Source: Thermovibrio guaymasensis (GTDB lineage: Bacteria > Aquificota > Aquificia > Desulfurobacteriales > Desulfurobacteriaceae). Taken from it: a DNA stretch of 64,000 nt. Within the stretch, counting starts at the first letter, position 1, and each line of letters starts with the position of its first letter. The DNA is taken from NCBI RefSeq assembly GCF_003633715.1, contig NZ_RBIE01000002.1, positions 62,001-126,000 of the forward strand. The letters run 5' to 3'. The translations under genes and the position numbers were made by a program. Positions 1 to 64,000 of the stretch are shown in pieces. The notes under the pieces are model-generated. The model was not told where the DNA came from. It saw only the letters and a list, made by a program, of their open reading frames with translations, and searched no databases.

Positions 1-930
1 CTCCTCTGAGAGCATCAGGGCATCCGTTCCATCAAGGACTGCATTTGCAACGTCTGTAGCTTCAGCCCTCGTGGGAGAGGGAAGATCAACCATCGTCTTT
101 AACATCTGAGTTGCAGTTATTACAGGTTTACCAGCCTCGTTGGCCTTCTTTATGAGCATCTTTTGAACTACTGGAACTTTCTCTATGGGGAGCTCCACCC
201 CTAAATCTCCCCTTGCAACCATTATCCCATCGGCAACCTTTAAAATCTGATCAATGTTCTTTACAGCCTCTGGCTTCTCTATCTTCGCTATAACCGGAAT
301 ATCTGAGCCTAAAGAGGATATCAGGTCTTTCAGCTCCTTGACGTCGTCGGCCCTTCTGACAAAGGACAGGGCAATAAAGTCTGCTCCCATTTCAACTGCA
401 AACTTAACGTCATCCCTATCCTTGTCGGTTAAGGCAGGAACTGAGAGCTTACTGTGGGGAAGGTTAACCCCTTTATGAGAGGTTAAAGGTCCCCCGACTA
501 AAACCTCACAGACGATATCCCTTCCTTTAACCTCCTTAACCTTCAACCTGAAAGCTCCGTCAGCTAGGAGAATTACTTCCCCCCTCTTTACCTCTCTGTG
601 GAGGTTCGGATAATTAACGGGAATCCTGTTTTTAACAGGTTCTCCGGTGGTCAAGACTATAGTATCCCCCCTGTGGAGGAAGAGGGGCTCTTTAGGTAGC
701 TTACCTATCCTTATCTTTGGACCGCACAGGTCAACTAAAACAGGAATTGGAAGACCCGTTTTCCTCTCAACCTCCTTAACAAGGTTAAACCTCTCCTCAT
801 GCTCAGCGTGACTTCCGTGACTCATGTTCAACCTTACAACGTTGAGGCCCGCCTTAACCATCTTAGTAAGAGTTTCCTCATTTGAAGAGGCAGGCCCTAA
901 AGTAGCAACGATCTTTGTTCTCTTTTTCAT
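1..930 (-). CDS. pyk: Pyruvate kinase, partial (C-terminus outside window)
   Basis: This glycolytic enzyme converts phosphoenolpyruvate and ADP to pyruvate and ATP in the cytoplasm. The ATG at 930-928 opens 310 codons that run off the window start without a stop, so roughly the last third is missing (the family is usually about 470 residues). Visible signatures are the N-terminal [11 protein letters not shown], the substrate-binding RLNMSHG at residues 33-39, the catalytic-lysine motif KIEKPEA, the metal-binding ARGDLGVE, and TATQML. An SD-like purine run lies just upstream. It diverges from thpR across a 66-base gap that holds an AT-rich palindrome. Confidence 0.95.
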
Positions 931-957
931 CTTCTCCCTCTTAAACTTTTTCTTTTA

Positions 958-973
958 GCTTTAAAATTAAAGC
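958..973. repeat. AT-rich palindrome in divergent promoter region
   Basis: The sequence GCTTTAA-AA-TTAAAGC is an inverted repeat between the divergent pyk and thpR genes. It contains a TAAAAT that would suit a -10 box for thpR, about 30 bases before the GTG start. A nearly identical element lies at 39844-39859 between another divergent pair. Operator function is a guess; it may only be paired -10 boxes. Confidence 0.3.
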
Positions 974-996
974 AAAACCTATCAAGAGGAGCTAAA

Positions 997-1539
997 GTGA
1001 GAAAAAGGCTCTTTATCGGAACCTTTACGCCGATAGACTACGGACAGGTAAAGAAAGAAGTTGAAAGTTTAGGAATTGAGGGAAAGTGGGTTGAACCTAA
1101 AAACCTTCACATCACTTTCCGATTCCTAGGAGACGTTGAAGAGGAAAAGATTCCCCAAATTGCAAAGATGTTGAGGGGAAAACTCAAGAACGCCCAGAAG
1201 TTTAAAGTTCAGTATAAGGGGCTGGGCACGTTTAAAAGGAACGGAATAGATAGGGTTCTATGGGTTGGAGTCCTCTCTGAGGGAATAGAAGAGGTTAAGA
1301 GAGTGGTTGACCGAGCCTTAATGCCGTTTGGTTTTACCCCTGAAGAGAGCTACACTCCTCACCTAACCCTCTTGAGAATTAAGAAGTTAAGGAGGAGAAT
1401 AAAGTTTAAAAATTACCTTCACCGTATGAAGGATTACCTCTTTAAAGAGAGGGAAGAAAGTAGCGTATGCTTAATAGAGAGTAAGTTAACTTCTAAAGGT
1501 CCCGTTTACAGTATAGTGGAGGAGTTTCACCTTGATTGA
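997..1539 (+). CDS. thpR: RNA 2',3'-cyclic phosphodiesterase (ThpR/LigT family)
   Basis: This 2H phosphoesterase hydrolyses 2',3'-cyclic phosphodiester RNA ends. The two family HxT motifs are present: HIT at residues 38-40 (in LHITFRFLG) and HLT at 122-124 (in YTPHLTLLR). The length of 180 residues is typical. The start is GTG at 997 with AGAGGA upstream. The gene overlaps the next start by 8 bases, suggesting one forward transcript with the DUF445 and mutase genes. Its substrate in the cell is not known for most bacteria. Confidence 0.9.
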   Translation: MRKRLFIGTFTPIDYGQVKKEVESLGIEGKWVEPKNLHITFRFLGDVEEEKIPQIAKMLRGKLKNAQKFKVQYKGLGTFKRNGIDRVLWVGVLSEGIEEVKRVVDRALMPFGFTPEESYTPHLTLLRIKKLRRRIKFKNYLHRMKDYLFKEREESSVCLIESKLTSKGPVYSIVEEFHLD

Positions 1540-2692
1540 GTATATAGTTCCCCCGACAGTTGGAGCCCTCATAGGTTATTTCACAAACTACATTGCAATA
1601 AAGATGCTCTTTAAACCGGTTAAACCATACTACCTATTTGGAAAGAAAGTACCCTTTACTCCGGGACTCATTCCAGCAAAAAGAGAGAAACTTGCAGAGG
1701 CCATAGCGAAGGTCGTAAAAGAGAACCTCCTAACAGAAGAGAGTATAAAGAGAAGGCTCAACCACTCAAAAGTAAGGGAAAGCCTACTTAACTTTACAGA
1801 GAACTTTCTCTCAGAGTTGAGCAGGAACAGCTCCCTCTACGTAAAGCAGTTTATTGAGAAAGTAGAGGACAAAAAGCTAAAAAATGTAATACCCCAGGAA
1901 TTAGTTGACCAGAAGGCTGAACAGCTAATTGAAAAAGGCTTTAGGAAGCTCCACGGAAGGAGCTTGAGGGAACTCCTCCCCGATCGGGTAGAAAGAGAGC
2001 TTGAAAGGACCCTAAACGAAAAGCTTGATAAGTTCACAGAGAGTCTAATTGAGCAGCTGAGGAGTGGACAGCTAAGAGAGGTAATCTACACGGCAGTAAT
2101 GGAGAACGTTTCAAAACTTCAATCGGTACTTCCCCTAATAACTCAGAGATTTGCCCAGACCATAGCCCACAAGGCAACTCAGCTAATTGAAGAGATGGTA
2201 GAAAGGGTTGCAAACGAGCCCTCTTTCAGGCTAAAACTGTCAAAACTCCTATGGACAAAGTTTCAAACTATACTTTCAAGTGGGATTAATACAGAATCTG
2301 AACTGGCAGTTAAGCTGAAGGAAATACTGAAGACAACAGTTAGAGAGTACCTAAGGGAAATTGAGGGAAAAAGGATTAAGGAGCTCTCTACCCTTAAAGA
2401 GCTCTTAGTAGAGGAACTACCTCCCTTTATCAGCAGCTTTATAGAAAGCCATAAGAGGGAAATTGCCCAACTTCTAGCTGAAAAACTGTTTGAGGTAATT
2501 GAAAGGGAGCTCCCAGTAATAATGGAAGCAATAAACGTTGAAGAAATGGTAAAGGAAAGGGTAAACTCCCTACCTATTGAAGAAGTTGAGGAAATCGTCT
2601 TAAAGTTAATAGATGAAGAGCTTAAGCACATAACTTTACTGGGAGGAGTTTTAGGTTTCATAATCGGTTTAACTCAAATTCTCTTCATATAA
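1532..2692 (+). CDS. DUF445 family membrane protein
   Basis: This 386-residue protein matches the DUF445 pattern. It has an N-terminal hydrophobic segment carrying the family motif around GALIGYFTNYIAIKMLF (residues 10-28). A long charged, probably helical middle follows, and a C-terminal hydrophobic segment occupies the last 20 residues (LLGGVLGFIIGLTQ). It should be anchored in the membrane at both ends, with the helical part exposed. The start is TTG at 1532, inside the end of thpR, which implies translational coupling. The family has no firmly established biochemical role and I assign none. Confidence 0.8.
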   Translation: MIEYIVPPTVGALIGYFTNYIAIKMLFKPVKPYYLFGKKVPFTPGLIPAKREKLAEAIAKVVKENLLTEESIKRRLNHSKVRESLLNFTENFLSELSRNSSLYVKQFIEKVEDKKLKNVIPQELVDQKAEQLIEKGFRKLHGRSLRELLPDRVERELERTLNEKLDKFTESLIEQLRSGQLREVIYTAVMENVSKLQSVLPLITQRFAQTIAHKATQLIEEMVERVANEPSFRLKLSKLLWTKFQTILSSGINTESELAVKLKEILKTTVREYLREIEGKRIKELSTLKELLVEELPPFISSFIESHKREIAQLLAEKLFEVIERELPVIMEAINVEEMVKERVNSLPIEEVEEIVLKLIDEELKHITLLGGVLGFIIGLTQILFI

Positions 2693-2706
2693 AGGGGGAA
2701 GTTGGA

Positions 2707-4092
2707 ATGATAAAGTTTGGAACAGACGGCTGGAGAGGGGTAATCTCAAAGGACTTTACATTTGAGAACTTAAAGAGAGTGGCTGTAGCCCACGGGCTTG
2801 CCCTAAAGGAAGAAGGAGCCGAAAAAGTTGTTATAGGTTACGACTTAAGGTTTCTATCTGAAGAGTACGGGGATTTTGTAGCAAAAATACTTTCTGGAAT
2901 GGGATTTGAGGTAGTCCTTTCAGATACTTTCTGCCCTACCCCTGCAGTTTCATACACAACAAAGTACGGGAAGTTCAACTCGGGAATCGTTATAACCGCA
3001 TCCCACAACACAGGAAAGTACAACGGATACAAAGTAAAGGAAAGTTTCGGAGGAGCCGCAAGAACTCAGGTAACGAAGAAGATAGAGGATAAACTTCCTC
3101 AGGCCGAGAACTATCAGGTAGAGTTTGGAGAGTATAAAAAACAAGACCTAAATACCCCTTACGTTGAGGGAGTTAGAGGCCAACTGGAGCTCTCACTCTT
3201 TAATGAGAGGGAAGTAAAGATCGTCCACGACCCGATGTACGGGGCCCAGCAGGGGCTTATGTACAGAGCTCTCCTTGGAACGAAAGCTGAGGTAACAGAG
3301 ATCCACGCTTACAGGGACCCACTCTTTGGTGGGAAACACCCCGAACCTATCGTTGAAAAGAACATAACTGGACTCATGGAGAAAGTTAGAGCCATTAAGG
3401 CTGACATAGGAATAGCAAACGACGGAGATGGAGACAGGGTAGGAATAGTTGACGAAAAGGGAAACTTCGTTAATTCACAGATAGTCTTTGCCCTCCTCCT
3501 CCTCCACGTACTTAGGAACAGGGGAATGAGAGAAGGAATCGTCGTCAAGACTGTAAGTTCAGGTTACTTGGTTGATAGAGTTTGCAGGAAGTTTGGAATA
3601 GAGCTCCTTGAAGTCCCTGTAGGTTTCAAAAACATATCAGAAGTTTTAGTAAAGGAGAGGGTACTCTTTGGGGGAGAGGAGAGCGGAGGTTACGCCCTAA
3701 TAGATTACCTCCCTGAAAGGGACGGCCTCCTAATGGGACTTTTAATCGTTGAGAAGATGCTTGCCGAAGGTAAAACAGTTTCCCAGATGGTTGAGGAACT
3801 CTTCAAGGAGTTTGGAACGGCCTACTACAGGAGGATTGACCTACCGGTAAGTGAAGAGGAAAAAAGAGCTCTTGAGGAGCTCAAGGAGAACCCTCCAAAG
3901 GAGTGGAAGGGGTTAAAAGTAAAGAGAGTTCTAACTATTGACGGAATTAAAATAATATTTGAAAACGATTCATGGCTCCTGTTTAGGCCTTCGGGAACCG
4001 AACCGGTCTTTAGGGTCTATGCAGAGAGCCCTGATAAGAGGACTACTGAAGAACTCCTGAAGTGGGGAGTTTCACTGGTAAAAAAGAATTAG
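2707..4092 (+). CDS. Phosphoglucomutase/phosphomannomutase family
   Basis: This cytoplasmic alpha-D-phosphohexomutase interconverts hexose-6- and hexose-1-phosphates. The catalytic serine lies in TASHN (Ser99), the metal loop is DGDGDR at about residues 239-244, the sugar-binding loop is GEESGGY, and the C-terminal phosphate loop is RPSGTEPVFRVY. The 461-residue length is normal. Substrate choice (glucose, mannose or glucosamine phosphate) cannot be decided here. The starting FGTDGWRG is shared with archaeal-type phosphohexomutases and GlmM-like enzymes. It sits 14 bases after the DUF445 gene with an SD-like GGGGGAAG upstream. Confidence 0.9.
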   Translation: MIKFGTDGWRGVISKDFTFENLKRVAVAHGLALKEEGAEKVVIGYDLRFLSEEYGDFVAKILSGMGFEVVLSDTFCPTPAVSYTTKYGKFNSGIVITASHNTGKYNGYKVKESFGGAARTQVTKKIEDKLPQAENYQVEFGEYKKQDLNTPYVEGVRGQLELSLFNEREVKIVHDPMYGAQQGLMYRALLGTKAEVTEIHAYRDPLFGGKHPEPIVEKNITGLMEKVRAIKADIGIANDGDGDRVGIVDEKGNFVNSQIVFALLLLHVLRNRGMREGIVVKTVSSGYLVDRVCRKFGIELLEVPVGFKNISEVLVKERVLFGGEESGGYALIDYLPERDGLLMGLLIVEKMLAEGKTVSQMVEELFKEFGTAYYRRIDLPVSEEEKRALEELKENPPKEWKGLKVKRVLTIDGIKIIFENDSWLLFRPSGTEPVFRVYAESPDKRTTEELLKWGVSLVKKN

Positions 4093-4104
4093 AGGAGGGA
4101 AGAG

Positions 4105-4989
4105 ATGGCTGAACAGTATTCAGAGAGGAAACCACAGGTAATGAAGGACTACGTATACGTACTCGGAGAAGCAGTAAAGAAAGCTCCTGAACTAAGGGGA
4201 GTTCCAACTGGAGTAGAGGGGCTTGACAACCTCTTCTTCAAAGTTGAAATAGAGGATGGAAAGCCCGTTAGGAAACCCCTTGGAGGAATTCCAGAGTACG
4301 CCGTTGTAAACCTCACTGGGATGCCGGACACAGGTAAGAGCTTAATGGCAGAACAGTTTACGATAAAACAGGCCTCAATGGCTCAGAAAGTCTGTTTCGT
4401 CACAGTTGAGAGTCCAGCAAACTTCGTTGCAGCAGGCCTCAAGCAGAGAGCTACTGCAATGGGAGTAGACTTTGAGGAGATAGAGGACAACATCATCCTG
4501 ATAGATGCGGCAAGCAACGCAAGGCTCAGGGACGATATTCCAACAATGCTTGATACCCTAGCCTACGTTTACAGAACCTACCATTGCCACAGAACGGTTA
4601 TAGACTCTATAACCGGCCTGTACGAAGCAAAAGAAATGCTTGCACGCTCCATAGTTAGGGCGTTCTTCAACTTTATGAAGAAATGGTATCAAACAGCAAT
4701 ATTCGTCTCTCAAAAGAGGAGCGGTCACGATGAACTCTCAGCAGAGGCTGCAGGAGGGTACGCCGTAGGCCACATCGTTGACTGTTCAATGGTCCTATCA
4801 AAGGAAATCCTGCTATCTGCAAGCAGAGCAAGACTCTTTAAGAAGGAAGTAGGGGATATACTAAGACTCTTTAGAATTGACGGTTGCAGGCTCTGCGGTC
4901 ACGATACAAGAATCCACCTAATGGAGATAAATGAACTAGGACTTGTGGAGATAAAAGAACCTTTAGTTGAATACTTAAGAAGGAAGTAG
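4105..4989 (+). CDS. KaiC/RadA-like RecA-fold ATPase of unknown role
   Basis: This is a single RecA-fold ATPase domain of the KaiC-like group with 294 residues. The early PTGVEGLDNLF (residues 34-44) is typical of KaiC and RadA. The Walker A is GMPDTGKS at 72-79, and a Walker B-like strand TVIDSITG is followed by FVSQKR. Near the C-terminus a CRLCGHD pair (about Cys259 and Cys262) could bind metal. Only one ATPase domain is present, unlike circadian KaiC with two. It lies 12 bases after the mutase. The function is unknown; single-domain KaiC-like proteins occur in many thermophiles, sometimes in signalling. Confidence 0.75.
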   Translation: MAEQYSERKPQVMKDYVYVLGEAVKKAPELRGVPTGVEGLDNLFFKVEIEDGKPVRKPLGGIPEYAVVNLTGMPDTGKSLMAEQFTIKQASMAQKVCFVTVESPANFVAAGLKQRATAMGVDFEEIEDNIILIDAASNARLRDDIPTMLDTLAYVYRTYHCHRTVIDSITGLYEAKEMLARSIVRAFFNFMKKWYQTAIFVSQKRSGHDELSAEAAGGYAVGHIVDCSMVLSKEILLSASRARLFKKEVGDILRLFRIDGCRLCGHDTRIHLMEINELGLVEIKEPLVEYLRRK

Positions 4990-4995
4990 AAAAAT

Positions 4996-5010
4996 ACCCT
5001 CCTGGAGGGT
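4996..5010. repeat. Short CCTCC/GGAGG inverted repeat
   Basis: ACCCTCC-T-GGAGGGT lies between the KaiC-like gene and the next gene. As RNA it can form only a 5-bp stem with a CCTGG loop, and no T-run follows, so it is a poor terminator. It contains an SD-like and an anti-SD-like sequence 15-25 bases before the TTG start at 5024, so an effect on translation is possible but not shown. Confidence 0.25.
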
Positions 5011-5023
5011 TTAGGGGGTACAT

Positions 5024-5470
5024 TTGAAAAAGGTTTCGGTTATAGGAGATGGAAACGTAAAACCAACTTCAGAAATCTACAGGGCGGCCTTTGAGGTTGG
5101 AAAAATTATAGGGAGTAGGGGAATTGTCCTAATCTGTGGAGGATTATTTGGAGTAATGGAGGCGGCCTGCAAGGGAGCAAAGGAGGGAGGAGGAATTACG
5201 GTTGGAATACTTCCACACTACGAAGATACATCTAACAGCTTCGTTGATATAAAAGTACAAACTGGAATGGGTCACGGAAGGAACGTTATAGTAGCTGCAT
5301 CGGGTGATCCGGTTGTAGCGGTAGGGGGAAATTACGGAACTTTAAGTGAAATTGCCTTTGCCCTTAAACTAGGAAAGAGGGTAATAGGATTTAGGACGTG
5401 GGAAGTAGAAGGGATAGAGAACTATGAAGAAATGGTGGATTTTATTAGCGCTGTTGATAGGGCTCTTTAG
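5024..5470 (+). CDS. SLOG-fold TIGR00725-type protein (LOG/MoCo-carrier-like)
   Basis: This is a 148-residue Rossmann-like protein of the SLOG superfamily. It shows GGLFGVMEAACKGA and the phosphate-binding GGNYGTLSEIAFAL motif. Relatives include cytokinin-activating LOG enzymes and molybdenum-cofactor carrier proteins, but the TIGR00725 group has no settled activity, so the ligand is probably a nucleotide-like compound. The start is TTG at 5024 preceded by GGGGG. Its last 47 bases overlap the start of the following gene, an unusually long overlap. Confidence 0.75.
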   Translation: MKKVSVIGDGNVKPTSEIYRAAFEVGKIIGSRGIVLICGGLFGVMEAACKGAKEGGGITVGILPHYEDTSNSFVDIKVQTGMGHGRNVIVAASGDPVVAVGGNYGTLSEIAFALKLGKRVIGFRTWEVEGIENYEEMVDFISAVDRAL

Positions 5471-6671
5471 TTTTTCAAAGGGGGAGGCTTCATCCTTAAA
5501 GGAGCTCCTAAACAAACTTGAGGATAACATAAGTAAGGGAGCTCCCCCCCAAGTAATTGAGAAAAACCTAAAGGAAATAGAAAATAAGAAGGCAAAGTAT
5601 CCCATCTATCACATACCCGAACTAAACTACCTCATGAATAAAGAGGTTGAGAAGATTCCAAACACGGAAATTTCACTGATAAAGAAGACTCTATTCTACG
5701 TTGAACCGCTAAAAAGGGCTCTAAAAGCCACTATTTTCCTCTTCCTTTTTTATACTTTTATCTTCTACAGCCAACATTTAAAAATTGATCCAGAAAAGAG
5801 GAAGTACTTAACTCTTTCCCTTATACTGGTACTTACCCTACTTACCCTTACCAACTTTACCGCTGGATACTACTTCCTGTGTGGAGCAGGAACACTTTTA
5901 GCCCTTTTTCTAAAGAAAAGAAGAGCTGCAGTCATCCTGTTCTTAGCCTCTCTACTCTCAATATTTACAGTTGGCTTAAACAAAAACCTTTTTAACTACG
6001 TAAAATCTCCCCAGTTTCTCTATACAGTAAAGGTTAATAGGGATGGATACGCACCTCCCTATTTAATAAGCTCTGCTTTAAAAGAGCCGAACTACAGGAA
6101 GCTAGAACTCATAACTAACGACTTAGCTTTAGGGGAAATCAGATCCGCAAGTAAACTAAAGTCAATAAAGGTTAAAGACCCTTATTTACTCGGAATACTG
6201 TACAATGATTTAGGATATACCTATTTCTTGAAAGAAAACTATAGAAAAGCCCTTGAATTCTTCAAGAAAGCCAAAGAACATATTAACTCCCCTGAAGTCT
6301 TATTTAATTTATACATAACCTACTCTTCACTCCTAATGTTTGAGGAGGCCAACAGGATAAAGGAAGAACTCCTGAGTAAAAACATAGATATATCAAAAGC
6401 CTCCCCCACTCCCCTATTAATTCACGTTAAAGCACAAGAGCCTGAAATATCAATTCCTTACCTTTCAGTAATCTCTTACACCCTAGGACTCCTCTTAGCT
6501 TTCACGTTTAATAGGCTCGTAGGGTTAAATGACCGGCGAATTAACTCTGAAGTCCTCCAGATACTAGGTATGACTAGCTTTGCAAATTCTAAATACACTG
6601 TATTTATTCTGGTCTTCATACTCTCTTTAATACTTAACTCTATTTTAGGTAAACTGGTATGCAGTACATAA
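5424..6671 (+). CDS. Unknown polytopic membrane protein with TPR-like region
   Basis: I do not recognise a named family. The N-terminus (MKKWWILLALLIGLFSFSKG) looks like a signal peptide. Hydrophobic segments follow at about residues 101-116, 129-145, 147-163 and 168-184. A soluble stretch at about 255-330 has TPR-like helices (LGYTYFLKENYRKALEFFKKA). Two more hydrophobic segments lie near 360-378 and 392-410. The ATG at 5424 overlaps the SLOG gene by 47 bases, and the gene overlaps the next start by 13 bases. Base composition is visibly more AT-rich than its neighbours (one sampled 60-base line is about 35% GC). Confidence 0.6.
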   Translation: MKKWWILLALLIGLFSFSKGEASSLKELLNKLEDNISKGAPPQVIEKNLKEIENKKAKYPIYHIPELNYLMNKEVEKIPNTEISLIKKTLFYVEPLKRALKATIFLFLFYTFIFYSQHLKIDPEKRKYLTLSLILVLTLLTLTNFTAGYYFLCGAGTLLALFLKKRRAAVILFLASLLSIFTVGLNKNLFNYVKSPQFLYTVKVNRDGYAPPYLISSALKEPNYRKLELITNDLALGEIRSASKLKSIKVKDPYLLGILYNDLGYTYFLKENYRKALEFFKKAKEHINSPEVLFNLYITYSSLLMFEEANRIKEELLSKNIDISKASPTPLLIHVKAQEPEISIPYLSVISYTLGLLLAFTFNRLVGLNDRRINSEVLQILGMTSFANSKYTVFILVFILSLILNSILGKLVCST

Positions 6672-7480
6672 AAGGAAAACTAGCAAACTTAGAGGATCTA
6701 CTCATACTGATTGACGTACTAAAGGAGAAAAAGGGGGAAGTTAGGCTCCATTTTCCCTATCAAAGTGAAGAAGTATCCATTTGTTTTGACGGGAATTCGT
6801 TTTACTTATCAGATAGATTTAAACTAATAAAGCTTTTAGAGAAATGGATAACAACGAACATACAACCAATCTTTGAGTTATTTGAGGAAGAAGGCTGCTC
6901 CACAAACCAAGAGATAGAAGAAGAAAAGCTTGTAGAAATTATAAAGAACCCAATCCTAAAGGAAGTTAGGAGAATACCGGAAGTTTTTGAGATAACCAAA
7001 CTGGAGACAACGAACCTTCCTCCTTTCTTAGTGGCACACTGGAAAACTAAAACTCCCATAAATAGGGAAGAAATCTACAAACATGGATACACCCTTTCTG
7101 ACTTAGTAAAGTCCCTTGAAAGTGGCCTTTTAGAGATAAAATCTTTTAAGACCACTGAAAGTTTACCCTTTAAGCTTAGACTTTTCCTAACATCACTGGC
7201 TCTAATATGCATAGTGTACCTTGTTCTTCCAATAAACTTTACTCAGTTTAACAGGTTAAAAGTTGAAGAAGCTATCAACTGGGCGCTAAGGGAGAAAGTT
7301 TTAGGAGTTGAAGGTAAGAGAAAACTACCGGTAAAGGGATGCTTTAAGACAAAATTCTACCTAATTGACGATAAAGTTATTAACTCTGGAATTGACGGAA
7401 TCGTAGGAACAGCAGACGACAAAGTTATTAAACTACCAAGAGAAGGCTATAAACCTACTTTCGCGGTGCCCGTCAAATGA
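6659..7480 (+). CDS. Unknown protein: DUF4388-like N-terminus, one TM segment, pseudopilin-like tail
   Basis: No whole-length family is recognised. The first 60 residues (IKGKLANLEDLLILIDVL, then KKGEVRL) resemble the start of DUF4388/PATAN domains, which open with a G-L-x-x-L pattern and a K-x-G-x-L strand. A single hydrophobic segment spans about residues 172-192. The C-terminal region contains SGIDGIVGTADD (243-254), close to the S-x-G-x-D-G-x-x-G-T-x-D-D calcium-site motif of GspG-type pseudopilins. The gene starts inside the preceding gene and its last 4 bases overlap aroK (ATGA). It pairs with its upstream neighbour as an unexplained module. Confidence 0.55.
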   Translation: MQYIKGKLANLEDLLILIDVLKEKKGEVRLHFPYQSEEVSICFDGNSFYLSDRFKLIKLLEKWITTNIQPIFELFEEEGCSTNQEIEEEKLVEIIKNPILKEVRRIPEVFEITKLETTNLPPFLVAHWKTKTPINREEIYKHGYTLSDLVKSLESGLLEIKSFKTTESLPFKLRLFLTSLALICIVYLVLPINFTQFNRLKVEEAINWALREKVLGVEGKRKLPVKGCFKTKFYLIDDKVINSGIDGIVGTADDKVIKLPREGYKPTFAVPVK

Positions 7481-7977
7481 AGGTAACTTTAATTGGATTT
7501 ATGGGTTCAGGTAAAAGTACTGTAGGAAAGGAACTTTCAAAACTCTTAGGCTTTCCCTTTACTGACCTTGACGATTTAATAGTCAAAAAAGTAGGAATGA
7601 GTATTCCGGAAATTTTTAAAGCTTTCGGAGAAGAGAAGTTTAGGGAAATAGAGAGCTCCCTCCTAAAGGAAGTCCTACTTAAAAAGAGTGAACTTATACT
7701 CTCTACAGGAGGAGGAACTCCCGCCTATAAAGACAACGTAAAAGTAATTAACCAACTCTCAAAGTCAGTTTTCCTAAAAACTCCCTTTGAAACCCTCTGG
7801 GAAAGGATTTCTAAGGACAAGAACAGACCACTAACAAAACTCGGGAAAGAGGGACTGCTGGAACTCTACACGAAGAGACTTCCTTACTACGAAAGGGCCC
7901 ACCTCATCGTTGAATGTGAAGGAAAGAAACCTAAAGAGATTGCAGAGGAAATTATCTATAAACTCTCTTTAACCTAA
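7477..7977 (+). CDS. aroK: Shikimate kinase
   Basis: This enzyme phosphorylates shikimate to shikimate 3-phosphate in the chorismate pathway. The Walker A GFMGSGKST is at residues 7-15, the substrate-binding Asp lies in TDLDDL (about 31-36), and STGGGTPAY matches the shikimate-binding glycine motif. The lid region contains RPLTK. At 166 residues it is a standard monofunctional enzyme. The ATG overlaps the preceding stop (ATGA). Its 3' end overlaps the convergent UPF0104 gene by 26 bases. Confidence 0.95.
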   Translation: MKVTLIGFMGSGKSTVGKELSKLLGFPFTDLDDLIVKKVGMSIPEIFKAFGEEKFREIESSLLKEVLLKKSELILSTGGGTPAYKDNVKVINQLSKSVFLKTPFETLWERISKDKNRPLTKLGKEGLLELYTKRLPYYERAHLIVECEGKKPKEIAEEIIYKLSLT

Positions 7978-8860
7978 ATTGAAGGTACACCCACCCGGCA
8001 AGAGCAAGTAGGCCAGACATAACCAAGAGAATAACGTGAAAGTAAAAGGCAACAGTAAGGGCATAGCTAGTCTTTACTCCAAGGAGCTTAAATCCTCCAA
8101 CAAGACCAGCTTCGTAAGTTCCAAACCCTCCGATACTGTGAACCGGGAGGACTGTGGTAATCTCTCCGAAGGTGGAAACGAAAACCGTTTGAAAGAAGTT
8201 AAGGTTAACTCCAGCCGCTCTTAATATAAAATAAAAGGATGAGAACTTAAAAAGCCAGGTTAAAAGGGAGTAGAGCGCTATTAGAGAAAGCTTCCTGGTA
8301 GATACAAACTGATTAAAGAAGTAAAAGAGAGCTCCTATAACAAAAAACCTATTTCTCAGCATCTTAAGTAGTTTAAGGGCTAAAACCAAGACAAGTGTAA
8401 CAGCCAAGATAGAAACCAGAGGAATCAGAAGGAGCTTCCTCTCATGAGATGCAACCACGAGGGAAGAAATTAGAAAGAGGAAAGAGAGGGAGATAAGGTC
8501 AAGGAGGCGGGCAAAGAGAAGAGCTCCTGAAGATATGGAGAGCTCAACGCCAAAGAATTTCTTGAGAATTATCGGAAAGGAAGCCTCCCCTGAACGGAAA
8601 GGAAAGACGTTATTGAAGAAAGTGTGAACTGCCATAACGGCAGTAAGGTCTTTAGTGGAAATCTGAGGGAACATAACGGTAAAACGCTTTGCCCTAAAGA
8701 AGTAAGTTGATACGTAAAGGAGGAGAGAGATAAAGAGAAGGAGAGGATCTAAATTAGAAACTATCTGTTCAAGATTTGAAAAAACTCTATACTCGTATAG
8801 AAAGTAAATGAAAATTAAAAGAATTAAGAAGGAAACCGTTAAACTACTGCTCTTCTTCAA
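7952..8860 (-). CDS. UPF0104/YbhN-like integral membrane protein (flippase-like domain)
   Basis: This 302-residue polytopic protein resembles the lysylphosphatidylglycerol synthase transmembrane region, also called UPF0104. It has about eight hydrophobic segments. The family-type stretches FFNNVFPFRSGE and SIGGFGTYEAGLVGG are both visible. The aminoacyl-transferase domain of true MprF is absent. Such stand-alone proteins often sit with lipid-linked glycosyltransferases. Here it follows GT2 and GT39 genes, overlapping the GT2 stop by 17 bases (TTG start at 8860), so a role in envelope lipid or glycan handling is inferred. Confidence 0.75.
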   Translation of the reverse strand: MKKSSSLTVSFLILLIFIYFLYEYRVFSNLEQIVSNLDPLLLFISLLLYVSTYFFRAKRFTVMFPQISTKDLTAVMAVHTFFNNVFPFRSGEASFPIILKKFFGVELSISSGALLFARLLDLISLSFLFLISSLVVASHERKLLLIPLVSILAVTLVLVLALKLLKMLRNRFFVIGALFYFFNQFVSTRKLSLIALYSLLTWLFKFSSFYFILRAAGVNLNFFQTVFVSTFGEITTVLPVHSIGGFGTYEAGLVGGFKLLGVKTSYALTVAFYFHVILLVMSGLLALAGWVYLQFRLKRVYR

Positions 8861-9812
8861 CGTTTATAAGTCTCCTTATTACGTAAGGTCTCTTATCCTG
8901 TGACTCGTAGTAAATCCTCATAAGGACTTCACTGATTATACCGGCGGTAAACATCTGTATTCCGGCAAGTATAAAGAGAACTGAAATTATAAGAAGAGGC
9001 CTATTACCTATTGAATGGCCGGTCAACTTTAGAAGAATCAAGTAAACAAAAGGGAAAAATCCGGCTAAAAAGAGAACCAGTCCGATAAAACCGAAAAAGT
9101 GTATAGGTTTCTGCATAAACTTCTTTAAGAACCAGATAAAGAACAGGTCTGAAATTACCTTAAAGGTCCTTGAAATACCGTACTTTGACTTCCCATAGAT
9201 TCTCGGATGGTGCTTTACAGGGATCTCAACAATTTTATCGGTAGAAGTAACCGTAGACGCTAAGGCGGGAATAAAGCGGTGAAGCTCACCGTAAAGGCGA
9301 ACTCTCTTTATAACGCTACTTCTGTAAGCCTTAAGAGTACATCCGTAGTCATGAATTTCAACTCCCGTTAACTTTCCTATTAACCAGTTGGCTATCTTTG
9401 AAGGAAGCTTCCTGCTTATCGCCGCATCCTTCCTATTTTTCCTCCAGCCGCTTACAACGTCATACCCTTCCTCTATCTTCTCAAGGAGGCGGGGAATATC
9501 CTCCGGGTCGTTCTGAAGGTCTCCATCCATAGTTACTATTACGTCCCCTGTCGCATAGTCCATCCCGGCAGCCATCGCAGCAGTCTGGCCAAAGTTCCTG
9601 GAAAACTCAATTACCTTAACCTTCTTATCCTTTTTGGCAATTTCCCTTAACTTATCCCTCGTACCGTCAGTACTCCCATCGTCTACGAAGATAATCTCGT
9701 AGTCCTGAGGGAGCTCCTCAAGAACTCTCTTTAGCTTCTCGTAGAGGATTGGAACGTTCTCTACTTCGTTATAAACAGGAATGACTACGGAAACTTTCCT
9801 TATCTCCTCCAT
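8844..9812 (-). CDS. GT2 polyprenyl-phosphate glycosyltransferase (DPM1/ArnC/GtrB-like)
   Basis: This family-2 glycosyltransferase likely transfers a sugar from a nucleotide donor to a polyprenyl phosphate at the cytoplasmic membrane face. The GT-A domain shows VVIPVYNE, FVDDGSTDGT and the metal-binding MDGDLQNDPED. Two C-terminal membrane segments (about residues 235-258 and 270-292) place it in the GtrB/ArnC group. The 322-residue length is typical. It overlaps the upstream GT39 gene by 13 bases, and the pair suggests donor synthesis followed by transfer by the GT39 enzyme. The sugar cannot be inferred. Confidence 0.85.
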   Translation of the reverse strand: MEEIRKVSVVIPVYNEVENVPILYEKLKRVLEELPQDYEIIFVDDGSTDGTRDKLREIAKKDKKVKVIEFSRNFGQTAAMAAGMDYATGDVIVTMDGDLQNDPEDIPRLLEKIEEGYDVVSGWRKNRKDAAISRKLPSKIANWLIGKLTGVEIHDYGCTLKAYRSSVIKRVRLYGELHRFIPALASTVTSTDKIVEIPVKHHPRIYGKSKYGISRTFKVISDLFFIWFLKKFMQKPIHFFGFIGLVLFLAGFFPFVYLILLKLTGHSIGNRPLLIISVLFILAGIQMFTAGIISEVLMRIYYESQDKRPYVIRRLINVEEEQ

Positions 9813-11353
9813 TCCTTTAACTCCCTGTTAGAAATTACAACGATTGAGTGGTTAGTAATGAGTTCTCTCTTCTTGTCAAGGAGGACGTAGTTCACACCCT
9901 TTAGCTTCTTCAACCTATTTTCCCTAGTAACTATAACGGCAGGTTCACCAGACTTTAGAAGCTCCTCCACCCTATCCCTATTTAAGTCTTCCAACTTGCC
10001 CAACCTGTAGTAGTAGATAATTTCAGGACTGGTATAGTCAAAGAAGGCTACCTTACACTCAGGACACACCTTCTTTAAACTCCTAAGTGCCTTACCAACC
10101 TGGGGCTTTGCCCTAAAAGGCTCAAGGGAGGGAAGGGCAACCCACTTAAAGAGAAGCATTCCTGAAAGGAAACCGTAAGCAAGGGGCCTGTAGTCGTTAA
10201 ACTTGATAGATAGGAAACCTCCAGCCAGAGGGAAGAGTAGGAAGAGAGCTCCCCAAAGCGGCCACCCTTTATAGAACCAAAAGCCAAAACCTGCTACCGA
10301 TAGAATTATCAAAAGGCCCCCCGTGATCAGGTAGGGTAACCTCTCCTTAAACTTTAAGAGGTACCAGCCAACAATAACGCTAAAGGCAGGAAAGGAGGGA
10401 AGTAGGTAGTGGGCAAGCTTTGTGTGGGCAATCTGGAAGAAGAGGAAAACTGTGAAGAACCAGACAATTGAAAAATTAAGAAGAGGCTCAGTAATAGATT
10501 CTTTACTCTTAAAGGCCCTATAGAGGGCAAATGGAAAAATAAAGGACCAAGGTAGGTAGAGCCAGAAGTAGTTGGCAATGTAGTACCACCACTGGGTTGG
10601 GTGACCTGGAATTTTCCCGGTAAACCTGTGGATGTTGTGAAAGACTATAAAGTCCATGAAGAAGTCTCTTCCGTGTTTAGCTAAAATTGCTCCGTACCAT
10701 GGGAGAACAACTGCAAAGTAGATTAGGAAGCCAGAAACCCAAGGAATATCCCTTAGGGTCTTCAGTAAATCCCTCCTTAAGACTAAAAAGACAACAGCAA
10801 TCAAACCTGGAAGGGCAAGGCCAACAGGTCCCTTAGTTAAAGTGGCAAGACCTGAAAAGAGAAAGGCAAGCCTATACCAGTTCTTACTCCTACTTACGTA
10901 GCCTTCAAAGAAGGAAATTAGAGAAGCTGCTATAAAGAAGGTTAGAACAACGTCAGGCATTGCAACTGAGGACATAACTATAAAATCCAAGCTCGTAAGG
11001 AGAACTAAAGATGAGACAAAGGCCAGGTCTTCTCCTTCCCTCCTCCTAAGCCACCAGAAGAGAAGGATTACAGTAAGGACACCAAAGATAGAAACAAAGA
11101 AGCGCCCTCCAAACTCGTTAACTCCAAAAAGCTTATAACCTAGACTTATAAGCCAATAGATGAGGACCGGTTTATCAAACCTATACTCGTAGTTGTAGTA
11201 AGGAGTAATGAAGTCTCCGTTTTTCACCATCTCCCAAGCGGCCTCTAAGTACTTAGGCTCATCTTTATCAAAGGCACTGTAGAGACCGTTGGGAAGTAAA
11301 AGGAGAGTTAAGGACGCTAACAGGATAAATAGGAACTTCCTGCTCTTAACCAT
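9800..11353 (-). CDS. GT39/ArnT-like membrane glycosyltransferase
   Basis: This 517-residue polytopic protein belongs to the dolichyl/undecaprenyl-phosphate sugar transferase family. The diagnostic acidic loop after the first membrane segment reads DKDEPKYLEAAWEMV, followed by FDKPVLIYWL, as in ArnT. ArnT-type enzymes move a sugar from a polyprenyl carrier onto lipid A or another periplasmic acceptor. I place the start at ATG 11353, because the longer TTG version at 11371 contains the SD (GAGGAG) in its coding sequence. It heads the reverse operon with GT2 and UPF0104 genes. Confidence 0.8.
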   Translation of the reverse strand: MVKSRKFLFILLASLTLLLLPNGLYSAFDKDEPKYLEAAWEMVKNGDFITPYYNYEYRFDKPVLIYWLISLGYKLFGVNEFGGRFFVSIFGVLTVILLFWWLRRREGEDLAFVSSLVLLTSLDFIVMSSVAMPDVVLTFFIAASLISFFEGYVSRSKNWYRLAFLFSGLATLTKGPVGLALPGLIAVVFLVLRRDLLKTLRDIPWVSGFLIYFAVVLPWYGAILAKHGRDFFMDFIVFHNIHRFTGKIPGHPTQWWYYIANYFWLYLPWSFIFPFALYRAFKSKESITEPLLNFSIVWFFTVFLFFQIAHTKLAHYLLPSFPAFSVIVGWYLLKFKERLPYLITGGLLIILSVAGFGFWFYKGWPLWGALFLLFPLAGGFLSIKFNDYRPLAYGFLSGMLLFKWVALPSLEPFRAKPQVGKALRSLKKVCPECKVAFFDYTSPEIIYYYRLGKLEDLNRDRVEELLKSGEPAVIVTRENRLKKLKGVNYVLLDKKRELITNHSIVVISNRELKEWRR

Positions 11354-11415
11354 ATTTAGTAAACTCCTCAAAACTGCTAAATTCGGCTATCTATTCTATA
11401 CTGAAGGAGGAAGTT

Positions 11416-11670
11416 TTGAAAGAGTACAAAAGGCTCTTAAAGTGCTCAACCTGTGGAAACGTTGGAGAGTGCACCTACCTAGGCTCAAGGAACGTTAACC
11501 AAGAGGGAGAGGTCTCAGATATAGTGGGAGAGAAGGAGATGTGGATAAGTTACTTCAGGTGCCCTAACTGTGGTTCAATTGAAGTTGAGTTCCATCCCGT
11601 TGGGGAAAAGCCGGACGTTCCAAGAGAACACTTTAAAGAGGTAAAGGCCAGTGAAGGAAAGGGAAAGTGA
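11416..11670 (+). CDS. Small zinc-ribbon protein
   Basis: This 84-residue protein has two cysteine pairs, CSTC (Cys10, Cys13) and CPNC (Cys49, Cys52), spaced as in a zinc ribbon, so one bound metal ion is likely. It has no membrane segment. The start is TTG at 11416 with a strong GGAGGAAG SD. The last 20 bases overlap the following GT39 gene, so the two are probably co-translated. The role is unknown; the position suggests a link with the envelope glycan cluster, but that is weak evidence. Confidence 0.65.
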   Translation: MKEYKRLLKCSTCGNVGECTYLGSRNVNQEGEVSDIVGEKEMWISYFRCPNCGSIEVEFHPVGEKPDVPREHFKEVKASEGKGK

Positions 11671-13261
11671 GTTTTTAAAGTGGTTCTTAATCTTCCTCTT
11701 TTTAGCCTTTTTAATAAACATCGGTGTTTTAGTCTTAATCCATGAGGAGCCGAGGAGGGGAATAATTACCTTTGAAATGCTAAAGAGTCAAAACTTCCTC
11801 CAGCCTACAGTTTTAGGAGAACCCTACTATAAGAAACCTCCCCTTCACAACTGGATTCTAGCCTTCTTTTCCTTGATCTTAGGAGGTGTTAAGGAAATTT
11901 CCCTCAGACTTCCTTCTTCAATAGCTGTAATACTCACAAGTTTAGTAATCTTCATAACTGGAAGGAAGTTAGTAGGGAAGAAAGGAGCCCTAGCGGGAGC
12001 TCTCATCTACCCGACGTTCTTCATAGTCTTAATTGGATACGGAACGAAATGTGAGCCTGATACTCTCTTTACACTCCTTGTATCAACTGCTTCCCTACTT
12101 TGGCTCTACTTTATGGAGGGAGAGAGGAAACTCTTAGCTTGGACTTTAGGCTACACTTTCACAGCTTTAGCCCTCTTAACTAAAGGCCTTCCTGGGATCC
12201 AGTTTTTCCTCGTAACTGTTATATCCTACGGCATTGTAACTGGAAAGTGGAGAGAGCTCCTAAGCAGAGAGAACCTATTCGGAGCTCTTGTTGGACTCTC
12301 CCCCTTCATCCTATGGCTACTTGCAGTTAAGAGCGACGTTGCAGTTAAAACCCTCTTTTCCGAAGTTATCTCAAGGGCTCCCAGAAAAGTTCCTCTAATA
12401 AAAGCAGTAAAGAACTACTTAAGCTTTCCACTCAGACTAGTATCTGCAACTGTTCCCTGGTCGTTAGTTCTCCTTTACTACGGGTACAAAAGGAAGCTAA
12501 AACTCAACCTAGGTAAAGCAGAAAAGGTCTTAATAACGGCCTTCCTAATAGATAGCTTAATCTATTGGCTCTTCCCGGGAAGTCGGCTAAGGTACCTAAT
12601 GCCGGCCCTTCCTCTCCTTTCAATTGTAATTGGGGCTTTACTTAGAGAAGTTCAAATTCTCCACAAAAGGGCTAAAGAGGTTCTAAGGTTTACGGCAGAG
12701 GTTGTAGTCTTAGTCGGAATAGTCGGAGGGGTTATTGCCTCCAAGAACCCTTCGTTAACTCTCAAGGAAACCTTAATTTTTATCCTCTTCCTCTACGGAG
12801 TATACTTCTTCCTTGCTCCTAGGCTTAACATTACAAGAGTCGTCTTCCTCTGGGCCGTCCTAATGCTCATCTTCAGGGGCTTTTACAGTTCCTACTTCCT
12901 ACCCATCGCCCAGAATAAGTACCCTCCAGTAAGGGAAGTTGCAGAAGAAGTAGTGAACGACTCAAAGGGCTTCAAACTGTACACAAAAACAAAATACCTT
13001 CAGCTAGACTTCTACGTTGAGAGGGGAAGGAACGAGATTCTGAAGTTTACAGAGAACCCACCGGCAGACTCCCTCTTCATTACCCAGAGGAAAGAGGGAA
13101 ACGTACTGAAGGAATACAGGCTGGGAAAACACACCTTCTACCTATCCTCCTACTCAATTAGGGAGCTCCCAACAAAGAGACAATCTGGGGAAGAACTTCA
13201 GAAGCAGAACCCCGAAAAACGAAATCGCAGTAAGGAGAAATCGGAGTCTCTTCAGGGTTAA
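11651..13261 (+). CDS. Second GT39/ArnT-like membrane glycosyltransferase
   Basis: This 536-residue polytopic protein has the GT39 layout: a first membrane segment, an acidic loop (HEEPRRGIITFEML) and YYKKPPLHNWI, which corresponds to the substrate loop of ArnT-like enzymes. About ten or more hydrophobic segments follow. The final 35 residues are unusually rich in Lys, Glu, Gln and Arg. The start is GTG at 11651 inside the zinc-ribbon gene. Its 3' end overlaps the convergent sirtuin gene by 104 bases, so the hydrophilic tail is encoded entirely within that overlap. Confidence 0.8.
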   Translation: MKERESEFLKWFLIFLFLAFLINIGVLVLIHEEPRRGIITFEMLKSQNFLQPTVLGEPYYKKPPLHNWILAFFSLILGGVKEISLRLPSSIAVILTSLVIFITGRKLVGKKGALAGALIYPTFFIVLIGYGTKCEPDTLFTLLVSTASLLWLYFMEGERKLLAWTLGYTFTALALLTKGLPGIQFFLVTVISYGIVTGKWRELLSRENLFGALVGLSPFILWLLAVKSDVAVKTLFSEVISRAPRKVPLIKAVKNYLSFPLRLVSATVPWSLVLLYYGYKRKLKLNLGKAEKVLITAFLIDSLIYWLFPGSRLRYLMPALPLLSIVIGALLREVQILHKRAKEVLRFTAEVVVLVGIVGGVIASKNPSLTLKETLIFILFLYGVYFFLAPRLNITRVVFLWAVLMLIFRGFYSSYFLPIAQNKYPPVREVAEEVVNDSKGFKLYTKTKYLQLDFYVERGRNEILKFTENPPADSLFITQRKEGNVLKEYRLGKHTFYLSSYSIRELPTKRQSGEELQKQNPEKRNRSKEKSESLQG

Positions 13262-13967
13262 CTTCAACTAAGACGGCTCCAGACCTCTTGGCCAAAAGGG
13301 GAATAGAGGCTGCAGGCTGAACGAGGGCAGAGGTCCCAACCGAAAAGAATACGTCGCTCTCTGAAGCAAAGGAAAAGGCCCTCTCAAGGGCCTCTTCAGG
13401 CAAACTCTCCCCAAACCAGACCACACCTGGCCCTACTATACTCTTACACGTTAAGCACTCTGGAAGGTTCCCCTTATCAACTTCTGAAAACACCTTCTCC
13501 TTAAGCTCTTCCTCGGTTATTGAGGAAAGGAATCCCCTACTTGAAAAGGGCCAGAGGGATGAAAACTCCTCCTCCAAATAGAGCCTTCCACAGGAACGAC
13601 ACTTACCCTGAAAGATGTTGCCGTGGAGCTCCACAAATTTCTTAGAACCAGCTAGTCTGTGAAGGCCGTCAACGTTCTGGGTAATAAGTAGAAAACCGGG
13701 AAACAAGTTCTCCATTTCTGCAACTGCGTAGTGTCCAGGATTTGGCCTTGCCTTAGAAATCAGGTGCATCCTCCAGAGGTACCACTTCCAGACTAGCTTG
13801 GGATTCCTTAAAAAGGCCTCATAAGTTGCAAGCTCGGTAGGATCAAACCTGTTCCAGAGGCCGTCCTTACCCCTAAAGGTTGGAATTCCGCTCTCTGCAC
13901 TTATTCCAGCGCCAGTTAAAACACCAACCTTACCGGCCCTTTTTAAAACCTCAACAATTCCCTTCAA
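13158..13967 (-). CDS. cobB: NAD-dependent protein deacylase, sirtuin (CobB-like)
   Basis: Sirtuins remove acyl groups from protein lysines using NAD+. The NAD motif GAGISAESGIPTFRG begins near residue 19, and TQNVDGLH is present with the catalytic His115 in ELHGN. Four zinc cysteines are present as C123-C126 and C171-C174. The spacing between the pairs is about 44 residues, longer than usual. Tyr63 and Arg66 (YLWR) match the Y-x-x-R pair linked to desuccinylase activity in class III sirtuins. The start is TTG at 13967. The protein is 269 residues long. Confidence 0.92.
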   Translation of the reverse strand: MKGIVEVLKRAGKVGVLTGAGISAESGIPTFRGKDGLWNRFDPTELATYEAFLRNPKLVWKWYLWRMHLISKARPNPGHYAVAEMENLFPGFLLITQNVDGLHRLAGSKKFVELHGNIFQGKCRSCGRLYLEEEFSSLWPFSSRGFLSSITEEELKEKVFSEVDKGNLPECLTCKSIVGPGVVWFGESLPEEALERAFSFASESDVFFSVGTSALVQPAASIPLLAKRSGAVLVEVNPEETPISPYCDFVFRGSASEVLPQIVSLLGAP

Positions 13968-13979
13968 AGCTCTACCACA

Positions 13980-15311
13980 CTAATTAACTAGCTCCGTGTA
14001 TTTTGATGGTAACTCTCCAGTAGAGTAGTAAATCTCTGCTACTGCTAAAGAGTAGGCCGAAAGGGCAGCCACGAAAGCACTCCTTGCCCTATTTAGGGCA
14101 GTTTGGGTGTCAAGGAGCTCTGTAATGTTTGCAACTCCGTTTCTGTACCTCTTCTCAACAATCCTTAAGCTCTCCTGTGCAGATTCAAGGGCTGCCCTTG
14201 CAAGGTCAACCCTCTTTTTGGCGGATATAAAGTGATAGTAGGCTTGAGAAACCTCAAAGGCTATTCCCTTCTCTGCCCTCTCTTTAAACTCCTTCACCTT
14301 AAGCTGAGATATCCTGCTCTTCCTCAGCCGGTAGAACTTCTGCCCACCGCTAAATAGGTTTAAAGATGCAGAAAAGCCAAAAGCCCAGCTTGAGTTTTCC
14401 TTGTTCCAAGGAGCTGTATCGTCTGCCATAAAGAGATTTCCAAAGGCTCCAACGTGGGGCAGAAAGTCGGCCTTTGCCATCCTCTCCATGTCCTCTGTCT
14501 GCTCAAGGCGAACTTCCAGCTCCTTAAGCTCAGGTCTGTTCTTGAGGGCCCTTTCAATTAAATCGTCAAGGTTAAATGAGTATTCCCTGTAGGTTAAATC
14601 TCCATCAACAGAGGTAGAACCTTTTGGAAACTCACCCATAGCGACCTTTAAAGCCCTTAGAGCTATTTCATAGTTACTCTTTGCCTTTACAAGGTTCTCT
14701 TCCATCTGTTCAAGGTAAACTTTAGCCCTTAGAACGTCCGACTTAAGCCCTAAACCTGCTCTATAGACGGTTTTAGCGTCCCTTAAGTGCTTTTCAGCAT
14801 CCCTAACTGCAAGCTGTGCAGTCTCAACGAAGGCCTTTGCAGTTAAAACCCCGTAGTAGGCCTTAACAACGTCGAAAACAACTTGATTCTTACTCTTCTT
14901 TACCTGTTCCTCCGTAGCCTTTAGCTCTTTCTCTGCAAGGTCAACGGCAATCCTTAGTTTCCCTCCGTACCATATTGGAACTTTAGCCTTAAGTCCAGTT
15001 TTAAAGAGCTGATACTTAGCCGGGTCGTTAAAGTTAGTTCCCATCATATCCAACTTCTTAACTTCCATCCTGTTCATAATGGCGTAAGGTGGATCAGTCG
15101 TCTTATTGTACTCGGTATAAAGCTCCAGCGATGGAAGTAACCTTGCCTTTGCACTCTTTACGTCGTAGAACTTCTCCTTAACCTCTATCCTCTTTACCCT
15201 TAAAAGGTTGTTCTTCTCAAGTGCAGTCTTAACCGCCTCCTCTAAGGTTAAGGCGTAGGAACTCCCAAAGCTCAAAATTGAAAGGAAAACAGAGAGAAGC
15301 CTTATTTTCAT
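13980..15311 (-). CDS. TolC-family outer membrane efflux protein
   Basis: This 443-residue protein is an outer-membrane channel component of the TolC/OEP family. It has a signal peptide (MKIRLLSVFLSILSFGSSYA). Two similar halves follow, rich in long helices with the typical LxxAxxxAxxxNxxL start (LEEAVKTALEKN). The second repeat is marked by a YRNGVANITELLDTQTALNRA motif. No adaptor or inner-membrane pump gene lies next to it, so its partner is elsewhere. The ATG has a good SD (AAGAGGAG), and a near-consensus sigma-70 promoter lies upstream. Confidence 0.9.
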   Translation of the reverse strand: MKIRLLSVFLSILSFGSSYALTLEEAVKTALEKNNLLRVKRIEVKEKFYDVKSAKARLLPSLELYTEYNKTTDPPYAIMNRMEVKKLDMMGTNFNDPAKYQLFKTGLKAKVPIWYGGKLRIAVDLAEKELKATEEQVKKSKNQVVFDVVKAYYGVLTAKAFVETAQLAVRDAEKHLRDAKTVYRAGLGLKSDVLRAKVYLEQMEENLVKAKSNYEIALRALKVAMGEFPKGSTSVDGDLTYREYSFNLDDLIERALKNRPELKELEVRLEQTEDMERMAKADFLPHVGAFGNLFMADDTAPWNKENSSWAFGFSASLNLFSGGQKFYRLRKSRISQLKVKEFKERAEKGIAFEVSQAYYHFISAKKRVDLARAALESAQESLRIVEKRYRNGVANITELLDTQTALNRARSAFVAALSAYSLAVAEIYYSTGELPSKYTELVN

Positions 15312-15343
15312 CTTTCTCCTCTTAATTCAAATATTGCGATTAA

Positions 15344-15372
15344 TTTATACTGTTAAGGAAGTTTCCAGTCAA
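15344..15372 (-). promoter_or_regulatory. Sigma-70-type promoter for the TolC-family gene
   Basis: Read on the minus strand, TTGACT (15372-15367) and TATAAA (15349-15344) are separated by 17 bases, a near-consensus -35/-10 pair. The -10 lies 33 bases before the ATG at 15311. The -35 overlaps the stop codon of the upstream UPF0280 gene, so the porin gene has its own promoter within the reverse run. Confidence 0.5.
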
Positions 15373-16103
15373 GCAGGTTCAATTAGAACGGGCTTTAAGT
15401 TCCCCTTAATGACGAACTTTCCATCTATAAATACCAAAGCTCCTTCAACATCCAGCTCGTTAAGTCTCCTTAAAGCATCTTCAGGAGAAGTTGAGTTTCC
15501 CAAATAGGTAGCACAACAGTCGCTGAAAACCGGGTCCCTTGATAGAACTGTAGCCGACTGAACCCTACCTAGACTTAGAGAGTGGCCAAACTTACTGGAA
15601 GAAGTTGAAAGCCCCCATTCACCCGGAGGAACTAAAATACCGAACTTCCCGTCAAATTTAGGGTTCATGCTTATAAGGAGTGAGAGGGTTTCCTCCTCCC
15701 TTTTTATAAAGAGATCACCACCATTTTCTATTATGAACTGGTTAACTCCCATCTCCTCCAGTTTCCTACCTACAAAGAGGTTTACAGCTCCAGCAACTCC
15801 CGCCATCGGACCAACCCCACACTTTCTACACTCAACTGCCATCTTCCTAACAACCTTTGGGGCAATAGGTTCAACTTCAACTGGAGTTAAAGAGGTAAAG
15901 AACTCCTCCTTAGAGCTCCCGTAAACTTCTATCTGGGAACGGAGCTCCACTACAAACTCTGAAATCCCTTCCCTCAAATCGGGAGAGTAAAGGCTTTCAG
16001 GAACGGCAATCCAGAGGTCACTCTCTCCGGCTATAACCTCAAAGGATTTAAAGCCCTTAGGGTTTTGAAATCTCCTGTAATACCTCTTCTCAGGCCTTAC
16101 CAT
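15369..16103 (-). CDS. UPF0280 family protein (ApbE-superfamily-like)
   Basis: This 244-residue protein matches the UPF0280 pattern: an early RFQNPKG segment, CGVGPMAGVAGAVN in the middle, and IIENGGDLFI, then CCATYLGN near the end. The family is related in fold to the flavin transferase ApbE, but its activity is not established. The ATG at 16103 overlaps the proC stop by one base (TAATG), so it is translationally coupled to proline synthesis. Several cysteines (two in CRKCG, two in DCCAT) could matter for function. Confidence 0.85.
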   Translation of the reverse strand: MVRPEKRYYRRFQNPKGFKSFEVIAGESDLWIAVPESLYSPDLREGISEFVVELRSQIEVYGSSKEEFFTSLTPVEVEPIAPKVVRKMAVECRKCGVGPMAGVAGAVNLFVGRKLEEMGVNQFIIENGGDLFIKREEETLSLLISMNPKFDGKFGILVPPGEWGLSTSSSKFGHSLSLGRVQSATVLSRDPVFSDCCATYLGNSTSPEDALRRLNELDVEGALVFIDGKFVIKGNLKPVLIEPA

Positions 16104-16918
16104 TACATCTCTTCTACCAGTTTTGAAATCTCCTTGGAGCGTTCAGTAGCCCTCTTTACAGCCTCAATAAATGCAAAGCGGGCACCCTTTTCCTCAAGGA
16201 CTGAAAGCCCCTCAATCGTCGTTCCGGCAGGGGATGAGACCTTGTCCTTTAAAACCTCCGGGTGTTCATCCCTTGACATGGAAGCACACCCCTCAAGGAC
16301 CTGAAAGGCTATCTCCTTTGAAATCTCTCTACTCAAACCGACCCTTACGCCTGCATCGCTTAAAGCCTCTATAAGGAGGAAAATAAAGGCTGGGGAACTT
16401 CCGGCAGCTCCGGTAAAGGCATCAAAGAGGTTCTCCGAAAGTGAGTAAACCTTTCCCGTTGCCTCTAAGAGCCTCTTTATTCTCTCTACCTCTTCCTCCA
16501 AAAGCCTTTTGTTCTCACAGAAGGCAATTACCCCCTTCCTAACCTTTACCAAAATGTTCGGCATAATCCTCACTATCTTCTTATCATCTCCGATTACCTG
16601 CTCAATCTTCCTTATAGGGTAGCCGGCTGCCATTGAGACAACTATCTGAGCGGCAGTTACAGTGTCCTTAATTTCCTCTAAAACGGAAGTCAAAACTTGA
16701 GGCTTAACGGCTAAAAAGATCACGTCACTGTTAAGAACAACGTCAACGTTTCTCTTAAAGGTCTTTACTCCAAACTTCTCTTGGAGCTCCTTTAATCTTG
16801 ATTCATTAACGTCAGATACGCAGACCATGCTGGGCAAAATAAGCTCCTCTCCAACGAAGGCTCCAATAAAGGCTTCAGCCATGTTTCCACCACCGATAAA
16901 TCCAATCCTCAAATTCAT
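16103..16918 (-). CDS. proC: Pyrroline-5-carboxylate reductase
   Basis: This enzyme catalyses the last step of proline synthesis, reducing 1-pyrroline-5-carboxylate with NAD(P)H. The dinucleotide motif GFIGGGNMAEA is at residues 6-16, and the family region AGSSPAFIFLLIEALSDAGV carries the substrate site. It has 271 residues, the usual length. The ATG at 16918 has a GGAGGAAC SD. It diverges from the tRNA-Leu gene across 48 bases holding a TATAAT (minus strand) and a 12-base perfect palindrome. Confidence 0.95.
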   Translation of the reverse strand: MNLRIGFIGGGNMAEAFIGAFVGEELILPSMVCVSDVNESRLKELQEKFGVKTFKRNVDVVLNSDVIFLAVKPQVLTSVLEEIKDTVTAAQIVVSMAAGYPIRKIEQVIGDDKKIVRIMPNILVKVRKGVIAFCENKRLLEEEVERIKRLLEATGKVYSLSENLFDAFTGAAGSSPAFIFLLIEALSDAGVRVGLSREISKEIAFQVLEGCASMSRDEHPEVLKDKVSSPAGTTIEGLSVLEEKGARFAFIEAVKRATERSKEISKLVEEM

Positions 16919-16953
16919 AGTTCCTCCATTTAAAGAAAAATTTCCTATATTAT

Positions 16954-16965
16954 AGTTTGCAAACT
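16954..16965. repeat. 12-bp perfect palindrome between proC and tRNA-Leu
   Basis: AGTTTGCAAACT is a perfect palindrome ending two bases before the tRNA 5' end and adjoining the TATAAT that would serve proC on the other strand. It could be an operator or just part of the two start regions. There is no second copy to support a regulator site. Confidence 0.25.
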
Positions 16966-16966
16966 T

Positions 16967-17053
16967 GCCCGGGTGGCGGAACTGGCAGACGCGGGGGACT
17001 CAAAATCCCCTGGCCGCAAGGCCGTGCGGGTTCAAGTCCCGCCCCGGGCACCA
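16967..17053 (+). tRNA. tRNA-Leu (CAA)
   Basis: The acceptor stem GCCCGGG pairs with CCCGGGC at 17043-17049, followed by the A discriminator and an encoded CCA. The anticodon stem GGGGA/TCCCC encloses the loop CTCAAAA, giving anticodon CAA, which reads UUG. A long variable arm (TGGCCGCAAGGCCGT) is typical of Leu tRNAs. The T arm is present (GCGGGTTCAAGTCCCGC). Its 3' end is three bases from the end of the convergent thiD gene. Confidence 0.97.
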
Positions 17054-17055
17054 AT

Positions 17056-17784
17056 CTAAAACTCAGGATAGAGTTGCCCTCCTCCAGATAACTCAAAGGA
17101 ACTTTCCCTATATCCGCCAACAAACTCTACTGCTACTTTAAAAGCTTCATCAACTTTAAACCCTTTAGAAAGGAGAGATAAAAAGGAGGAAGAAAAGGCA
17201 CAGCCGGTTCCCCTCACCACTCTGCTATCCTTTTTGTGAACAAACTTTTCCACCAATTTACCATTAACGATTAAGAGGTCTTCAACCTCTTTTTCGCCTT
17301 TGGGAGCTCCTTTCACTACCAGAACTCTTTCTTTAAAAACTTCTCCAAAAGACGGCTCAAGCCTTTTAAATTCTGAGTAATTAGGAGTTATCACCGTGGA
17401 AACTTCAATTAGAGGAGCTATAGCCTTTAAGTCCTCAACGAACTCCTTCCCAAAGGTCGGAGCTAAAACGGGGTCAAAAACAACCGGAACGCCTAATTTA
17501 CCTATTCTTTCGGCTATTTTCCGATTTACCTTTTCTTCTCTGTGAGGTAACCCCAACTTTACCCCTTTAACGGGAATTTCCTCAAGAACAGCGTCAAGCT
17601 GCTCTAATAAAAAATCACCTTCAACGAAATCAACTTCCTTTACTCCCTTTGTATTCTGAACTGTATTCGCCGTTATTACTGCACACCCTAGAAAGCCAAA
17701 GTGGCGAAAGGTTGCATAGTCCCTTAAGATTCCGGCCCCTCCGGTCGGGTCAAATCCGGCAATGGAAAGGAGAAAGTCCATCAC
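17056..17784 (-). CDS. thiD: Hydroxymethylpyrimidine/phosphomethylpyrimidine kinase
   Basis: This ribokinase-fold enzyme phosphorylates hydroxymethylpyrimidine and its phosphate in thiamine synthesis. Signatures are [13 protein letters not shown] near the N-terminus, [10 protein letters not shown], and the C-terminal GTGCAFSSS anion-hole motif. At 242 residues it is slightly short but complete. No thiamine riboswitch is visible in the 52 bases upstream. It diverges from rpiB and converges on tRNA-Leu. Confidence 0.88.
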
Positions 17785-17836
17785 AATACCTCCAGAAATT
17801 AAAGATATAATTAGCCCACAAAATAGGAGGTTGGAG

Positions 17837-18292
17837 ATGAAGATAGCCCTTGCCTGCGATCACGGAGGTTTTAGGCTCAAAGAGGTAATTAAATCCTACC
17901 TTGAAGAACTGGGAATTGAGTACGTTGACTACGGAACTTACTCTGAAGAATCGGTTGACTATCCAGACTTTGCCTATAAAGCGGCCAAAGGAATAGTAAA
18001 CGGAGAGGCCGACAGGGGAATCTTTATCTGCGGAACCGGCATAGGGATATCAATAGCTGCGAACAAGGTTAAGGGAATAAGAGCAGCTTTATGCTACAAC
18101 GTTTACGCAGCCGAAATGAGCAGGCGCCACAACGACGCAAACGTCCTGTGTTTAGGAGGCAGAGTAATAGGGGATGAACTTGCAAAGAGGATAGTGAAGG
18201 CGTGGATTGAAACTCCGTTTGAGGGAGGAAGACACGAAAGGAGAGTAAATAAGATATCTGAAATTGAGAAAAACGAATGGGAGGATAGTTAA
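17837..18292 (+). CDS. rpiB: Ribose-5-phosphate isomerase B
   Basis: RpiB interconverts ribose 5-phosphate and ribulose 5-phosphate in the pentose phosphate pathway. The N-terminal [11 protein letters not shown], the active-site [15 protein letters not shown] and [12 protein letters not shown] are all present. I chose ATG 17837 with an AGGAGG SD seven to twelve bases upstream; a longer reading frame from 17762 would add 25 unrelated residues overlapping thiD. The 151-residue product has standard length. It abuts glyA directly with no gap. Confidence 0.93.
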
Positions 18293-19549
18293 ATGAAGCA
18301 CCTTAAGAGCGTTGACCCTGAAATTTTTGAGGCCTTAAAGTGTGAGTACAGGAGACAGAATGAGCACCTGGAACTGATCGCTTCTGAAAACTTTACTTCC
18401 CCAGCAGTTATGGAAGCCCAAGGAAGCGTTCTAACAAACAAGTACGCTGAAGGGTACCCGGGAAAGCGCTACTACGGAGGTTGTGAGTGCGTTGACGTTG
18501 CAGAAAGGTTGGCAATTGAAAGGTGTAAGGAGCTCTTTAAAGCTGAGCACGTCAACGTTCAGCCCCACTCCGGTTCCCAAGCAAACCAGGCCGTTTATTT
18601 AGCAGTTTTAAAACCAGGAGATACGATTCTCTCAATGAACCTCTCCCACGGAGGACACCTTTCCCACGGCTCTCCAGTCAACATGACCGGAAAGTACTTC
18701 AACGTAGTTCAGTACGGGGTTAGGAAGGATACAGAAACTATAGATTTTGACCAAGTGTACCAGCTCGCAAAGGAGCACAAGCCTAAGCTGATAATATGCG
18801 GCGCTTCAGCCTACCCAAGAGTTATTGACTTTGACAAGTTCAGGGAGATTGCCGATGAGGTCGGAGCTCTCCTCCTTGCAGACATTGCCCACATTGCCGG
18901 CCTTGTGGTAGCAGGTCTCCACCCCTCCCCCATTGAGGCTTGCCACTTCGTAACGACGACCACCCACAAGACACTGAGGGGACCAAGGGGCGGAGTTGTA
19001 ATGTGTAAAGAGGAGTTTGCAAAAGATATAGACAAGGCCGTCTTCCCCGGCCTCCAGGGTGGACCACTTATGCACGTAATTGCCGCAAAGGCCGTTGCCT
19101 TTAAAGAGGCCCAAACTGAAGAGTTCAAGAAGTATCAAGAGCAGGTAGTTAAAAACGCTAAAGTAATGGCAGAAGAGCTCCAGAGGCAGGGCTTCAGGCT
19201 AGTTTCCGGAGGAACAGACAACCACCTAATGCTAGTTGACCTTACAGATAAGGGAATAACAGGAAAAGAGGCAGAAGCAGCCCTTGGTAGAGCAAATATT
19301 ACAGTTAATAAGAACACGATTCCTTTTGATACGAGAAGTCCTTTTGTTACAAGCGGTATAAGAATTGGAACTCCTGCAATAACGACAAGAGGAGTAAAAG
19401 AGGACGAAGCCAGGAGAATCGCCCAGCTTATAGCCAAAGTCTTAAACAACATTAACGATGAGAAAGTCATTGAGAAAGTTAAGTCTGAAGTTCTTGAAAT
19501 TTGTACAAAACATCCTTTGTACCCTGAACTAAAAGATCTTTACTCTTAA
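18293..19549 (+). CDS. glyA: Serine hydroxymethyltransferase
   Basis: This PLP enzyme interconverts serine and glycine with transfer of a one-carbon unit to tetrahydrofolate. The N-terminal [12 protein letters not shown] and [13 protein letters not shown] motifs are present. The PLP lysine lies in [14 protein letters not shown], and the C-terminal [15 protein letters not shown] is present. The protein has 418 residues, the usual bacterial length. It starts immediately after the rpiB stop, so the two share a transcript that ends at the hairpin at 19557-19576. Confidence 0.97.
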
Positions 19550-19556
19550 AATTTGA

Positions 19557-19576
19557 AGGAGGGGATATCCCCTCCT
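19557..19576 (+). terminator. Hairpin after glyA
   Basis: AGGAGGGG-ATAT-CCCCTCCT is a perfect 8-bp stem with a 4-base loop, seven bases after the glyA stop. Only scattered T residues follow (ATTCCTCTCTT), so it is a strong hairpin with a weak T-tract. Confidence 0.65.
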
Positions 19577-19662
19577 ATTCCTCTCTTAAATCTCAATTAT
19601 CCCCTTTCCAAAGGTTTTAAAAAGAGTTATCTTAAATTAAATGATTCTTTTAGGGGGAAGGG

Positions 19663-21642
19663 ATGAATAGTAAAAACTTAATAAAGAAATCAGCCCAAAA
19701 AGCAAGTGAAGAATTAATAAAAAATCTCTCTCTAATAAGCTATTCAGAAATCTCAGAGAAGAAGGTAGAAAATATAAAAAAGGTAATTTTAAAATTCCTT
19801 AGCAAGGAACTAGAAGTTTCCGAAGCTATTAAAGAAATAATTAAAAACAAGCTACCTTTCTTCTTAATTCAAAAATTTATTGAAAATTTCAAGGTGGAAC
19901 TCGCTAAAGAAATTGCAGTAGAAAACCCAGACTCTAAGGAAGAAACAAAAACGATTAAAGCTAAACTTCAAAATTTGGAAAATGAAATTGCAAAAGAATA
20001 CCTAAAAATTAATATTGGAGAATTGGAAGATATAAAAAACTCTAAACTTAAAAAGTATGCCCTCTATAGAGCCCATGCAAATTACATAGAAAGGATAATT
20101 GAGTCCGTACGAAGAGAAGAATTATCAAAATTCCCACTCGAGAGCTATACAGAAAGCGATTTTAAGACAAGCATTTACTACCCCGAGAGTATAATGGCCT
20201 GCATGAACGCTTATTTATGTGATTACCTTGAAAACCTTGAAAAAGCTGTATTTAGAGCTGCAAAAGCTTTCTTTATCCTTTTGAAGAAAGGAAACTACAC
20301 CGAAGGGCTCTTAGCATTTGGAGAATTAAAAGAGTTAGCACTAAAAGTCAGCCAGAAACTTGCAGAACTTTACTTTCAAGCATTTACAAAAGGAGATTCT
20401 AACTTTATAAAGTTAGTAGAGTATTTAAAAGAATTCTATCCAAAGCAATTCATTGCTGCTCTTGATTTTGCGGACTTAAAGAAACTGAACAGAACTCTTT
20501 CCGAAGCCAAGGTGGATAAAATCCTTGAGGAAACCGAAAAGGTAATCCAAAATTTTTTTGAAAGCCAGAAAAAAAACTATCTAGCAGTGAGGGGTATTAA
20601 TCACAATTTTCTAATTCTAGGAGTAGGTATTGAAGAGGAGAAATTTGAAAAAGACATAAAAAAATTAACTGTTTTGCTAGAAAAAACTTTAAAGCAAATA
20701 GGCACAGAAGCACCATTTAGAGTTTATGGTTTCCTATTAGATGAACGCTTTGAAGGATTTGAAAATCGCCTTAATAATCTCTTAACTAAGCTAAAAGAGA
20801 TTTCAAAAAAAGAAGAAAAACAAGTTTTCATTATTACAAATGAAGAGGGAATTGAAAAACTATTTAAGTGGCAAAAAGAACAGCTTAGAAAAATCTCATT
20901 TATAACAGGTAAAATCAATAACAACAATATAGAAATTGTTTTTCAACCCATAGCCGATAGCAAAACTTTCAATATAATAGCCCTTGAAACTCTATTTAGA
21001 TTAAGGGATGGAGATTCTCTTGTACCTCCCGGGCTTTTTATAGATTTAATCTATCAATTCAACTTGATAACTAATATAGATAAAATTGTTCTTAAAAGAA
21101 TTTTAGAGCAAAAAGATCTCGTAGCTTCAGTAACTACTAACTTGTTCATAAATGTAAGTCCTCAATCTCTTTCCTCGGTATCTTTCTTAAAGAAACTAGA
21201 CAACTTTCTCAAAAAAATGGAAAACTTTTCCATCTTTTTAGAAATAACTGAGCAGAGACTCCTTGAAAATGCTTGTGAACTTAAACAAATTTCGAAAAAA
21301 TATCCTAACCTTAAGTTCGCAATTGATGATTTTGGAAGTGGTTATTCCTCTTTTAAACTAGTAATAGACCTTGCAGAAAACAGAACTCTTGAAGTACTAA
21401 AACTTGATGGCTCTTTCACTAAAAAAATCTCATCAAGTCAATTCACAAGAAACGTAGTAAAAGCCATAGGTTCCCTTTCTAAGAACCTTGGAATCAAAAC
21501 CGTTGCGGAATTTGTTGAAGAACCAGAGGCAGCAGAAATCCTAAAAAAAGAAGGCATTGATTTCCTTCAAGGTTATTTCATTTCAAAACCAAAAACTATT
21601 GAAGAAATAATCTACCAAGCTGAAAAGGTTAGCAACTTCTAA
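19663..21642 (+). CDS. EAL-domain cyclic-di-GMP phosphodiesterase, likely active
   Basis: This 659-residue protein has a C-terminal EAL domain (about residues 420-655) that would hydrolyse cyclic di-GMP. The name motif reads ETLFR (Glu442) rather than EALxR, but the other active-site residues are there: NVSPQS, EITEQR, DDFGSGYSS, LKLDGSF, AEFVEE and LQGYFISKP. The N-terminal 400 residues are helical and charged, with no membrane segment and no recognised sensor domain; a region near 305-400 might be a decayed GGDEF. Sampled 60-base lines are 28-37% GC against about 48% in hisD, so transfer is possible. SD GGGGGAAGG precedes the ATG. Confidence 0.8.
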   Translation: MNSKNLIKKSAQKASEELIKNLSLISYSEISEKKVENIKKVILKFLSKELEVSEAIKEIIKNKLPFFLIQKFIENFKVELAKEIAVENPDSKEETKTIKAKLQNLENEIAKEYLKINIGELEDIKNSKLKKYALYRAHANYIERIIESVRREELSKFPLESYTESDFKTSIYYPESIMACMNAYLCDYLENLEKAVFRAAKAFFILLKKGNYTEGLLAFGELKELALKVSQKLAELYFQAFTKGDSNFIKLVEYLKEFYPKQFIAALDFADLKKLNRTLSEAKVDKILEETEKVIQNFFESQKKNYLAVRGINHNFLILGVGIEEEKFEKDIKKLTVLLEKTLKQIGTEAPFRVYGFLLDERFEGFENRLNNLLTKLKEISKKEEKQVFIITNEEGIEKLFKWQKEQLRKISFITGKINNNNIEIVFQPIADSKTFNIIALETLFRLRDGDSLVPPGLFIDLIYQFNLITNIDKIVLKRILEQKDLVASVTTNLFINVSPQSLSSVSFLKKLDNFLKKMENFSIFLEITEQRLLENACELKQISKKYPNLKFAIDDFGSGYSSFKLVIDLAENRTLEVLKLDGSFTKKISSSQFTRNVVKAIGSLSKNLGIKTVAEFVEEPEAAEILKKEGIDFLQGYFISKPKTIEEIIYQAEKVSNF

Positions 21643-21645
21643 CCC

Positions 21646-21654
21646 TGCTATAAT
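21646..21654 (+). promoter_or_regulatory. Extended -10 element before hisD
   Basis: TGCTATAAT (21646-21654) is an extended -10 with a consensus TATAAT, 30 bases before the hisD ATG. The matching -35 region (around AGGTTA) is weak, as expected for this promoter type. It lies just after the EAL gene stop and would drive hisD-pyrB-cytochrome-pyrC. Confidence 0.4.
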
Positions 21655-21683
21655 TCTCTCAACTTCAAAGCAGGAGAAGAGGT

Positions 21684-23009
21684 ATGAAAGTAGTTAACCT
21701 GAGGAAAGAAGGTTGGAAGAGGGAGCCGGAACTCGTAAGGATAAAGAACAGAGGACAAGGCCTTGAAAGTAAGTTCGCCCAGTCGGTCCTTGAGATAATA
21801 GAAAACGTTAGAAACTACGGAGACAGTGCCGTTTTCTCCTACGCCAAAAAGTTTGATAAAGTTGATTTAACTCCTGAAAACGTAAAAGTATCAGATAAAG
21901 AGGTAGAGGAGGCCTTTAAGAAAGTTCCCAAAGAGGTTGTAGAAGCCTTAAAGTTTGCCGTTGAAAGGGTAGAGAAGTTCCACCAGCACCAGAAAGAAAA
22001 CTCATACTTCGTGACGGAGCCAGGAATAGTCCTCGGTCAGAAAGTAACCCCCCTTGAAAAGGTTGGAGTTTACGTTCCTGGAGGGAAAGCCGCGTATCCC
22101 TCTTCAGTAGTTATGAACGTCGTTCCCGCGAAAGTCGCAGGGGTTGAAAGGGTAGTAATGATAACCCCGGCAGTAGGTTCCCTTGAAATTAACCCATATA
22201 CCCTGGTAGCTGCAAAGCTTTCTGGAGTTGACGAAATCTACAGAGTAGGAGGAGCTCACGGAGTAGCAGCAATAGCGTTTGGGACGGAAACTATTCCAAA
22301 AGTTGACAAGATAGTTGGTCCAGGGAACATCTTCGTTGCCCTTGCAAAGAAGTTCTTATTTGGAACAGTTGACATTGACATGGTTGCAGGCCCAAGTGAA
22401 ATCCTCGTTATAGCAGATGAAACTGCAAACCCAGACTGGGTTGCAACAGACCTCCTCTCACAGGCAGAACACGACGAACTTGCAGGAGCCTTCTTAGTAA
22501 CCCACGATAACCGTATAGCAGAAGAGACTGTAAAAGCAGTCCATGAAAAACTTAAAAGGTTAAAGAGAAAAGAAATAGCCGAAAAGTCAATAGAAAACTT
22601 TGGAACAGTATTCCTAACTAGAGACGTTTACCACTCTTGCCAAGTTGCAAACGAAATAGCTCCAGAACACCTTGAGGTCGCAACGAAGGAACCCTTTGCC
22701 CTTCTTGATTACATAAAGCACGCAGGAGCAATCTTCTTAGGCCACCATACCTGTGAAAGCTTAGGGGATTACGTCTTAGGGCCAAACCACGTTTTACCAA
22801 CTGGAGGAAGTGCCAGGTTCTTCTCTCCTTTAGGAGTTTACGACTTCGTTAAGCGCTCATCAGTCCTCTACGTAAGCCAAGAAGGGTTTAATAGGGTATC
22901 TGGACCTGCAAGGGAACTTGCAGAGTGTGAAGGTCTTGAAGCCCACAGATTGGCTGTCGAAGTAAGGGAAGCTATTAAACTGGTTGCAAAAAGCCTTGAG
23001 AGGGTTTAG
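21684..23009 (+). CDS. hisD: Histidinol dehydrogenase
   Basis: This zinc enzyme oxidises L-histidinol to L-histidine with two NAD+. The conserved YVPGGKAAYPSSVVMN, GPGNIFVALAK, VDIDMVAGPSEILVIAD, SQAEHDE (zinc ligands) and PTGGSARFFSPLGVYDF motifs are all present. It has 441 residues, the normal length. The ATG has a GGAGAAGAGG SD. No other his gene lies nearby; it heads an operon with pyrimidine genes, and pyrB starts right after its stop. Confidence 0.97.
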   Translation: MKVVNLRKEGWKREPELVRIKNRGQGLESKFAQSVLEIIENVRNYGDSAVFSYAKKFDKVDLTPENVKVSDKEVEEAFKKVPKEVVEALKFAVERVEKFHQHQKENSYFVTEPGIVLGQKVTPLEKVGVYVPGGKAAYPSSVVMNVVPAKVAGVERVVMITPAVGSLEINPYTLVAAKLSGVDEIYRVGGAHGVAAIAFGTETIPKVDKIVGPGNIFVALAKKFLFGTVDIDMVAGPSEILVIADETANPDWVATDLLSQAEHDELAGAFLVTHDNRIAEETVKAVHEKLKRLKRKEIAEKSIENFGTVFLTRDVYHSCQVANEIAPEHLEVATKEPFALLDYIKHAGAIFLGHHTCESLGDYVLGPNHVLPTGGSARFFSPLGVYDFVKRSSVLYVSQEGFNRVSGPARELAECEGLEAHRLAVEVREAIKLVAKSLERV

Positions 23010-23945
23010 ATGAAGAACCTCCTTTCCGCCGATCAGATAAGCAGGGAGCTCTTTAACGAAATCTACCTAACCGCCCTCTCGGTTAGAAGAGCGCTGAGGG
23101 AAGGAAGGAAGAAGTTCAACGTCCTGAGGGGAAAGTGCGTTGTAAACCTCTTCTTTGAACCTTCAACAAGAACCCGCTCCTCATTTGAGAAGGCTGGAAA
23201 GTTCCTCTCTGCAGACGTTATAAACATCTCAACGTCAGCTAGCTCTGTAAAGAAGGGAGAAAGCCTAATTGACACTGTTAAAAACCTTGACATGATGCAC
23301 CCAGACATAATCATCTTAAGGCACCCCTGCGAGGGAGCTCCCTTTTTAGCACAGAAGTTCGTAGAGGCTTCAATAGTTAACGCAGGAGATGGAAGACACC
23401 AGCACCCAACTCAGGCGCTCCTTGACTGTGCAACCTTAACAGAACACTTTGGTTCTTTAGAGGGAAAGAGAGTAACAATACTTGGAGACATTGCAAACAG
23501 CAGAGTTGCCCGCTCAGATGCCATACTTTTAAGGGAATTAGGAGCAGAAGTATTCATCTACGGCCCATCACCAATGATGCCCAGAGTCCCTGAAGCCCTT
23601 GGAGTAAAGAGGTTAAACTCCTTTGAAGAGGTAAAGGAAATTTCAGACGCGGTAATTCTCTTAAGGATTCAGTTAGAGAGGCAAAATGCAAAGAAAACCT
23701 TCCCCTCTGTTAGGGAATACTCAGAGCTCTTTGGAATAAACAGGAGAAAGTTAGAAGAGTTAAAACCGGGAACCGTAATCCTCCACCCAGGCCCCTTTAA
23801 CAGGGGAGTTGAGATAACGGGAGACGTAGCCTACAGTAAGAGGTCTTTAATCTTCCCTCAGGTTGAAATGGGACTTTCGGTAAGGATGGTAGTCCTCTCC
23901 CTCCTGTGCGGAAGGCTTGAAAAGTTAAGGGAGGAAATTCAATGA
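23010..23945 (+). CDS. pyrB: Aspartate carbamoyltransferase catalytic subunit
   Basis: PyrB condenses carbamoyl phosphate and aspartate in pyrimidine synthesis. The carbamoyl-phosphate motif FFEPSTRTRSSFE and the HPTQALLD motif are present, with HPGPFNRGVEI near the C-terminus. At 311 residues it is complete. The ATG follows the hisD stop directly, and its stop overlaps the cytochrome gene start (ATGA), giving tight coupling. No pyrI regulatory subunit is seen. Confidence 0.97.
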   Translation: MKNLLSADQISRELFNEIYLTALSVRRALREGRKKFNVLRGKCVVNLFFEPSTRTRSSFEKAGKFLSADVINISTSASSVKKGESLIDTVKNLDMMHPDIIILRHPCEGAPFLAQKFVEASIVNAGDGRHQHPTQALLDCATLTEHFGSLEGKRVTILGDIANSRVARSDAILLRELGAEVFIYGPSPMMPRVPEALGVKRLNSFEEVKEISDAVILLRIQLERQNAKKTFPSVREYSELFGINRRKLEELKPGTVILHPGPFNRGVEITGDVAYSKRSLIFPQVEMGLSVRMVVLSLLCGRLEKLREEIQ

Positions 23946-24277
23946 AAAGGAAAATAACGATAGGTATCCTCACACTTGCCACCCTTTTAGCAGGCTGTTT
24001 TGAGGGTGGAGTTTTAAATAAGGATTTAATCTTTAAAAGCGAAAACGGAAACGTTACATTCAGCCACGTTTACCATGTAAAGGTAAAAAAACAGCACTGC
24101 TCCTACTGCCACCCGAAACTCTTTAAGAAGAAGTTTGGAGCGGATAAGTTCACCATGAAAGACATATGGGAAGGTAAATTCTGCGGAGCTTGCCACAACG
24201 GCAGCAAAGCCTTCAGTGCAAAGGATCCCAAAAACTGCTCAAGGTGCCACAAACAAAAAGTTGGAGAGGCTAAATGA
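23942..24277 (+). CDS. Triheme c-type cytochrome lipoprotein (c3/c7 family)
   Basis: This 111-residue exported lipoprotein has the lipobox LLAGC (Cys19) and three CXXCH heme sites at residues 53-57, 81-85 and 99-103. The TMKDIWEGKFCGACHNG segment resembles class III and c7-type multiheme cytochromes. It would be a periplasmic, membrane-tethered electron carrier. His42 and His45 in SHVYH are candidate distal ligands. Its ATG overlaps the pyrB stop and its stop overlaps the pyrC start, so it lies inside the pyrimidine operon, an unusual place. Confidence 0.85.
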   Translation: MKRKITIGILTLATLLAGCFEGGVLNKDLIFKSENGNVTFSHVYHVKVKKQHCSYCHPKLFKKKFGADKFTMKDIWEGKFCGACHNGSKAFSAKDPKNCSRCHKQKVGEAK

Positions 24278-25551
24278 GGCTTTTAATAAGGGGAGCTAAA
24301 GTTATTGACCCTTTTCAAGGGATAGAGGGTAGAAGGGAAATCCTTATAGAGAACGGAAGGATAGTAAAGATCTCAGAAAGGATAGATAAAGTAGAAGCTT
24401 CCCAGGTAATTGATTTAGACGGTCTAATTTTAACTCCCGGTTTAATAGACCTCCACTCCCACTTAAGGGAGCCTGGTCAGGAGTGGAAGGAGGACATAGA
24501 GAGCGGTTCAAACGCTGCAGTTGCCGGCGGAATAACTTCAGTCTGCTGCATGGCAAACACCCAGCCGGTTAACGATAACCCCTCCGTTACAAGGTACATA
24601 ATTGAAAGGGCAAGGGAAGTTGGCCTCTGTGACGTCTTTCCGGTAGGAGCTATAACGAAAGGCTTAAAAGGAGAGGAGCTTGCAGAGATAGGATTAATGG
24701 TAAAGGCAGGAATAGTTGCCATCTCGGACGATGGGGAGACTCCAAGGGATAGCAGAGTGTTAAGGAACGCAATGGACTACGCTAGGAGCCTAGGAATTCC
24801 CGTATTTACCCACTCAGAGGATAAGACTCTCTCTGCCGGCGGCCATATGAATGAAGGTTACCTATCAAGTCTCCTCGGCGTTCCGGGAATGCCTAAGGAA
24901 GCAGAAGAGATAGGAACTGTTAGAGACCTAATAGTGGCAAAACTAACAGGTGCCCATATCCACGTTTGTCACGTCTCCACAAAGGGAGCTCTAAAGGCCA
25001 TAGAAGAGGCTAAAAAGGATGGAGTAAGAGTTACCTGTGAGATAACTCCCCACCACTTTACACTAACTGAAGAGGCAGTAAAGGAGTTTGATACAAACGC
25101 AAAGATGTGCCCACCTTTAAGGGATAAAGAGGACCTTTCAGCCTGCAGAGAAGCTTTAAAAAACGGTACTGCAGATGCAATAGCAACGGACCACGCTCCC
25201 CACTCGGAGGACGAAAAGAGCGTTGAGTTCTGCGCCGCTCCCTTTGGAATAATCGGATTCCAGACTCTTCTTCCCCTATCCCTGAACCTAGTTAGGGAGG
25301 GCTACCTCACACTCTCCCAAATGGTTGAGAAGCTATCAACTAACCCTGCAAGGATTATTAGGAAGAGGGATATAGGAAATCTGAAAGAGGGAAGCAGAGC
25401 AAACATTACAATCTTTGACCCAGACGAGGAGTACACATTAACAGAAGAGTTAATCCTTTCAAAGAGTAAGAACAGCCCCTTCCTAGGCTGGAAGTTAAAG
25501 GGAAGAGTGAAGTTTACCATCTATAATGGTAAAATCGTATATAAATCCTAA
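24274..25551 (+). CDS. pyrC: Dihydroorotase
   Basis: This zinc amidohydrolase interconverts carbamoyl aspartate and dihydroorotate. It is the class I type with 425 residues. The metal motif is DLHSHLREPG, later metal ligands lie in THSED and CHVST, and the catalytic ATDHAPHS is present. The start overlaps the cytochrome gene stop by four bases (ATGA). In several bacteria class I PyrC associates physically with PyrB, and the adjacency here fits that, apart from the inserted cytochrome gene. Confidence 0.96.
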   Translation: MRLLIRGAKVIDPFQGIEGRREILIENGRIVKISERIDKVEASQVIDLDGLILTPGLIDLHSHLREPGQEWKEDIESGSNAAVAGGITSVCCMANTQPVNDNPSVTRYIIERAREVGLCDVFPVGAITKGLKGEELAEIGLMVKAGIVAISDDGETPRDSRVLRNAMDYARSLGIPVFTHSEDKTLSAGGHMNEGYLSSLLGVPGMPKEAEEIGTVRDLIVAKLTGAHIHVCHVSTKGALKAIEEAKKDGVRVTCEITPHHFTLTEEAVKEFDTNAKMCPPLRDKEDLSACREALKNGTADAIATDHAPHSEDEKSVEFCAAPFGIIGFQTLLPLSLNLVREGYLTLSQMVEKLSTNPARIIRKRDIGNLKEGSRANITIFDPDEEYTLTEELILSKSKNSPFLGWKLKGRVKFTIYNGKIVYKS

Positions 25552-25563
25552 ACTGGAGTTACT

Positions 25564-26448
25564 ATGGCCCAACCAACACCTGCACCGGGAATTAGCTTCT
25601 TTGACATATTCTGGCTTCTAATCATCTTCTTCTCCCTCTGGCCCCTCTTCCAGCAGAAAAACCTTGAGTGGGCAAGGTTAAGACTCATAAGGGAAATTGA
25701 AAAGAAGAGGAAATCAAGAGTAATAACGATGATTCACAGGCAGGAACGCCTTGCCCTTATGGGATTTCCACTTGTAAGGTTCATAACAATTGAGGACTCT
25801 GAAAGGGTCCTTAGGGCAATAAGAATGACTCCAGACGATATGCCCATAGACTTCATAATTCACACACCTGGAGGACTTGCCCTTGCAGCAACTCAGATAG
25901 CATCAGCCCTTGCTAAACATAAAGCCCCAGTAAGGGTAATAGTCCCCCACTACGCCATGAGCGGTGGAACGCTCATAGCCCTTGCCGCAGATGAAATAGT
26001 AATGGATGAAAACGCCGTCCTGGGACCACTAGACCCCCAACTCGGCCAGTTTCCTGCACCTTCAATAGTAAAGGCAGTTAAGGAAAAGTATCAGGAAGGT
26101 AAAGGAAGCATTAAAGATGAAACTTTAATACTTGCAGACGTTGCAGAGAAAGCTTTAGTCCAAATGAAGAGCACAATCTTAAGAATCTTAACTAAAAAGG
26201 GGCACGACGAGAAAAAAGCAGAGAAAATTGCCGAACTTTTAACTTCAGGCTACTGGACCCACGATTACCCACTTACAGTTGAAGTAATAAAAGAGCTCGG
26301 GCTAAACGTTTCAACCGACGTTCCAAAAGAGGTTTACGAACTTATGGAGCTCTACTACCAACCGGTAGGTCAGCCTTCAGTCCAGTACATTCCAATCCCT
26401 TACGGAGAACCTAAGAAAGGGGAGGTACCAGTTAGAAAACCGCATTAG
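25564..26448 (+). CDS. Membrane-anchored Clp-fold serine protease (SDH_sah family)
   Basis: This 294-residue protein has one N-terminal membrane segment (about residues 11-29) followed by a ClpP/crotonase-fold domain of the serine dehydrogenase proteinase family, related to SppA. The oxyanion motif is IIHTPGGLALAATQI and the likely nucleophile is Ser133 in AMSGGT. It probably degrades membrane or signal-peptide-derived substrates facing the cytoplasm; this is inferred from the family. It lies 12 bases after pyrC and 8 bases before carD. Confidence 0.8.
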   Translation: MAQPTPAPGISFFDIFWLLIIFFSLWPLFQQKNLEWARLRLIREIEKKRKSRVITMIHRQERLALMGFPLVRFITIEDSERVLRAIRMTPDDMPIDFIIHTPGGLALAATQIASALAKHKAPVRVIVPHYAMSGGTLIALAADEIVMDENAVLGPLDPQLGQFPAPSIVKAVKEKYQEGKGSIKDETLILADVAEKALVQMKSTILRILTKKGHDEKKAEKIAELLTSGYWTHDYPLTVEVIKELGLNVSTDVPKEVYELMELYYQPVGQPSVQYIPIPYGEPKKGEVPVRKPH

Positions 26449-26456
26449 GAGCAGAT

Positions 26457-26948
26457 ATGTTTAAAGTAGGAGACAAAGTGGCATATCCCCCCCACGGAGT
26501 AGGAATAATTGAAGGGATGGAGGAAAGGGAAATAGGGGGGAGAAAGATACTCTACTACAGAATTAACCTAGTTGGAAAGAACATGTCAATTCTAGTTCCT
26601 GAAACCGGAACTGAAAGTAGCGGAATAAGGCCGGTACTCTCGGAGGAGGAAATAGAGGAGATATTCAACTACCTTTCTGAGGTTCCAAAAGGTATAAGTG
26701 AAAAGTGGACGGTAAGACACAGACTTAACGTTGATAGGTTAAAAACGGGGGACATTAAAGAGCTTGCCACGGTAGTAAGGAACCTTTCCTACCGTTCTAA
26801 GGATAAAGAGCTCTCCTACTCTGAAAAGAGGATGTTTGAAGAAGCTTTCAATAAACTCTCTGAGGAAATTGCCCTTTCACTGGGAGAACCTGTAAGGAAA
26901 GTAAAGCAGAAAATAAGGAAAATCCTCAGAGAGGTTAAGAAGTCGTGA
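26457..26948 (+). CDS. carD: CarD/CdnL-family transcription regulator
   Basis: CarD-like proteins bind the RNA polymerase beta subunit through an N-terminal Tudor-like domain and stabilise open promoter complexes. The family start FKVGDKVAYPPHGVGII is evident, followed by ILVPE. A helical C-terminal domain comes next, with RWTVRHRLN-like features (here KWTVRHRLN), LATVVRNL and a terminal basic tail. It has 163 residues, the normal length. It is coupled to a PIN-TRAM protein and ispD, an order also seen around carD in other phyla. Confidence 0.93.
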   Translation: MFKVGDKVAYPPHGVGIIEGMEEREIGGRKILYYRINLVGKNMSILVPETGTESSGIRPVLSEEEIEEIFNYLSEVPKGISEKWTVRHRLNVDRLKTGDIKELATVVRNLSYRSKDKELSYSEKRMFEEAFNKLSEEIALSLGEPVRKVKQKIRKILREVKKS

Positions 26949-27922
26949 GTAAAATTATTGGGGCCTTCTTCCTAGCCCTTATTGTAATCTACCTAATAAT
27001 CTTTAAAAACTACGGTTTCACCTTAACCCAGTCTCTAATCCTCGGAATCTTCATAACCGCTGCAGCTTTCCTCCTCTATCAGTTCATCCTGAGGAAGAAA
27101 ATCTCTGTTAAACTAATACTCCTCTTTTCAGCCGGATTTTTCCTAGGCCTTTGGCTTGCAAAGGGTATAACCCTTTCCCTCTACTCTCTATTTACAAACT
27201 TCCCCTACCTTCAGGAAATTCTCTTTATAACTCTTCCATACCTCTTTGGACTGCTCGCCGTTGAAATAGGGAGGAAAAAGCCCTTAACGGAAATTTTGAA
27301 GGAGGAGAGCTCCCTCTACTGCACACCTAAAGTCCTTGACACAAGTGCAATAATAGACGGAAGGGTGTACGAAATTGCAAAACTCGGCTTTATAGAGGGA
27401 AAAATAATAGTTCCAAGGTTCGTCCTTGAAGAACTCCAGAACCTTGCAGACTCAACAGACCCGCTGGTGAGAACTAAAGGGAAAAAGGGTCTTGAGATAG
27501 TTACTAAGATCAGGACTTTAGAGAAACCTCCAGTTGAAATCTACGAAAGGGACTTTCCGTGGATTAAAGAGGTTGATACAAAACTCGTAGAACTGTGTAA
27601 GAGGCTAAAGGCAAAACTCATAACAACAGACTACAACTTAAACAAAGTGGCAACAATAAAGGGGGTAGAGATACTCAACATTAATGACCTTGCAAATGCC
27701 CTTAAACCGGTTGTGGCAGTTGGAGAAGAACTCGTAATTTTCCTAGTAAAGGAAGGAAAAGAGAAAAACCAGGCTGTTGGCTACCTTGACGACGGAACAA
27801 TGGTAGTTGTTGATAACGCAAAGCACCTTATAGGACACAAAGTTAAAGTAGCAGTAAACAACATACTCCAAACCTCAGCAGGAAAGATAATCTTTGGAAG
27901 GTTGAAAGAGGTAGTAAAGTGA
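26945..27922 (+). CDS. PIN-TRAM domain membrane protein (YacL-like)
   Basis: Four hydrophobic segments occupy the first 110 or so residues. A PIN ribonuclease domain follows, beginning VLDTSAIIDGRVYEI and carrying further acidic residues (for example TTDYNLNKVA). A C-terminal TRAM domain ends the protein (LDDGTMVVVD, then GKIIFGRL). This is the YacL layout; RNase activity is likely from the family but the RNA target is unknown. The start is GTG at 26945, overlapping carD by four bases; the stop overlaps ispD by four. Confidence 0.88.
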   Translation: MSKIIGAFFLALIVIYLIIFKNYGFTLTQSLILGIFITAAAFLLYQFILRKKISVKLILLFSAGFFLGLWLAKGITLSLYSLFTNFPYLQEILFITLPYLFGLLAVEIGRKKPLTEILKEESSLYCTPKVLDTSAIIDGRVYEIAKLGFIEGKIIVPRFVLEELQNLADSTDPLVRTKGKKGLEIVTKIRTLEKPPVEIYERDFPWIKEVDTKLVELCKRLKAKLITTDYNLNKVATIKGVEILNINDLANALKPVVAVGEELVIFLVKEGKEKNQAVGYLDDGTMVVVDNAKHLIGHKVKVAVNNILQTSAGKIIFGRLKEVVK

Positions 27923-28626
27923 GAGTTGCAGTAGTGCCGGCTGCCGGAATAGGAAGGCGGTTCGGTGGGAAGAAACAGTTTTTCAAAATAGGCGGTAGAG
28001 AGATCCTAGAGTATCCCTTAAAGGTTCTCAACAAGAGTGACCTGATAGACGGGATAATACTAGTTCTCCCTCAGGAGGATTTAAAGAGAGGAGAAGAGCT
28101 AAAGGAAAAGTTCCCAAAACTCCTTAGGGTAATTCCCGGAGGGAAGGAGAGACAAAGCTCGGTATACAGAGGGCTTCTTGCAGCAGAGGAGTTCTCTCCA
28201 AAAGAGGTTATCGTTCACGATGGAGTAAGGCCGGTAATAGAGCTTTCAACTATAAGTGACATGGTGATAGCCCTTTCAGACTACCAGTCGGACGGTATAG
28301 TTCTAGGAGTAAAGCCAAAGGAAACGGTTAAAGAGGTGGAATCACCACTAGAACCTGGAGATTTTATCGTTAAGAGGACCTTAAACAGGGATAAGCTAAT
28401 TCTGGTTCAAACTCCTCAGCTCTTTAAGTTCAGAGTTCTTCTAGAGTGCCATAAAAGGGCTGAGAAAGAGGATTTCTTTGCAACAGATGATGCAGCGCTC
28501 CTTGAGAGGTACGGATACACTGTTATATCTATTCCTGGAGACTACAGGAACTTAAAGATAACAACTCCCGAAGACCTAAAAGTTGCAGAGCTCTTTTTGA
28601 AGGAGATTGGAGCCATTCCAGATTAA
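27919..28626 (+). CDS. ispD: 2-C-methyl-D-erythritol 4-phosphate cytidylyltransferase
   Basis: IspD makes CDP-methylerythritol in the non-mevalonate isoprenoid pathway. The nucleotide-binding start VVPAAGIGRRFGGKKQFF is clear, with the later VHDGVRPVI and TDDAALLERYG motifs. It has 235 residues. The start is GTG at 27919, overlapping the PIN-TRAM gene (GTGA). IspF, often fused or adjacent, is not here. The Crp/Fnr gene follows within 20 bases. Confidence 0.95.
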   Translation: MRVAVVPAAGIGRRFGGKKQFFKIGGREILEYPLKVLNKSDLIDGIILVLPQEDLKRGEELKEKFPKLLRVIPGGKERQSSVYRGLLAAEEFSPKEVIVHDGVRPVIELSTISDMVIALSDYQSDGIVLGVKPKETVKEVESPLEPGDFIVKRTLNRDKLILVQTPQLFKFRVLLECHKRAEKEDFFATDDAALLERYGYTVISIPGDYRNLKITTPEDLKVAELFLKEIGAIPD

Positions 28627-28642
28627 TTTCCTAGGAGAGAAG

Positions 28643-29287
28643 ATGGAGCTCCTAAGAGAAGTACCCCTCTTTTCAGAACTATCCCAGGAGCAGATTAAAG
28701 AGATTACCTCAATATCCTTAGTAAAGAAGTACACAAAGAACCAAACTATCTTCTCTCCGTTTCAAAAAGGCGAATACTTCTTCATTCTAAAGAGGGGGAA
28801 AGTAAAAGTCTATAAAACCTCAAGAGATAAGGAGCAGATAATAAGAATCTTTGACAAGCCAACCATGTTTGGAGAAGCAGCAAGTTTTACCGGAAAGAAC
28901 TTTCCGGCATGGGCAGAAGCTATTGAAGACTCTGAAGTCATACTAATACCAAGGAGGGACTTCCTATCCCTCATAAAGAGGGATCCAGAAATAGGAATGA
29001 AGCTAATGTCTGTAATGGCACAGAGGCTCGTTTACCTAACTAACGTTATAGAGAGCCTGTCCCTTAAAAACGCCCTTTCAAAGATCTCCTTATACATACT
29101 GAGGAAATCTGAGGAGGAGGGGCAGGAAGTAGAGTTCAGTACAAACCTTGCAGCCATGGAGTTAGGACTTACAAAAGAAACGGTTTCCAGAATGCTCAGC
29201 AAACTCAAAGAGATGGGAATTATTGAAAAGGATAGGAACAGAATAAAGATTAAAAAGCCCCAGGCACTGAGGGAACTATCCCTTTAG
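28643..29287 (+). CDS. Crp/Fnr-family transcription regulator without Fe-S cysteines
   Basis: This 214-residue regulator has an N-terminal cyclic-nucleotide-binding fold (KGEYFFILKRGKVKVY, MFGEAASF) and a C-terminal winged helix. The recognition helix reads TKETVSRML, with the E-x-x-S-R pattern that in FNR contacts TTGAT half-sites. The protein has no cysteine at all, so it cannot carry the FNR iron-sulfur cluster; DNR/HcpR-type heme and NO sensing is one alternative. I chose ATG 28643, which has AGGAGA upstream, over a TTG at 28607. Its end overlaps the convergent ygbA gene by 12 bases. Confidence 0.88.
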   Translation: MELLREVPLFSELSQEQIKEITSISLVKKYTKNQTIFSPFQKGEYFFILKRGKVKVYKTSRDKEQIIRIFDKPTMFGEAASFTGKNFPAWAEAIEDSEVILIPRRDFLSLIKRDPEIGMKLMSVMAQRLVYLTNVIESLSLKNALSKISLYILRKSEEEGQEVEFSTNLAAMELGLTKETVSRMLSKLKEMGIIEKDRNRIKIKKPQALRELSL

Positions 29288-29593
29288 TACAGGTAGTTTC
29301 TCCCTAAGCTCATGAACTATCCACCCAAAAGGGTCGTAAATTAAAAGCCTTGGTCCACTAAAGCGCATAATCTCCCTTACTTTCTCCTTCATTAAGGGGC
29401 TGTAGCAGTGGATGGGGCACTTTTTGCAGGTGGGCTTTCTATCTCCAAAGGGACAGTTATCTAACCTTTGATAGGCGTACTTCAGTAAGTTTTGACATTG
29501 AGGGCAGAGCTCCCCCTTTTTACTTCCATGCTTCTTCCAACAGTAAATTTCAACCATCTTCCTAATAGTTTCTTTCTCTCTCTTCCTTGACAC
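29276..29593 (-). CDS. ygbA: YgbA-family protein (nitrous oxide-stimulated promoter family)
   Basis: This 105-residue cysteine-rich protein matches the YgbA/NOSP family, whose E. coli member is induced by nitric oxide. The family stretch PIHCYSP, then MRFSGPRLLIYDP, is clear, with further cysteines in LCPQC and CKKCP that may bind metal. The start is GTG at 29593 with an AGGAGGAAGG SD. The biochemical role is not established. It converges on a Crp/Fnr regulator and lies downstream of cooS on the same strand, separated by a terminator. Confidence 0.85.
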   Translation of the reverse strand: MSRKREKETIRKMVEIYCWKKHGSKKGELCPQCQNLLKYAYQRLDNCPFGDRKPTCKKCPIHCYSPLMKEKVREIMRFSGPRLLIYDPFGWIVHELREKLPVLKG

Positions 29594-29608
29594 CCTTCCT
29601 CCTAATTT

Positions 29609-29634
29609 AAAAATCCCCTCCAGGAGGAGGGGAT
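29609..29634 (-). terminator. Rho-independent terminator of cooS
   Basis: On the minus strand ATCCCCTCC and GGAGGGGAT form a 9-bp stem with a TCCT loop, followed by TTTTT. It lies 32 bases past the cooS stop and directly before the SD of ygbA, so it separates the two genes or limits read-through. Confidence 0.8.
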
Positions 29635-29665
29635 AGCTACGGGAGGGAGATAGGAGATAATATCC

Positions 29666-31606
29666 CTATATTCCAAGGAGATCTCTTTTCTTCATTATAT
29701 GCTCCTCAATTCCGTCTGCAGCCTGAACCGGATCATCACCAACGGCAATCTTACCGCCTGTAAGTCCCTCAACTTCTTCGGTTAAAAGTTTAACAACCTT
29801 ATCAGAACCTGTAACTGGTGGAACGGGGGAGATGTGGGTGTAAAGTCCCATAGCAACGGCTGAGAAACCGTCAATAACAGCCTTCTGCTCCATGTATTCA
29901 GGTGCGGTAACGGCAACAGGAAGCTGTGACGGATCTACCCCAAGGGCGTTGGCAATTGCAACAACCGTCATAATAATCCTTCCGGTATCTGTACAAGTAC
30001 CAAAGGAAAGAACCGGTGGAATTCCTAAAGCCTTACAAACTCCTGCTAACTTCGGTCCTGCATACTTATCAACTGCCTCTAGAGTTTCAAGACCGGCCTT
30101 CTGTAAACCGGCATTTCCACAACCTGCACCGATAACTAGGATATCCCTCTTTATAAGCTCCTTGGCAATCTGAACCGTCATTGAATCCTGGGGACCGTTT
30201 CCGAGGGAAGTACAGTTAACAAGGGCAACAACTCCTTTAATGTCACCGTTCTTAATAACCTCAAGTAGGGGATCAAGGGAACCACCAAGGGCATTAACGA
30301 TAGCTTCAGCAGAGAATCCAACGATGGCCTTCTGCCTAAACCTGCTAACGTCCTCCTTCTGCCTATTTCTCCTCTCCTTGAAGTTCTCAATCGCTATCTT
30401 AATTATCTCCTCAGCAATCTTAGATTCATTTCCAGGTTCATACTCAAGTCTTATGGAACCTGGAACGCCGATAATGTTTGAAACAGCAACAAGCTTAAAG
30501 TTGTACTTATCAGCATACTCCTTTAGGTTTGCAAGGGAACAGTTCATATCCATAACGAATGCGTCAACGGCACCTGTTGAAAGGAAGTACTCAATTGAAA
30601 TCCAGTTAGAAGTAAGACCTGCAAAGACATCACCACACTCTAAGCGGGCCATCATCTCCTGACCTGTTTCAATTGAACCTACAATCTTAAGCCCTTTAGC
30701 TCCTGCTTCCCTGGCCATTTGCTGGAACTTCTCATCCTGAGCCAGCTTAACGAGTGCCATTCCCACAAAAGGTTCGTGACCATTTGGGAGGATATTAACG
30801 TAGTCTGGATCTAGAACGCCAAAGTCAACTGTACACTCGTGAGGATTTGGAGTTCCGTAGAGGGCATCTTGAATCATTTCAAGGGGAACAAGAGCTCCAA
30901 AGGCTGAAGCAACACCGTTCCTCAGTGCTGCAAGGGCAAGGCTGATATAATCTCCGTCAATGTTTGTCATTGAGCGGGCAACAGAGTCAACAAGCTCGTT
31001 CATAGGTCCTTTAGGCATAATACCTAACCTTTTAAAGACCTCCTTCCTGCTCTCAGGAGCTAGTTTCTCTACGAAAACAGAGGTTTTATTCTCCGCTAAG
31101 CTCTTTAAAACCCCCTCTGCAACAGCTTCTGCCCTCTTATCAAGAGGAAGTGAAGTATCAACTCCTAAAACTTGAGCCAGGGCATCTATCTTTGAAGGAT
31201 CCTTAATCTCATAAACTGTGTTACCCTTTGCAGTCTCAAGGAGAGTAAGGGCCGCCTCTCTACAGTGGTAGGTATAGGCAGCAAGTCCCATGTTGGCCTT
31301 AATGAGCATGTTCCTCATAACTATACCGTGGGCGTCAATACCACAAACTCCTCTGGGAGTCTTTGAAGTTATACGGCAGGGACCCATTGAACAGAGTTGA
31401 CATGAAACCCCTTCCTTACAGAACTTACACCTTACCTGTTCCATTGCCTCAAATCTGTCTGCAACGTTTGAAAGGCCCGCCTCTTTAACTTTGGTGTACA
31501 TGTAGTTAACGCTTTCGTGGAAAGAGGGCATCTTAATGCCTATCTCCTTAGAAAGGCCTTCTGGCTTCTTTTCGTTGTTCTCGCCTTTTTTGAAGAATCC
31601 GAACAT
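29666..31606 (-). CDS. cooS: Anaerobic carbon monoxide dehydrogenase catalytic subunit
   Basis: CooS oxidises CO to CO2, or the reverse, at a Ni-Fe-S C-cluster. The 646-residue protein has the six expected C-cluster ligands: His in NGHEPF and Cys in ARLECGD, MNCSLA, VNCTSL, GAGCGNAG and GTCTDTGR. N-terminal cysteines at 60, 63, 69, 72, 77 and 88 supply the D- and B-clusters. Cys60-x2-Cys63 is the CX2C D-cluster spacing known from the Desulfovibrio enzyme, which carries a [2Fe-2S] cluster. No cooF ferredoxin, Ni-insertion gene or acetyl-CoA synthase is adjacent. An FNR-like box lies 61 bases upstream. Confidence 0.96.
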   Translation of the reverse strand: MFGFFKKGENNEKKPEGLSKEIGIKMPSFHESVNYMYTKVKEAGLSNVADRFEAMEQVRCKFCKEGVSCQLCSMGPCRITSKTPRGVCGIDAHGIVMRNMLIKANMGLAAYTYHCREAALTLLETAKGNTVYEIKDPSKIDALAQVLGVDTSLPLDKRAEAVAEGVLKSLAENKTSVFVEKLAPESRKEVFKRLGIMPKGPMNELVDSVARSMTNIDGDYISLALAALRNGVASAFGALVPLEMIQDALYGTPNPHECTVDFGVLDPDYVNILPNGHEPFVGMALVKLAQDEKFQQMAREAGAKGLKIVGSIETGQEMMARLECGDVFAGLTSNWISIEYFLSTGAVDAFVMDMNCSLANLKEYADKYNFKLVAVSNIIGVPGSIRLEYEPGNESKIAEEIIKIAIENFKERRNRQKEDVSRFRQKAIVGFSAEAIVNALGGSLDPLLEVIKNGDIKGVVALVNCTSLGNGPQDSMTVQIAKELIKRDILVIGAGCGNAGLQKAGLETLEAVDKYAGPKLAGVCKALGIPPVLSFGTCTDTGRIIMTVVAIANALGVDPSQLPVAVTAPEYMEQKAVIDGFSAVAMGLYTHISPVPPVTGSDKVVKLLTEEVEGLTGGKIAVGDDPVQAADGIEEHIMKKRDLLGI

Positions 31607-31667
31607 CTTTACCTCCTGAAATTTCTGTTTGCACTTTTTAGTTTAAATGGAGGTAGCCGAAATATCC

Positions 31668-31681
31668 TTGACCTAAATCAA
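31668..31681. promoter_or_regulatory. FNR-type operator between cooS and the NifX-like gene
   Basis: TTGACCTAAATCAA differs from the FNR consensus TTGAT-N4-ATCAA at one position. It is almost exactly centred between the divergent starts, 61 bases from the cooS ATG and 62 from the NifX-like ATG. The Crp/Fnr protein encoded 2.4 kb away has the matching recognition residues. Binding is inferred. Confidence 0.55.
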
Positions 31682-31743
31682 AAGAAGGACATTATTTAAA
31701 TAGAGTTTAAATTTGAATTTAAGAATTAAATTAGGAGGCTAAA

Positions 31744-32106
31744 ATGAAGATAGCAGTTCCCGTCCTTGAAACTGAAGTTAAAGGAAGGAGATTAATAAAC
31801 GCTCACTTTGGAAAATCAAACTTCTTTGCGATTGTTGATACAGAAACGGGAGAAGTTGAATTTGTGAAAAACCCAGCAAACAACGTTCAAAGGGGAAGGG
31901 GAATGCAAATTGCCCAAATGCTGAAAGAAAAGGGCGTCAAAGCTGTTTTAGTTAAAGAGATTGGAGCAGGTGCCTTTGACAAACTAAAGAACGTTGCAGG
32001 AATAGAAGTTTACTTAGTCCCAACGGTAGTTAAGTTCCTTGATGAAGCAGTTAACCTGTTTAAAGAAGGGAAACTCACGGAGCTCTCAGAACCTAACGAA
32101 GGTTAA
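31744..32106 (+). CDS. NifB/NifX-like dinitrogenase cofactor-family protein
   Basis: This 120-residue protein is a stand-alone NifX/NafY-type domain (PF02579 family), which in nitrogen fixers binds iron-molybdenum cofactor intermediates. The pattern IAVPVLE, AHFGKSNFFAI and KGVKAVLVKEIGAGAF fits. No nif gene lies here, and such orphans are common in anaerobes with unknown metal-cluster roles. The ATG has an AGGAGG SD. It diverges from cooS with a shared FNR-like box, so a link to CO dehydrogenase metal handling is possible but unproven. Confidence 0.85.
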   Translation: MKIAVPVLETEVKGRRLINAHFGKSNFFAIVDTETGEVEFVKNPANNVQRGRGMQIAQMLKEKGVKAVLVKEIGAGAFDKLKNVAGIEVYLVPTVVKFLDEAVNLFKEGKLTELSEPNEG

Positions 32107-32110
32107 AAGA

Positions 32111-32128
32111 GCCCCCACCCCAGGGGGC
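32111..32128 (+). terminator. Hairpin after NifX-like gene
   Basis: GCCCCC-ACCCCA-GGGGGC is a 6-bp all-GC stem five bases after the stop. No T-tract follows, so termination may be partial. The remaining bases to 32211 hold no gene I can support. Confidence 0.5.
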
Positions 32129-32211
32129 AGCCCAAATTTAGAGGAGGGAGAGATGGAGCATCTGGGTTGGGAATAATATACCAGTAGTCCTCAGATGGCA
32201 AGTCCTCTACA

Positions 32212-32913
32212 TCAAACGGGAACTTCCCCAATAACTCTAACTTCACCGCTTAGAGGGTGAAGGGAAAGGTTAAAGGCAAAGAACTCTACCCCTGAAGCTT
32301 TGGCCCTCTCAAAAGCTTCGCTAAAGGCAGGGTCTGTTTTTGAGTTTGGACGGAGCTCTGAACACCTCCTAAAGGCCAAGAAGAGAACTCCCGCCCTGTA
32401 GCCCTTCCTTTTAAGTGCAATTAACTCCTCAAGGTGCTTCCTTCCCCTCTCTGTTGGAGCATCGGGAAATAGGCAGGTTCCGTTAACTACCAAATTGCAC
32501 CCTTTAACTTCAAGATAGAAGTCCTTATCAATTAAAAAGTCTATTCGGCTCTTTCCTACCTTAACTTCCCTTAAGACCTCTTTAGGTCTAAAGCCTAAGT
32601 AACCCTTTTCTATCAGCCTTTGAGCAATCTTTGAGTGAACCTGAGTGTTTATTAAGATCCACTCATAAGACTTCTTAACGGCAACAACTTTATAGTCAAG
32701 CTTCCCCTTGGGGTTTGGAGCAAGAAGGAGAGGAGAGGAAGGAGTCAGGAGCTCCCTCAATCTCCCCGTATCTGAAAGGTGAGCTTTTTTAAGCTCGTCC
32801 CCTACCTTCACCAGCACAACGAAGCGATTTAACCTCTCTACGAAAGTTCCGGTTAAGAGCTCCCCAAACTCCTCCTTAAGGTCTAAAAGTTTAAAGGGAC
32901 TTTTGAACCTCAA
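32212..32913 (-). CDS. sfsA: SfsA family protein (putative DNA/RNA nuclease)
   Basis: SfsA was named for sugar fermentation stimulation in E. coli; the C-terminal part has a PD-(D/E)XK-type nuclease fold. The family motifs HLSDTGRLRELL near residue 45, then SRIDFLI, YLEVKGCNLV and FPDAPTERG are all visible. The last of these ends the nuclease motif block. It has 233 residues, the normal length. The start is TTG at 32913, inside the end of the phosphatase gene, a 23-base overlap suggesting coupling. Confidence 0.93.
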   Translation of the reverse strand: MRFKSPFKLLDLKEEFGELLTGTFVERLNRFVVLVKVGDELKKAHLSDTGRLRELLTPSSPLLLAPNPKGKLDYKVVAVKKSYEWILINTQVHSKIAQRLIEKGYLGFRPKEVLREVKVGKSRIDFLIDKDFYLEVKGCNLVVNGTCLFPDAPTERGRKHLEELIALKRKGYRAGVLFLAFRRCSELRPNSKTDPAFSEAFERAKASGVEFFAFNLSLHPLSGEVRVIGEVPV

Positions 32914-33538
32914 AGTCTATTTCCTTTCCAAGGTGACCTGTAGCGTTTGCAACGTGAACAATAACCTTCTTAGTCTCAGGATGATACTCAAGGACCGTAA
33001 TTCCACAGTTTGCCTGCTTAAATGCCCAGAACTTATCAAGGTCTGTTCCAAGGAGATAACACATAAGGACTTTGTTGGTAGCATCGTGACCGACTATAAT
33101 AATCAAATCCTCATCGGAATGTTTACTAACAACTTCCTCAAAAGCCTTTACAGCCCTATCGTAAACGTCCTTTAAAGATTCCCCTTCCGGCATTTTAACT
33201 TGACTTGGCTTCTCCCTCCAGAGCTTTAAAAGTTCTGGATACTTCTCCTCAACTTCACTTGCAAGCATTCCTTCCCACTGGCCGTGGTCAATCTCCTTAA
33301 AGCCCTCCTTAACCTGAACTTCTAAACCGTGGTGCTTTGCAATTTCAGATGCAGTATCCTTACACCTTGAAAGAGGGCTTGAATAGACAGCCTTAACGGG
33401 GAAATCCTTTAGAGCTTCCCCAACTTTCCTTGCCTGTTCCCTTCCCTCCTCGTTTAAAGGGATGTCCATCTTTCCCTGATACCTGCCTTCTGCATTCCAA
33501 ACGGTCTTACCGTGTCTAACAAGTATTACCTTTGGCAT
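32891..33538 (-). CDS. Histidine phosphatase (phosphoglycerate mutase-like)
   Basis: This 215-residue enzyme belongs to the histidine phosphatase branch. The phospho-acceptor motif is LVRHGKTVWNAEGRYQG, with a second arginine motif YSSPLSRCKDTA and the second histidine in IIVGHDATNK. Residue pattern and length fit broad-specificity phosphatases such as PhoE or CobC rather than glycolytic GpmA. The substrate is not inferable. The ATG has a good AGGAGAGGTG SD. It is transcribed with sfsA and follows nfnB by 13 bases. Confidence 0.88.
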   Translation of the reverse strand: MPKVILVRHGKTVWNAEGRYQGKMDIPLNEEGREQARKVGEALKDFPVKAVYSSPLSRCKDTASEIAKHHGLEVQVKEGFKEIDHGQWEGMLASEVEEKYPELLKLWREKPSQVKMPEGESLKDVYDRAVKAFEEVVSKHSDEDLIIIVGHDATNKVLMCYLLGTDLDKFWAFKQANCGITVLEYHPETKKVIVHVANATGHLGKEIDFEVQKSL

Positions 33539-33551
33539 TTCACCTCTCCTC

Positions 33552-35809
<2,258 letters not shown>

Positions 35810-35822
35810 TGCACACCTCAAG

Positions 35823-35831
35823 TTTTACAAA
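35823..35831. repeat. TTTTACAAA copy near nfnA start
   Basis: A single TTTTACAAA lies just upstream of the nfnA SD. The same nonamer occurs as an inverted pair at 35903-35931 in the same intergenic region, with the two forward copies exactly 80 bases apart. This suggests, but does not prove, a shared regulator for the divergent genes. Confidence 0.3.
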
Positions 35832-35902
35832 TTTTCCGAGTATCTTAACACGATTCATTGATTTATTAATTTTATTATAAAGTAACAAAGATTTTAGAAC
35901 TT

Positions 35903-35931
35903 TTTTACAAATTTTTAACAAGTTTGTAAAA
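35903..35931. promoter_or_regulatory. TTTTACAAA-N11-TTTGTAAAA inverted repeat
   Basis: This 9-bp inverted repeat overlaps the -35 element of the forward promoter, where a repressor would block polymerase. With the extra copy at 35823 it makes three copies in one divergent intergenic region. The regulator is unknown. Confidence 0.45.
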
Positions 35932-35943
35932 TTTAGCTATAAA
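35915..35943 (+). promoter_or_regulatory. Sigma-70-type promoter of the NfnB paralogue
   Basis: TTAACA (35915-35920) and TATAAA (35938-35943) are separated by 17 bases. The start codon at 35962 follows after a CAGGAGGA SD. The -35 lies inside the inverted repeat at 35903-35931. Confidence 0.5.
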
Positions 35944-35961
35944 ACTTCCAGGAGGAAGGTA

Positions 35962-37395
35962 ATGAAGAAAAGGCTTGACAGATGGATGGATAGGATGCCA
36001 ATGCCGGTTCTTCCACCAAACGTTAGAAAGAGGGTCTTCAATGAGTACGTTCTAGGCTACGGCCACACAGCCGCAAAGGATGAGTCTCTAAGGTGTTTAC
36101 TCTGTAAGACTCCAACGTGCATGGACTCATGTCCCGTAAACAGCAGAATACCTGAGTGGATTGAGGCAATTCAAAAAGAGAAGGTTAAAGAGGGATATAA
36201 GATCTTGAGAGAGAGAAACCCTTTTAGCTCCGTGTGTGGGAGGGTTTGTCCTCAGGAGAGACTGTGTGAAAGTAGCTGTATTCTCTTAAGGAGAAAAGAC
36301 GGGGAATCAGTGGCTATAGGTGGCCTTGAAAGGTTTATAGCAGATAACGTGAGAATGTACGGAAACAGCTGGGTTGATGAAAAAGAGTGTGAAGATACAG
36401 GAAAAAAAGTAGCCATAATAGGTGGAGGACCTGCAGGCCTTTCAGCTGCATACTTCTTAGCAAAGAAGGGACATAGAGTAACGATTTTTGAAGCCCTGCC
36501 TTACCTTGGTGGAGTTATGAGGTACGGAATTCCTGAGCCCAGACTTCCAAGGGAAGCCCTTGATTGGGACATAAACCTGATACTGAACCTAGGAGTTGAG
36601 GTAAAGACAAATACGGTTGTAGGAGAGGATATCAGTCTAGATGAAATAAGGAAGAACTTTGACGCTGTCTTTATAGCAGTAGGCTCTGGAAGGGGAAAGA
36701 AGATGAATATTCCCGGAGCAGACCTAAAAGGGTGCTACTCGGCAATCGGCTTTCTAATGAAAGTTAATACTGGAGAGGTCCATCCCCTCCTTGCACCTGA
36801 TAGAGAGGTGGAGCTCCCCCAAGGTAAGAGGGTAGTAGTTGTCGGAGGAGGCTTTACAGCTGTAGACTGTGCCATTGTAGCAGTAAGGCTTGGAAATGAA
36901 GTAGAGATAGTTTACCGGAGGACCAAAGACTCATCCTCTGCAAGGGAAGACGAGTGGGAGATGCTTGAGGAAGAGGGAGTTAAAATAAACTGGCTAACTC
37001 AGCCCATTGAAGTTATAGGAAACGAGGAAGGAAAGGTTAAGGCAATTAAGTGCATAAAGATGAAACTGATTCCACAGGAAGGTAGAAGACCAAAAGTTGA
37101 ACCGATTGAAGGAAGCGAGTTTGAGATACCCTGTGACGTTATAGTATTTGCCGTTGGTCAGGGAGATAACCCAGTTGCCTATAAAGACGTTGAAGGACTT
37201 AAGATTGATAAGTGGAACAACCTTTCAACTGTAGATGAAGAGTTCAGGACAAACGTTGAGGGAATCTGGGCAGGTGGAGACGTAGTTAACGGAGGAGACT
37301 TGGTAGTAACTGCGATAAAGCACGCCCAAGTTGCATCAAGGTCAATCCACAAGTATTTGACAACCGGGAAGTGGGAATATAAGGAAGAAAAGTAA
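35962..37395 (+). CDS. GltD/NfnB-like NAD(P) oxidoreductase (second copy)
   Basis: This 477-residue paralogue of the nfnB product has the same layout. [4Fe-4S] cysteines are at 45, 48, 53, 57 and at 92, 96, 102, 106. An FAD fold (AIIGGGPAGLSAAY) and an NAD(P) fold (VVGGGFTAVDCA) follow, and the end carries WAGGDVVNGGDLVV. It could be the small subunit of glutamate synthase, whose large subunit is not in the window, or a stand-alone oxidoreductase. It diverges from nfnA across 152 bases and ends at a bidirectional hairpin. Confidence 0.85.
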   Translation: MKKRLDRWMDRMPMPVLPPNVRKRVFNEYVLGYGHTAAKDESLRCLLCKTPTCMDSCPVNSRIPEWIEAIQKEKVKEGYKILRERNPFSSVCGRVCPQERLCESSCILLRRKDGESVAIGGLERFIADNVRMYGNSWVDEKECEDTGKKVAIIGGGPAGLSAAYFLAKKGHRVTIFEALPYLGGVMRYGIPEPRLPREALDWDINLILNLGVEVKTNTVVGEDISLDEIRKNFDAVFIAVGSGRGKKMNIPGADLKGCYSAIGFLMKVNTGEVHPLLAPDREVELPQGKRVVVVGGGFTAVDCAIVAVRLGNEVEIVYRRTKDSSSAREDEWEMLEEEGVKINWLTQPIEVIGNEEGKVKAIKCIKMKLIPQEGRRPKVEPIEGSEFEIPCDVIVFAVGQGDNPVAYKDVEGLKIDKWNNLSTVDEEFRTNVEGIWAGGDVVNGGDLVVTAIKHAQVASRSIHKYLTTGKWEYKEEK

Positions 37396-37398
37396 TTA

Positions 37399-37420
37399 TA
37401 GGGGGGCAGATTGCCCCCTA
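37399..37420. terminator. Bidirectional hairpin between convergent genes
   Basis: GGGGGCA (37402-37408) pairs with TGCCCCC (37412-37418) around a GAT loop, with flanking TA pairs. It follows the forward oxidoreductase stop and includes the stop codon of the reverse SPOUT-like gene. There is no T-tract on either side. Confidence 0.5.
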
Positions 37421-37969
37421 CCTTCCTAAAAGTCTATCAAGGATTATTGAAGCAGCAGAGCGAACTGAAAGGTGGTTGTAATCGGTAGGACCAACAATCG
37501 GTTCTAAAACGTAGTCTGCACTCTCCATAAACTCTTCAGTCAATCCCCACCCGGTTCCAAAGCAGATTATTAAGTCCTCTCCTTTTTCAATCTTCTCCCT
37601 TAACCTAGAGAAGGAGATAGCGTTTTCCCTCTTCCTTGCAGTGGTAACAACTACTTTCGGCCTTACTCCGTCAACTTCCAGAATGTGACTTAAGGCATCT
37701 TCAAAGTAAGGAACAGCTTTAACTATCTTTAAGGCTTCCCACCTCTTTGGGTTATACTCCCTGCCGTGTCCACCTTGCCAGAAAGATAGGAGTTTGTTTG
37801 CAAGCCAAAGGTGGTTCTCTATTGGCTGAACTACGTAGTAGCGCTTTACCCCATAGGTCCTTGAAGCCCTCGCTATGTCGTGAATGTCAAGGGTAGTTAG
37901 GGAAGTAGCTACAACCTTACCGCTCTTGTTGTAAACTGGGTAGTGAAGGATCGCAGTGTAAACAGCCAT
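37418..37969 (-). CDS. SPOUT-like RNA methyltransferase-family protein
   Basis: This 183-residue protein matches a small Aquifex-type family of predicted SAM-dependent RNA methyltransferases. It opens with YTAILHYPVYNKSG and TTLDIHDIARASRTYGV. It continues with VVVTTARKR and ends with ICFGTGWGLTEE and PIVGPTDYNHLSVRSA, the glycine-rich knot region typical of SPOUT enzymes. Relatives often sit near trmD, but not here. The modified nucleotide is not known. It lies alone on the minus strand after ubiB. Confidence 0.75.
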   Translation of the reverse strand: MAVYTAILHYPVYNKSGKVVATSLTTLDIHDIARASRTYGVKRYYVVQPIENHLWLANKLLSFWQGGHGREYNPKRWEALKIVKAVPYFEDALSHILEVDGVRPKVVVTTARKRENAISFSRLREKIEKGEDLIICFGTGWGLTEEFMESADYVLEPIVGPTDYNHLSVRSAASIILDRLLGR

Positions 37970-38003
37970 ACCTCTTCTCCAGAAATTTTGAGAAATTATA
38001 GCC

Positions 38004-39500
38004 TTAACGGGAAAGCTTATTTACGATTAGGACGGTGGGAATGTAGAAAAGGAGGAGTTTCGGAGAAAAGACGAGAGTAACAGAGAAGCCCAAAAGGGCC
38101 ATTCCCCAAAAGATTTCCCTGTAACTCCTCCTCTCCCTCTTTAAAGAGCTCCTTAAGAGATTTGGAAACTCATCAACGAGCTGAGCGTAGTTCATAGAAA
38201 GAGTAGTTCCTGCCCTCTTTAAGAATGAGAGGAGAACTTTTGGGGCAATCTTCTCCAAATAAGGCTTCAGCAGTGGAGGAAGCCTGAAGTCGGGGTAGAT
38301 CATCCTTGCTATTGACTCAGTATGGGCTATTGTTTTCATTAAAGTAACGAGCTCCTCAGGAAGGACAACTTTAAACTTCCTTGCAGTTGAGAGCTCCTCA
38401 TAGAAGAGCTTCTCAGCGTCTATCTTAGAAAGGGGTTTGTTGTAGTACTTATCAAGGAAAATGAGAATCTCTCTCTTTAAGAGCTTCTCGTTCAGGTTCT
38501 CCGGAAGGGCTCCTATCCTCCTAAGGGAGCCGACTATAAGGTCTGGGTCCCTATTCATAACCCCCAAGGAAAAGAGGAAGAACTCGTAAAGGGTATCAGG
38601 AGAGAACCTTCCAATTATCCCAAAGTCAACAAATGCAAAACGACCGTCATTTAGCAGGAATATGTTTCCAGGGTGAAGGTCTCCGTGGAAAACTCCAAGC
38701 TCAAAGACCATTCTGTTAACCGCCCTAACGAACTTCTCAGCAAGCTCCTTCCTCCTTTCCTCAGGCAGGTCAGTACTTCCCAACTTCTTTCCACGGATAA
38801 ACTCAGATACCAAGTACCTCCTTGAAGTGTAATCCCAGAAGACCTCAGGAACGTAAAATGAAGGCTCTTCCTTTGAGAACTTCCTAAAGAGCTCCATGTA
38901 GGCGGCTTCCTTTCCAAGGTCAAGCTCGTCAAGGAGCATTCTTTCAATTTCCTCAACGATTTGGGGAAGTCTGAAGTCCTTTAAGGGAGGGTAAATAGAA
39001 CACAAAAGCTTAACTATGAGCTTAAGGATTGATACGTCCTCTTTTATTAGCTTCTCAGCATGAGGTCTTACAACTTTAAGGGCAACTTCCTTCCCGTCTT
39101 TTAGGAAAGCTCTATGAACCTGAGCAACAGAACCAGAACCTATTGGTTCAGGCTCAACGTAGGAGAAAAAAGTCCTCAGCTCAGGATAGGCTTCAAGGAT
39201 TTCCTTTAGAGGCTGGGGAGGAACCCTATCCTGGAGTTTTTCAAGCTCCTTAACAAAATCTGCAGGGAGTACATCAATCCTCGTTGATAAGAGCTGACCG
39301 ACCTTTATGAAGGCTCCGCCCAAACTCTCAAGTGAAAGCCTTAACCTTACAGGAGGAGGGTATGATAGGAGCTCCTTCTTATTCCAAAAAGGAAGTGAAA
39401 TTAGAAAGGCACCAAAAGGAGTAAGGTATCTGGAAACCTCCTCGTAAAAACAGAAGTAAAGGGAGGAGAGGACCTCCCAAAGCCTCTTAAGGCCCCTCAT
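38004..39500 (-). CDS. ubiB: ABC1/UbiB-family atypical protein kinase-like ATPase
   Basis: This membrane-associated ABC1 protein is needed for isoprenoid quinone synthesis in other bacteria. The diagnostic FIKVGQLLSTR (KxGQ) motif is present, with the ATP-site lysine region ALKVVRPHAEKL, catalytic VFHGDLHPGNIFL and the metal motif FVDFGIIG. Hydrophobic segments close the C-terminus. The quinone here is likely a menaquinone type. I favour ATG 39500; a TTG at 39512 would add four residues. It overlaps the upstream coiled-coil gene by 14 bases. Confidence 0.88.
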   Translation of the reverse strand: MRGLKRLWEVLSSLYFCFYEEVSRYLTPFGAFLISLPFWNKKELLSYPPPVRLRLSLESLGGAFIKVGQLLSTRIDVLPADFVKELEKLQDRVPPQPLKEILEAYPELRTFFSYVEPEPIGSGSVAQVHRAFLKDGKEVALKVVRPHAEKLIKEDVSILKLIVKLLCSIYPPLKDFRLPQIVEEIERMLLDELDLGKEAAYMELFRKFSKEEPSFYVPEVFWDYTSRRYLVSEFIRGKKLGSTDLPEERRKELAEKFVRAVNRMVFELGVFHGDLHPGNIFLLNDGRFAFVDFGIIGRFSPDTLYEFFLFSLGVMNRDPDLIVGSLRRIGALPENLNEKLLKREILIFLDKYYNKPLSKIDAEKLFYEELSTARKFKVVLPEELVTLMKTIAHTESIARMIYPDFRLPPLLKPYLEKIAPKVLLSFLKRAGTTLSMNYAQLVDEFPNLLRSSLKRERRSYREIFWGMALLGFSVTLVFSPKLLLFYIPTVLIVNKLSR

Positions 39501-39816
39501 TTCCTTTATCAATAGATGCTTTAATCTCCTCTAATTGAGCTCTTAAACTCTCCACCTCCCTCTTTAGCTCCTCAAATTCTTCTCTAGTAACCAGGTTCAT
39601 CTCCCTTACAGCTTTCTCCACTTCCTTTGCAATCTCTTCCTTCTTACTGATTAGTAATTTCTTTAGATCTTCAAGAAACTTCTTCCCCTCCTCCTCAGAG
39701 AGCTTTCCCCTTTCCTCAAGCTCCTTAATCATCTCCTCCACTTTCTCAGAAACCAGCGAAATGAAACCGATCTGGAGGAGAGCCAGCTTCTTAACAATTT
39801 CAGCAGGTCCTTTCAT
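39487..39816 (-). CDS. Small coiled-coil protein, phasin/UbiK-like
   Basis: This 109-residue protein has a short hydrophobic helix near residues 10-22 followed by charged heptad-rich helices (about 50-105). The segment LVTREEFEELKREVESL resembles the C-terminal coiled coil of UbiK/BMFP proteins, which assist ubiquinone synthesis, and the whole resembles phasin-like proteins. It immediately precedes and overlaps ubiB, so a partner role in quinone assembly is a reasonable inference. The assignment to UbiK rather than phasin is not certain. Confidence 0.65.
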   Translation of the reverse strand: MKGPAEIVKKLALLQIGFISLVSEKVEEMIKELEERGKLSEEEGKKFLEDLKKLLISKKEEIAKEVEKAVREMNLVTREEFEELKREVESLRAQLEEIKASIDKGNEGP

Positions 39817-39843
39817 CTGAAAACTCCTTTAAATTTGGTTTAC

Positions 39844-39859
39844 AGTTTAAAATTAAACT
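39844..39859. repeat. AT-rich palindrome before lptD
   Basis: AGTTTAA-AA-TTAAACT lies between the divergent coiled-coil gene and lptD. It shares the core TTTAAAATTAAA with the element at 958-973 and similarly holds a TAAAAT about 33-38 bases before the TTG start. Confidence 0.3.
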
Positions 39860-39885
39860 ACAAAATTGAAAAGGGGTAACAGATT

Positions 39886-41820
39886 TTGAGAAGGAGCGTT
39901 CTAACCTTTCTCTTCCTCCTTACACTCCCCGCCTTCGGAGGGGAGGTCCCGGTAGTAATAACGGCAAAGGAAGTTAAGGGAAACGTTAATACCTCTGTAA
40001 AGGCACACGGTAGAGTAGTCGTAAAGTACAAAGACGTTACTATAGAGGGAGATAAGGGCCTATACGATAGGAAAAGGGAAACTATAAGAGTATGGGGAAA
40101 TGTAGTAATAAAGGAAGGGGATACCGAGCTCCACTGTAAAAACCTCATTTACAACCTTAACACAAAGGAAGCTCTCCTTGAGAACGTTGAAGGGTGGCTT
40201 TCAAGGGGGGAAAGACTTAAGGCAGAAAGGATTAAAAGGGTTTCCGAAAAGGAGTGGATAGCTTACGACGGAGAGTACACCCCCTGCTCCCACAAATGTC
40301 CAGACTGGTCGGTCTCTGCAAAGAAGTTTAAGATCCTCTTAGGAGAGTCTTTCGCAGGAAAGTGGGTAGCTTTTAGAGTAAAGGAAATTCCTATTTTAAT
40401 TTCTCCTTACCTTTCAGGGCCCATAAAGAGGGAAAGGAAGAGTGGTTTTCTGTTTCCAAGGTTTGGGTACATAAGTAAAGACGGTTTTATTTACAAACAG
40501 CCCTTCTACTTAGTCCTTGGAAGGAGCGCCGATCTAACCCTCACCTACGAAAAAAGGACTATTGACGGAGAGGGAAAACAGGCAGAGTTAAGGTACGTCT
40601 TAGGAGAGAAGAACAGGGGAGACCTAACTTACTACCAGCTTAACAAGTCAGACAGGAAGGACTGGAAGTTTAACCTTAACCATACTTACAAACCTTCAGA
40701 TTATGCCTACGGAAGTGCAAAGGCAGAGATAGTAAGTAGCAGGGAGTACTACAAGAGCTCCTCAAACCTTGACACAGTGGAGCAGTCACAAGTCTACACA
40801 AAGTCAGACGTAACAGTAAGTAAACTCTGGGAGCACACTGTTTTAAACGCCAACGCCGTTTACTTAAGGTACCTTGACGGAAGTGCCGATACTATCTACC
40901 AAAGACTTCCCTCCCTCTCCATTTACCTCCTTGATTCTCCAATCCCTAAAACTCCCTTCACTTTTAACCTCTTTTCAAGGGCTACATACTTTTACAGGAA
41001 GGCTGGAGGGAGCTCCTACAGGGTTAACCTAGAACCTTCCCTTAAACTCAGTAAGCAGATTGGCAGGGTAAAAAACACCAGCGAATTAACCTACATGTAC
41101 ACTTACTACCAGTTCGGCAACAGCAGGGAGCTGTGGAGGTTTAAAAACTCAACTAAGGTTAATAGGTTCTATCCCCTAGGTAGCTACGCCATTTCAGTTA
41201 ACCCAGAACTAACCTTTAACTACGTTGAAAGCAAAAATCAGGAGAGTTTCCCCCTCTACGATATAACAGATAGGATAAGGGGAGAGAGGAGGTTAAGCCC
41301 TGCCGTTGAACTTTACCTTTACGGAAAAGGGAAAAGGTTAGCTCGTATATCGGCTCAGACCGACTACCTTCTAAACGGCTCTAAGTGGAAGGAATTAAAG
41401 GGAGACTTTGAAATTACTCCAACTTACTGGTTGACCTTAAGGGAAACTGCAGACGTTTCCCCCCAAAGAGGTGGACTAAAATTTCTAAACTCCTACGCCC
41501 AGGTTAACCTAAGTAGAATTAACCTCTGGATCAATCACTACAACGGTAAAGAAATGGATATCCAATACCTTAAATGGGGTTTTAAACTACCACTTTCGCC
41601 ATTCCTAAACTTCAACTACATCCAGAGGTACGATTTAAAAAACTCAACTGACAGGGAAAGAAAGTACTCATTCACCATGAACAGGGGATGTTGGAACGGA
41701 GAAATTTCCTACAGGTGGATAAAAAATTACGATAGCACAATTGACTACCAAATAGTTTTAACCATTAACTTAGTTAAACTCGGAAGTTACGGCTACAAAT
41801 TTACTGGGAAGAAGGAGTAG
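39886..41820 (+). CDS. lptD: LPS assembly outer membrane protein LptD
   Basis: LptD is the outer-membrane beta-barrel that inserts lipopolysaccharide. The protein has a signal peptide (MRRSVLTFLFLLTLPAFG). An OstA/LptA-like jellyroll follows (KEVKGN, then GDKGLYDRKRETIRVWGNV). A long beta-strand-rich barrel from about residue 200 to the end completes the layout. The conserved PYLSGPIKRERKSGFLFP transition is clear. At 644 residues it is shorter than the E. coli protein (about 780). The start is TTG at 39886. It converges on the PilG-like gene with a 20-base overlap. Confidence 0.88.
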   Translation: MRRSVLTFLFLLTLPAFGGEVPVVITAKEVKGNVNTSVKAHGRVVVKYKDVTIEGDKGLYDRKRETIRVWGNVVIKEGDTELHCKNLIYNLNTKEALLENVEGWLSRGERLKAERIKRVSEKEWIAYDGEYTPCSHKCPDWSVSAKKFKILLGESFAGKWVAFRVKEIPILISPYLSGPIKRERKSGFLFPRFGYISKDGFIYKQPFYLVLGRSADLTLTYEKRTIDGEGKQAELRYVLGEKNRGDLTYYQLNKSDRKDWKFNLNHTYKPSDYAYGSAKAEIVSSREYYKSSSNLDTVEQSQVYTKSDVTVSKLWEHTVLNANAVYLRYLDGSADTIYQRLPSLSIYLLDSPIPKTPFTFNLFSRATYFYRKAGGSSYRVNLEPSLKLSKQIGRVKNTSELTYMYTYYQFGNSRELWRFKNSTKVNRFYPLGSYAISVNPELTFNYVESKNQESFPLYDITDRIRGERRLSPAVELYLYGKGKRLARISAQTDYLLNGSKWKELKGDFEITPTYWLTLRETADVSPQRGGLKFLNSYAQVNLSRINLWINHYNGKEMDIQYLKWGFKLPLSPFLNFNYIQRYDLKNSTDRERKYSFTMNRGCWNGEISYRWIKNYDSTIDYQIVLTINLVKLGSYGYKFTGKKE

Positions 41821-42676
41821 AAGACTTAACCGGTCTAAGGTTACTGGTAGTCCAAACAGTACACTTTTGCCTATCTACGTAAAACTTCCCACCATAAGGA
41901 TCTTCTGGAACTTTACTAATAAATCCTTTATCTACGAGCTCATCTAAAGAGTTAGGACACCTCCTGTAAACCTTTCTGAACTTCTCAAGAGCTAAGTTAA
42001 GGTCTCTAAGGTAAATAAGGACTTTTAGTCTCCTTTCAAGCTGTTTCCTTAGAACTTCATTTTTAACCCTCTTTAACTCCTGAGCAGTCTCAATCACAGC
42101 AAGCTGATATTTACCAGACTGAGCGTAAAGACGGGGAATTAAAAGTTTAAGGTAGTAGGGAGCCCCTTCCATATCAGATGCCTTTTTCAAATACTGAGCA
42201 CCCTTAACTTTATCCCCTAAAAAGTAAAAGTAGTTAAACCCTATGAAGAACGGAAGCCTCCAGTCGTCTATATATTTCATTCCTCTTTCAAGAGTTATAT
42301 TAACCTCGTGCAGAAATTCCTTCTTATCCTTTATTCGCCATAGAATGTAAGAACCGGTAAAGTAATAAGGGTCAAAGTAGTAAGGATCAAGTTTTGTTAT
42401 AACCTTCACGTTGTGAAAATTGGTTTCCCACTCCTCCTTACTGAACTTTCTCTCCCGCCACTGGTTAAAGATGTCATTCCCAGTCAGATAACAAGTCTGC
42501 ATATAGAGAACGTCGGAAATAAGGGGCTTGAGGGTAGGGAAGGTCAAAATCAACCGTTCGTAGGAGTAAGAATAGACCTTAGAGTCCCCTTCAACCTTAG
42601 GTTGAAGGGAGGTTGCCTTCTCCATAACTGGATAAGAAAGAGCTATAAGGAAAAACGCCAAAACCAGCCTTTTCAC
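41801..42676 (-). CDS. TPR-like protein with pseudopilin-like tail (PilG candidate)
   Basis: This 291-residue protein has an N-terminal signal or anchor (MKRLVLAFFLIALSYP) and helical TPR-like repeats (about residues 95-230). Its C-terminal stretch, CPNSLDELVDKGFISKVPEDPYGG, resembles the L-x-x-L-x-x-x-G-x-I-x-x-x-P-x-D-P-x-G pattern of GspG pseudopilins. I do not recognise a named family with certainty. It ends a run of pilin, ABC ATPase and ABC permease genes, where Myxococcus has pilG with pilH and pilI, so PilG is the best guess. It starts at the permease stop with one-base overlap. Confidence 0.6.
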   Translation of the reverse strand: MKRLVLAFFLIALSYPVMEKATSLQPKVEGDSKVYSYSYERLILTFPTLKPLISDVLYMQTCYLTGNDIFNQWRERKFSKEEWETNFHNVKVITKLDPYYFDPYYFTGSYILWRIKDKKEFLHEVNITLERGMKYIDDWRLPFFIGFNYFYFLGDKVKGAQYLKKASDMEGAPYYLKLLIPRLYAQSGKYQLAVIETAQELKRVKNEVLRKQLERRLKVLIYLRDLNLALEKFRKVYRRCPNSLDELVDKGFISKVPEDPYGGKFYVDRQKCTVWTTSNLRPVKSSTPSSQ

Positions 42677-43476
42677 TACAGTTCTCTCCTAGTAAAGAAC
42701 CAAGTGGAGATTAAAAGTACTGCACAGGAGTAGAAAAGGGTATAGAGAACAATCAGGACAAAGTAGAGAGGTGAAACGGAGAGCTGAAGGTGAACGGCAT
42801 AGGCCTTGAGGTCATAGAGGGAGAAGTTGGGGAAGAAGTAGTAGAGGACTTTTATTAAAACCTTGTTAAAAGGGCTTACGTAATCAGAGGAAAGGGACAG
42901 CTCCTTAACAGAGGCAAGCTCAAGGCCCGAGAGGAAAAGGAGAAAGCCGACAACGGTGGCGAGGGTCTGGCTCGTAAAGAGAATTGAGAATAGGGTTGAG
43001 AAGGCCGATAGGAGAGTTCCCATAAAGAAGAGGGAAAGAGTCAGGAGAAAAATCCTTTCAACTACAATAACATGAGGAACGTACAACCTTGCGAAGTGGC
43101 TTATTCCTAAAACACCCACAGAAACTATAAAGAATGAGGCAAAGAGAAAGAGGGCAAGGGCCATAAGGGAGCCAAAATACTTGCCCACAAGGTAACTCTC
43201 CCTCTTAATGGGTTTGGAGAGTATCAGATAAACGAACTTATCGGAGATATCACGAAAAAGGGTTGAGACGGGAACCATAATGGCAAAGATGGCCGTCAGG
43301 AAGAAGTAGAAGGCAAGGGCAAAGTCCATACCCACCTTCACGCTGTCTCCGGCGGCAAGCTCGGAGAGGTAGTAGCTGAGGAAGAGTAGGAGAACCTCAA
43401 CAAGGAGCATTCCGATAAAGAAGCGCTCTTTCACGCTCTCTCTAAAGGTGAGCTTTGCAACCGGCCAAAAACTCAA
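42676..43476 (-). CDS. ABC transporter permease (PilI-like)
   Basis: This 266-residue protein has six hydrophobic segments and belongs to the ABC-2 type of single-gene permeases. An amphipathic start (FWPVAKLTFRESVKERFF) is followed by segments near 20-38, 50-70, 98-122, 138-162, 170-186 and 235-257. The substrate is unknown. It overlaps the ATPase gene by four bases. Together with the pilin genes upstream it matches the Myxococcus PilH-PilI ABC transporter needed for pilus assembly, though generic export is possible. Confidence 0.8.
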   Translation of the reverse strand: MSFWPVAKLTFRESVKERFFIGMLLVEVLLLFLSYYLSELAAGDSVKVGMDFALAFYFFLTAIFAIMVPVSTLFRDISDKFVYLILSKPIKRESYLVGKYFGSLMALALFLFASFFIVSVGVLGISHFARLYVPHVIVVERIFLLTLSLFFMGTLLSAFSTLFSILFTSQTLATVVGFLLFLSGLELASVKELSLSSDYVSPFNKVLIKVLYYFFPNFSLYDLKAYAVHLQLSVSPLYFVLIVLYTLFYSCAVLLISTWFFTRREL

Positions 43477-44357
43477 ATCATTCCTCCAGAGCCTTTAATA
43501 AAGGAGACGAGAATGTCCTCAAGGGAAAGGCTCTTGGGCTCAACCGCCACTATTTCATAGCCCTCCCTCCTTAACTTTTCTAGGAAAGACCAGAGCTCTT
43601 GCCTGCTTATTTCCTTTGAGAGGAGGGAACTCTCACCAACTTTCCTGTAAACTAACGTATATCCAGTAATAAACTTACTTATAAGGGAAGAAACCGAGTC
43701 AATTAGCTTTATCTCACCACCGACGATAATAGCAACCTTGTCGGAGAGCCTCTCAACGTCTTGAATTATGTGGGAGCTGTAGAAGACGGCCTTACCTTCT
43801 TCCTTTAACCTTCTTATAACGGAAGCAATCACACTCCGCCCGACTGGATCTAAACCGCTCATGGGCTCGTCAAGAATTAGGAACTCCGGTTCGTTTAGAA
43901 GGGTCGCGGCAAAGAGGAGGCGCTGAACCATACCTTTAGAGTAAGAGGAGAGCTTCCTCTCCTCAACGCCGACGAGTTCAACGAGCTCAAGGAGTTTTAA
44001 GTACTTCTTCCTCCTCTTATAGTAGGGAATACCGTAAACGTCGGCACAGAAGTCAAGGTACTCCTTTCCGGTTATTGAGAGGGGAACGTAAGGCCTTTCT
44101 GGAAGGAAACCTACTTTTCTCTTTACAGAAACGTCCGTATTTAACTTTCCGAAAATTCTAATTTCCCCACTGTCGGGAAAAATAAAGCCCATAATTGCTT
44201 TCATTGTAGTCGTTTTACCCGCACCATTAGGACCTATAAACCCAAAAATTTCCCTACTAACTTCAAAGTTTACGCCCTTTAAAACCTTAACGCTCTCCTT
44301 TTTAAGAAAACCTTTCTTATAGCTCTTTTGTAGGTTTTTAACAGATAAAATAGCCAT
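43473..44357 (-). CDS. ABC transporter ATP-binding protein (PilH-like)
   Basis: This 294-residue ATPase has Walker A GPNGAGKT at residues 42-49, a signature-like SSYSKGMVQRL and Walker B FLILDEPMSGLD, with the switch His in FYSSHII. The start is ATG 44357, with a one-base gap after the preceding pilin stop; a longer frame to 44444 would overlap the pilin gene in an unrelated sequence. The tight pilin-ATPase spacing supports a function tied to the pilus, as for Myxococcus PilH. Confidence 0.9.
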   Translation of the reverse strand: MAILSVKNLQKSYKKGFLKKESVKVLKGVNFEVSREIFGFIGPNGAGKTTTMKAIMGFIFPDSGEIRIFGKLNTDVSVKRKVGFLPERPYVPLSITGKEYLDFCADVYGIPYYKRRKKYLKLLELVELVGVEERKLSSYSKGMVQRLLFAATLLNEPEFLILDEPMSGLDPVGRSVIASVIRRLKEEGKAVFYSSHIIQDVERLSDKVAIIVGGEIKLIDSVSSLISKFITGYTLVYRKVGESSLLSKEISRQELWSFLEKLRREGYEIVAVEPKSLSLEDILVSFIKGSGGMI

Positions 44358-44358
44358 A

Positions 44359-44892
44359 TCAGTAAACCGTGTAATTGACGTAGACGATTCTTTGGGGAGG
44401 TTCATCGGGAATGAAGACCTTTCCGATATTTCCGTCATTGTCAAGGTCTGCCTCTGCCTTCATTAAGATATCTATAACTCCTTCTCTTACCTGAGTAAAG
44501 CCGTTAGCAACAACGCTGTCATCGTAGCAGGCCTCCACATCGGCCATACACTGGGAAACGGTTCTACTGCCATTCGCCTTTGCAACGGCATACCTATACC
44601 TGATAACACCTTGAGGTCTAAAACCTATAAGGTAAAAGTAAGAGTTACTGTTCCAATCCTCCGTACCCTGAGGGGGGGGTATGTTTTCAGGGGACCAGTA
44701 ACAGGTAACGTACCACCCCTTCTCCGCCCTGTAGATCTCCTCCAGTTTTCTTAGAACTCCGAGGTTTTCAAGGGCTTCTACTCTTTTAGCTTGAAGGACG
44801 TACCTTTTGTAGTTGTACCCCGCTATTCCCGCAAGGATTCCTAGTAAAAGGAGTACGATTAAGACCTCTAAGATTGTAAACCCTCTTCTCAA
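44359..44892 (-). CDS. Type IV pilin-like protein (minor or second pilin)
   Basis: This 177-residue prepilin has a very short leader MRRG followed by FTILEVLIVLLLLG, cleaved after Gly4 with the conserved Glu at mature position 5. The soluble part shares the IGFRPQG-type segment with the major pilin, so the two are paralogues. Cysteines in VTCYW and VEACYD could form a disulfide. It follows the major pilin's terminator, so it likely uses weaker or separate transcription, and it leads into the ABC genes. Confidence 0.88.
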   Translation of the reverse strand: MRRGFTILEVLIVLLLLGILAGIAGYNYKRYVLQAKRVEALENLGVLRKLEEIYRAEKGWYVTCYWSPENIPPPQGTEDWNSNSYFYLIGFRPQGVIRYRYAVAKANGSRTVSQCMADVEACYDDSVVANGFTQVREGVIDILMKAEADLDNDGNIGKVFIPDEPPQRIVYVNYTVY

Positions 44893-44940
44893 TTTTTCTA
44901 CTCTTAATGTTAGTTATTATGACCATTTTATAAAACTGAG

Positions 44941-44966
44941 AAAAAAAAGAAAGGGCCGAAGCCCTT
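44941..44966 (-). terminator. Strong terminator after the major pilin gene
   Basis: On the minus strand AAGGGC-TTCG-GCCCTT forms a hairpin with a stable UUCG tetraloop. It is followed by TC and eight T residues. This is the clearest rho-independent terminator in the window and isolates the abundant pilin transcript from the downstream pilin-ABC genes. Confidence 0.9.
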
Positions 44967-44993
44967 CCTTGGGAGAGCAAGGATTAAGCCAAA

Positions 44994-45587
44994 TTAAAAC
45001 TCGTTAGCACCTGCATCAACGGGGTCAGGATTAATCTTGGTGTGCTCGTCGTCCCTATAGAATCCGGCTTTGATGCCGTCTCCGTCAAGGTCGCCGGTAG
45101 CGGCAATCGTAATATCAACCTGTCCATCGTGAACATCAACACCGTTTTGAATGTTACCGTTTGTGTCAATTGAAGTGTCGGTGTTGTAGGCGGTTGCATC
45201 GTTGGCCATGCTGTTACCGGAAGTTGCAGGTGATTGAGGAGCCCCCTCGGTTACACCGTAAACGTAGTAAACATCCCCTGCAGGCCTAAAGCCGATAAGG
45301 TCAAATCCTGCACCGGGAGTTTGAACCTGCCAAGGGTGCTTTGTAGGTCCGGGAGTAACTCCAGTAGGAGCCGCCGAACACTGGGCGTACTGACCGTGCT
45401 CTGCTGCAAAGCTCTCCTCAGCAGTTACGATTGCCCCAATGTTCTCCTTGGCCTCAACGGTTTTTGACTTGAGCTGGAACTTCCTGTACTGGGGAATAGC
45501 AATTGCTGCAAGGATTGCAATAATCGCTACAACAACCATCAGCTCAATAAGCGTGAAACCTTTACGGAAGTTTGATAAGTTTTTCAT
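44994..45587 (-). CDS. pilA: Type IV major pilin (PilA-like)
   Basis: This 197-residue prepilin has the leader MKNLSNFRKG, cleaved after Gly10, then FTLIELMVVVAIIAILAAIAIP with Glu at mature position 5. The soluble part is rich in Ala, Thr, Asp and Gly and ends with an Asp-rich DLDGDG loop that may bind calcium. The ATG has an AGGAGG SD. Upstream are a sigma-54 promoter and two phased activator-like sites, and a strong terminator follows. This fits a highly expressed, regulated major pilin. Confidence 0.92.
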   Translation of the reverse strand: MKNLSNFRKGFTLIELMVVVAIIAILAAIAIPQYRKFQLKSKTVEAKENIGAIVTAEESFAAEHGQYAQCSAAPTGVTPGPTKHPWQVQTPGAGFDLIGFRPAGDVYYVYGVTEGAPQSPATSGNSMANDATAYNTDTSIDTNGNIQNGVDVHDGQVDITIAATGDLDGDGIKAGFYRDDEHTKINPDPVDAGANEF

Positions 45588-45622
45588 GTTTACCTCCTAA
45601 ATGAATTTTAGTTTGCTTAAGT

Positions 45623-45638
45623 AGCAAGACATATGCCA
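45623..45638 (-). promoter_or_regulatory. Sigma-54 (-24/-12) promoter of pilA
   Basis: On the minus strand the sequence TGGCATATGTCTTGCT matches the RpoN consensus TGGCAYRN4TTGCW in every defined position, with GG and GC 12 bases apart. The predicted start near 45612 gives a 25-base leader with an AGGAGG SD. Confidence 0.8.
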
Positions 45639-45679
45639 GTTAATAAGGGAAAATAAAGAAGAAACTTTCTAATTAAGAG

Positions 45680-45694
45680 TGACGATTTTTGTCA
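45680..45694. promoter_or_regulatory. Activator-like site 1 upstream of pilA
   Basis: TGACGATTTTTGTCA has TGAC/GTCA ends around seven bases. It is centred about 75 bases before the predicted start, a usual place for enhancer-binding proteins such as PilR. It resembles the second copy at 45703-45717. Confidence 0.5.
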
Positions 45695-47089
45695 ATCAGG
45701 ATTAACAATTTTTGTCAAAAAAAAAAGACTCTCATAGAGAGAAGGAACAAAAGGAATAATAGAGAATATCTTATTAACTTCTTTCTTAAAAACTTCTTGA
45801 ACCCTCCTTTCACCATGAACTAAAACAACGTCGGTATTACTCTTTACAGTTTCCCTAAGCCAGCTTAAAAGCTGAGGTTGGTCTGCGTGGGAGGAAAAGC
45901 CGTTTATAGTGTAAACCCTAGCGTTAACTTTAACTATCTCGTTAAAGACTTTAACTTTCTTCTTTCCCTCAACTATCTCCCTTCCCAGAGTTCCCTCTGC
46001 CTGGTAGCCTACAAACACTATTGAATTCCTCTTATCCCAAATCCTGTGCTTTATGTGGTGGAGGATCCTACCGCCGGTACACATCCCGTTACCAGCTATT
46101 ATTATTGCTCTACCCTCATAAGTGTTAATTCTCTTTGACTCCTCAACAGTCCTTGTAAAGTGAAGGTAAGGAAAAGAAAAGAGATCCCTTTTCCTCCTTA
46201 GTTCCCTAAGAACCCTCCCCTCAAGGCACTCTGGATGGCGGTTAAATGTCTTTGTAATTGAGATTGCAAGGGGAGAATCAAGGAAGACTTTGCAGGGAGG
46301 GAGCTCCCCCTTTTCATACATTTCCTTCAGTATGTAAAGGATATCTTGTGCTCTCTCAAGGGCAAAGGTAGGAATTAAAACGACCCCACCCCTTTCAAAG
46401 GTTGAAAGAACCGCCTCTTTAAACTCCTTAACCGAATCCTCAAAGCTCTTGTGCTTCCTGTTTCCGTAAGTAGTCTCTATTAAAACCAAATCGGCCTTCG
46501 GAGGAAGCTCAGGGTCCCTTATTAAAGGCTTACCTCTATTCCCCAAATCCCCGCTAAAGAGGACTCTTTTGCCCTCAACCTCAATCTCAACGAACTCAGA
46601 ACAAAGGATATGACCTGCATCGTGAAAACGGAACCTTACAGGGCCAATTTGGTACCACTTCTTAAAGTCACAGGCCCTAAAGTGGCTGAAAGTGTCAAAG
46701 ACGTCATCTACAGTGTAGAGGAGTTCCTTCGGTTCCTTCCCTTCCCTCAGCCTCCTCCTGTTTACAGTTTTAAGGTTCTCCTCTTGAACTTGAGCTGCAT
46801 CCATGAGTATTAACCTTGATACCTCAATGGTTCCAGAGGTCGCGTAAATTTTTCCCTTAAAGCCCCTCTTTACCAGGTAAGGGAGCCTCCCACAGTGGTC
46901 AAGGTGGCCGTGGGAGAGGATTACAAAGTCAACCTTCGATGGATCAAACGTAAACTTAGGGTTAAGGTCTTCAAGCTCTTCACTTCCCTGAAAGAGACCG
47001 CAGTCAAGGAGAAACTTAGCTCCTTTAACTTCAAAGAAGTGGCAACTTCCAGTTACAACCCCTGCTGCTCCGTTAAAAGTAATCTTCAC
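45692..47089 (-). CDS. MBL-fold/beta-CASP ribonuclease-family protein
   Basis: This 465-residue hydrolase has a metallo-beta-lactamase core with the zinc motif SHGHLDH (His60, His62, Asp64, His65) and DAGHIL and FSGDLGN further on. A beta-CASP insert and the final FSSHADQ histidine motif are present. The family (CPSF73-like, bacterial TTHA0252 type) cleaves RNA. Its 3' end contains the two pilA activator-like sites, which thus lie in coding sequence. It overlaps the thioredoxin-like gene by four bases. Confidence 0.88.
   Translation of the reverse strand: MKITFNGAAGVVTGSCHFFEVKGAKFLLDCGLFQGSEELEDLNPKFTFDPSKVDFVILSHGHLDHCGRLPYLVKRGFKGKIYATSGTIEVSRLILMDAAQVQEENLKTVNRRRLREGKEPKELLYTVDDVFDTFSHFRACDFKKWYQIGPVRFRFHDAGHILCSEFVEIEVEGKRVLFSGDLGNRGKPLIRDPELPPKADLVLIETTYGNRKHKSFEDSVKEFKEAVLSTFERGGVVLIPTFALERAQDILYILKEMYEKGELPPCKVFLDSPLAISITKTFNRHPECLEGRVLRELRRKRDLFSFPYLHFTRTVEESKRINTYEGRAIIIAGNGMCTGGRILHHIKHRIWDKRNSIVFVGYQAEGTLGREIVEGKKKVKVFNEIVKVNARVYTINGFSSHADQPQLLSWLRETVKSNTDVVLVHGERRVQEVFKKEVNKIFSIIPFVPSLYESLFFLTKIVNPD
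45703..45717. promoter_or_regulatory. Activator-like site 2 upstream of pilA
   Basis: TAACAATTTTTGTCA matches site 1 at 13 of 15 positions and starts 23 bases from it, about two helical turns, so both sites face the same side of the DNA. It lies within the last codons of the beta-CASP gene. Confidence 0.45.
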
Positions 47090-47520
47090 TTCAGCTTCTC
47101 CCTTAAAACCCCCTCGCTCACAGGCCCAAGAATGACCTCTTTAATCCTACCATCTTTAACAAGCACCATAGAGGGAGTTGCAAGAATCCCTATTTTCCTA
47201 ACAGCTTCTGGCTTCTCCAAAACATTTATTTTTACAAAGTGAACACCTTTAAGCTCCTTTGAGAGTTTTTTATAGATTGGTTCAACCATTTGGCAGGGAC
47301 GGCAGTTTGGAGAGTAAAAGTAAATTAAACCCTTTCCCTTTTTAAGCTTTGGTACTAAAAGTTCCTCCGGAACAGGCTCACCCTTTAACCTTTTAGCCTT
47401 CCAGCGCCAGTAGAACCTTAGTCCAAAGATGAATATAAATGAGAAAACTAACAGGACAAAGATAACGTCAAAGAAGATTGCAGCTACTTTTAAGAGGGGT
47501 TCTGGAATAGACATTATCAA
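47086..47520 (-). CDS. Membrane-anchored thioredoxin-like protein
   Basis: This 144-residue protein has an N-terminal membrane segment (about residues 12-34) followed by a thioredoxin domain with the active-site pair CRPC (Cys73, Cys76) in YSPNCRPCQMVEP and the cis-proline region ILATPSMVLV. The segment after the membrane helix (FYWRWKAKR) is positively charged, so the domain likely faces the cytoplasm. Partners are unknown. It precedes the beta-CASP gene and diverges from leuS. Confidence 0.85.
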   Translation of the reverse strand: MIMSIPEPLLKVAAIFFDVIFVLLVFSFIFIFGLRFYWRWKAKRLKGEPVPEELLVPKLKKGKGLIYFYSPNCRPCQMVEPIYKKLSKELKGVHFVKINVLEKPEAVRKIGILATPSMVLVKDGRIKEVILGPVSEGVLREKLK

Positions 47521-47572
47521 ACCTCCCAGCTAAAATTGGGAACAATTATATTACTCATGAGCTGGAGGAGAG

Positions 47573-50317
47573 ATGAAGTACGAGCACGATAAGATAGAGA
47601 GAAAGTGGCAGGAAAGGTGGAAAGAGGAAGGAGTATTTAAGAGTTCTCCAGACTCAAGGAAAAAGTATTACGTCCTTGAAATGTTTCCTTACCCATCTGG
47701 AAAGATTCACATGGGACACGTAAGGAACTACTCAATAGGAGACGTAATAGCAAGGTTTAAGAGAATGGACGGATACAACGTCCTCCACCCAATGGGATGG
47801 GATGCCTTTGGACTCCCAGCCGAAAATGCAGCAATAAAGAGTGGGGTTCACCCGAGGGACTGGACAGTCTCAAATATAGAGAACATGAAGAAAGAACTAA
47901 AGAGACTGGGATTTTCTTACGACTGGAATAGGGAAATTGCAACGTGCCTGCCAGAGTACTACAGGTGGAATCAGTGGATCTTCCTTAAGATGCTTGAAAA
48001 AGGAATAGCTTACAAGTCAAAGGCTCCGGTAAACTGGTGTCCTTCTTGTCAAACCGTCCTTGCAAATGAACAGGTTGATGAGGAAGGAAGGTGCTGGAGG
48101 TGCGGAACGGAAGTAGAGACTAGGGAAATTGACAGCTGGTTTTTAAGGATTACCCAGTACGCTGAGGAACTCCTTAACGACCTTGAACTCCTTAAAGGTC
48201 ATTGGCCAGATCCTGTAATAACTATGCAGAAGAACTGGATAGGCAAGAGCGTAGGAGCCGAAGTTGAGTTTGAAGTTCCTGAAAAAGGGAGAGTAATTAA
48301 GGTATTCACAACCCGACCGGATACCCTATTTGGAGTAACCTACGTAGTCCTTGCTCCAGAGCACCCTTTAACGATAGAACTATCAAAAGGGACTCCTCAA
48401 GAAGAGGAGGTTAGAACTTTCGTTGAGAAGGTAAAGAGAACTGAAAAGAGGAAGAGGAGTACGGGAGAGCTCCCAAAAGAGGGAGTCTTCCTGGGTGTTT
48501 ACGCTGTTCACCCATTAACAGGTGAGAAGGTTCCCGTTTACACTGCAAACTTCGTCCTTATGGACTACGGAACGGGAGCTGTAATGTCAGTCCCCGCCCA
48601 TGACACCAGGGATTTTGAGTTTGCAAAGAAGTACAACTTACCAGTTAAAGTTGTCATAACTCCTGAAGGCCAAGAACTTAAACCGGAAGAGCTAGAAGAG
48701 GCCTACACCCAACCGGGAGTCTTAATTAACAGCGGAAAGTTTACAGGACTTAAAAGCGAAAAAGCAAAAGAGGAAATTACGAAAGAGCTTGAAAAGCTAG
48801 GTAAAGGCAGGAAAGCAGTTCAGTACAGGCTTAGGGACTGGAATATCTCTCGCCAGCGCTACTGGGGAACACCAATTCCCGTAATCTACTGTCCGAAGTG
48901 CGGAATAGTTCCGGTTCCCGAAGAGCAGTTACCTGTGGAGCTCCCAGAGAATGCTCCACTAACAGGAGAAGGAAAGTCTCCCTTAGAGAGAGTTCCAGAG
49001 TTTGTAGAAGTTAAGTGCCCCAAGTGTGGAAGTCCTGCAAAGAGGGAAACCGATACTATGGATACCTTCTTTGACTCCTCATGGTACTTCTTAAGGTACT
49101 GCTCTCCAAAGGAAGAAAACCTTCCCTTCAAACCTGAAGAGGCCTCCTACTACATGGTCGTTGACCAGTACATAGGAGGAATTGAACACGCAGTCCTCCA
49201 CCTCCTCTACTCAAGGTTCTTTACAAAAGTACTGAGAGACCTAGGTCTCTTTAAAGAGCCTGAGGACGGTCACCAGAGGGAGTTCTTTAAAAAGGGAGAA
49301 CCTTTTGAAAACCTCCTAACTCAAGGAATGGTAAATAAGAGGTGGATAAGCGTTAAGAACCTACTGAAGGCCCTCTGCTTAACAGAAGAGTGCACCGTAG
49401 GAGAACTAATCAAAGCTCTAACAGGAAAAGAATTTAAATACGATGAGACCATAGGATCTTTAATGAGGAGATACCACATAACGGTTGGAGATAACGCAGT
49501 CCTTCTCCTCTCTACCGAAGAAGCCAAGAAGTTCCTTGAGGGAGAACCTGAAGAGGTTCTAAAGCCTTACGAGGAGAAGTTCGGCGAAGTTTCAAAGATG
49601 AGCAAGAGCAAGCTAAACATCGTTAACCCTAGTGAAATGGTTGAAAAGTACGGGGCAGACTCAACGAGGCTATACGTTCTCTTTGCCGCTCCTCCTGAGG
49701 CAGAATTTGAGTGGAAAATGGAAGGAATTGAAGGAGCCTACAGATTTTTAAGGAGAGTTTTCCAGTTCGTAACCGACAACCTTGAACTATTAAAGGAGGA
49801 CTTTAAAGGAGACTTATCAAAGGGAGGAAAGGATTTAAGGAGAAAGACCCACCAGACCTTAAAGAAAGTTACAGAAGAGCTTAGTGAGAGGTTTAAGTTC
49901 AACACGGCAATTGCAGCAATTATGGAGCTCTTTAACCAGATTACCTCCTTTAAACCGGAAACTGAAGGTGATAAAGGTGCCCTAAAAGAGGCAGTTGAGA
50001 AGTTAATAGTAATGCTCTACCCGTTTGCTCCACACATGGCAGAGGAACTCTGGGAACTAACGGGACACAAAAGACTTCTAGCAAAAACCCAATGGCCCAG
50101 CGTTGACGAAAAAGCTTTAAAGGAAGAAGAGGTTGAAATCCCTGTACAGGTAAACGGTAAGGTTAGAGCAGTGATCACCGTTCCTGCAGGAGCAAAAGAA
50201 GAGGAAGTGAAGGAGATGGTCCTAAAAGAGCCGAAAGTTCAAAAGGCAATAGAGGGTAAAGAAATAATTAAGTTTATCTACAGGCCAGGAAGAATAGTTA
50301 ACCTTGTTGTGAGGTAA
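47573..50317 (+). CDS. leuS: Leucyl-tRNA synthetase
   Basis: LeuS charges tRNA-Leu. The class I HIGH-type motif is [15 protein letters not shown] and the KMSKS motif starts near residue 675; the CP1 editing domain ([12 protein letters not shown], then [12 protein letters not shown]) and zinc cysteines (CPSC, CWRC) are present. At 914 residues it is longer than the usual 860 or so. About 88 residues (587-674) lie between LLTQGMV and KMSKS, where E. coli has about 50, so the leucine-specific insertion is enlarged. It is one chain, unlike the split Aquifex enzyme. Confidence 0.97.
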
Positions 50318-50320
50318 GTA

Positions 50321-50833
50321 TTGAGAGTACTTTTACTTTTACTCTTTCTCCTCCTTGGAGGTTGTGCAACTACAGGGCAAGTTCAAAAACCTCAGGTACT
50401 TGAACACGTTTACCTTGAGCCAGTAACGAACAAGACCTCCGAGGAGGAGCTTGACGTTATCTTCTCCAGAGTTGCCGACGAGGTCTTCTACTCAGACCCC
50501 AGGTTTAAAGTTGACCTGAAGCCGATTCCCGATAGAACACTAATAGTTAAACCAACTATTCTCTCAATATCAACTACGGCTGTAGGATACGACAGAAATG
50601 ACGTTGCCAGACAGTACATGATGACGATAAAGGCCCAAGTTAAACTCATTAAGTACGGTTTTAAAAAGCCCCTCTACACATTTACCATAGAGAGGTACGA
50701 CTTCTACAACACCTACGGAACCGCTTCGGAAATTGAAGAGAAGAGAAAAGAGTGTATGGACAGGATAGGAAGGCAGATATTCAGAGAAGTTGGAGAGAGG
50801 TTACTAGTTGAAGGTTCTAAAGAAGTTAAATGA
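50321..50833 (+). CDS. lptE: LPS assembly lipoprotein LptE candidate
   Basis: This 170-residue lipoprotein has the lipobox LLGGC (Cys15) and lies directly after leuS, the place lptE (rlpB) has in E. coli and many Proteobacteria. LptE plugs the LptD barrel. The fold pattern (VYLEPVTNKT, then a helix, then LIVKPTILSIS strands) fits the LptE layout, but sequence similarity is low. The start is TTG at 50321. LptD itself is encoded 9 kb upstream. The last 26 bases overlap the next gene. Confidence 0.75.
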   Translation: MRVLLLLLFLLLGGCATTGQVQKPQVLEHVYLEPVTNKTSEEELDVIFSRVADEVFYSDPRFKVDLKPIPDRTLIVKPTILSISTTAVGYDRNDVARQYMMTIKAQVKLIKYGFKKPLYTFTIERYDFYNTYGTASEIEEKRKECMDRIGRQIFREVGERLLVEGSKEVK

Positions 50834-51113
50834 CGATAGGTTTAAAATCGTAGTAGCCCTATGGGAAGGGAAGACCTTCCTATACTTAAAGGATGAAAGG
50901 GAAGGGAGTGAGAGTTTAGGAGTTATAGAGGGTGGAGAAGTTAAAAGGGTAGATGAACTTTGGGAAAAGCACCTTAAAGACCCTGAGTTTTGCCTACCTT
51001 GCGAACTCCTTTTAATACCTAAGCTTAAAGTACTAAAGTGGAAGAGCTCAGTAGCTGAGATAGGTTTAACCCTTGAGAGATTGGAAAGGTTTAAAGAGGA
51101 GGTAGGAGAATGA
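50808..51113 (+). CDS. Unknown small protein between lptE and yedF
   Basis: I do not recognise this 101-residue protein. It is soluble and has two cysteines in FCLPCELLL (about residues 62-65), which could be redox-active or bind metal. The TTG start at 50808 lies inside lptE, with GAGAGG upstream, and its stop overlaps the yedF start (ATGA). The tight coupling to a sulfur-relay type gene makes a redox or sulfur role thinkable, but nothing else supports it. Confidence 0.6.
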   Translation: MKVLKKLNDDRFKIVVALWEGKTFLYLKDEREGSESLGVIEGGEVKRVDELWEKHLKDPEFCLPCELLLIPKLKVLKWKSSVAEIGLTLERLERFKEEVGE

Positions 51114-51706
51114 GAGAGGTTAACTGCAGGGGACTCTCATGTCCTATACCCGTTTTAAAGACGAAGGAAGCCCTTGAGAGTATGGACAGTGGAGAGATTG
51201 TCGTAATTGTAGATAACAAAGCCTCTAAGGAGAACGTAAAAAGGTTTGCCCAGAAAATGGGATGTCAGGTAAAAGTTGAAGAGAAGGAGGGAGAATTTCA
51301 CATCTACATATTAAAGGGAGAGGGCTCCAAAGAGAAAAAGGAACGAGAAGTTAAAGAGGAAGGAGGAAAGGAAATAACGATCTTAATTGCTTCAAGTTAC
51401 GTTGGTGAGGATAAGGAGCTTGGGAAAATTCTAATTAAAGGTTTTATAAAGACTTTCCTTAATGCTCAACCTATACCTAAGAGAATAATCCTAATAAACA
51501 CAGCAGTTAAACTTGCCTGCAGAGGTGCAGACCCGGAGATCCTTGAAGCTTTAAAGGAACTCTCAAACAAAGGTGTGGAAATCATCTGCTGTGGAACGTG
51601 CCTTGATTACTTTAAACTCCTTGAGGACCTTGAAGTTGGAGTGGCATCAAACGCCTACGACGTAGTACAGGCTCTAGTTAACTCTGATTCTGTAATTCGC
51701 CTTTAA
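51110..51706 (+). CDS. yedF: YedF-family sulfurtransferase-like protein
   Basis: This 198-residue protein has an N-terminal TusA-like domain with the conserved CRGLSCPIPVLKTKEAL, the reactive Cys being Cys11 in CPIP. A DsrE-like second domain follows, containing ICCGTCLDYF. This two-domain layout is typical of the YedF proteins linked to selenium or sulfur metabolism. No selenoprotein synthesis gene is present in the window. Its 3' end overlaps a convergent membrane protein gene by 29 bases. Confidence 0.88.
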   Translation: MREVNCRGLSCPIPVLKTKEALESMDSGEIVVIVDNKASKENVKRFAQKMGCQVKVEEKEGEFHIYILKGEGSKEKKEREVKEEGGKEITILIASSYVGEDKELGKILIKGFIKTFLNAQPIPKRIILINTAVKLACRGADPEILEALKELSNKGVEIICCGTCLDYFKLLEDLEVGVASNAYDVVQALVNSDSVIRL

Positions 51707-52451
51707 AGGCTATAAGGTAAGCTTTGGCAGCCACTCCCCCGAAGAAAACGTTAGCAAAGTAGAGGAAAGGAGCTCCAACGGGGATAAAGACGATTGAAAC
51801 CGTTAAGACTAAACCTACTAGGAGAAAGATAGTTCCGAGAAGTCCAGACACAGCAATAAAGGTAAAGTACTTAAGAGAGAGAGTTCTCTTCCAGAGGGAA
51901 GGGGAGAGCATTTTGAAAAACGATAAAAAGGCTTCACCAAAACTTTCTTTATTCATAGCATAACCAAAGGCAAGTGGATAGAGGTAGAGATACCATGAAA
52001 TAACCAGAATAACAAGCATAAATACAAAAAAGAGCTTGAGTAGCAGGTTAACGAGCTGAATCTCTGAAAGGTTTTCAACACTACCTATCGGAATTCCCGA
52101 AAGAACTATAACAATCAGAAGAAAAACAACAAGAAGAGAATTCATAATGAAAGAGGAGAGAAATATTCCTGCAGATGTCTCAAATCTCTCGGTAAAGACC
52201 TTTTTAACCGTGGAAGACTCAATAAAAGAGTACAGCTCATCCTTTGAGAACCCTTTCAAAATTGGAGTTCCGTAGTAAACCATAATCTGAATTCCAAGGA
52301 GTTGAAGGAGAAAGTTTGAAATAATTGATACTGGATGAAAAAAAGAGAGAAGAGTTAAGGATATTAGAAATAGAGTATAAATCGCTACTGCTTTCCAATT
52401 TTTAACCAGCGATTGAAACGAATAGTCTAGAATTAAAGACAGGAATTCCAA
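51678..52451 (-). CDS. Unknown polytopic membrane protein
   Basis: This 257-residue protein has about five hydrophobic segments (near residues 20-46, 95-122, 138-165, 195-228 and 230-250). The N-terminal DYSFQSLVKNWKAVAIYTLF resembles DUF4013-like or related glycerophosphoryl-type membrane families, but I am not certain. It is transcribed downstream of the tRNA-Thr gene on the same strand, 13 bases away, and converges on yedF. Confidence 0.6.
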   Translation of the reverse strand: MEFLSLILDYSFQSLVKNWKAVAIYTLFLISLTLLSFFHPVSIISNFLLQLLGIQIMVYYGTPILKGFSKDELYSFIESSTVKKVFTERFETSAGIFLSSFIMNSLLVVFLLIVIVLSGIPIGSVENLSEIQLVNLLLKLFFVFMLVILVISWYLYLYPLAFGYAMNKESFGEAFLSFFKMLSPSLWKRTLSLKYFTFIAVSGLLGTIFLLVGLVLTVSIVFIPVGAPFLYFANVFFGGVAAKAYLIAFKGELQNQS

Positions 52452-52464
52452 ACCTCCCCCTAAG

Positions 52465-52540
52465 TGGTGCTGGCGGGGGGACTTGAACCCCCGACCTGGG
52501 CATTACGAGTGCCCCGCTCTGCCAACTGAGCTACGCCAGC
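52465..52540 (-). tRNA. tRNA-Thr (CGT)
   Basis: On the minus strand the acceptor stem GCTGGCG pairs with CGCCAGC and ends in A plus an encoded CCA. The anticodon stem GGGCA/TGCCC encloses CTCGTAA, giving anticodon CGT, which reads ACG. The D arm and T arm (GGGGGTTCAAGTCCCCC) are normal. Length is 76 bases. Confidence 0.97.
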
Positions 52541-52568
52541 TTACAAAGTGATAATTTGGTAAATTACC

Positions 52569-52581
52569 CCCAAAGTGTCAA
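52569..52581 (-). promoter_or_regulatory. -35 region of tRNA-Thr promoter
   Basis: TTGACACTTTGGG on the minus strand has a consensus -35 hexamer, 41 bases from the tRNA 5' end. The same 13 bases stand 42 bases before the tRNA(CAU) gene at 58607. The -10 (AATTAT or CAAATT) is weak. Confidence 0.45.
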
Positions 52582-52839
52582 TTACTTACCCTTTTCTTTT
52601 TCACAGTACTTTTCAAGAAGTGAAGGAACTCCCAACTTGTGAAGCAGAATTGAGGAAGGGCAGAGTCCCGTAACAGCGAAGAACATTAGCATAAAGCCGA
52701 CAAAAGCAGTAAAGTAGAAGAAATACTTATTACCAGTATAAAGGCCCAGAATAACGCTTACAAAGACGAAAAAACCGGCAAGAAAGGAGGTTATCCTTTC
52801 AACGTACCAGCTGTCGGTTTTAGCCCTATAAATCGCCAT
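52582..52839 (-). CDS. DUF2892-like small membrane protein
   Basis: This 85-residue protein has two hydrophobic segments (about residues 18-33 and 38-58) and the TGLCPSSILLHKLG motif typical of YgaP-type DUF2892 membrane domains, here without a rhodanese domain. I place the start at ATG 52839 with a GGAGGTGGG SD; a longer frame from 52863 would contain that SD. The function is unknown. It follows the membrane-anchored gene below, overlapping it by 14 bases. Confidence 0.75.
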   Translation of the reverse strand: MAIYRAKTDSWYVERITSFLAGFFVFVSVILGLYTGNKYFFYFTAFVGFMLMFFAVTGLCPSSILLHKLGVPSLLEKYCEKEKGK

Positions 52840-53536
52840 TTCCCACCTCCTTTTGATAGACAATTCTACAGTTTTGAGGAACCTCTCTGTAAAGCTGATT
52901 AGAATCTATAAAATCTCCCCCAAAGCAGACCCCAGAAAACTCACCTGCAAGGTTAAAGACAAACCCATTTTCCCTACACTCCCCCTTTACAAAGGGAACA
53001 GCTTTAACTTCAGAACCAGAAAAGGTTAAGAGAGCTCCGTAATCTTCAACCACACCCCTTGAAACCTCAGGAGGTAAAAGACCTCTAGCAGGAATCTCTA
53101 AAACGATAAGACCTCTACACAAATAGGCTTTATCAGGAGTGAAAGTAGCGTAGCCGTTTAGTTCAACCTTAACGAAAGGCCACGCCATAAGGTAGTAAGT
53201 TAGAAGGTACAGCTTACCAAGCTCTACCTTAAGAACCAAAGAAGGTTTCCTTTCACTTCCATACTGTAAGTAGACCAGGTAATTGCTGATAACTTCTTTA
53301 ATCTCATTTACTCTTTTTTTCACTTCTTGAGGGACTTTCTCTTCCTCTACTTGGGCTTCAAGTTGAGAGTGTTTAACTTTTCTTTTCTCCCTACCTATCT
53401 CCCTTGTAATACTCAGAGGAACCTTTTCAAAGTGATTGGTAACTACAGATGGGTTGTAGAATAAAAAGATAACTCCAAGGGAAACTACTATAATGAGGGA
53501 AAAGAGAAGTATTAGGAAATTAAGGAGCTTGTCCAT
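52826..53536 (-). CDS. Unknown membrane-anchored protein
   Basis: This 236-residue protein has one N-terminal membrane helix (about residues 4-27, [21 protein letters not shown] by composition). A charged linker follows, then a beta-rich domain that likely faces the periplasm. Cysteines in YLCRG, GECREN, GVCFGG and NCRI could form disulfides. I recognise no family. I chose ATG 53536, which overlaps the TPR lipoprotein gene by 17 bases; a longer frame from 53572 adds 12 residues. Confidence 0.6.
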   Translation of the reverse strand: MDKLLNFLILLFSLIIVVSLGVIFLFYNPSVVTNHFEKVPLSITREIGREKRKVKHSQLEAQVEEEKVPQEVKKRVNEIKEVISNYLVYLQYGSERKPSLVLKVELGKLYLLTYYLMAWPFVKVELNGYATFTPDKAYLCRGLIVLEIPARGLLPPEVSRGVVEDYGALLTFSGSEVKAVPFVKGECRENGFVFNLAGEFSGVCFGGDFIDSNQLYREVPQNCRIVYQKEVGNGDL

Positions 53537-54335
53537 CAAGTTCCACAAGCCTCCTTCTTGCCTTTGCTGCAAGGCTGCTACTTGGATCTATAGAAATGCA
53601 CTTCTTTAAGTACTTCTTTCCATTCAAAGTATCTCCACTCTTTATAAAGAGCTCCCCCAACCTACAGTAAAGTTCTTGAACTTTTGGGTAGAGGGATATT
53701 AACTTAAAGTAAATGTCCTTTGCCTCTTCCAGCTTTCCCTCATCTTCCAAAAGTTTAGCAAGTTCAATATAAGCCGGAGCAAAGTCCTGATTGTTCCTGA
53801 TGGCCATAATAAGATTTCTCTTTGCCCTCCCCCTATTCCCCTTCTTCAGCTCTAAAAGAGCAAGACGGTAGTAAGCAGCCTCAGGAGTAAGGTAAAGTGG
53901 ATTTTCTAAGGCCTTTAAATAGCACTCCTCGGCTCCCTTTAAATCCCCCTTCTCCTCGTAAAGAATTCCCAAGTTCAACCAGGCTTCAGAAAAGTCCTTT
54001 TTAAGGGAAAGGGCCTTCTTTAAGTAACTCTCAGCCCTCTTATAATCTCCCCTCTTAAGAAATGCAAAGCCTATGGCATTATAAATTTTCGGATCTTTAG
54101 GGGATAACTTCCTTGCCTTAAGGAGGTAGTTAAGTGCAAGGGGAATCTCTCCCATTTGAAGGTAGGCTACTCCAATCTGGTAGTAACCTTTTGCCTTTTC
54201 TTCAGGAGAGGGCTTTTTAACCTCTTCAGCCACCAGCGGTTGAGGAGGCCTCTTTACCTCCTTCTTATTTCCCCAAAGGGAAGAACAGGAAGTCAAAAAT
54301 GGAACGACCAAAGCTAGGAAGAGGAACCTCCTCAT
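53520..54335 (-). CDS. TPR-repeat lipoprotein
   Basis: This 271-residue lipoprotein has the lipobox LTSC (Cys17) and about six tetratricopeptide repeats from residue 45 on, for example [19 protein letters not shown] and [19 protein letters not shown]. Such proteins act as envelope scaffolds, and PilF/PilW-type pilotins of type IV pili have this layout, though the gene is 8 kb from the pilin locus. The ATG at 54335 overlaps the folE stop (ATGA); the longer frame upstream merely shadows folE. Confidence 0.8.
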
Positions 54336-54895
54336 GACCTCCCCTTTAGGAGGAAAAGGGCTTCCATCCTTGTAGGTTCTTCCCTCATAATCCCCTTTAC
54401 CGCACTCGTAACAGTGTAAGAGCCGGGCTTCTTTACGCCCCTCATAATCATACACAGGTGCTGAGCCTCCACTACAACCATAACGCCTTTAGCGTTAAGC
54501 TTTGCCATTACAGCATCAGCTATCTGCTCAGTCATCCTTTCCTGAAGCTGAAACCTCTTTGCGTAAACGTCAACTATCCTTGCAAGTTTTGAGAGTCCGG
54601 TAACTTTACTGTTATCTGGGATGTATGCAACGTGGGCCTTTCCAAAGAAGGGAAGCATGTGGTGTTCGCACATTGAGTAAAAAGGTATGTCCTTTACAAT
54701 TATCATCTCATCGTACTTTTCAGTGAAGAGAACGAGGTGATTTTCAGGACTGTCGTTGTAGCCCGAAAGGATCTCCTCGTACAATTTGGCAACTCTCTTA
54801 GGAGTATCCTTCAAACCTTCCCTATCAGGATCTTCTCCTATGGCAATTAAAATCTCCCTTACTGCCTTCTCTATCCTCTCACTATCAAAAGCCAC
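54332..54895 (-). CDS. folE: GTP cyclohydrolase I
   Basis: This enzyme converts GTP to dihydroneopterin triphosphate at the start of folate synthesis. The zinc and catalytic motifs [20 protein letters not shown] and [14 protein letters not shown] are present, which mark the zinc-dependent FolE (type IA). It has 187 residues. It starts 3 bases after ftsH ends and overlaps the TPR lipoprotein gene, so folate synthesis is transcribed with ftsH and hpt. Confidence 0.96.
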
Positions 54896-54898
54896 CCT

Positions 54899-56782
54899 CT
54901 AAGCCTCCAGCTGTGGATTGAATCCGAAACCTCCCATCTCCTTCCTCTCTTCATTTCCTCCCCTACTTCCCGGCTTTGGAGGTTCGCTGTCACTCTTTGA
55001 GAGCTCCCCATTTATCGCCTTATCTATCTCCTCTCCAGTTAAGGTTTCCCTCTCTAAAAGGGCCCTTGCAAGGTTTTCAAGCTTGTCCCTATTCTGAGAT
55101 AGGAGCTCTTTAGTCCTCTGATAAGCTTCATTGAGGATTCTCTTTACCTCTTTATCAATGAGGCGGCGGAGCTCTTCACTAACCACCTCTACAGGCTCCC
55201 CAAATTGCTCCTTTATTTTAACCGCTATAGGCCCGATTTTCTCGCTCATTCCCCACTCGGCAACCATCTTTCTGGCAATCTCGGTTGCCCTCTCTATGTC
55301 GTTCCCTGCCCCGGTTGAAATAGTTCCAAGGGCAATCTCTTCAGCAACTCTCCCTCCAAAGAGGACTGCAATTCTGTCAAGGAGGTACTCCTTCGTGTAA
55401 GTGTACTTATCCTCCTCAGGAAGCTGCTGGGTTAGACCAAGGGCCTTTCCTCTAGGAATTATCGTAACTTTGTGAACCTTATCTGCATTTGGTAAGAGCT
55501 TCGCAACTAGGGTATGGCCAGCCTCATGATAGGCAGTAGTGATCTTCTCTTGTTCAGAGAGGACCATACTCTTTCTCTCAATTCCCATAGTAACCTTATC
55601 CTTTGCCTCTTCAAAGTCTTCCATAGTAATTTTTCCATGGTTCTTCCTTGCAGCTATCAGGGCTGCCTCGTTTACTATGTTTGCAAGGTCAGCTCCAGAA
55701 AAACCTGGAGTTGAACGGGCTATTACCTCAAGGTCAACATCTTCAGCTAGAGGCTTATTCCTTGTATGGATTTTTAGTATCTCCAACCTCCCCCTAACGT
55801 CTGGAAGGGGAACGAAGATCTGCCTGTCAAACCTTCCAGGCCTTAAAAGGGCCGGGTCAAGGATATCCGGCCTGTTTGTCGCTGCAATAACTATTATTCC
55901 GTCGCTACTCTCAAAACCGTCCATCTCAACTAAAAGCTGGTTCAAAGTCTGTTCCCTTTCATCATGGCCGCCACTTACGCCTACTCCCCTCTTCCTTCCA
56001 ACAGCGTCAATCTCGTCAATAAAGACTATACAGGGAGCGTGCTTTTTAGCCTGCTCAAAGAGGTCACGAACCCTACTTGCACCTACACCAACGAACATCT
56101 CTACAAACTCTGAACCGCTAACTGAGAGGAAGGGAACGTTCGCCTCCCCAGCTATAGCCTTTGCAAGTAGGGTCTTACCCGTTCCTGGAGCTCCCGCAAG
56201 GAGAACCCCTTTAGGAATCCTTCCCCCTAGTTGCTGGTACTTCTTAGGGTTCTTGAGGAAATCTACTATCTCTGCAACCTCTTCCTTAACCTCGTCTATT
56301 CCCGCAACGTCTTTAAAGGTTACTTTAGGCTTATTATCTATAAAGATCTTCGCCCTGCTCTTTGCAAAAGAGAGGGCCTTAGAACTTCCTGCACTCATCT
56401 GCCTCATCATACTTAGCCACAGGAGAATGAGAAAAATCATAGGAAGCCACGAAACCAAAACGGTTATGTACCAAGGACTTCCTTCCTCAGGCTTAACTTC
56501 AATCTCAACTCCCTTCTTCGTAAGCTTGTTTATCACCTCGTTGTAGCCGGGGGGAAGGTAAGTTTCAAAGCTCTTACCGTCTTTCGTAACTCCAACGACC
56601 TTTTGGCCTTGAATCAATACCTTCTTTACCTCTCCCTTCTCTACCTGCTGAACGAATACTGAGAAAGGTTCAACAGGAGTCCTTACCTGATTAGAATTGA
56701 AAAAGTTAAAGGCTAGGATAATCATCAAGGCTATACCTAGCCAAAGGGCCAAACTCTTAAAGATTTCCTTTACCTTATCCAT
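54899..56782 (-). CDS. ftsH: ATP-dependent zinc metalloprotease FtsH
   Basis: FtsH is a membrane AAA+ protease that degrades misfolded and regulatory membrane proteins. It has two membrane segments (about residues 12-28 and 104-123) flanking a periplasmic domain, Walker A GAPGTGKT at 197-204, an FIDEIDAVG Walker B and the zinc motif HEAGH. The 627-residue length is standard. It lies between hpt and folE; the tilS-hpt-ftsH order is the one known from Firmicutes. Confidence 0.98.
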
Positions 56783-56787
56783 CCTTC

Positions 56788-57303
56788 TTACTCCTTTAAA
56801 TATCCTATATAGGGAAGTTGACGGAATTTCTCGTCTAAATCTAATCCGTAACCAACTACAAAGTAATCCGGAACCCTAAACCCGACAAAGTCGGGCTTTA
56901 AAGAGGTCCTCTTCTCTACCTCCTTATCAAGTAAAACGCAGGTTTTCACATCTAAAGCTCCCTTAGCCTTAACCCACCTAAAGGCAAAGTCTAAGCTCTC
57001 ACCCGTATCAAAGATATCGTCAACGATTAAAACTCTCTTACCTTCAAGGGGAACCCTTGGCTCAAGGGTCATCTTGGTTTTACCTTTCTCTCTACCCCGA
57101 TAACTCTCAACTTTCATAAAGTCAAGCTCAACATCCCTGAAGTTCCTGACGAGGTCTGCCGTAAAGATAAAAGCCCCCTTGAGAAGAGAAATAACAACAA
57201 AAGGGGAAGGAAGGGCTTCCTCTATTTCCTTTGCTAGCTCCTTAACTCTCCTTTCTATCTCCTGAGGCGCAATCAGAACTTCCACCATCTGATTCAAACT
57301 CAA
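56788..57303 (-). CDS. hpt: Hypoxanthine phosphoribosyltransferase
   Basis: This purine salvage enzyme joins hypoxanthine or guanine to PRPP. The PRPP-binding motif VLIVDDIFDTGES and the flexible-loop SYRGREKG are visible. The 171-residue form starts at TTG 57303; ATG 57288 is equally possible and better matches the start of E. coli Hpt. It overlaps the end of tilS by about 50-60 bases, a long overlap, and precedes ftsH by five bases. Confidence 0.93.
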   Translation of the reverse strand: MSLNQMVEVLIAPQEIERRVKELAKEIEEALPSPFVVISLLKGAFIFTADLVRNFRDVELDFMKVESYRGREKGKTKMTLEPRVPLEGKRVLIVDDIFDTGESLDFAFRWVKAKGALDVKTCVLLDKEVEKRTSLKPDFVGFRVPDYFVVGYGLDLDEKFRQLPYIGYLKE

Positions 57304-58588
57304 CCCCTACGAAGTTTCCACTTAAAGATAGGTCTTTCTTATAAAGTTTGGGAATATAGACTATCTCCCCCTCCACTTCAACAATCGGGAGCTCCCACCT
57401 CTTAGTAGCAGGAACTCTCTTCTCTATTAGGAACTTCTTAAGGCTCTTTGAGAAGTTCTTAAATTTAAGTCTATCTCCCGGCTTCCGGCTTCTCACAATT
57501 ATACCGGCTTTTTTAAAACCCTCTTCGGAAACAACAGGTTCTCCCCTGTTTAGGGAAAATCTCAATATACCCAAAGGAGTTTTAACTTCAGAGGGAATGG
57601 TTTCAACTTGGTAGTAAAAATCTCCTCTTTTGTCTTCTGGAGAGATAACAAGGTAATCCTGTTCCTTATAAACGGTAAAACCCTTATCAGGAATAAAAGA
57701 CTTAAACCCTTCCTTTTTAATTAATGAAACTATTTCGTTAACTTTTCTATGAGAAAGAACTCTTCCAGAAATCCTCCTGTAGGCTTCAGAAAGGAGCTCC
57801 GTTAAAAGGTAAGGGTGAAGTTCCTTTAGCTCGGAAATTGGAACTCTAAAAGTATTACCCTTAAAGAACCTCTTTAGTAATTTCTCAACTTCCGAGGAAA
57901 CAAAATCCTCAACTCCCCTCAAAATTTCAGAACTCCTTAAAAAGGCCTCTTCAAGGGATGGGTTAATTTCCCTCAGATGAGGGATAACCTTCAGCCTAAC
58001 TAGGTTCCTCTCAAAGTCAGTTTTTAAGTTTGAACTATCAACTACGTAAGGAATTCCCCTTTCTTTGAGGTACTCCTCAACTTCCCTCCTCTTGACCTCA
58101 AACAGAGGTCTAATGAAAACGTCCCTCTTGGGAAGGAAGCCCCTCAAACCCTTTAATCCCGTTCCTTTTGTCAAGTTCAAAAGAACGGTTTCAACAAGAT
58201 CTGAAGCCGTATGACCAAGGGCAACGAGGTCCCCTTTCCTCTCCTTTAAGACCTGATAAAGAGCTTTGTAGCGGAGCTCCCTTGCAACAGCCTCAACGTT
58301 CCTTCCCTTTGAAACATCCAAAACGTTGACTCTTTTAACCGTAAGGGGAACTTTTAAGCGCCTGCAGAGTTCCTTAACGAACTCCTCATCCCTAAAGGAC
58401 TCCTCTCCCCTTAGCATGTGGTTAACGTGAACGGCCTCAACTTCAATTTGAAGTTCGTTTTTTAGTTCAAGGAGAACTGAAAGGAGAGCTACAGAATCGG
58501 GACCTCCGGAAAGGGCAACAATTACCTTTGAACCGGGGGGAACTAGACTGAACTTACGGATAGTCTTAAGGACTTTTTCCTTTATCAT
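57242..58588 (-). CDS. tilS: tRNA(Ile)-lysidine synthase
   Basis: TilS converts the anticodon C34 of tRNA-Ile(CAU) to lysidine so that it reads AUA as Ile. The PP-loop SGGPDS is at residues 27-32, the VHVNHMLRGEES motif follows, and the C-terminal domain contains RSRKPGDRLKF and VPATKRWELPIV. The product is 448 residues. ATG 58588 is the start; a longer frame would run into the tRNA gene upstream. A tRNA with anticodon CAT lies 19 bases upstream on the same strand. Confidence 0.95.
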   Translation of the reverse strand: MIKEKVLKTIRKFSLVPPGSKVIVALSGGPDSVALLSVLLELKNELQIEVEAVHVNHMLRGEESFRDEEFVKELCRRLKVPLTVKRVNVLDVSKGRNVEAVARELRYKALYQVLKERKGDLVALGHTASDLVETVLLNLTKGTGLKGLRGFLPKRDVFIRPLFEVKRREVEEYLKERGIPYVVDSSNLKTDFERNLVRLKVIPHLREINPSLEEAFLRSSEILRGVEDFVSSEVEKLLKRFFKGNTFRVPISELKELHPYLLTELLSEAYRRISGRVLSHRKVNEIVSLIKKEGFKSFIPDKGFTVYKEQDYLVISPEDKRGDFYYQVETIPSEVKTPLGILRFSLNRGEPVVSEEGFKKAGIIVRSRKPGDRLKFKNFSKSLKKFLIEKRVPATKRWELPIVEVEGEIVYIPKLYKKDLSLSGNFVGVEFESDGGSSDCASGDRKES

Positions 58589-58606
58589 GGAGAAAGTATA
58601 AAAAAT

Positions 58607-58683
58607 TGGTGGCGACGGGTGGAGTCGAACCACCGACCTGGCGGGTATGAGCCGCCCGCTCTAACCACCTGAGCCACGTCGCC
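58607..58683 (-). tRNA. tRNA-Met (CAT); Ile2 not fully excluded
   Basis: On the minus strand GGCGACG pairs with CGTCGCC, then A and an encoded CCA. The anticodon stem GGCGG/CCGCC encloses CTCATAC, giving CAT. A paired 1-72 position excludes initiator tRNA. The CGGCTCATACCCG core looks like elongator Met in several bacteria, while lysidine-modified tRNA-Ile2 usually has CTCATAA. The tilS neighbour keeps Ile2 open. Confidence 0.9.
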
Positions 58684-58696
58684 ACTTGCATAGGGA

Positions 58697-58725
58697 AATA
58701 TAGACCAACCTTCCCAAAGTGTCAA
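58697..58725 (-). promoter_or_regulatory. Sigma-70 promoter of the tRNA(CAT) gene
   Basis: On the minus strand TTGACA (58725-58720) and TATATT (58702-58697) are 17 bases apart, and the tRNA begins 13 bases later. It probably also serves tilS and the genes behind it. The 13-mer TTGACACTTTGGG is shared with the tRNA-Thr promoter. Confidence 0.65.
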
Positions 58726-58794
58726 TAAAGGGCGTTGTATATCGGGTAAATTTTTCCTAAAATTCCGCAAGTTAAAAGAGGCAAGGAGGAAACC

Positions 58795-60009
58795 GTGGGA
58801 AAGAGAGTAGTTCTTGCTTACTCCGGAGGGCTTGATACTTCAGTAATAGTCCGGTGGCTGGCTGATAAGGGTTTTGAAGTAATAACCTATACAGCAGACG
58901 TAGGACAGGGAGAGGAGCTTGATGAGATTCCCCAAAAGGCAAAGGCCTCAGGCGCAGTTGAGGCAATAGTTGATGATATCAAAGAGGAGTTTGCAAGGGA
59001 GTACTGTATTCCCCTAATGAGGGCAGGAGCTCTCTACGAGGGTAAATACCCTCTAATTTCGGCCCTATCAAGACCCCTCATAGCCAAAAAACTCGTTGAA
59101 ATCGCTCATAGAGAGGGTGCAGACTTTGTAGCTCACGGTTCAACCGGGAAGGGGAACGACCAGGTAAGGTTTGAGGCCTCAGTTTGGGCCCTTGACCCTG
59201 ATATAGAGGTTTTAGCTCCGGTAAGGGAGTGGGAGTTTAAATCAAGGGATGAGGAGATTGAGTACGCAAAGAAACACGGAATTCCGGTAGTTGCAACGAA
59301 GGAAAAACCTTACTCTTACGACAGAAACCTTTGGGGAGTTGCAATTGAAGCTGGTCCCCTTGAGGACCCTTACGTAGAACCTCCTGAGGATGCCTTCGTC
59401 CTTACAGTTAGCCCGGAAAAAGCTCCAGACGAACCCCAGTACGTTGAAGTTGAGTTTGAAAGGGGCCTTCCAGTTGCAATTAACGGAAAGAGGTATGAGG
59501 AGCTCTGGAAGTTAATCTGGGATTTAAACGAAATCGCTGGAAGGCATGGCTTTGGCAGAATTGACATGGTTGAAAACAGGCTAGTTGGAATTAAGTCAAG
59601 GGAAGTGTACGAAGCTCCTGCAGCCCTACTTCTAATGAGGGCTTACGACGAGCTTGAAAGTCTAGTCCTTGACAGGTTTACATACCACTATAAACAGAGC
59701 CACGTAAAACACCCTTACGCTGAAGTAGTCTACGAGGCTCTTTGGTTTACTCCTCTAAGGGAAGCACTTGACGCGTTCAACAACCAGATAGCTCCCTTAG
59801 TCAGCGGAAAGGTAAAGTTTAAGCTCTATAAAGGAAGCGCACAGGTAGTAGGAAGGAAGTCTCCTAACTCCCTTTACTTTGAAGACCTTGCTACCTACAG
59901 TCCAAAAGACACCTTTGACCATAAAGCTGGAGCAGCCTTTACAAAGGTATGGAGCTTACCCCTTAAGGTAATGGGAAGAGTTAGAAAGGCAAAAGGAGGA
60001 GAGAAATGA
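58795..60009 (+). CDS. argG: Argininosuccinate synthase
   Basis: ArgG joins citrulline and aspartate using ATP in arginine synthesis. The PP-loop-type AYSGGLDTS is at residues 8-16, and STGKGNDQVRFE and APVREWEF are typical. The 404-residue length is normal. The start is GTG at 58795 with an AAGGAGGAAA SD. It overlaps the trigger factor gene by four bases (ATGA). Confidence 0.97.
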   Translation: MGKRVVLAYSGGLDTSVIVRWLADKGFEVITYTADVGQGEELDEIPQKAKASGAVEAIVDDIKEEFAREYCIPLMRAGALYEGKYPLISALSRPLIAKKLVEIAHREGADFVAHGSTGKGNDQVRFEASVWALDPDIEVLAPVREWEFKSRDEEIEYAKKHGIPVVATKEKPYSYDRNLWGVAIEAGPLEDPYVEPPEDAFVLTVSPEKAPDEPQYVEVEFERGLPVAINGKRYEELWKLIWDLNEIAGRHGFGRIDMVENRLVGIKSREVYEAPAALLLMRAYDELESLVLDRFTYHYKQSHVKHPYAEVVYEALWFTPLREALDAFNNQIAPLVSGKVKFKLYKGSAQVVGRKSPNSLYFEDLATYSPKDTFDHKAGAAFTKVWSLPLKVMGRVRKAKGGEK

Positions 60010-61301
60010 AATACGAACTTGAAAAGAGGGGAGACGTAATCTACGGTCTAAAGATTACCGCCGAACCTGAAGAGCTTAGAAAGGAGGTTAACCTAATAGC
60101 AAAGGAGATTGGAAAGAACGCTAAGGTTCCCGGCTTTAGACCCGGAAAAGCCCCCGTTCCCATCATAAAGAAGTACTATCAAGACGAAATCAGGGACGCT
60201 CTCCTTAGAACCTTCATTCCGAGGAAACTTGGAGAGGTTGTTGAAAAGGAAGGGCTAAAACTCCTTACAGAGCCGGGAGTTGAAGACTTTAAGTTTGATC
60301 TCAAGAACGACACCTTTGAGATTTCTCTAGTCCTTGAGGTCAAACCTGAAGTTGAACTCTCAAAAGAAGATTACACGGGAATTAAGGTTAAGAAAACAAA
60401 GAGGGAGTTAGGAGATAAGGACGTAGAAAAGGTTATAGAAGGTCTTAGAAACCAGCTTGCCCAGTGGAAAGAGGTAGAGAGAGAGGCAAAGGAAGGGGAC
60501 TTGGTTGATATTGAGTACGAAACGGAGGTTGAAGGGGAAAAAGAGCCCCATAAAGGTTCCGTTTCAGTAGTTCTGGGTCAAAAGCAGCTGTGGCCTGAGG
60601 TTGAAAAGGAAGTACTAGAGAAGAAGGCTGGAGAAGAAGGTGAAGTTGAATTTACTGCAGAGGACAACAAGGACGTTTACGGTGAAGTAGCAGGAAAGAA
60701 GGTTAAGGTAAAGTTTAAAGTGAAAGCAGTTAAAGAGAAAGAACTTCCCGAGGTAAACGACGAGTTTGCAAAGAAGTTAGGCTTTGAAAGCCTTGAGGAT
60801 ATGAAGAAGAAGATAAGAGAGGACCTTGAAATAGCTGAGAAGACGAGGGAGCAGGAAGAAGTAGAAGACCAGATTATTGAAGAGCTCCTTAAGAAGGTAA
60901 ACGTCCCCGTTCCACCTTCAATGCTTGACCTTGAAATAAGGGCTCAGGCCGAGAACCAGCTAATGAGACTTGCTCAGATGGGAGTAAACGTTCAACAGCT
61001 CTCACCACAGGCCATCTTTGAGATGGTTAGGCCAACAGCAGAGAAGACAGTAAAGGTTAAACTTCTCCTTGAGAAAGTAGCAGAGCTAGAAGGAATTGAA
61101 GTTACAGATGAGGAGGTTGAAGAGGAAATTCAAAAGCTTGCAAATAACCTCTTCGGCGGAGACTACGTTAAGGCAAGGCAGTCCCTTCAGGAGAGGGGAC
61201 TATTACCTTTAATTAAAGAGGACGTAAGGAGACAGAAAGCCCTTGATAGGTTAATTGAACTTGCAGAAGTAGAGGAAGTTAAAGAGGAAGAGGAAAAGTA
61301 G
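60006..61301 (+). CDS. tig: Trigger factor chaperone
   Basis: Trigger factor binds the ribosome exit tunnel and helps nascent chains fold. The N-terminal ribosome-binding signature is intact (VPGFRPGKAPVPIIKKYY, about residues 41-58). An FKBP-like domain (about 155-240) and a long helical C-terminal domain follow. It has 431 residues. It ends beside a hairpin that lies inside the 3' end of the convergent regulator gene. No clpP or clpX follows, unlike the common arrangement. Confidence 0.95.
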   Translation: MKYELEKRGDVIYGLKITAEPEELRKEVNLIAKEIGKNAKVPGFRPGKAPVPIIKKYYQDEIRDALLRTFIPRKLGEVVEKEGLKLLTEPGVEDFKFDLKNDTFEISLVLEVKPEVELSKEDYTGIKVKKTKRELGDKDVEKVIEGLRNQLAQWKEVEREAKEGDLVDIEYETEVEGEKEPHKGSVSVVLGQKQLWPEVEKEVLEKKAGEEGEVEFTAEDNKDVYGEVAGKKVKVKFKVKAVKEKELPEVNDEFAKKLGFESLEDMKKKIREDLEIAEKTREQEEVEDQIIEELLKKVNVPVPPSMLDLEIRAQAENQLMRLAQMGVNVQQLSPQAIFEMVRPTAEKTVKVKLLLEKVAELEGIEVTDEEVEEEIQKLANNLFGGDYVKARQSLQERGLLPLIKEDVRRQKALDRLIELAEVEEVKEEEEK

Positions 61302-61302
61302 T

Positions 61303-62646
61303 TTACCTTTCTACCTCCCCTTTCTGGGGGAGGTATTTACTCAGCCTGTACCTAAACTCCCTTAAAGTAAGTCCAAGAAGTTTAGCTGCTTTCGTTTTAA
61401 CTCCTCCTGCTTTTTCTAAAGCGGCAAATAGGTAATCCCTCTCAACGTTACTGAGTACCTCCTTCAGATTAACTCCCTCCTCCGGAATCTCTACCCTATT
61501 GACACAGAGCTCCCTACCTCCAGAAAACCCAGCACCTAAAACCCCATCTTCAAGGAGGATAACTTCCCTTTCAACGATATTCTTAAGTTCCCTCACGTTC
61601 CCCTCAAGGGGGAGCTCCATCAAGTAGTTGATAAACCCCGACGAAATCCTCTTAATCTCCTTTCCGTACTTCCTTGAAAACTCCCTGGCAAAGTACTCAA
61701 CCAGAAGGGGAATATCCTCTCTCCTTTCCCTCAAAGGAGGAATCTCAATCACTATAGTTGCCAACCTGTAGTAAAGATCTTCCCTAAAGTTCCCCTTCCT
61801 TATCTCCTCCTTAAGGTTCTTGTTGGTTGCAGCAATAACTCTTACGTCTACCTCTTTCTCCTCAGTTGAACCGAGGGGAATGAACCGTCTTGTCTCAAGG
61901 AACCTTAAGAGCTTAGCCTGGAGAGGAAGGGGCATATCTCCAATCTCGTCAAGGAAAAGAGTTCCTCCATCCGCTTTCTCTATAAGACCCTTTTTATTGG
62001 AGACTGCTCCTGTAAAGGCTCCTCTCCTATAGCCGAAGAGCTCACTCTCTAGAAGTTCTGGAGGAAGGGCAGCACAGTTTATGGCAACAAAAGGAGCTCC
62101 TTTCCGAGGGCTCAAGCTGTGAATAGCCTTTGCAACTACCTCCTTACCAACACCGCTTTCTCCCAGCACAAGAACGTTAACGTCGTAGGGAGCTATCTTC
62201 TTTATCTTTTCCTTTAACCTCTCAATAACCTTACTCCTTCCTATAAGACCGGGAACCTCACTAGAGGAAAAACTCTTTTTTAGAAATATTTTGTCTGAAA
62301 CGTTCCTTATGAGGAGCTTTAAATCGTCTAAATTAAAGGGTTTTTCCACGTAGTCGTAAACTCCAAGCTCAAAGGCCTCCTTAACTGTCTCAGTTGAGGC
62401 AAAAGCAGTAATTATTATCACTTCGGTTTCAGGGGTCTTCTCCTTAATTTCCCTCACAACCTCCATCCCCGAACCGTCGGGAAGGCGCAAATCTACAAGA
62501 ACAAGGTCAAACTCACCTTCCTTTAACTTCTTTCTTGCTTCCTCTAAAGTTTCCGTCTCTTCAACCTGGTAGTTAAAGTCTTCAAGTATCAGTCTAAGTA
62601 TCTCCCTTAAGGAAACTTCATCCTCAAGTATTAGAACTCTCATCAC
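61303..62646 (-). CDS. Sigma-54-dependent response regulator (NtrC/PilR-like)
   Basis: This 447-residue regulator has a receiver domain (phospho-acceptor Asp52, Lys in VEKPF) and an AAA+ domain with Walker A GESGVGKE (162-169). The sigma-54-contacting GAFTGA lies at 209-214, and a Fis-type helix-turn-helix at the end (KTKAAKLLGLTLREFRYRL). It activates RpoN promoters after phosphorylation. Its start overlaps the kinase gene by 23 bases. PilR is the best guess, because the kinase resembles PilS and pilA in this window has a sigma-54 promoter. Confidence 0.92.
   Translation of the reverse strand: MMRVLILEDEVSLREILRLILEDFNYQVEETETLEEARKKLKEGEFDLVLVDLRLPDGSGMEVVREIKEKTPETEVIIITAFASTETVKEAFELGVYDYVEKPFNLDDLKLLIRNVSDKIFLKKSFSSSEVPGLIGRSKVIERLKEKIKKIAPYDVNVLVLGESGVGKEVVAKAIHSLSPRKGAPFVAINCAALPPELLESELFGYRRGAFTGAVSNKKGLIEKADGGTLFLDEIGDMPLPLQAKLLRFLETRRFIPLGSTEEKEVDVRVIAATNKNLKEEIRKGNFREDLYYRLATIVIEIPPLRERREDIPLLVEYFAREFSRKYGKEIKRISSGFINYLMELPLEGNVRELKNIVEREVILLEDGVLGAGFSGGRELCVNRVEIPEEGVNLKEVLSNVERDYLFAALEKAGGVKTKAAKLLGLTLREFRYRLSKYLPQKGEVER
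61312..61338 (+). terminator. Terminator of argG-tig within regulator coding sequence
   Basis: TACCTCCCC (61312-61320) pairs with GGGGAGGTA (61327-61335) around TTTCTG, followed by TTT. It lies 11 bases after the tig stop and inside the last codons of the reverse regulator gene, so it also constrains that protein's tail. Confidence 0.65.
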
Positions 62647-63814
62647 TCTCCCTGTAAATTGGTAACTTCATACTAAACTTAGCTCCTCCCAGAAGGCTCC
62701 TATCAACTAAAATAAAACCGCCCATATCAAAGATAAACTTCTTAACTATTGCAAGGCCAAGACCCGAACCTCCATCCCTCTTTGAAAAGAAAGGCTCAAA
62801 AATTCTACTCCTGTCTTCTTCTTGAACGCCGGGGCCGTCATCTTCAACTGTCAAAACAGCCCAGTTTCCCTCACGGGAAAGAGTTACCCTAACCTTAGTC
62901 TTAGACCACTGAAGAGCATTAATAAGTAAGTTCTCAACTGCTGAGCGCAGAGCTCTAGGATCCGAAAGGACCATAAGGTCTTCCTTACAAACAAAATCCA
63001 TTTCCTTTCCCTTAGGAAAAGTAGATGCAATAACATCCTTTACTACTTTAGTAAGAGAGATAGGAATCCTTTCTTCAGAAGCAGGCTTACCCAAAACCAG
63101 GAAATCCTTTATTATTGAATCCAACCTCTCAGTTTCTCGTTTTATGATCCTAAGCAAATTATCACTCCTTTTACCCTCAAGCATGAGCTCCACAGAACCT
63201 TTAATTGAAGCAAGGGGATTTTTAAGCTCGTGGGCAAGGTCTGCACTTATCTCGTAAAGCCTCTTGTAGAACTCGGCCTCTCTCCTTTCCCTCTCAAGCA
63301 TCCTTATGTACTTTTCCTGAACTTCAAACCTGCTTTTAAGCCTCTTGGCAGCGAGCATCATCAAAATCAGAGCTCCGCTACTTAAGATAAACTGAACGAG
63401 AACGAGGAAGTCAAAACCCCCGTAGACTATCTGAAAGTAGAGAAATTGAAGGAAAACTCCGATAAAGAGAACGGTATACCCGTAGGGAAAGCCCAAAAAG
63501 AGTTCTGAAAAGAAGACGGGAAAGAAGAGGAAGAGGGAAAAGAAAGTGTAGGAAAAAGCTCCCTTAAATACTAATAGGAATAGGAAGAGCTCATCAAGTA
63601 AGAATTCAAAGAGATGGGGCCTCTTGGAGAAGAAGAAAATAAAAGCGCTAACTACAGAGTAAATACTGAGAACGACAAATGAATAATTATCAAAAAAGGC
63701 CTTTGAGACGGAGGAAATTGAAAGGAGGAGGAAGAGGAGGCCAACCGAGAATGTCAGCCTCCCGACCCTGTAAACTAAGTAGAACTTATCAGGGACTAAA
63801 GAGCTCTCACTCAC
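62624..63814 (-). CDS. Membrane histidine kinase (PilS-like)
   Basis: This 396-residue kinase has six hydrophobic segments in its first 155 residues, with no sizeable periplasmic sensor domain. A cytoplasmic HisKA domain follows (His195 in SADLAHELKNPLASIKGS), then an ATPase domain with N-box ENLLINALQWS, DDGPGV and GGSGLGLAIVKKF. This layout is that of PilS, which senses pilin level in the membrane. The start is GTG at 63814, overlapping the purL stop (GTGA). Confidence 0.9.
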   Translation of the reverse strand: MSESSLVPDKFYLVYRVGRLTFSVGLLFLLLSISSVSKAFFDNYSFVVLSIYSVVSAFIFFFSKRPHLFEFLLDELFLFLLVFKGAFSYTFFSLFLFFPVFFSELFLGFPYGYTVLFIGVFLQFLYFQIVYGGFDFLVLVQFILSSGALILMMLAAKRLKSRFEVQEKYIRMLERERREAEFYKRLYEISADLAHELKNPLASIKGSVELMLEGKRSDNLLRIIKRETERLDSIIKDFLVLGKPASEERIPISLTKVVKDVIASTFPKGKEMDFVCKEDLMVLSDPRALRSAVENLLINALQWSKTKVRVTLSREGNWAVLTVEDDGPGVQEEDRSRIFEPFFSKRDGGSGLGLAIVKKFIFDMGGFILVDRSLLGGAKFSMKLPIYRESDESSNT

Positions 63815-64000
63815 CTAATAACTTCTTCTCTAAAGATGATTCATAAATCTCTTTTGCCTCTTTTATACTTAACCTTACAAGCTCTTTACCCTTATGCTTA
63901 ATAACTCCTTCCTCTCCACCAACCCTTCCTATAACCTTTGCAGGAACGGTTCTCTTTTTGAAGAAATCAAGAACTTCTTCTAAATTCTCGGGAGAGGTTG
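63811..64000 (-). CDS. purL: Phosphoribosylformylglycinamidine synthase II, C-terminal end (partial)
   Basis: Only the last 62 codons are in the window; the rest lies beyond its end. The visible tail contains RTVPAKVIGRVGGEEGV, the closing strand and VIGxVG motif of PurL and other AIR-synthase-type proteins. PurL carries out the fourth step of purine synthesis. HypE, ThiL or SelD share the fold, so the call is moderate. Its TGA overlaps the GTG of the kinase gene. Confidence 0.7.

Follow-up and report, generated by a model that had tools for sequence, protein, structure and literature searches.

The little-understood ABC system PilGHI of Myxococcus xanthus was reportedly first described by Wu et al. 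in 1998. Its genes presumably occupy a slot between pilA and pilD-pilM-Q, a position that matches that of the genes described below in Desulfuromonas. Two other ABC systems, NosDFY and CcmAB, work on periplasmic partners rather than in plain solute export, and the complex that contains NosY probably performs mechanical work instead of carrying a solute. For PilGHI, the portions of the literature cited here place pilA, pilG, pilH and pilI in one operon (PMC3546991) and list the three proteins, entered as TCDB 3.A.1.144.5, among those required to assemble pili and to export PilA (PMC3924187). According to PMC6060248, gene arrangements like that of M. xanthus are found in several Desulfuromonadales.

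The window, the 64,000-nucleotide stretch of Thermovibrio guaymasensis DNA that was analyzed, contains a comparable run of five genes, all on the minus strand (45587-41801), in which an ABC ATPase and an ABC permease are encoded next to a pilA-type gene. The run is real as first described. Prepilin 1, the probable major pilin (44994..45587, 197 aa, RKGFTLIELMVVVAIIAILAAIAIPQ), exceeds the N_methyl cut-off with 38.2 bits, and its best NCBIfam match is the N terminus of PilA_Myxo at 77 bits, far under the cut-off of 400. Prepilin 2 (44359..44892, 177 aa, RRGFTILEVLIVLL) also exceeds the N_methyl cut-off (26.2 bits), and the one-base gap reported between it and the following gene is correct (position 44358). 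That gene encodes a PilH-like ABC ATPase (43473..44357, 294 aa; Pfam ABC_tran, 84.7 bits), whose start we took as the ATG at 44357, as the longer TTG start of the open reading frame list would run into pilin 2. It shares 4 bases with the gene for a PilI-like ABC-2 type permease with a predicted NosY-like fold (42676..43476, 266 aa; ABC2_membrane_2, 28.2 bits, just over the cut-off of 27.2), which shares 1 base with the gene for a predicted membrane-anchored TPR protein, PilG-like by position (41801..42676, 291 aa). The genome (G000) measures 1.62 Mb in nine contigs and encodes PilQ on a contig other than this one; core pil genes do not adjoin the ATPase-permease-TPR triad.

The gap between the two pilin genes holds a strong terminator-like hairpin (44946..44970, minus strand) of 10 pairs with a 4-base loop, followed by T8, which the initial annotation had not mentioned. 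Of seven family relatives, six have a hairpin with a stem of about 9 or more pairs at this position, the seventh (L029) having a weak one only. These are GC-rich, unlike one another in sequence, and directly followed by at least five T residues in some relatives and not in others; similar hairpins lie 3' of pilA in loci L071 and L078. Because a terminator scan returned 3 sites against 5.2 in shuffles, i.e., no excess, the argument is one of position and not of number. A hairpin 3' of pilin 1 could allow much pilin 1 to be made and little of pilin 2 and the ABC proteins.

The ATPase, permease and TPR genes act as a single unit of inheritance that is linked to prepilin genes. Within the window's family, all eight genomes that carry the triad (the window's and those of seven relatives) have the order pilin-pilin-ATPase-permease-TPR, a conservation beyond chance. 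Among 136 Aquificota genomes, the TPR protein was matched in 22, strongly in 18, and strong permease matches occurred in the same 18, adjoining the TPR gene in each, with one further permease fragment in G085. These 18 genomes represent two families, the window's holding eight. The second family keeps the triad, with pilins before it, after it or on both sides in some genomes and none near it in several. Weak TPR-profile matches in many Aquificota genomes (E of 1e-10 to 1e-3), mostly within 550-660 aa frames, were judged to be different TPR proteins and left uncounted, as were weak permease matches (E above about 1e-12) in the second-sample search.

A scan of named genomes yielded 41 loci, including Geobacter, Desulfuromonas, Pelobacter, Desulfobacula, Nitrospirae, WOR-3, Hydrothermota and one Acidobacteria bin, with the order ATPase-permease-TPR in 36, permease-TPR-ATPase in 2 and a partial set in 3. 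In a sample around G148, a member of a second phylum, 36 of 118 genomes encoded the TPR protein, and 32 of these 36 matches, as read by hand from match lists, lay no more than 3 kb from a permease match; three of the four exceptions are at contig ends (G228, G148 and G263), and one is truly apart (G180). A search centered on G146, whose genome set overlaps that of G148, matched the TPR protein in 71 of 198 genomes, the weakest of these matches being untrustworthy. Some relatives (L141, L146, L153 and L156) have the order pilin-(large gene)-TPR-ATPase-permease. The initial annotation had asked whether pilin-ABC adjacency extends across Aquificota and Deltaproteobacteria or is confined to this strain; it recurs in Aquificota, Desulfobacterota-type lineages and further groups, with the triad beside pilins in many lineages. 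Among the papers listed in literature searches, none dealt with the triad block in Aquificota.

At 52 of 81 loci (26 of 41 in the first sample and 26 of 40 in the second), the triad has a prepilin gene on its own strand no more than 2.5 kb away. The second sample repeats at least one locus of the first (L157 equals L082), and L135 resembles L079. The remaining flanks held 4 further prepilins in the first sample and 21 in the second. No prepilin was found within 2.5 kb at the other 29 loci, in some because contigs end there. In Desulfuromonas (L071), genes for a PilC-like protein, a histidine kinase, a sigma-54 regulator, PilA and a second pilin precede the triad, which is followed by the prepilin peptidase gene (pilD) and those for PilM-N-O-P-Q; Pelobacter, judged by gene lengths only, has the triad in the same slot between pilA and pilD-pilMNOPQ. 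At nine loci of the first sample the neighboring pilin is truncated (70-87 aa) and is followed by an open reading frame of 109-152 aa, mostly with a signal peptide when examined by eye. Within Aquificota, PilQ exceeded its cut-off in 18 of the 136 genomes. Every one of these 18 belongs to the window's family, and the triad is absent from 11 of them. Pili are therefore probably obtainable without the triad, which is probably an accessory of particular pilins and not essential for pili.

In a tree of 53 ATPase sequences, midpoint-rooted only and with several long outgroup rows, all 38 triad ATPases fall on one side of one branch (support 98/91), against 15 others taken from the window's genome and the locus flanks. 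Thus the triad ATPases form one clade, rather than grouping with an unrelated transporter family, which the initial annotation had named as an outcome that would count against its reading. Three records titled "Deltaproteobacteria bacterium" carried the taxon label Myxococcota, which was distrusted, as their ATPases group with Desulfobacterota-type rows. The likeness to pilA-pilGHI proposed at the outset holds up on the triad's place beside pilins in many lineages, the slot between pilA and pilD-pilMNOPQ in Desulfuromonas, and the ATPase clade. Judging membership by anatomy and position, we think the odds lie somewhat on the side of the run being a module of the PilGHI type, whose ABC complex would be an accessory of type IV pili that serves the neighboring pilins specifically.

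No Pfam or NCBIfam model matched the TPR protein over its cut-off (TPR_2 reached only an E of 0.31), and comparing its profile with solved structures by sequence gave nothing useful (best E, 0.32). An AlphaFold model built with 33 aligned relatives (mean pLDDT, 92) predicts an N-terminal membrane helix (residues 2-23; 42608..42673, minus strand) followed by a solenoid of TPR type, with helical hairpins at residues 39-237, a small helix at 244-249 and a hairpin at 265-276. A single hydrophobic segment was present in five of the six relatives counted. The best structural matches listed were TPR proteins, with Foldseek E values of 0.004-0.06 and VIA-align Z scores of 10-11, modest for helical repeats; the matches were generic, with none outstanding, and included YfgM of the PpiD-YfgM complex (Z 10.4, rmsd 4.4, 157 aligned). 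As modelled, then, the protein has a TPR fold.

The initial annotation had also recognized a GspG-like tail, which profile alignment places at residues 219-270 (41867..42022, minus strand), and the numbers uphold it. In a single hhalign comparison the tail scored 29.9 against the GspG profile (E, 7.3e-5), versus a maximum of 19.1 in 200 column shuffles of the alignment (mean, 11.0; sd, 2.3), and the rest of the protein scored 15.4. Pfam T2SSG, run over the tails from eight genomes, gave two matches only, both under cut-off (E of 0.26 and 0.58). Among the 33 aligned TPR proteins, 25 keep the motif [DE]P[YF]GG, 5 more have D-x-x-G-G and 3 have neither; these totals exclude a crude regex count, which misses clear cases such as L064, L066 and L067. 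The pseudopilin-like tail is thus normal for the TPR family and not special to the window. The suggestion that this tail and the second pilin make the present version distinctive therefore fails on the first count, and on the second as well, tandem pilins 5' of the ATPase gene being found also in Desulfuromonas and Pelobacter. Short TPR proteins (221-236 aa) without the tail occur mostly where the TPR gene comes first, at eight loci (L147, L150-L154, L156 and L157); L083 and L161 have them in the other order.

The permease model (pLDDT, 91) is closest to NosY among the matches listed, which do not exclude folds outside them: the top match had a Z of 22.1 (rmsd 4.1, 246 aligned), with six rows at 19.9-22.1 against 18.2 for CcmB and PmtD and 17.6 for ABCG. 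By sequence, the permease matched no solved structure, and the nearest solved relatives of the ATPase in the PDB are ABCA transporters, with NosF lower down. Because NosDFY and CcmAB act on periplasmic partners, we favor a motor whose action is transmitted by the TPR protein, and the best reading of the module is a pilin-dedicated ABC machine working on the periplasmic side, by a mechanism that we infer as follows. Two copies each of ATPase and permease would make up a NosFY-like machine in the inner membrane, with the TPR protein as its fixed partner, anchored through a single membrane helix and exposing its solenoid to the periplasm. ATP hydrolysis would drive movement, which the TPR protein would relay to a membrane-held pilin or prepilin, so as to fold, extract or modify it or pass it on to the assembly platform. 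In this scheme the GspG-like tail may imitate the C-terminal region of a pilin and dock in its place.

One alternative is that the cargo of the ABC pair is a lipid-linked sugar, exported or flipped and then attached to the pilin by a membrane glycosyltransferase, the TPR protein coupling flippase and transferase. The neighborhood offers some encouragement: a large multi-pass gene on the same strand lies within 150 bp of the triad at 13 of 41 and 11 of 40 loci, its start often overlapping the stop, while the remaining flanks of the 81 loci, several times larger, contain only 17 such genes (7 and 10). In a scan of 29 large proteins encoded in the flanks, some of them not directly next to the triad, 10 matched Wzy_C (O-antigen ligase), 3 PMT_2 and 2 STT3, unrelated glycosyltransferase families that occupy the same place beside the triad; many others are multi-pass proteins with TPR tails and no enzyme match. 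One STT3 gene lies beside that of pilin 1 in G133, which belongs to the window's own genus. Most triads, however, have no large multi-pass neighbor, including that of the window, whose genome when searched contained no STT3 and has its one Wzy_C protein encoded far from the triad, and Wzy_C is present in 19 of 22 family genomes irrespective of the triad. In addition, the neighbor at L083 carries a spermine-synthase domain and no transferase, L157 duplicates L082, and a cryo-EM paper on the M. xanthus pilus, in the part cited, mentions glycosylation only in general terms (PMC11046646). Sugar flipping therefore strikes us as unlikely. As these neighbors are frequent but not constant, pilin modification is a recurrent companion of the triad, not a constant part.

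Passages on M. xanthus that word PilGHI as essential for pilin translocation across the inner membrane (PMC3724824) and link it to PilA export (PMC3924187) favor another possibility, in which the ABC pair itself translocates or inserts the pilin across or into that membrane. Sister genomes with PilQ and no triad argue against such a role. Pilins elsewhere travel via Sec/SRP, and NosY-like permeases are not known to contain a protein channel, both of which make direct translocation quite improbable. More improbable still is a common ABC-2 exporter of the drug or peptide type whose place beside pilin genes is a coincidence; the ATPase does match the DrrA and GldA subfamily models, both far under cut-off, but the linkage to pilins and a TPR partner across several phyla makes such an exporter hard to keep, and the triad ATPases form a clade of their own.

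Returning to the pilin-dedicated machine, the block most likely helps to handle or modify pilus subunits at the inner membrane. A bolder version, put forward tentatively and rather doubtful as a whole, is that the triad represents a widespread and so far unmodelled pilin-maturation machine, whose NosFY-like motor would transport nothing and instead pull on a membrane-held pilin by means of a periplasmic TPR arm with a pseudopilin mimic at its end. Such a machine would have repeatedly recruited unrelated glycosyltransferases (STT3, O-antigen-ligase type, PMT and a TPR-tailed type) for modification of the pilin in its hold, and would also serve Myxococcus as PilGHI and Desulfobacterota with PilA-N/PilA-C. 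For PilGHI, these data lead to testable statements: that the accessory component is a TPR protein anchored in the membrane and ending in a tail like that of a pseudopilin, that the motor has a NosY fold, that the block is kept by pilins over several phyla, and that glycosyltransferase-like genes stand in the same operon at over a quarter of loci. They also show the block as a neighbor of PilA-N/PilA-C-type split pilins, which are central to the nanowire debate.

Compared with M. xanthus PilGHI, the triad has the same set of an ABC ATPase, an ABC permease and an accessory protein encoded with pilA, and in Desulfuromonas (L071) it has the same slot before pilD-pilM-Q. The window differs in its ATPase-permease-TPR order, its second pilin and its core pil genes located elsewhere, whereas some relatives whose TPR protein belongs to the same family have the order TPR-ATPase-permease, like G-H-I in M. 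xanthus. Geobacter PilA-N and PilA-C (GSU1496 and GSU1497, as given in the part of PMC5174107 cited) resemble the short pilin and following open reading frame of the nine loci described above, unlike the two full-length pilins of the window. The alignment of the TPR protein's tail to the GspG C-terminal region spans about 50 columns and includes the helix end, P-x-S/T and P-x-D-P-x-G, but the protein differs from GspG in having no prepilin signal, and Pfam N_methyl does not match it. With NosDFY, the module shares a predicted NosY-type permease fold (Z 22) and an ATPase related to NosF, while the five-gene run encodes neither NosD nor copper genes. As a counterpoint to the motor model, a common fold is not proof of a common mechanism, and in place of the NosD beta-helix the partner is a TPR protein, which models as an alpha-helical TPR-type solenoid.

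Between pilin 1 and pilin 2, the two prepilin genes upstream of the triad of ABC ATPase, ABC-2 permease and membrane-anchored TPR protein genes, the window carries a terminator-like hairpin (44946-44970). Hairpins of differing sequence also occupy this position in relatives and lie 3' of pilA in Desulfuromonas and Pelobacter. At the other end of the run, the TPR gene is convergent with a gene at 39886-41820 that by eye resembles lptD, and their coding ends overlap by 20 bases. A similar-sized gene holds this position in most relatives of the window's family and is absent there in L029, the triad locus of a metagenome-assembled genome (G122) from that family. The permease reading frame of L029 (L029:2219-3015) is interrupted, reflecting either genuine decay or an assembly error.

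STT3/PglB-type oligosaccharyltransferase genes adjoin the pilin or the triad in two Aquificota genomes (L028:10270-12276 and L034:9678-11600), one of the two belonging to the window's genus. In two Nitrospirae bins the gene order is permease-TPR-ATPase (L059 in G141 and L068 in G143), followed at L059 by a UbiA-type prenyltransferase gene, and no prepilin genes were seen at either locus within the stretches read. Among Desulfobacterota-type genomes, a short pilin resembling that of Geobacter (70-87 aa) and then an ORF of 109-152 aa, in most cases with a signal peptide as judged by eye, adjoin the triad at L053, L055, L058, L060, L062, L072, L075, L077 and L081.

Follow-up and report, generated by a model that had tools for sequence, protein, structure and literature searches.

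The window that we analyzed, a 64,000 nt stretch of the genome of Thermovibrio guaymasensis, a heat-loving member of Desulfurobacteriaceae, carries pilA, a gene for a major type IV pilin, and poses the question of what drives its transcription. A preliminary description of this DNA proposed control by RpoN and a PilS/PilR two-component system; this proposal is supported by the conservation of the sites involved, their co-occurrence with PilR and the location of pilSR beside pilA in sister genera, all of them sequence comparisons, and we estimate at about nine in ten the probability that pilA is under RpoN-PilSR control, with PilR acting at paired operators. The pilA gene (44994–45587, minus strand) encodes a product of 197 aa with a GFTLIE prepilin motif and matches to Pfam N_methyl and NCBIfam IV_pilin_GFxxxE. 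A second, tandem pilin gene (44359–44892, minus strand) accompanies it, as in many relatives, and a strong intrinsic terminator-like hairpin (44970–44947) lies between the two. A one-mismatch −24/−12 before the second pilin gene (44976–44991) was dismissed as a chance match, not being conserved between both pilin genes in relatives. The second pilin of the Hydrogenothermaceae genome G025 (L184, 634–1050) shows an internal duplication of its hydrophobic N-terminal helix (LLELIIVVAILSLLLSI twice). PilA is 87–88% identical to its counterparts in three genomes of another genus (g6) and 48–58% identical to those in two genomes of its own genus, but the DNA of the gene upstream of pilA is closer to the own-genus genome G001 (78%, vs. 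70–72%), to which PilR is closest (84%), suggesting that pilA may have been exchanged between genera.

PilR (61303–62646, minus strand), assigned from Pfam, the phylogeny and the co-occurrence described below, comprises a receiver domain, a sigma-54 AAA+ domain containing the GAFTGA motif already pointed out in the preliminary description, and a Fis-type HTH. The overlapping gene pilS (62624–63814, minus strand) is predicted from domain and hydrophobicity analyses to encode six transmembrane segments, HisKA and HATPase; the six hydrophobic segments (residues 13–154, ahead of HisKA) agree with the PilS layout proposed for this kinase. The PilS of P. aeruginosa has a PAS domain between its membrane part and HisKA, which is not obligatory; in contrast, we found no PAS domain in this position in the window PilS, where HisKA and HATPase were the only domains and HisKA follows at about 34 residues from the last segment. 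We treated the absence of PAS as a variable trait and not as decisive. Also differing from P. aeruginosa, pilSR lies 16 kb from pilA and, as had been claimed, next to purL, the C-terminus of PurL being legible at the end of the window. Linkage of pilSR to pilA is generally common but not obligatory. In Hydrogenothermaceae, pilS-pilR directly precedes pilA in genomes G025, G097, G098, and G102, and lies about 1.7 kb from it in G100, with rpoZ and gmk preceding the pair in several genomes of the family; in Desulfurobacteriaceae, purL and argG-type genes adjoin pilSR. As shown by the sister genera, in which the pair adjoins pilA, the 16 kb separating them in the window reflect a rearrangement. 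This is one among several gene orders, and the operator has remained with pilA. The PilS of genome G108 (L200, 1743–2914) is spread over two reading frames of 191 and 173 aa.

Both rpoN in the genome and a −24/−12 element upstream of pilA are present. The element, TGGCATATGTCTTGCT (45638–45623, minus strand), has 0 mismatches to the RpoN consensus TGGCAYRNNNNTTGCW, in agreement with the preliminary description, and the 1.62 Mb genome contains no other exact match, with 0 matches for the reversed control. Sites with one mismatch are as numerous as expected by chance (36 genome-wide vs. 36 for the reversed control), so that only the exact match, together with its context, is informative, and there is no general excess of RpoN sites. 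We did not find a sigma-70-type promoter in the region upstream of pilA.

Upstream of this promoter are two predicted PilR-type operators, both TGACA-N5-TGTCA-like palindromes with nine of the ten half-site letters: a proximal one, TGACAAAAATCGTCA (45680–45694, minus strand), with TGACAAAAWTTGTCA kept in relatives, and a distal one, TGACAAAAATTGTTA (45703–45717, minus strand), located farther upstream. Their starts are 23 bp apart, in agreement with the two TGAC-N7-GTCA-like sites previously proposed, and such pairs are spaced by 21–23 bp in most relatives; the centers assigned to them, around −75 and −98, hold if transcription starts at the predicted position 45612. Allowing up to one mismatch, TGACAAAAWTTGTCA occurs in three places in the genome, of which two are the operator pair at pilA; palindromes with two or three mismatches were at or below control counts genome-wide, and were therefore left unused. 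Both operators overlap the upstream beta-CASP nuclease gene: its TGA stop codon provides the first three bases of the proximal operator, and its last codons contain the distal one. Among 63 sites, the two half-sites are equally conserved, the core, which was unused in selection, is AAAWT-rich (0.8–1.7 bits), and conservation ends sharply outside the 15 bases. Both operators in the window contain TTGACA, and could thus be read as −35 boxes of tandem sigma-70 promoters, the −24/−12 being fortuitous. Against this, besides the lack of a sigma-70-type promoter in the region, the T preceding TGACA is conserved in just 24 of the 63 sites and no −10 is enriched at 16–18 bp, and both half-sites and the unselected core are conserved; moreover, the −24/−12 is kept at pilA in 35 genomes containing PilR, with variable spacing to the operators. 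We consider the sigma-70 explanation exceedingly improbable. The beta-CASP metallo-nuclease gene itself (45692–47089) scored 422 bits against the model for type VII CRISPR Cas14 (cut-off 800) and 292 bits against aCPSF1, and its product is probably a cellular RNase.

The extent of conservation was evaluated by scanning upstream regions in pilin loci, first of 40 relatives and later of the class as a whole (136 genomes), including Desulfurobacteriaceae (f1, with a Thermovibrio sp.), Hydrogenothermaceae (f3), and Aquificaceae-type genomes (f4). A strict composite element (TGAC-N7-GTCA, 36–66 bases, TGGYAY-N6-TGCT) yielded 17 matches in the 136 genomes, each directly before the major pilin gene, and 0 in the reversed control; these matches were confined to genomes with PilR, with one per genome. 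PilR orthologues scored at least 466 bits over their full length, to which we added a contig-end fragment from G101 (397 bits), and paralogues did not exceed 372 bits. Considering genomes with a readable pilA upstream region, the composite is present in 35 of the 35 with PilR and in one of the 23 without it; this lone genome, G093, is a fragmented MAG with a weak composite. Upstream sequences shuffled under a dinucleotide model contained the composite in 8 of 2320 cases (0.3%). The genomes are related, and a Fisher value for this co-occurrence is consequently overstated; there are roughly three independent contrasts, namely G005 and G015 within Desulfurobacteriaceae (part of g3), g12/g28 within Hydrogenothermaceae, and the Aquificaceae-type genomes. 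In the latter, no PilR scored above the paralogues and the composite is absent; likewise, PilR, the −24/−12 and the palindromes are all gone from G005 and G015. The genomes examined that lack PilR retain rpoN. Conservation upstream of pilA orthologues, suggested earlier as a check, thus extends for the −24/−12 and the paired sites to the family and its sister family. That one-mismatch RpoN sites occur at chance level could favor the idea that promoter and operators are a chance resemblance without function; this idea is already contradicted by conservation across genomes, in addition to the lack of control matches, the distribution of the composite with PilR and its enrichment before pilin genes in other phyla (see below), and we give it next to no credence.

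Three NtrC-type activators score clearly in the genome: PilR, bEBP2 (C1:688003), and bEBP3 (C1:939241). That there are just three, that the bEBP3 gene adjoins a GspG pseudopilin gene (gspG) and that TGAGAAAATTTGTCA occurs at some 2 kb from bEBP2 would be compatible with either paralogue binding the paired sites and PilR having other targets. However, orthologues of bEBP2 and bEBP3 are kept in the two genomes checked, G005 and G015, both devoid of PilR and with neither element in the region upstream of pilA. Also, their recognition helices (GIDEKSLRYKRKKY and GIHRNTLRKKIREL, respectively) differ from the pattern common to the window PilR and pilA-linked PilRs, G(L/I)(T/S)(F/L)REFRYR, although this helix alone would not rule against bEBP2, since identity of the whole HTH to pilA-linked PilRs is 0.50 for PilR and 0.45 for bEBP2 (0.26 for bEBP3). 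In a tree from a quick search, both paralogues fell outside the group (98% SH-aLRT) formed by the window PilR and those PilRs from other phyla whose genes adjoin a pilA with the composite. As to the possibility, raised previously, of another sigma-54 activator at these sites, they co-occur with PilR and not with the other two activators of the genome; we regard binding by bEBP2 or bEBP3 as very unlikely and favor PilR. We also observed an NtrBC-like pair in one gene run with gspG and an rRNA-methyltransferase-like gene (L193, 3203–7116); throughout the family, receiver-AAA activators are repeatedly encoded near a gspG-like gene. A one-mismatch −24/−12 (TGGCACTCCGATTGCT; L192, 6529–6544), flanked by the kinase gene of bEBP2 and an unknown gene, is a possible bEBP2 target.

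The preliminary description held the two operators to be in phase on the helix, which is approximate for this single promoter (23 bp correspond to about 2.1–2.2 turns) and finds its support in spacings across species. Site-to-site spacings are mostly 21–23, and otherwise 32, 41–42, and 73; larger values (69, 94, 95, and 135) come from sites that are distant or weak. Operator-promoter distances in Aquificota, counted between the first bases of the nearest palindrome and of the −24/−12, are 44, 54–57, 64–68, 77, and then 89–132, with a best period of 11.1 bp (R = 0.75), not equaled by any of 3000 random sets that were likewise scanned over periods; at a preset period of 10.5 bp, R was 0.65, with 0 of 20000 random sets as high. 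The result was the same counting each distance once per genus. Whole-turn jumps occur inside genera, with distances of 55, 56, 66, 68, and 77 in g9, 44, 54, and 77 in g10, and 55, 56, and 66 in g1. Operator-promoter distances of about 55, 66, and 77 bp thus correspond to whole helical turns.

The composite is not restricted to Aquificota. When about 85,000 species genomes were scanned for TGACA-W5-TGTCA, 36–66 bases, and TGGCAY-N5-TTGCW, 92 stretches were retrieved, vs. about one expected by chance according to a hand estimate from base-composition arithmetic. Genes with a GFTLIE-type prepilin motif follow 65 of 93 matches (around 70%), and these pilin-linked composites are from Zeta-, Beta-, Gamma- and Deltaproteobacteria, Nitrospirota, Aminicenantes, and Aquificota, with a PilR-like gene nearby in at least 12 of the loci; the match in L285 precedes one further pilin gene, truncated where the locus ends, and three matches were left unassigned. 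The distances in this pilin set, for which the allowed range was 51–81, are 53–59, 65–70, and 74–80, with none at 60–64 or 71–73; at 10.5 bp, a weak signal remains (p = 0.04) if each distinct distance is counted once. About a quarter of the matches precede varied non-pilin genes, including those for an HD-GYP-type protein and, in Victivallales, for a family of VWA/VIT-type proteins, as read from the sequence, indicating that PilR is not the only user of the palindrome and that other activators can use a similar site. In the Victivallales loci L231, L234, and L269, a composite with tandem palindromes precedes the gene for a VIT/VWA-like secreted protein, with an AAA+ activator nearby. We lean toward considering TGACA-N5-TGTCA an ancestral, phylum-spanning PilR operator whose placement has been selected for helical face, moving between species only by whole turns of about 11 bp (44, 55, 66, 77 bp and further). 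If so, these whole-turn moves of an enhancer would be a natural record of short-loop activation of sigma-54.

Under RpoN-PilSR control, pilA would be transcribed by the sigma-54 RNA polymerase from the −24/−12 at 45623–45638, with PilR opening the closed complex. Dimers of PilR would bind the two TGACA-N5-TGTCA operators, on about the same helical face and 55–80 bp upstream of the −24 box, reach the polymerase via a short loop and remodel sigma-54 by ATP hydrolysis. The activity of PilR would be set by the six-segment membrane kinase PilS, putatively through phosphorylation; by analogy with Pseudomonas, PilS would presumably respond to the surface or to the state of the pilin pool in the membrane.

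Such control follows the established RpoN-PilSR mechanism, with a new occurrence in Aquificota. Transcription of pilA in P. aeruginosa involves PilS-PilR, an RpoN-dependent promoter and upstream activator sites (PMC6058289 and references therein), and the window shares with it the six-segment kinase, the NtrC-type PilR, the RpoN promoter of pilA and the upstream sites. Nevertheless, the hallmark of the P. aeruginosa sites, according to PMC6058289 (citing Jin 1994), is TGT-N11-AGA plus GTCT elements, whereas the window sites are TGACA-N5-TGTCA palindromes. The pilA promoter of G. sulfurreducens is RpoN-dependent and PilR is encoded directly upstream of pilA (PMC2725144), the same arrangement as in Hydrogenothermaceae. 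For Geobacter, PMC6058289 quotes a prediction of 54 loci targeted by PilR, in contrast to the one strict composite per genome, at pilA, found here. The nearest solved structures are from Aquifex aeolicus NtrC1/NtrC4 (4l4u, 3dzd, 1ny5), which have the same domain order as PilR but are not PilR orthologues, as befits a family without PilR or the composite. The available portion of a 2025 survey of sigma-54 (PMC12316311) gives PilA enrichment only for Beta- and Gammaproteobacteria. We found no explicit PilR palindrome in the open literature, a scope that excludes Jin 1994 and Krushkal 2010; provisionally, we take both the operator as defined here and its helix-locked position across phyla to exceed what was described in that literature. 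Our analyses place the RpoN-PilSR-pilA circuit in Aquificota, supply a sharp candidate operator for PilR that is usable across phyla, and provide evolutionary evidence for helical-face locking of enhancer position at a sigma-54 promoter.
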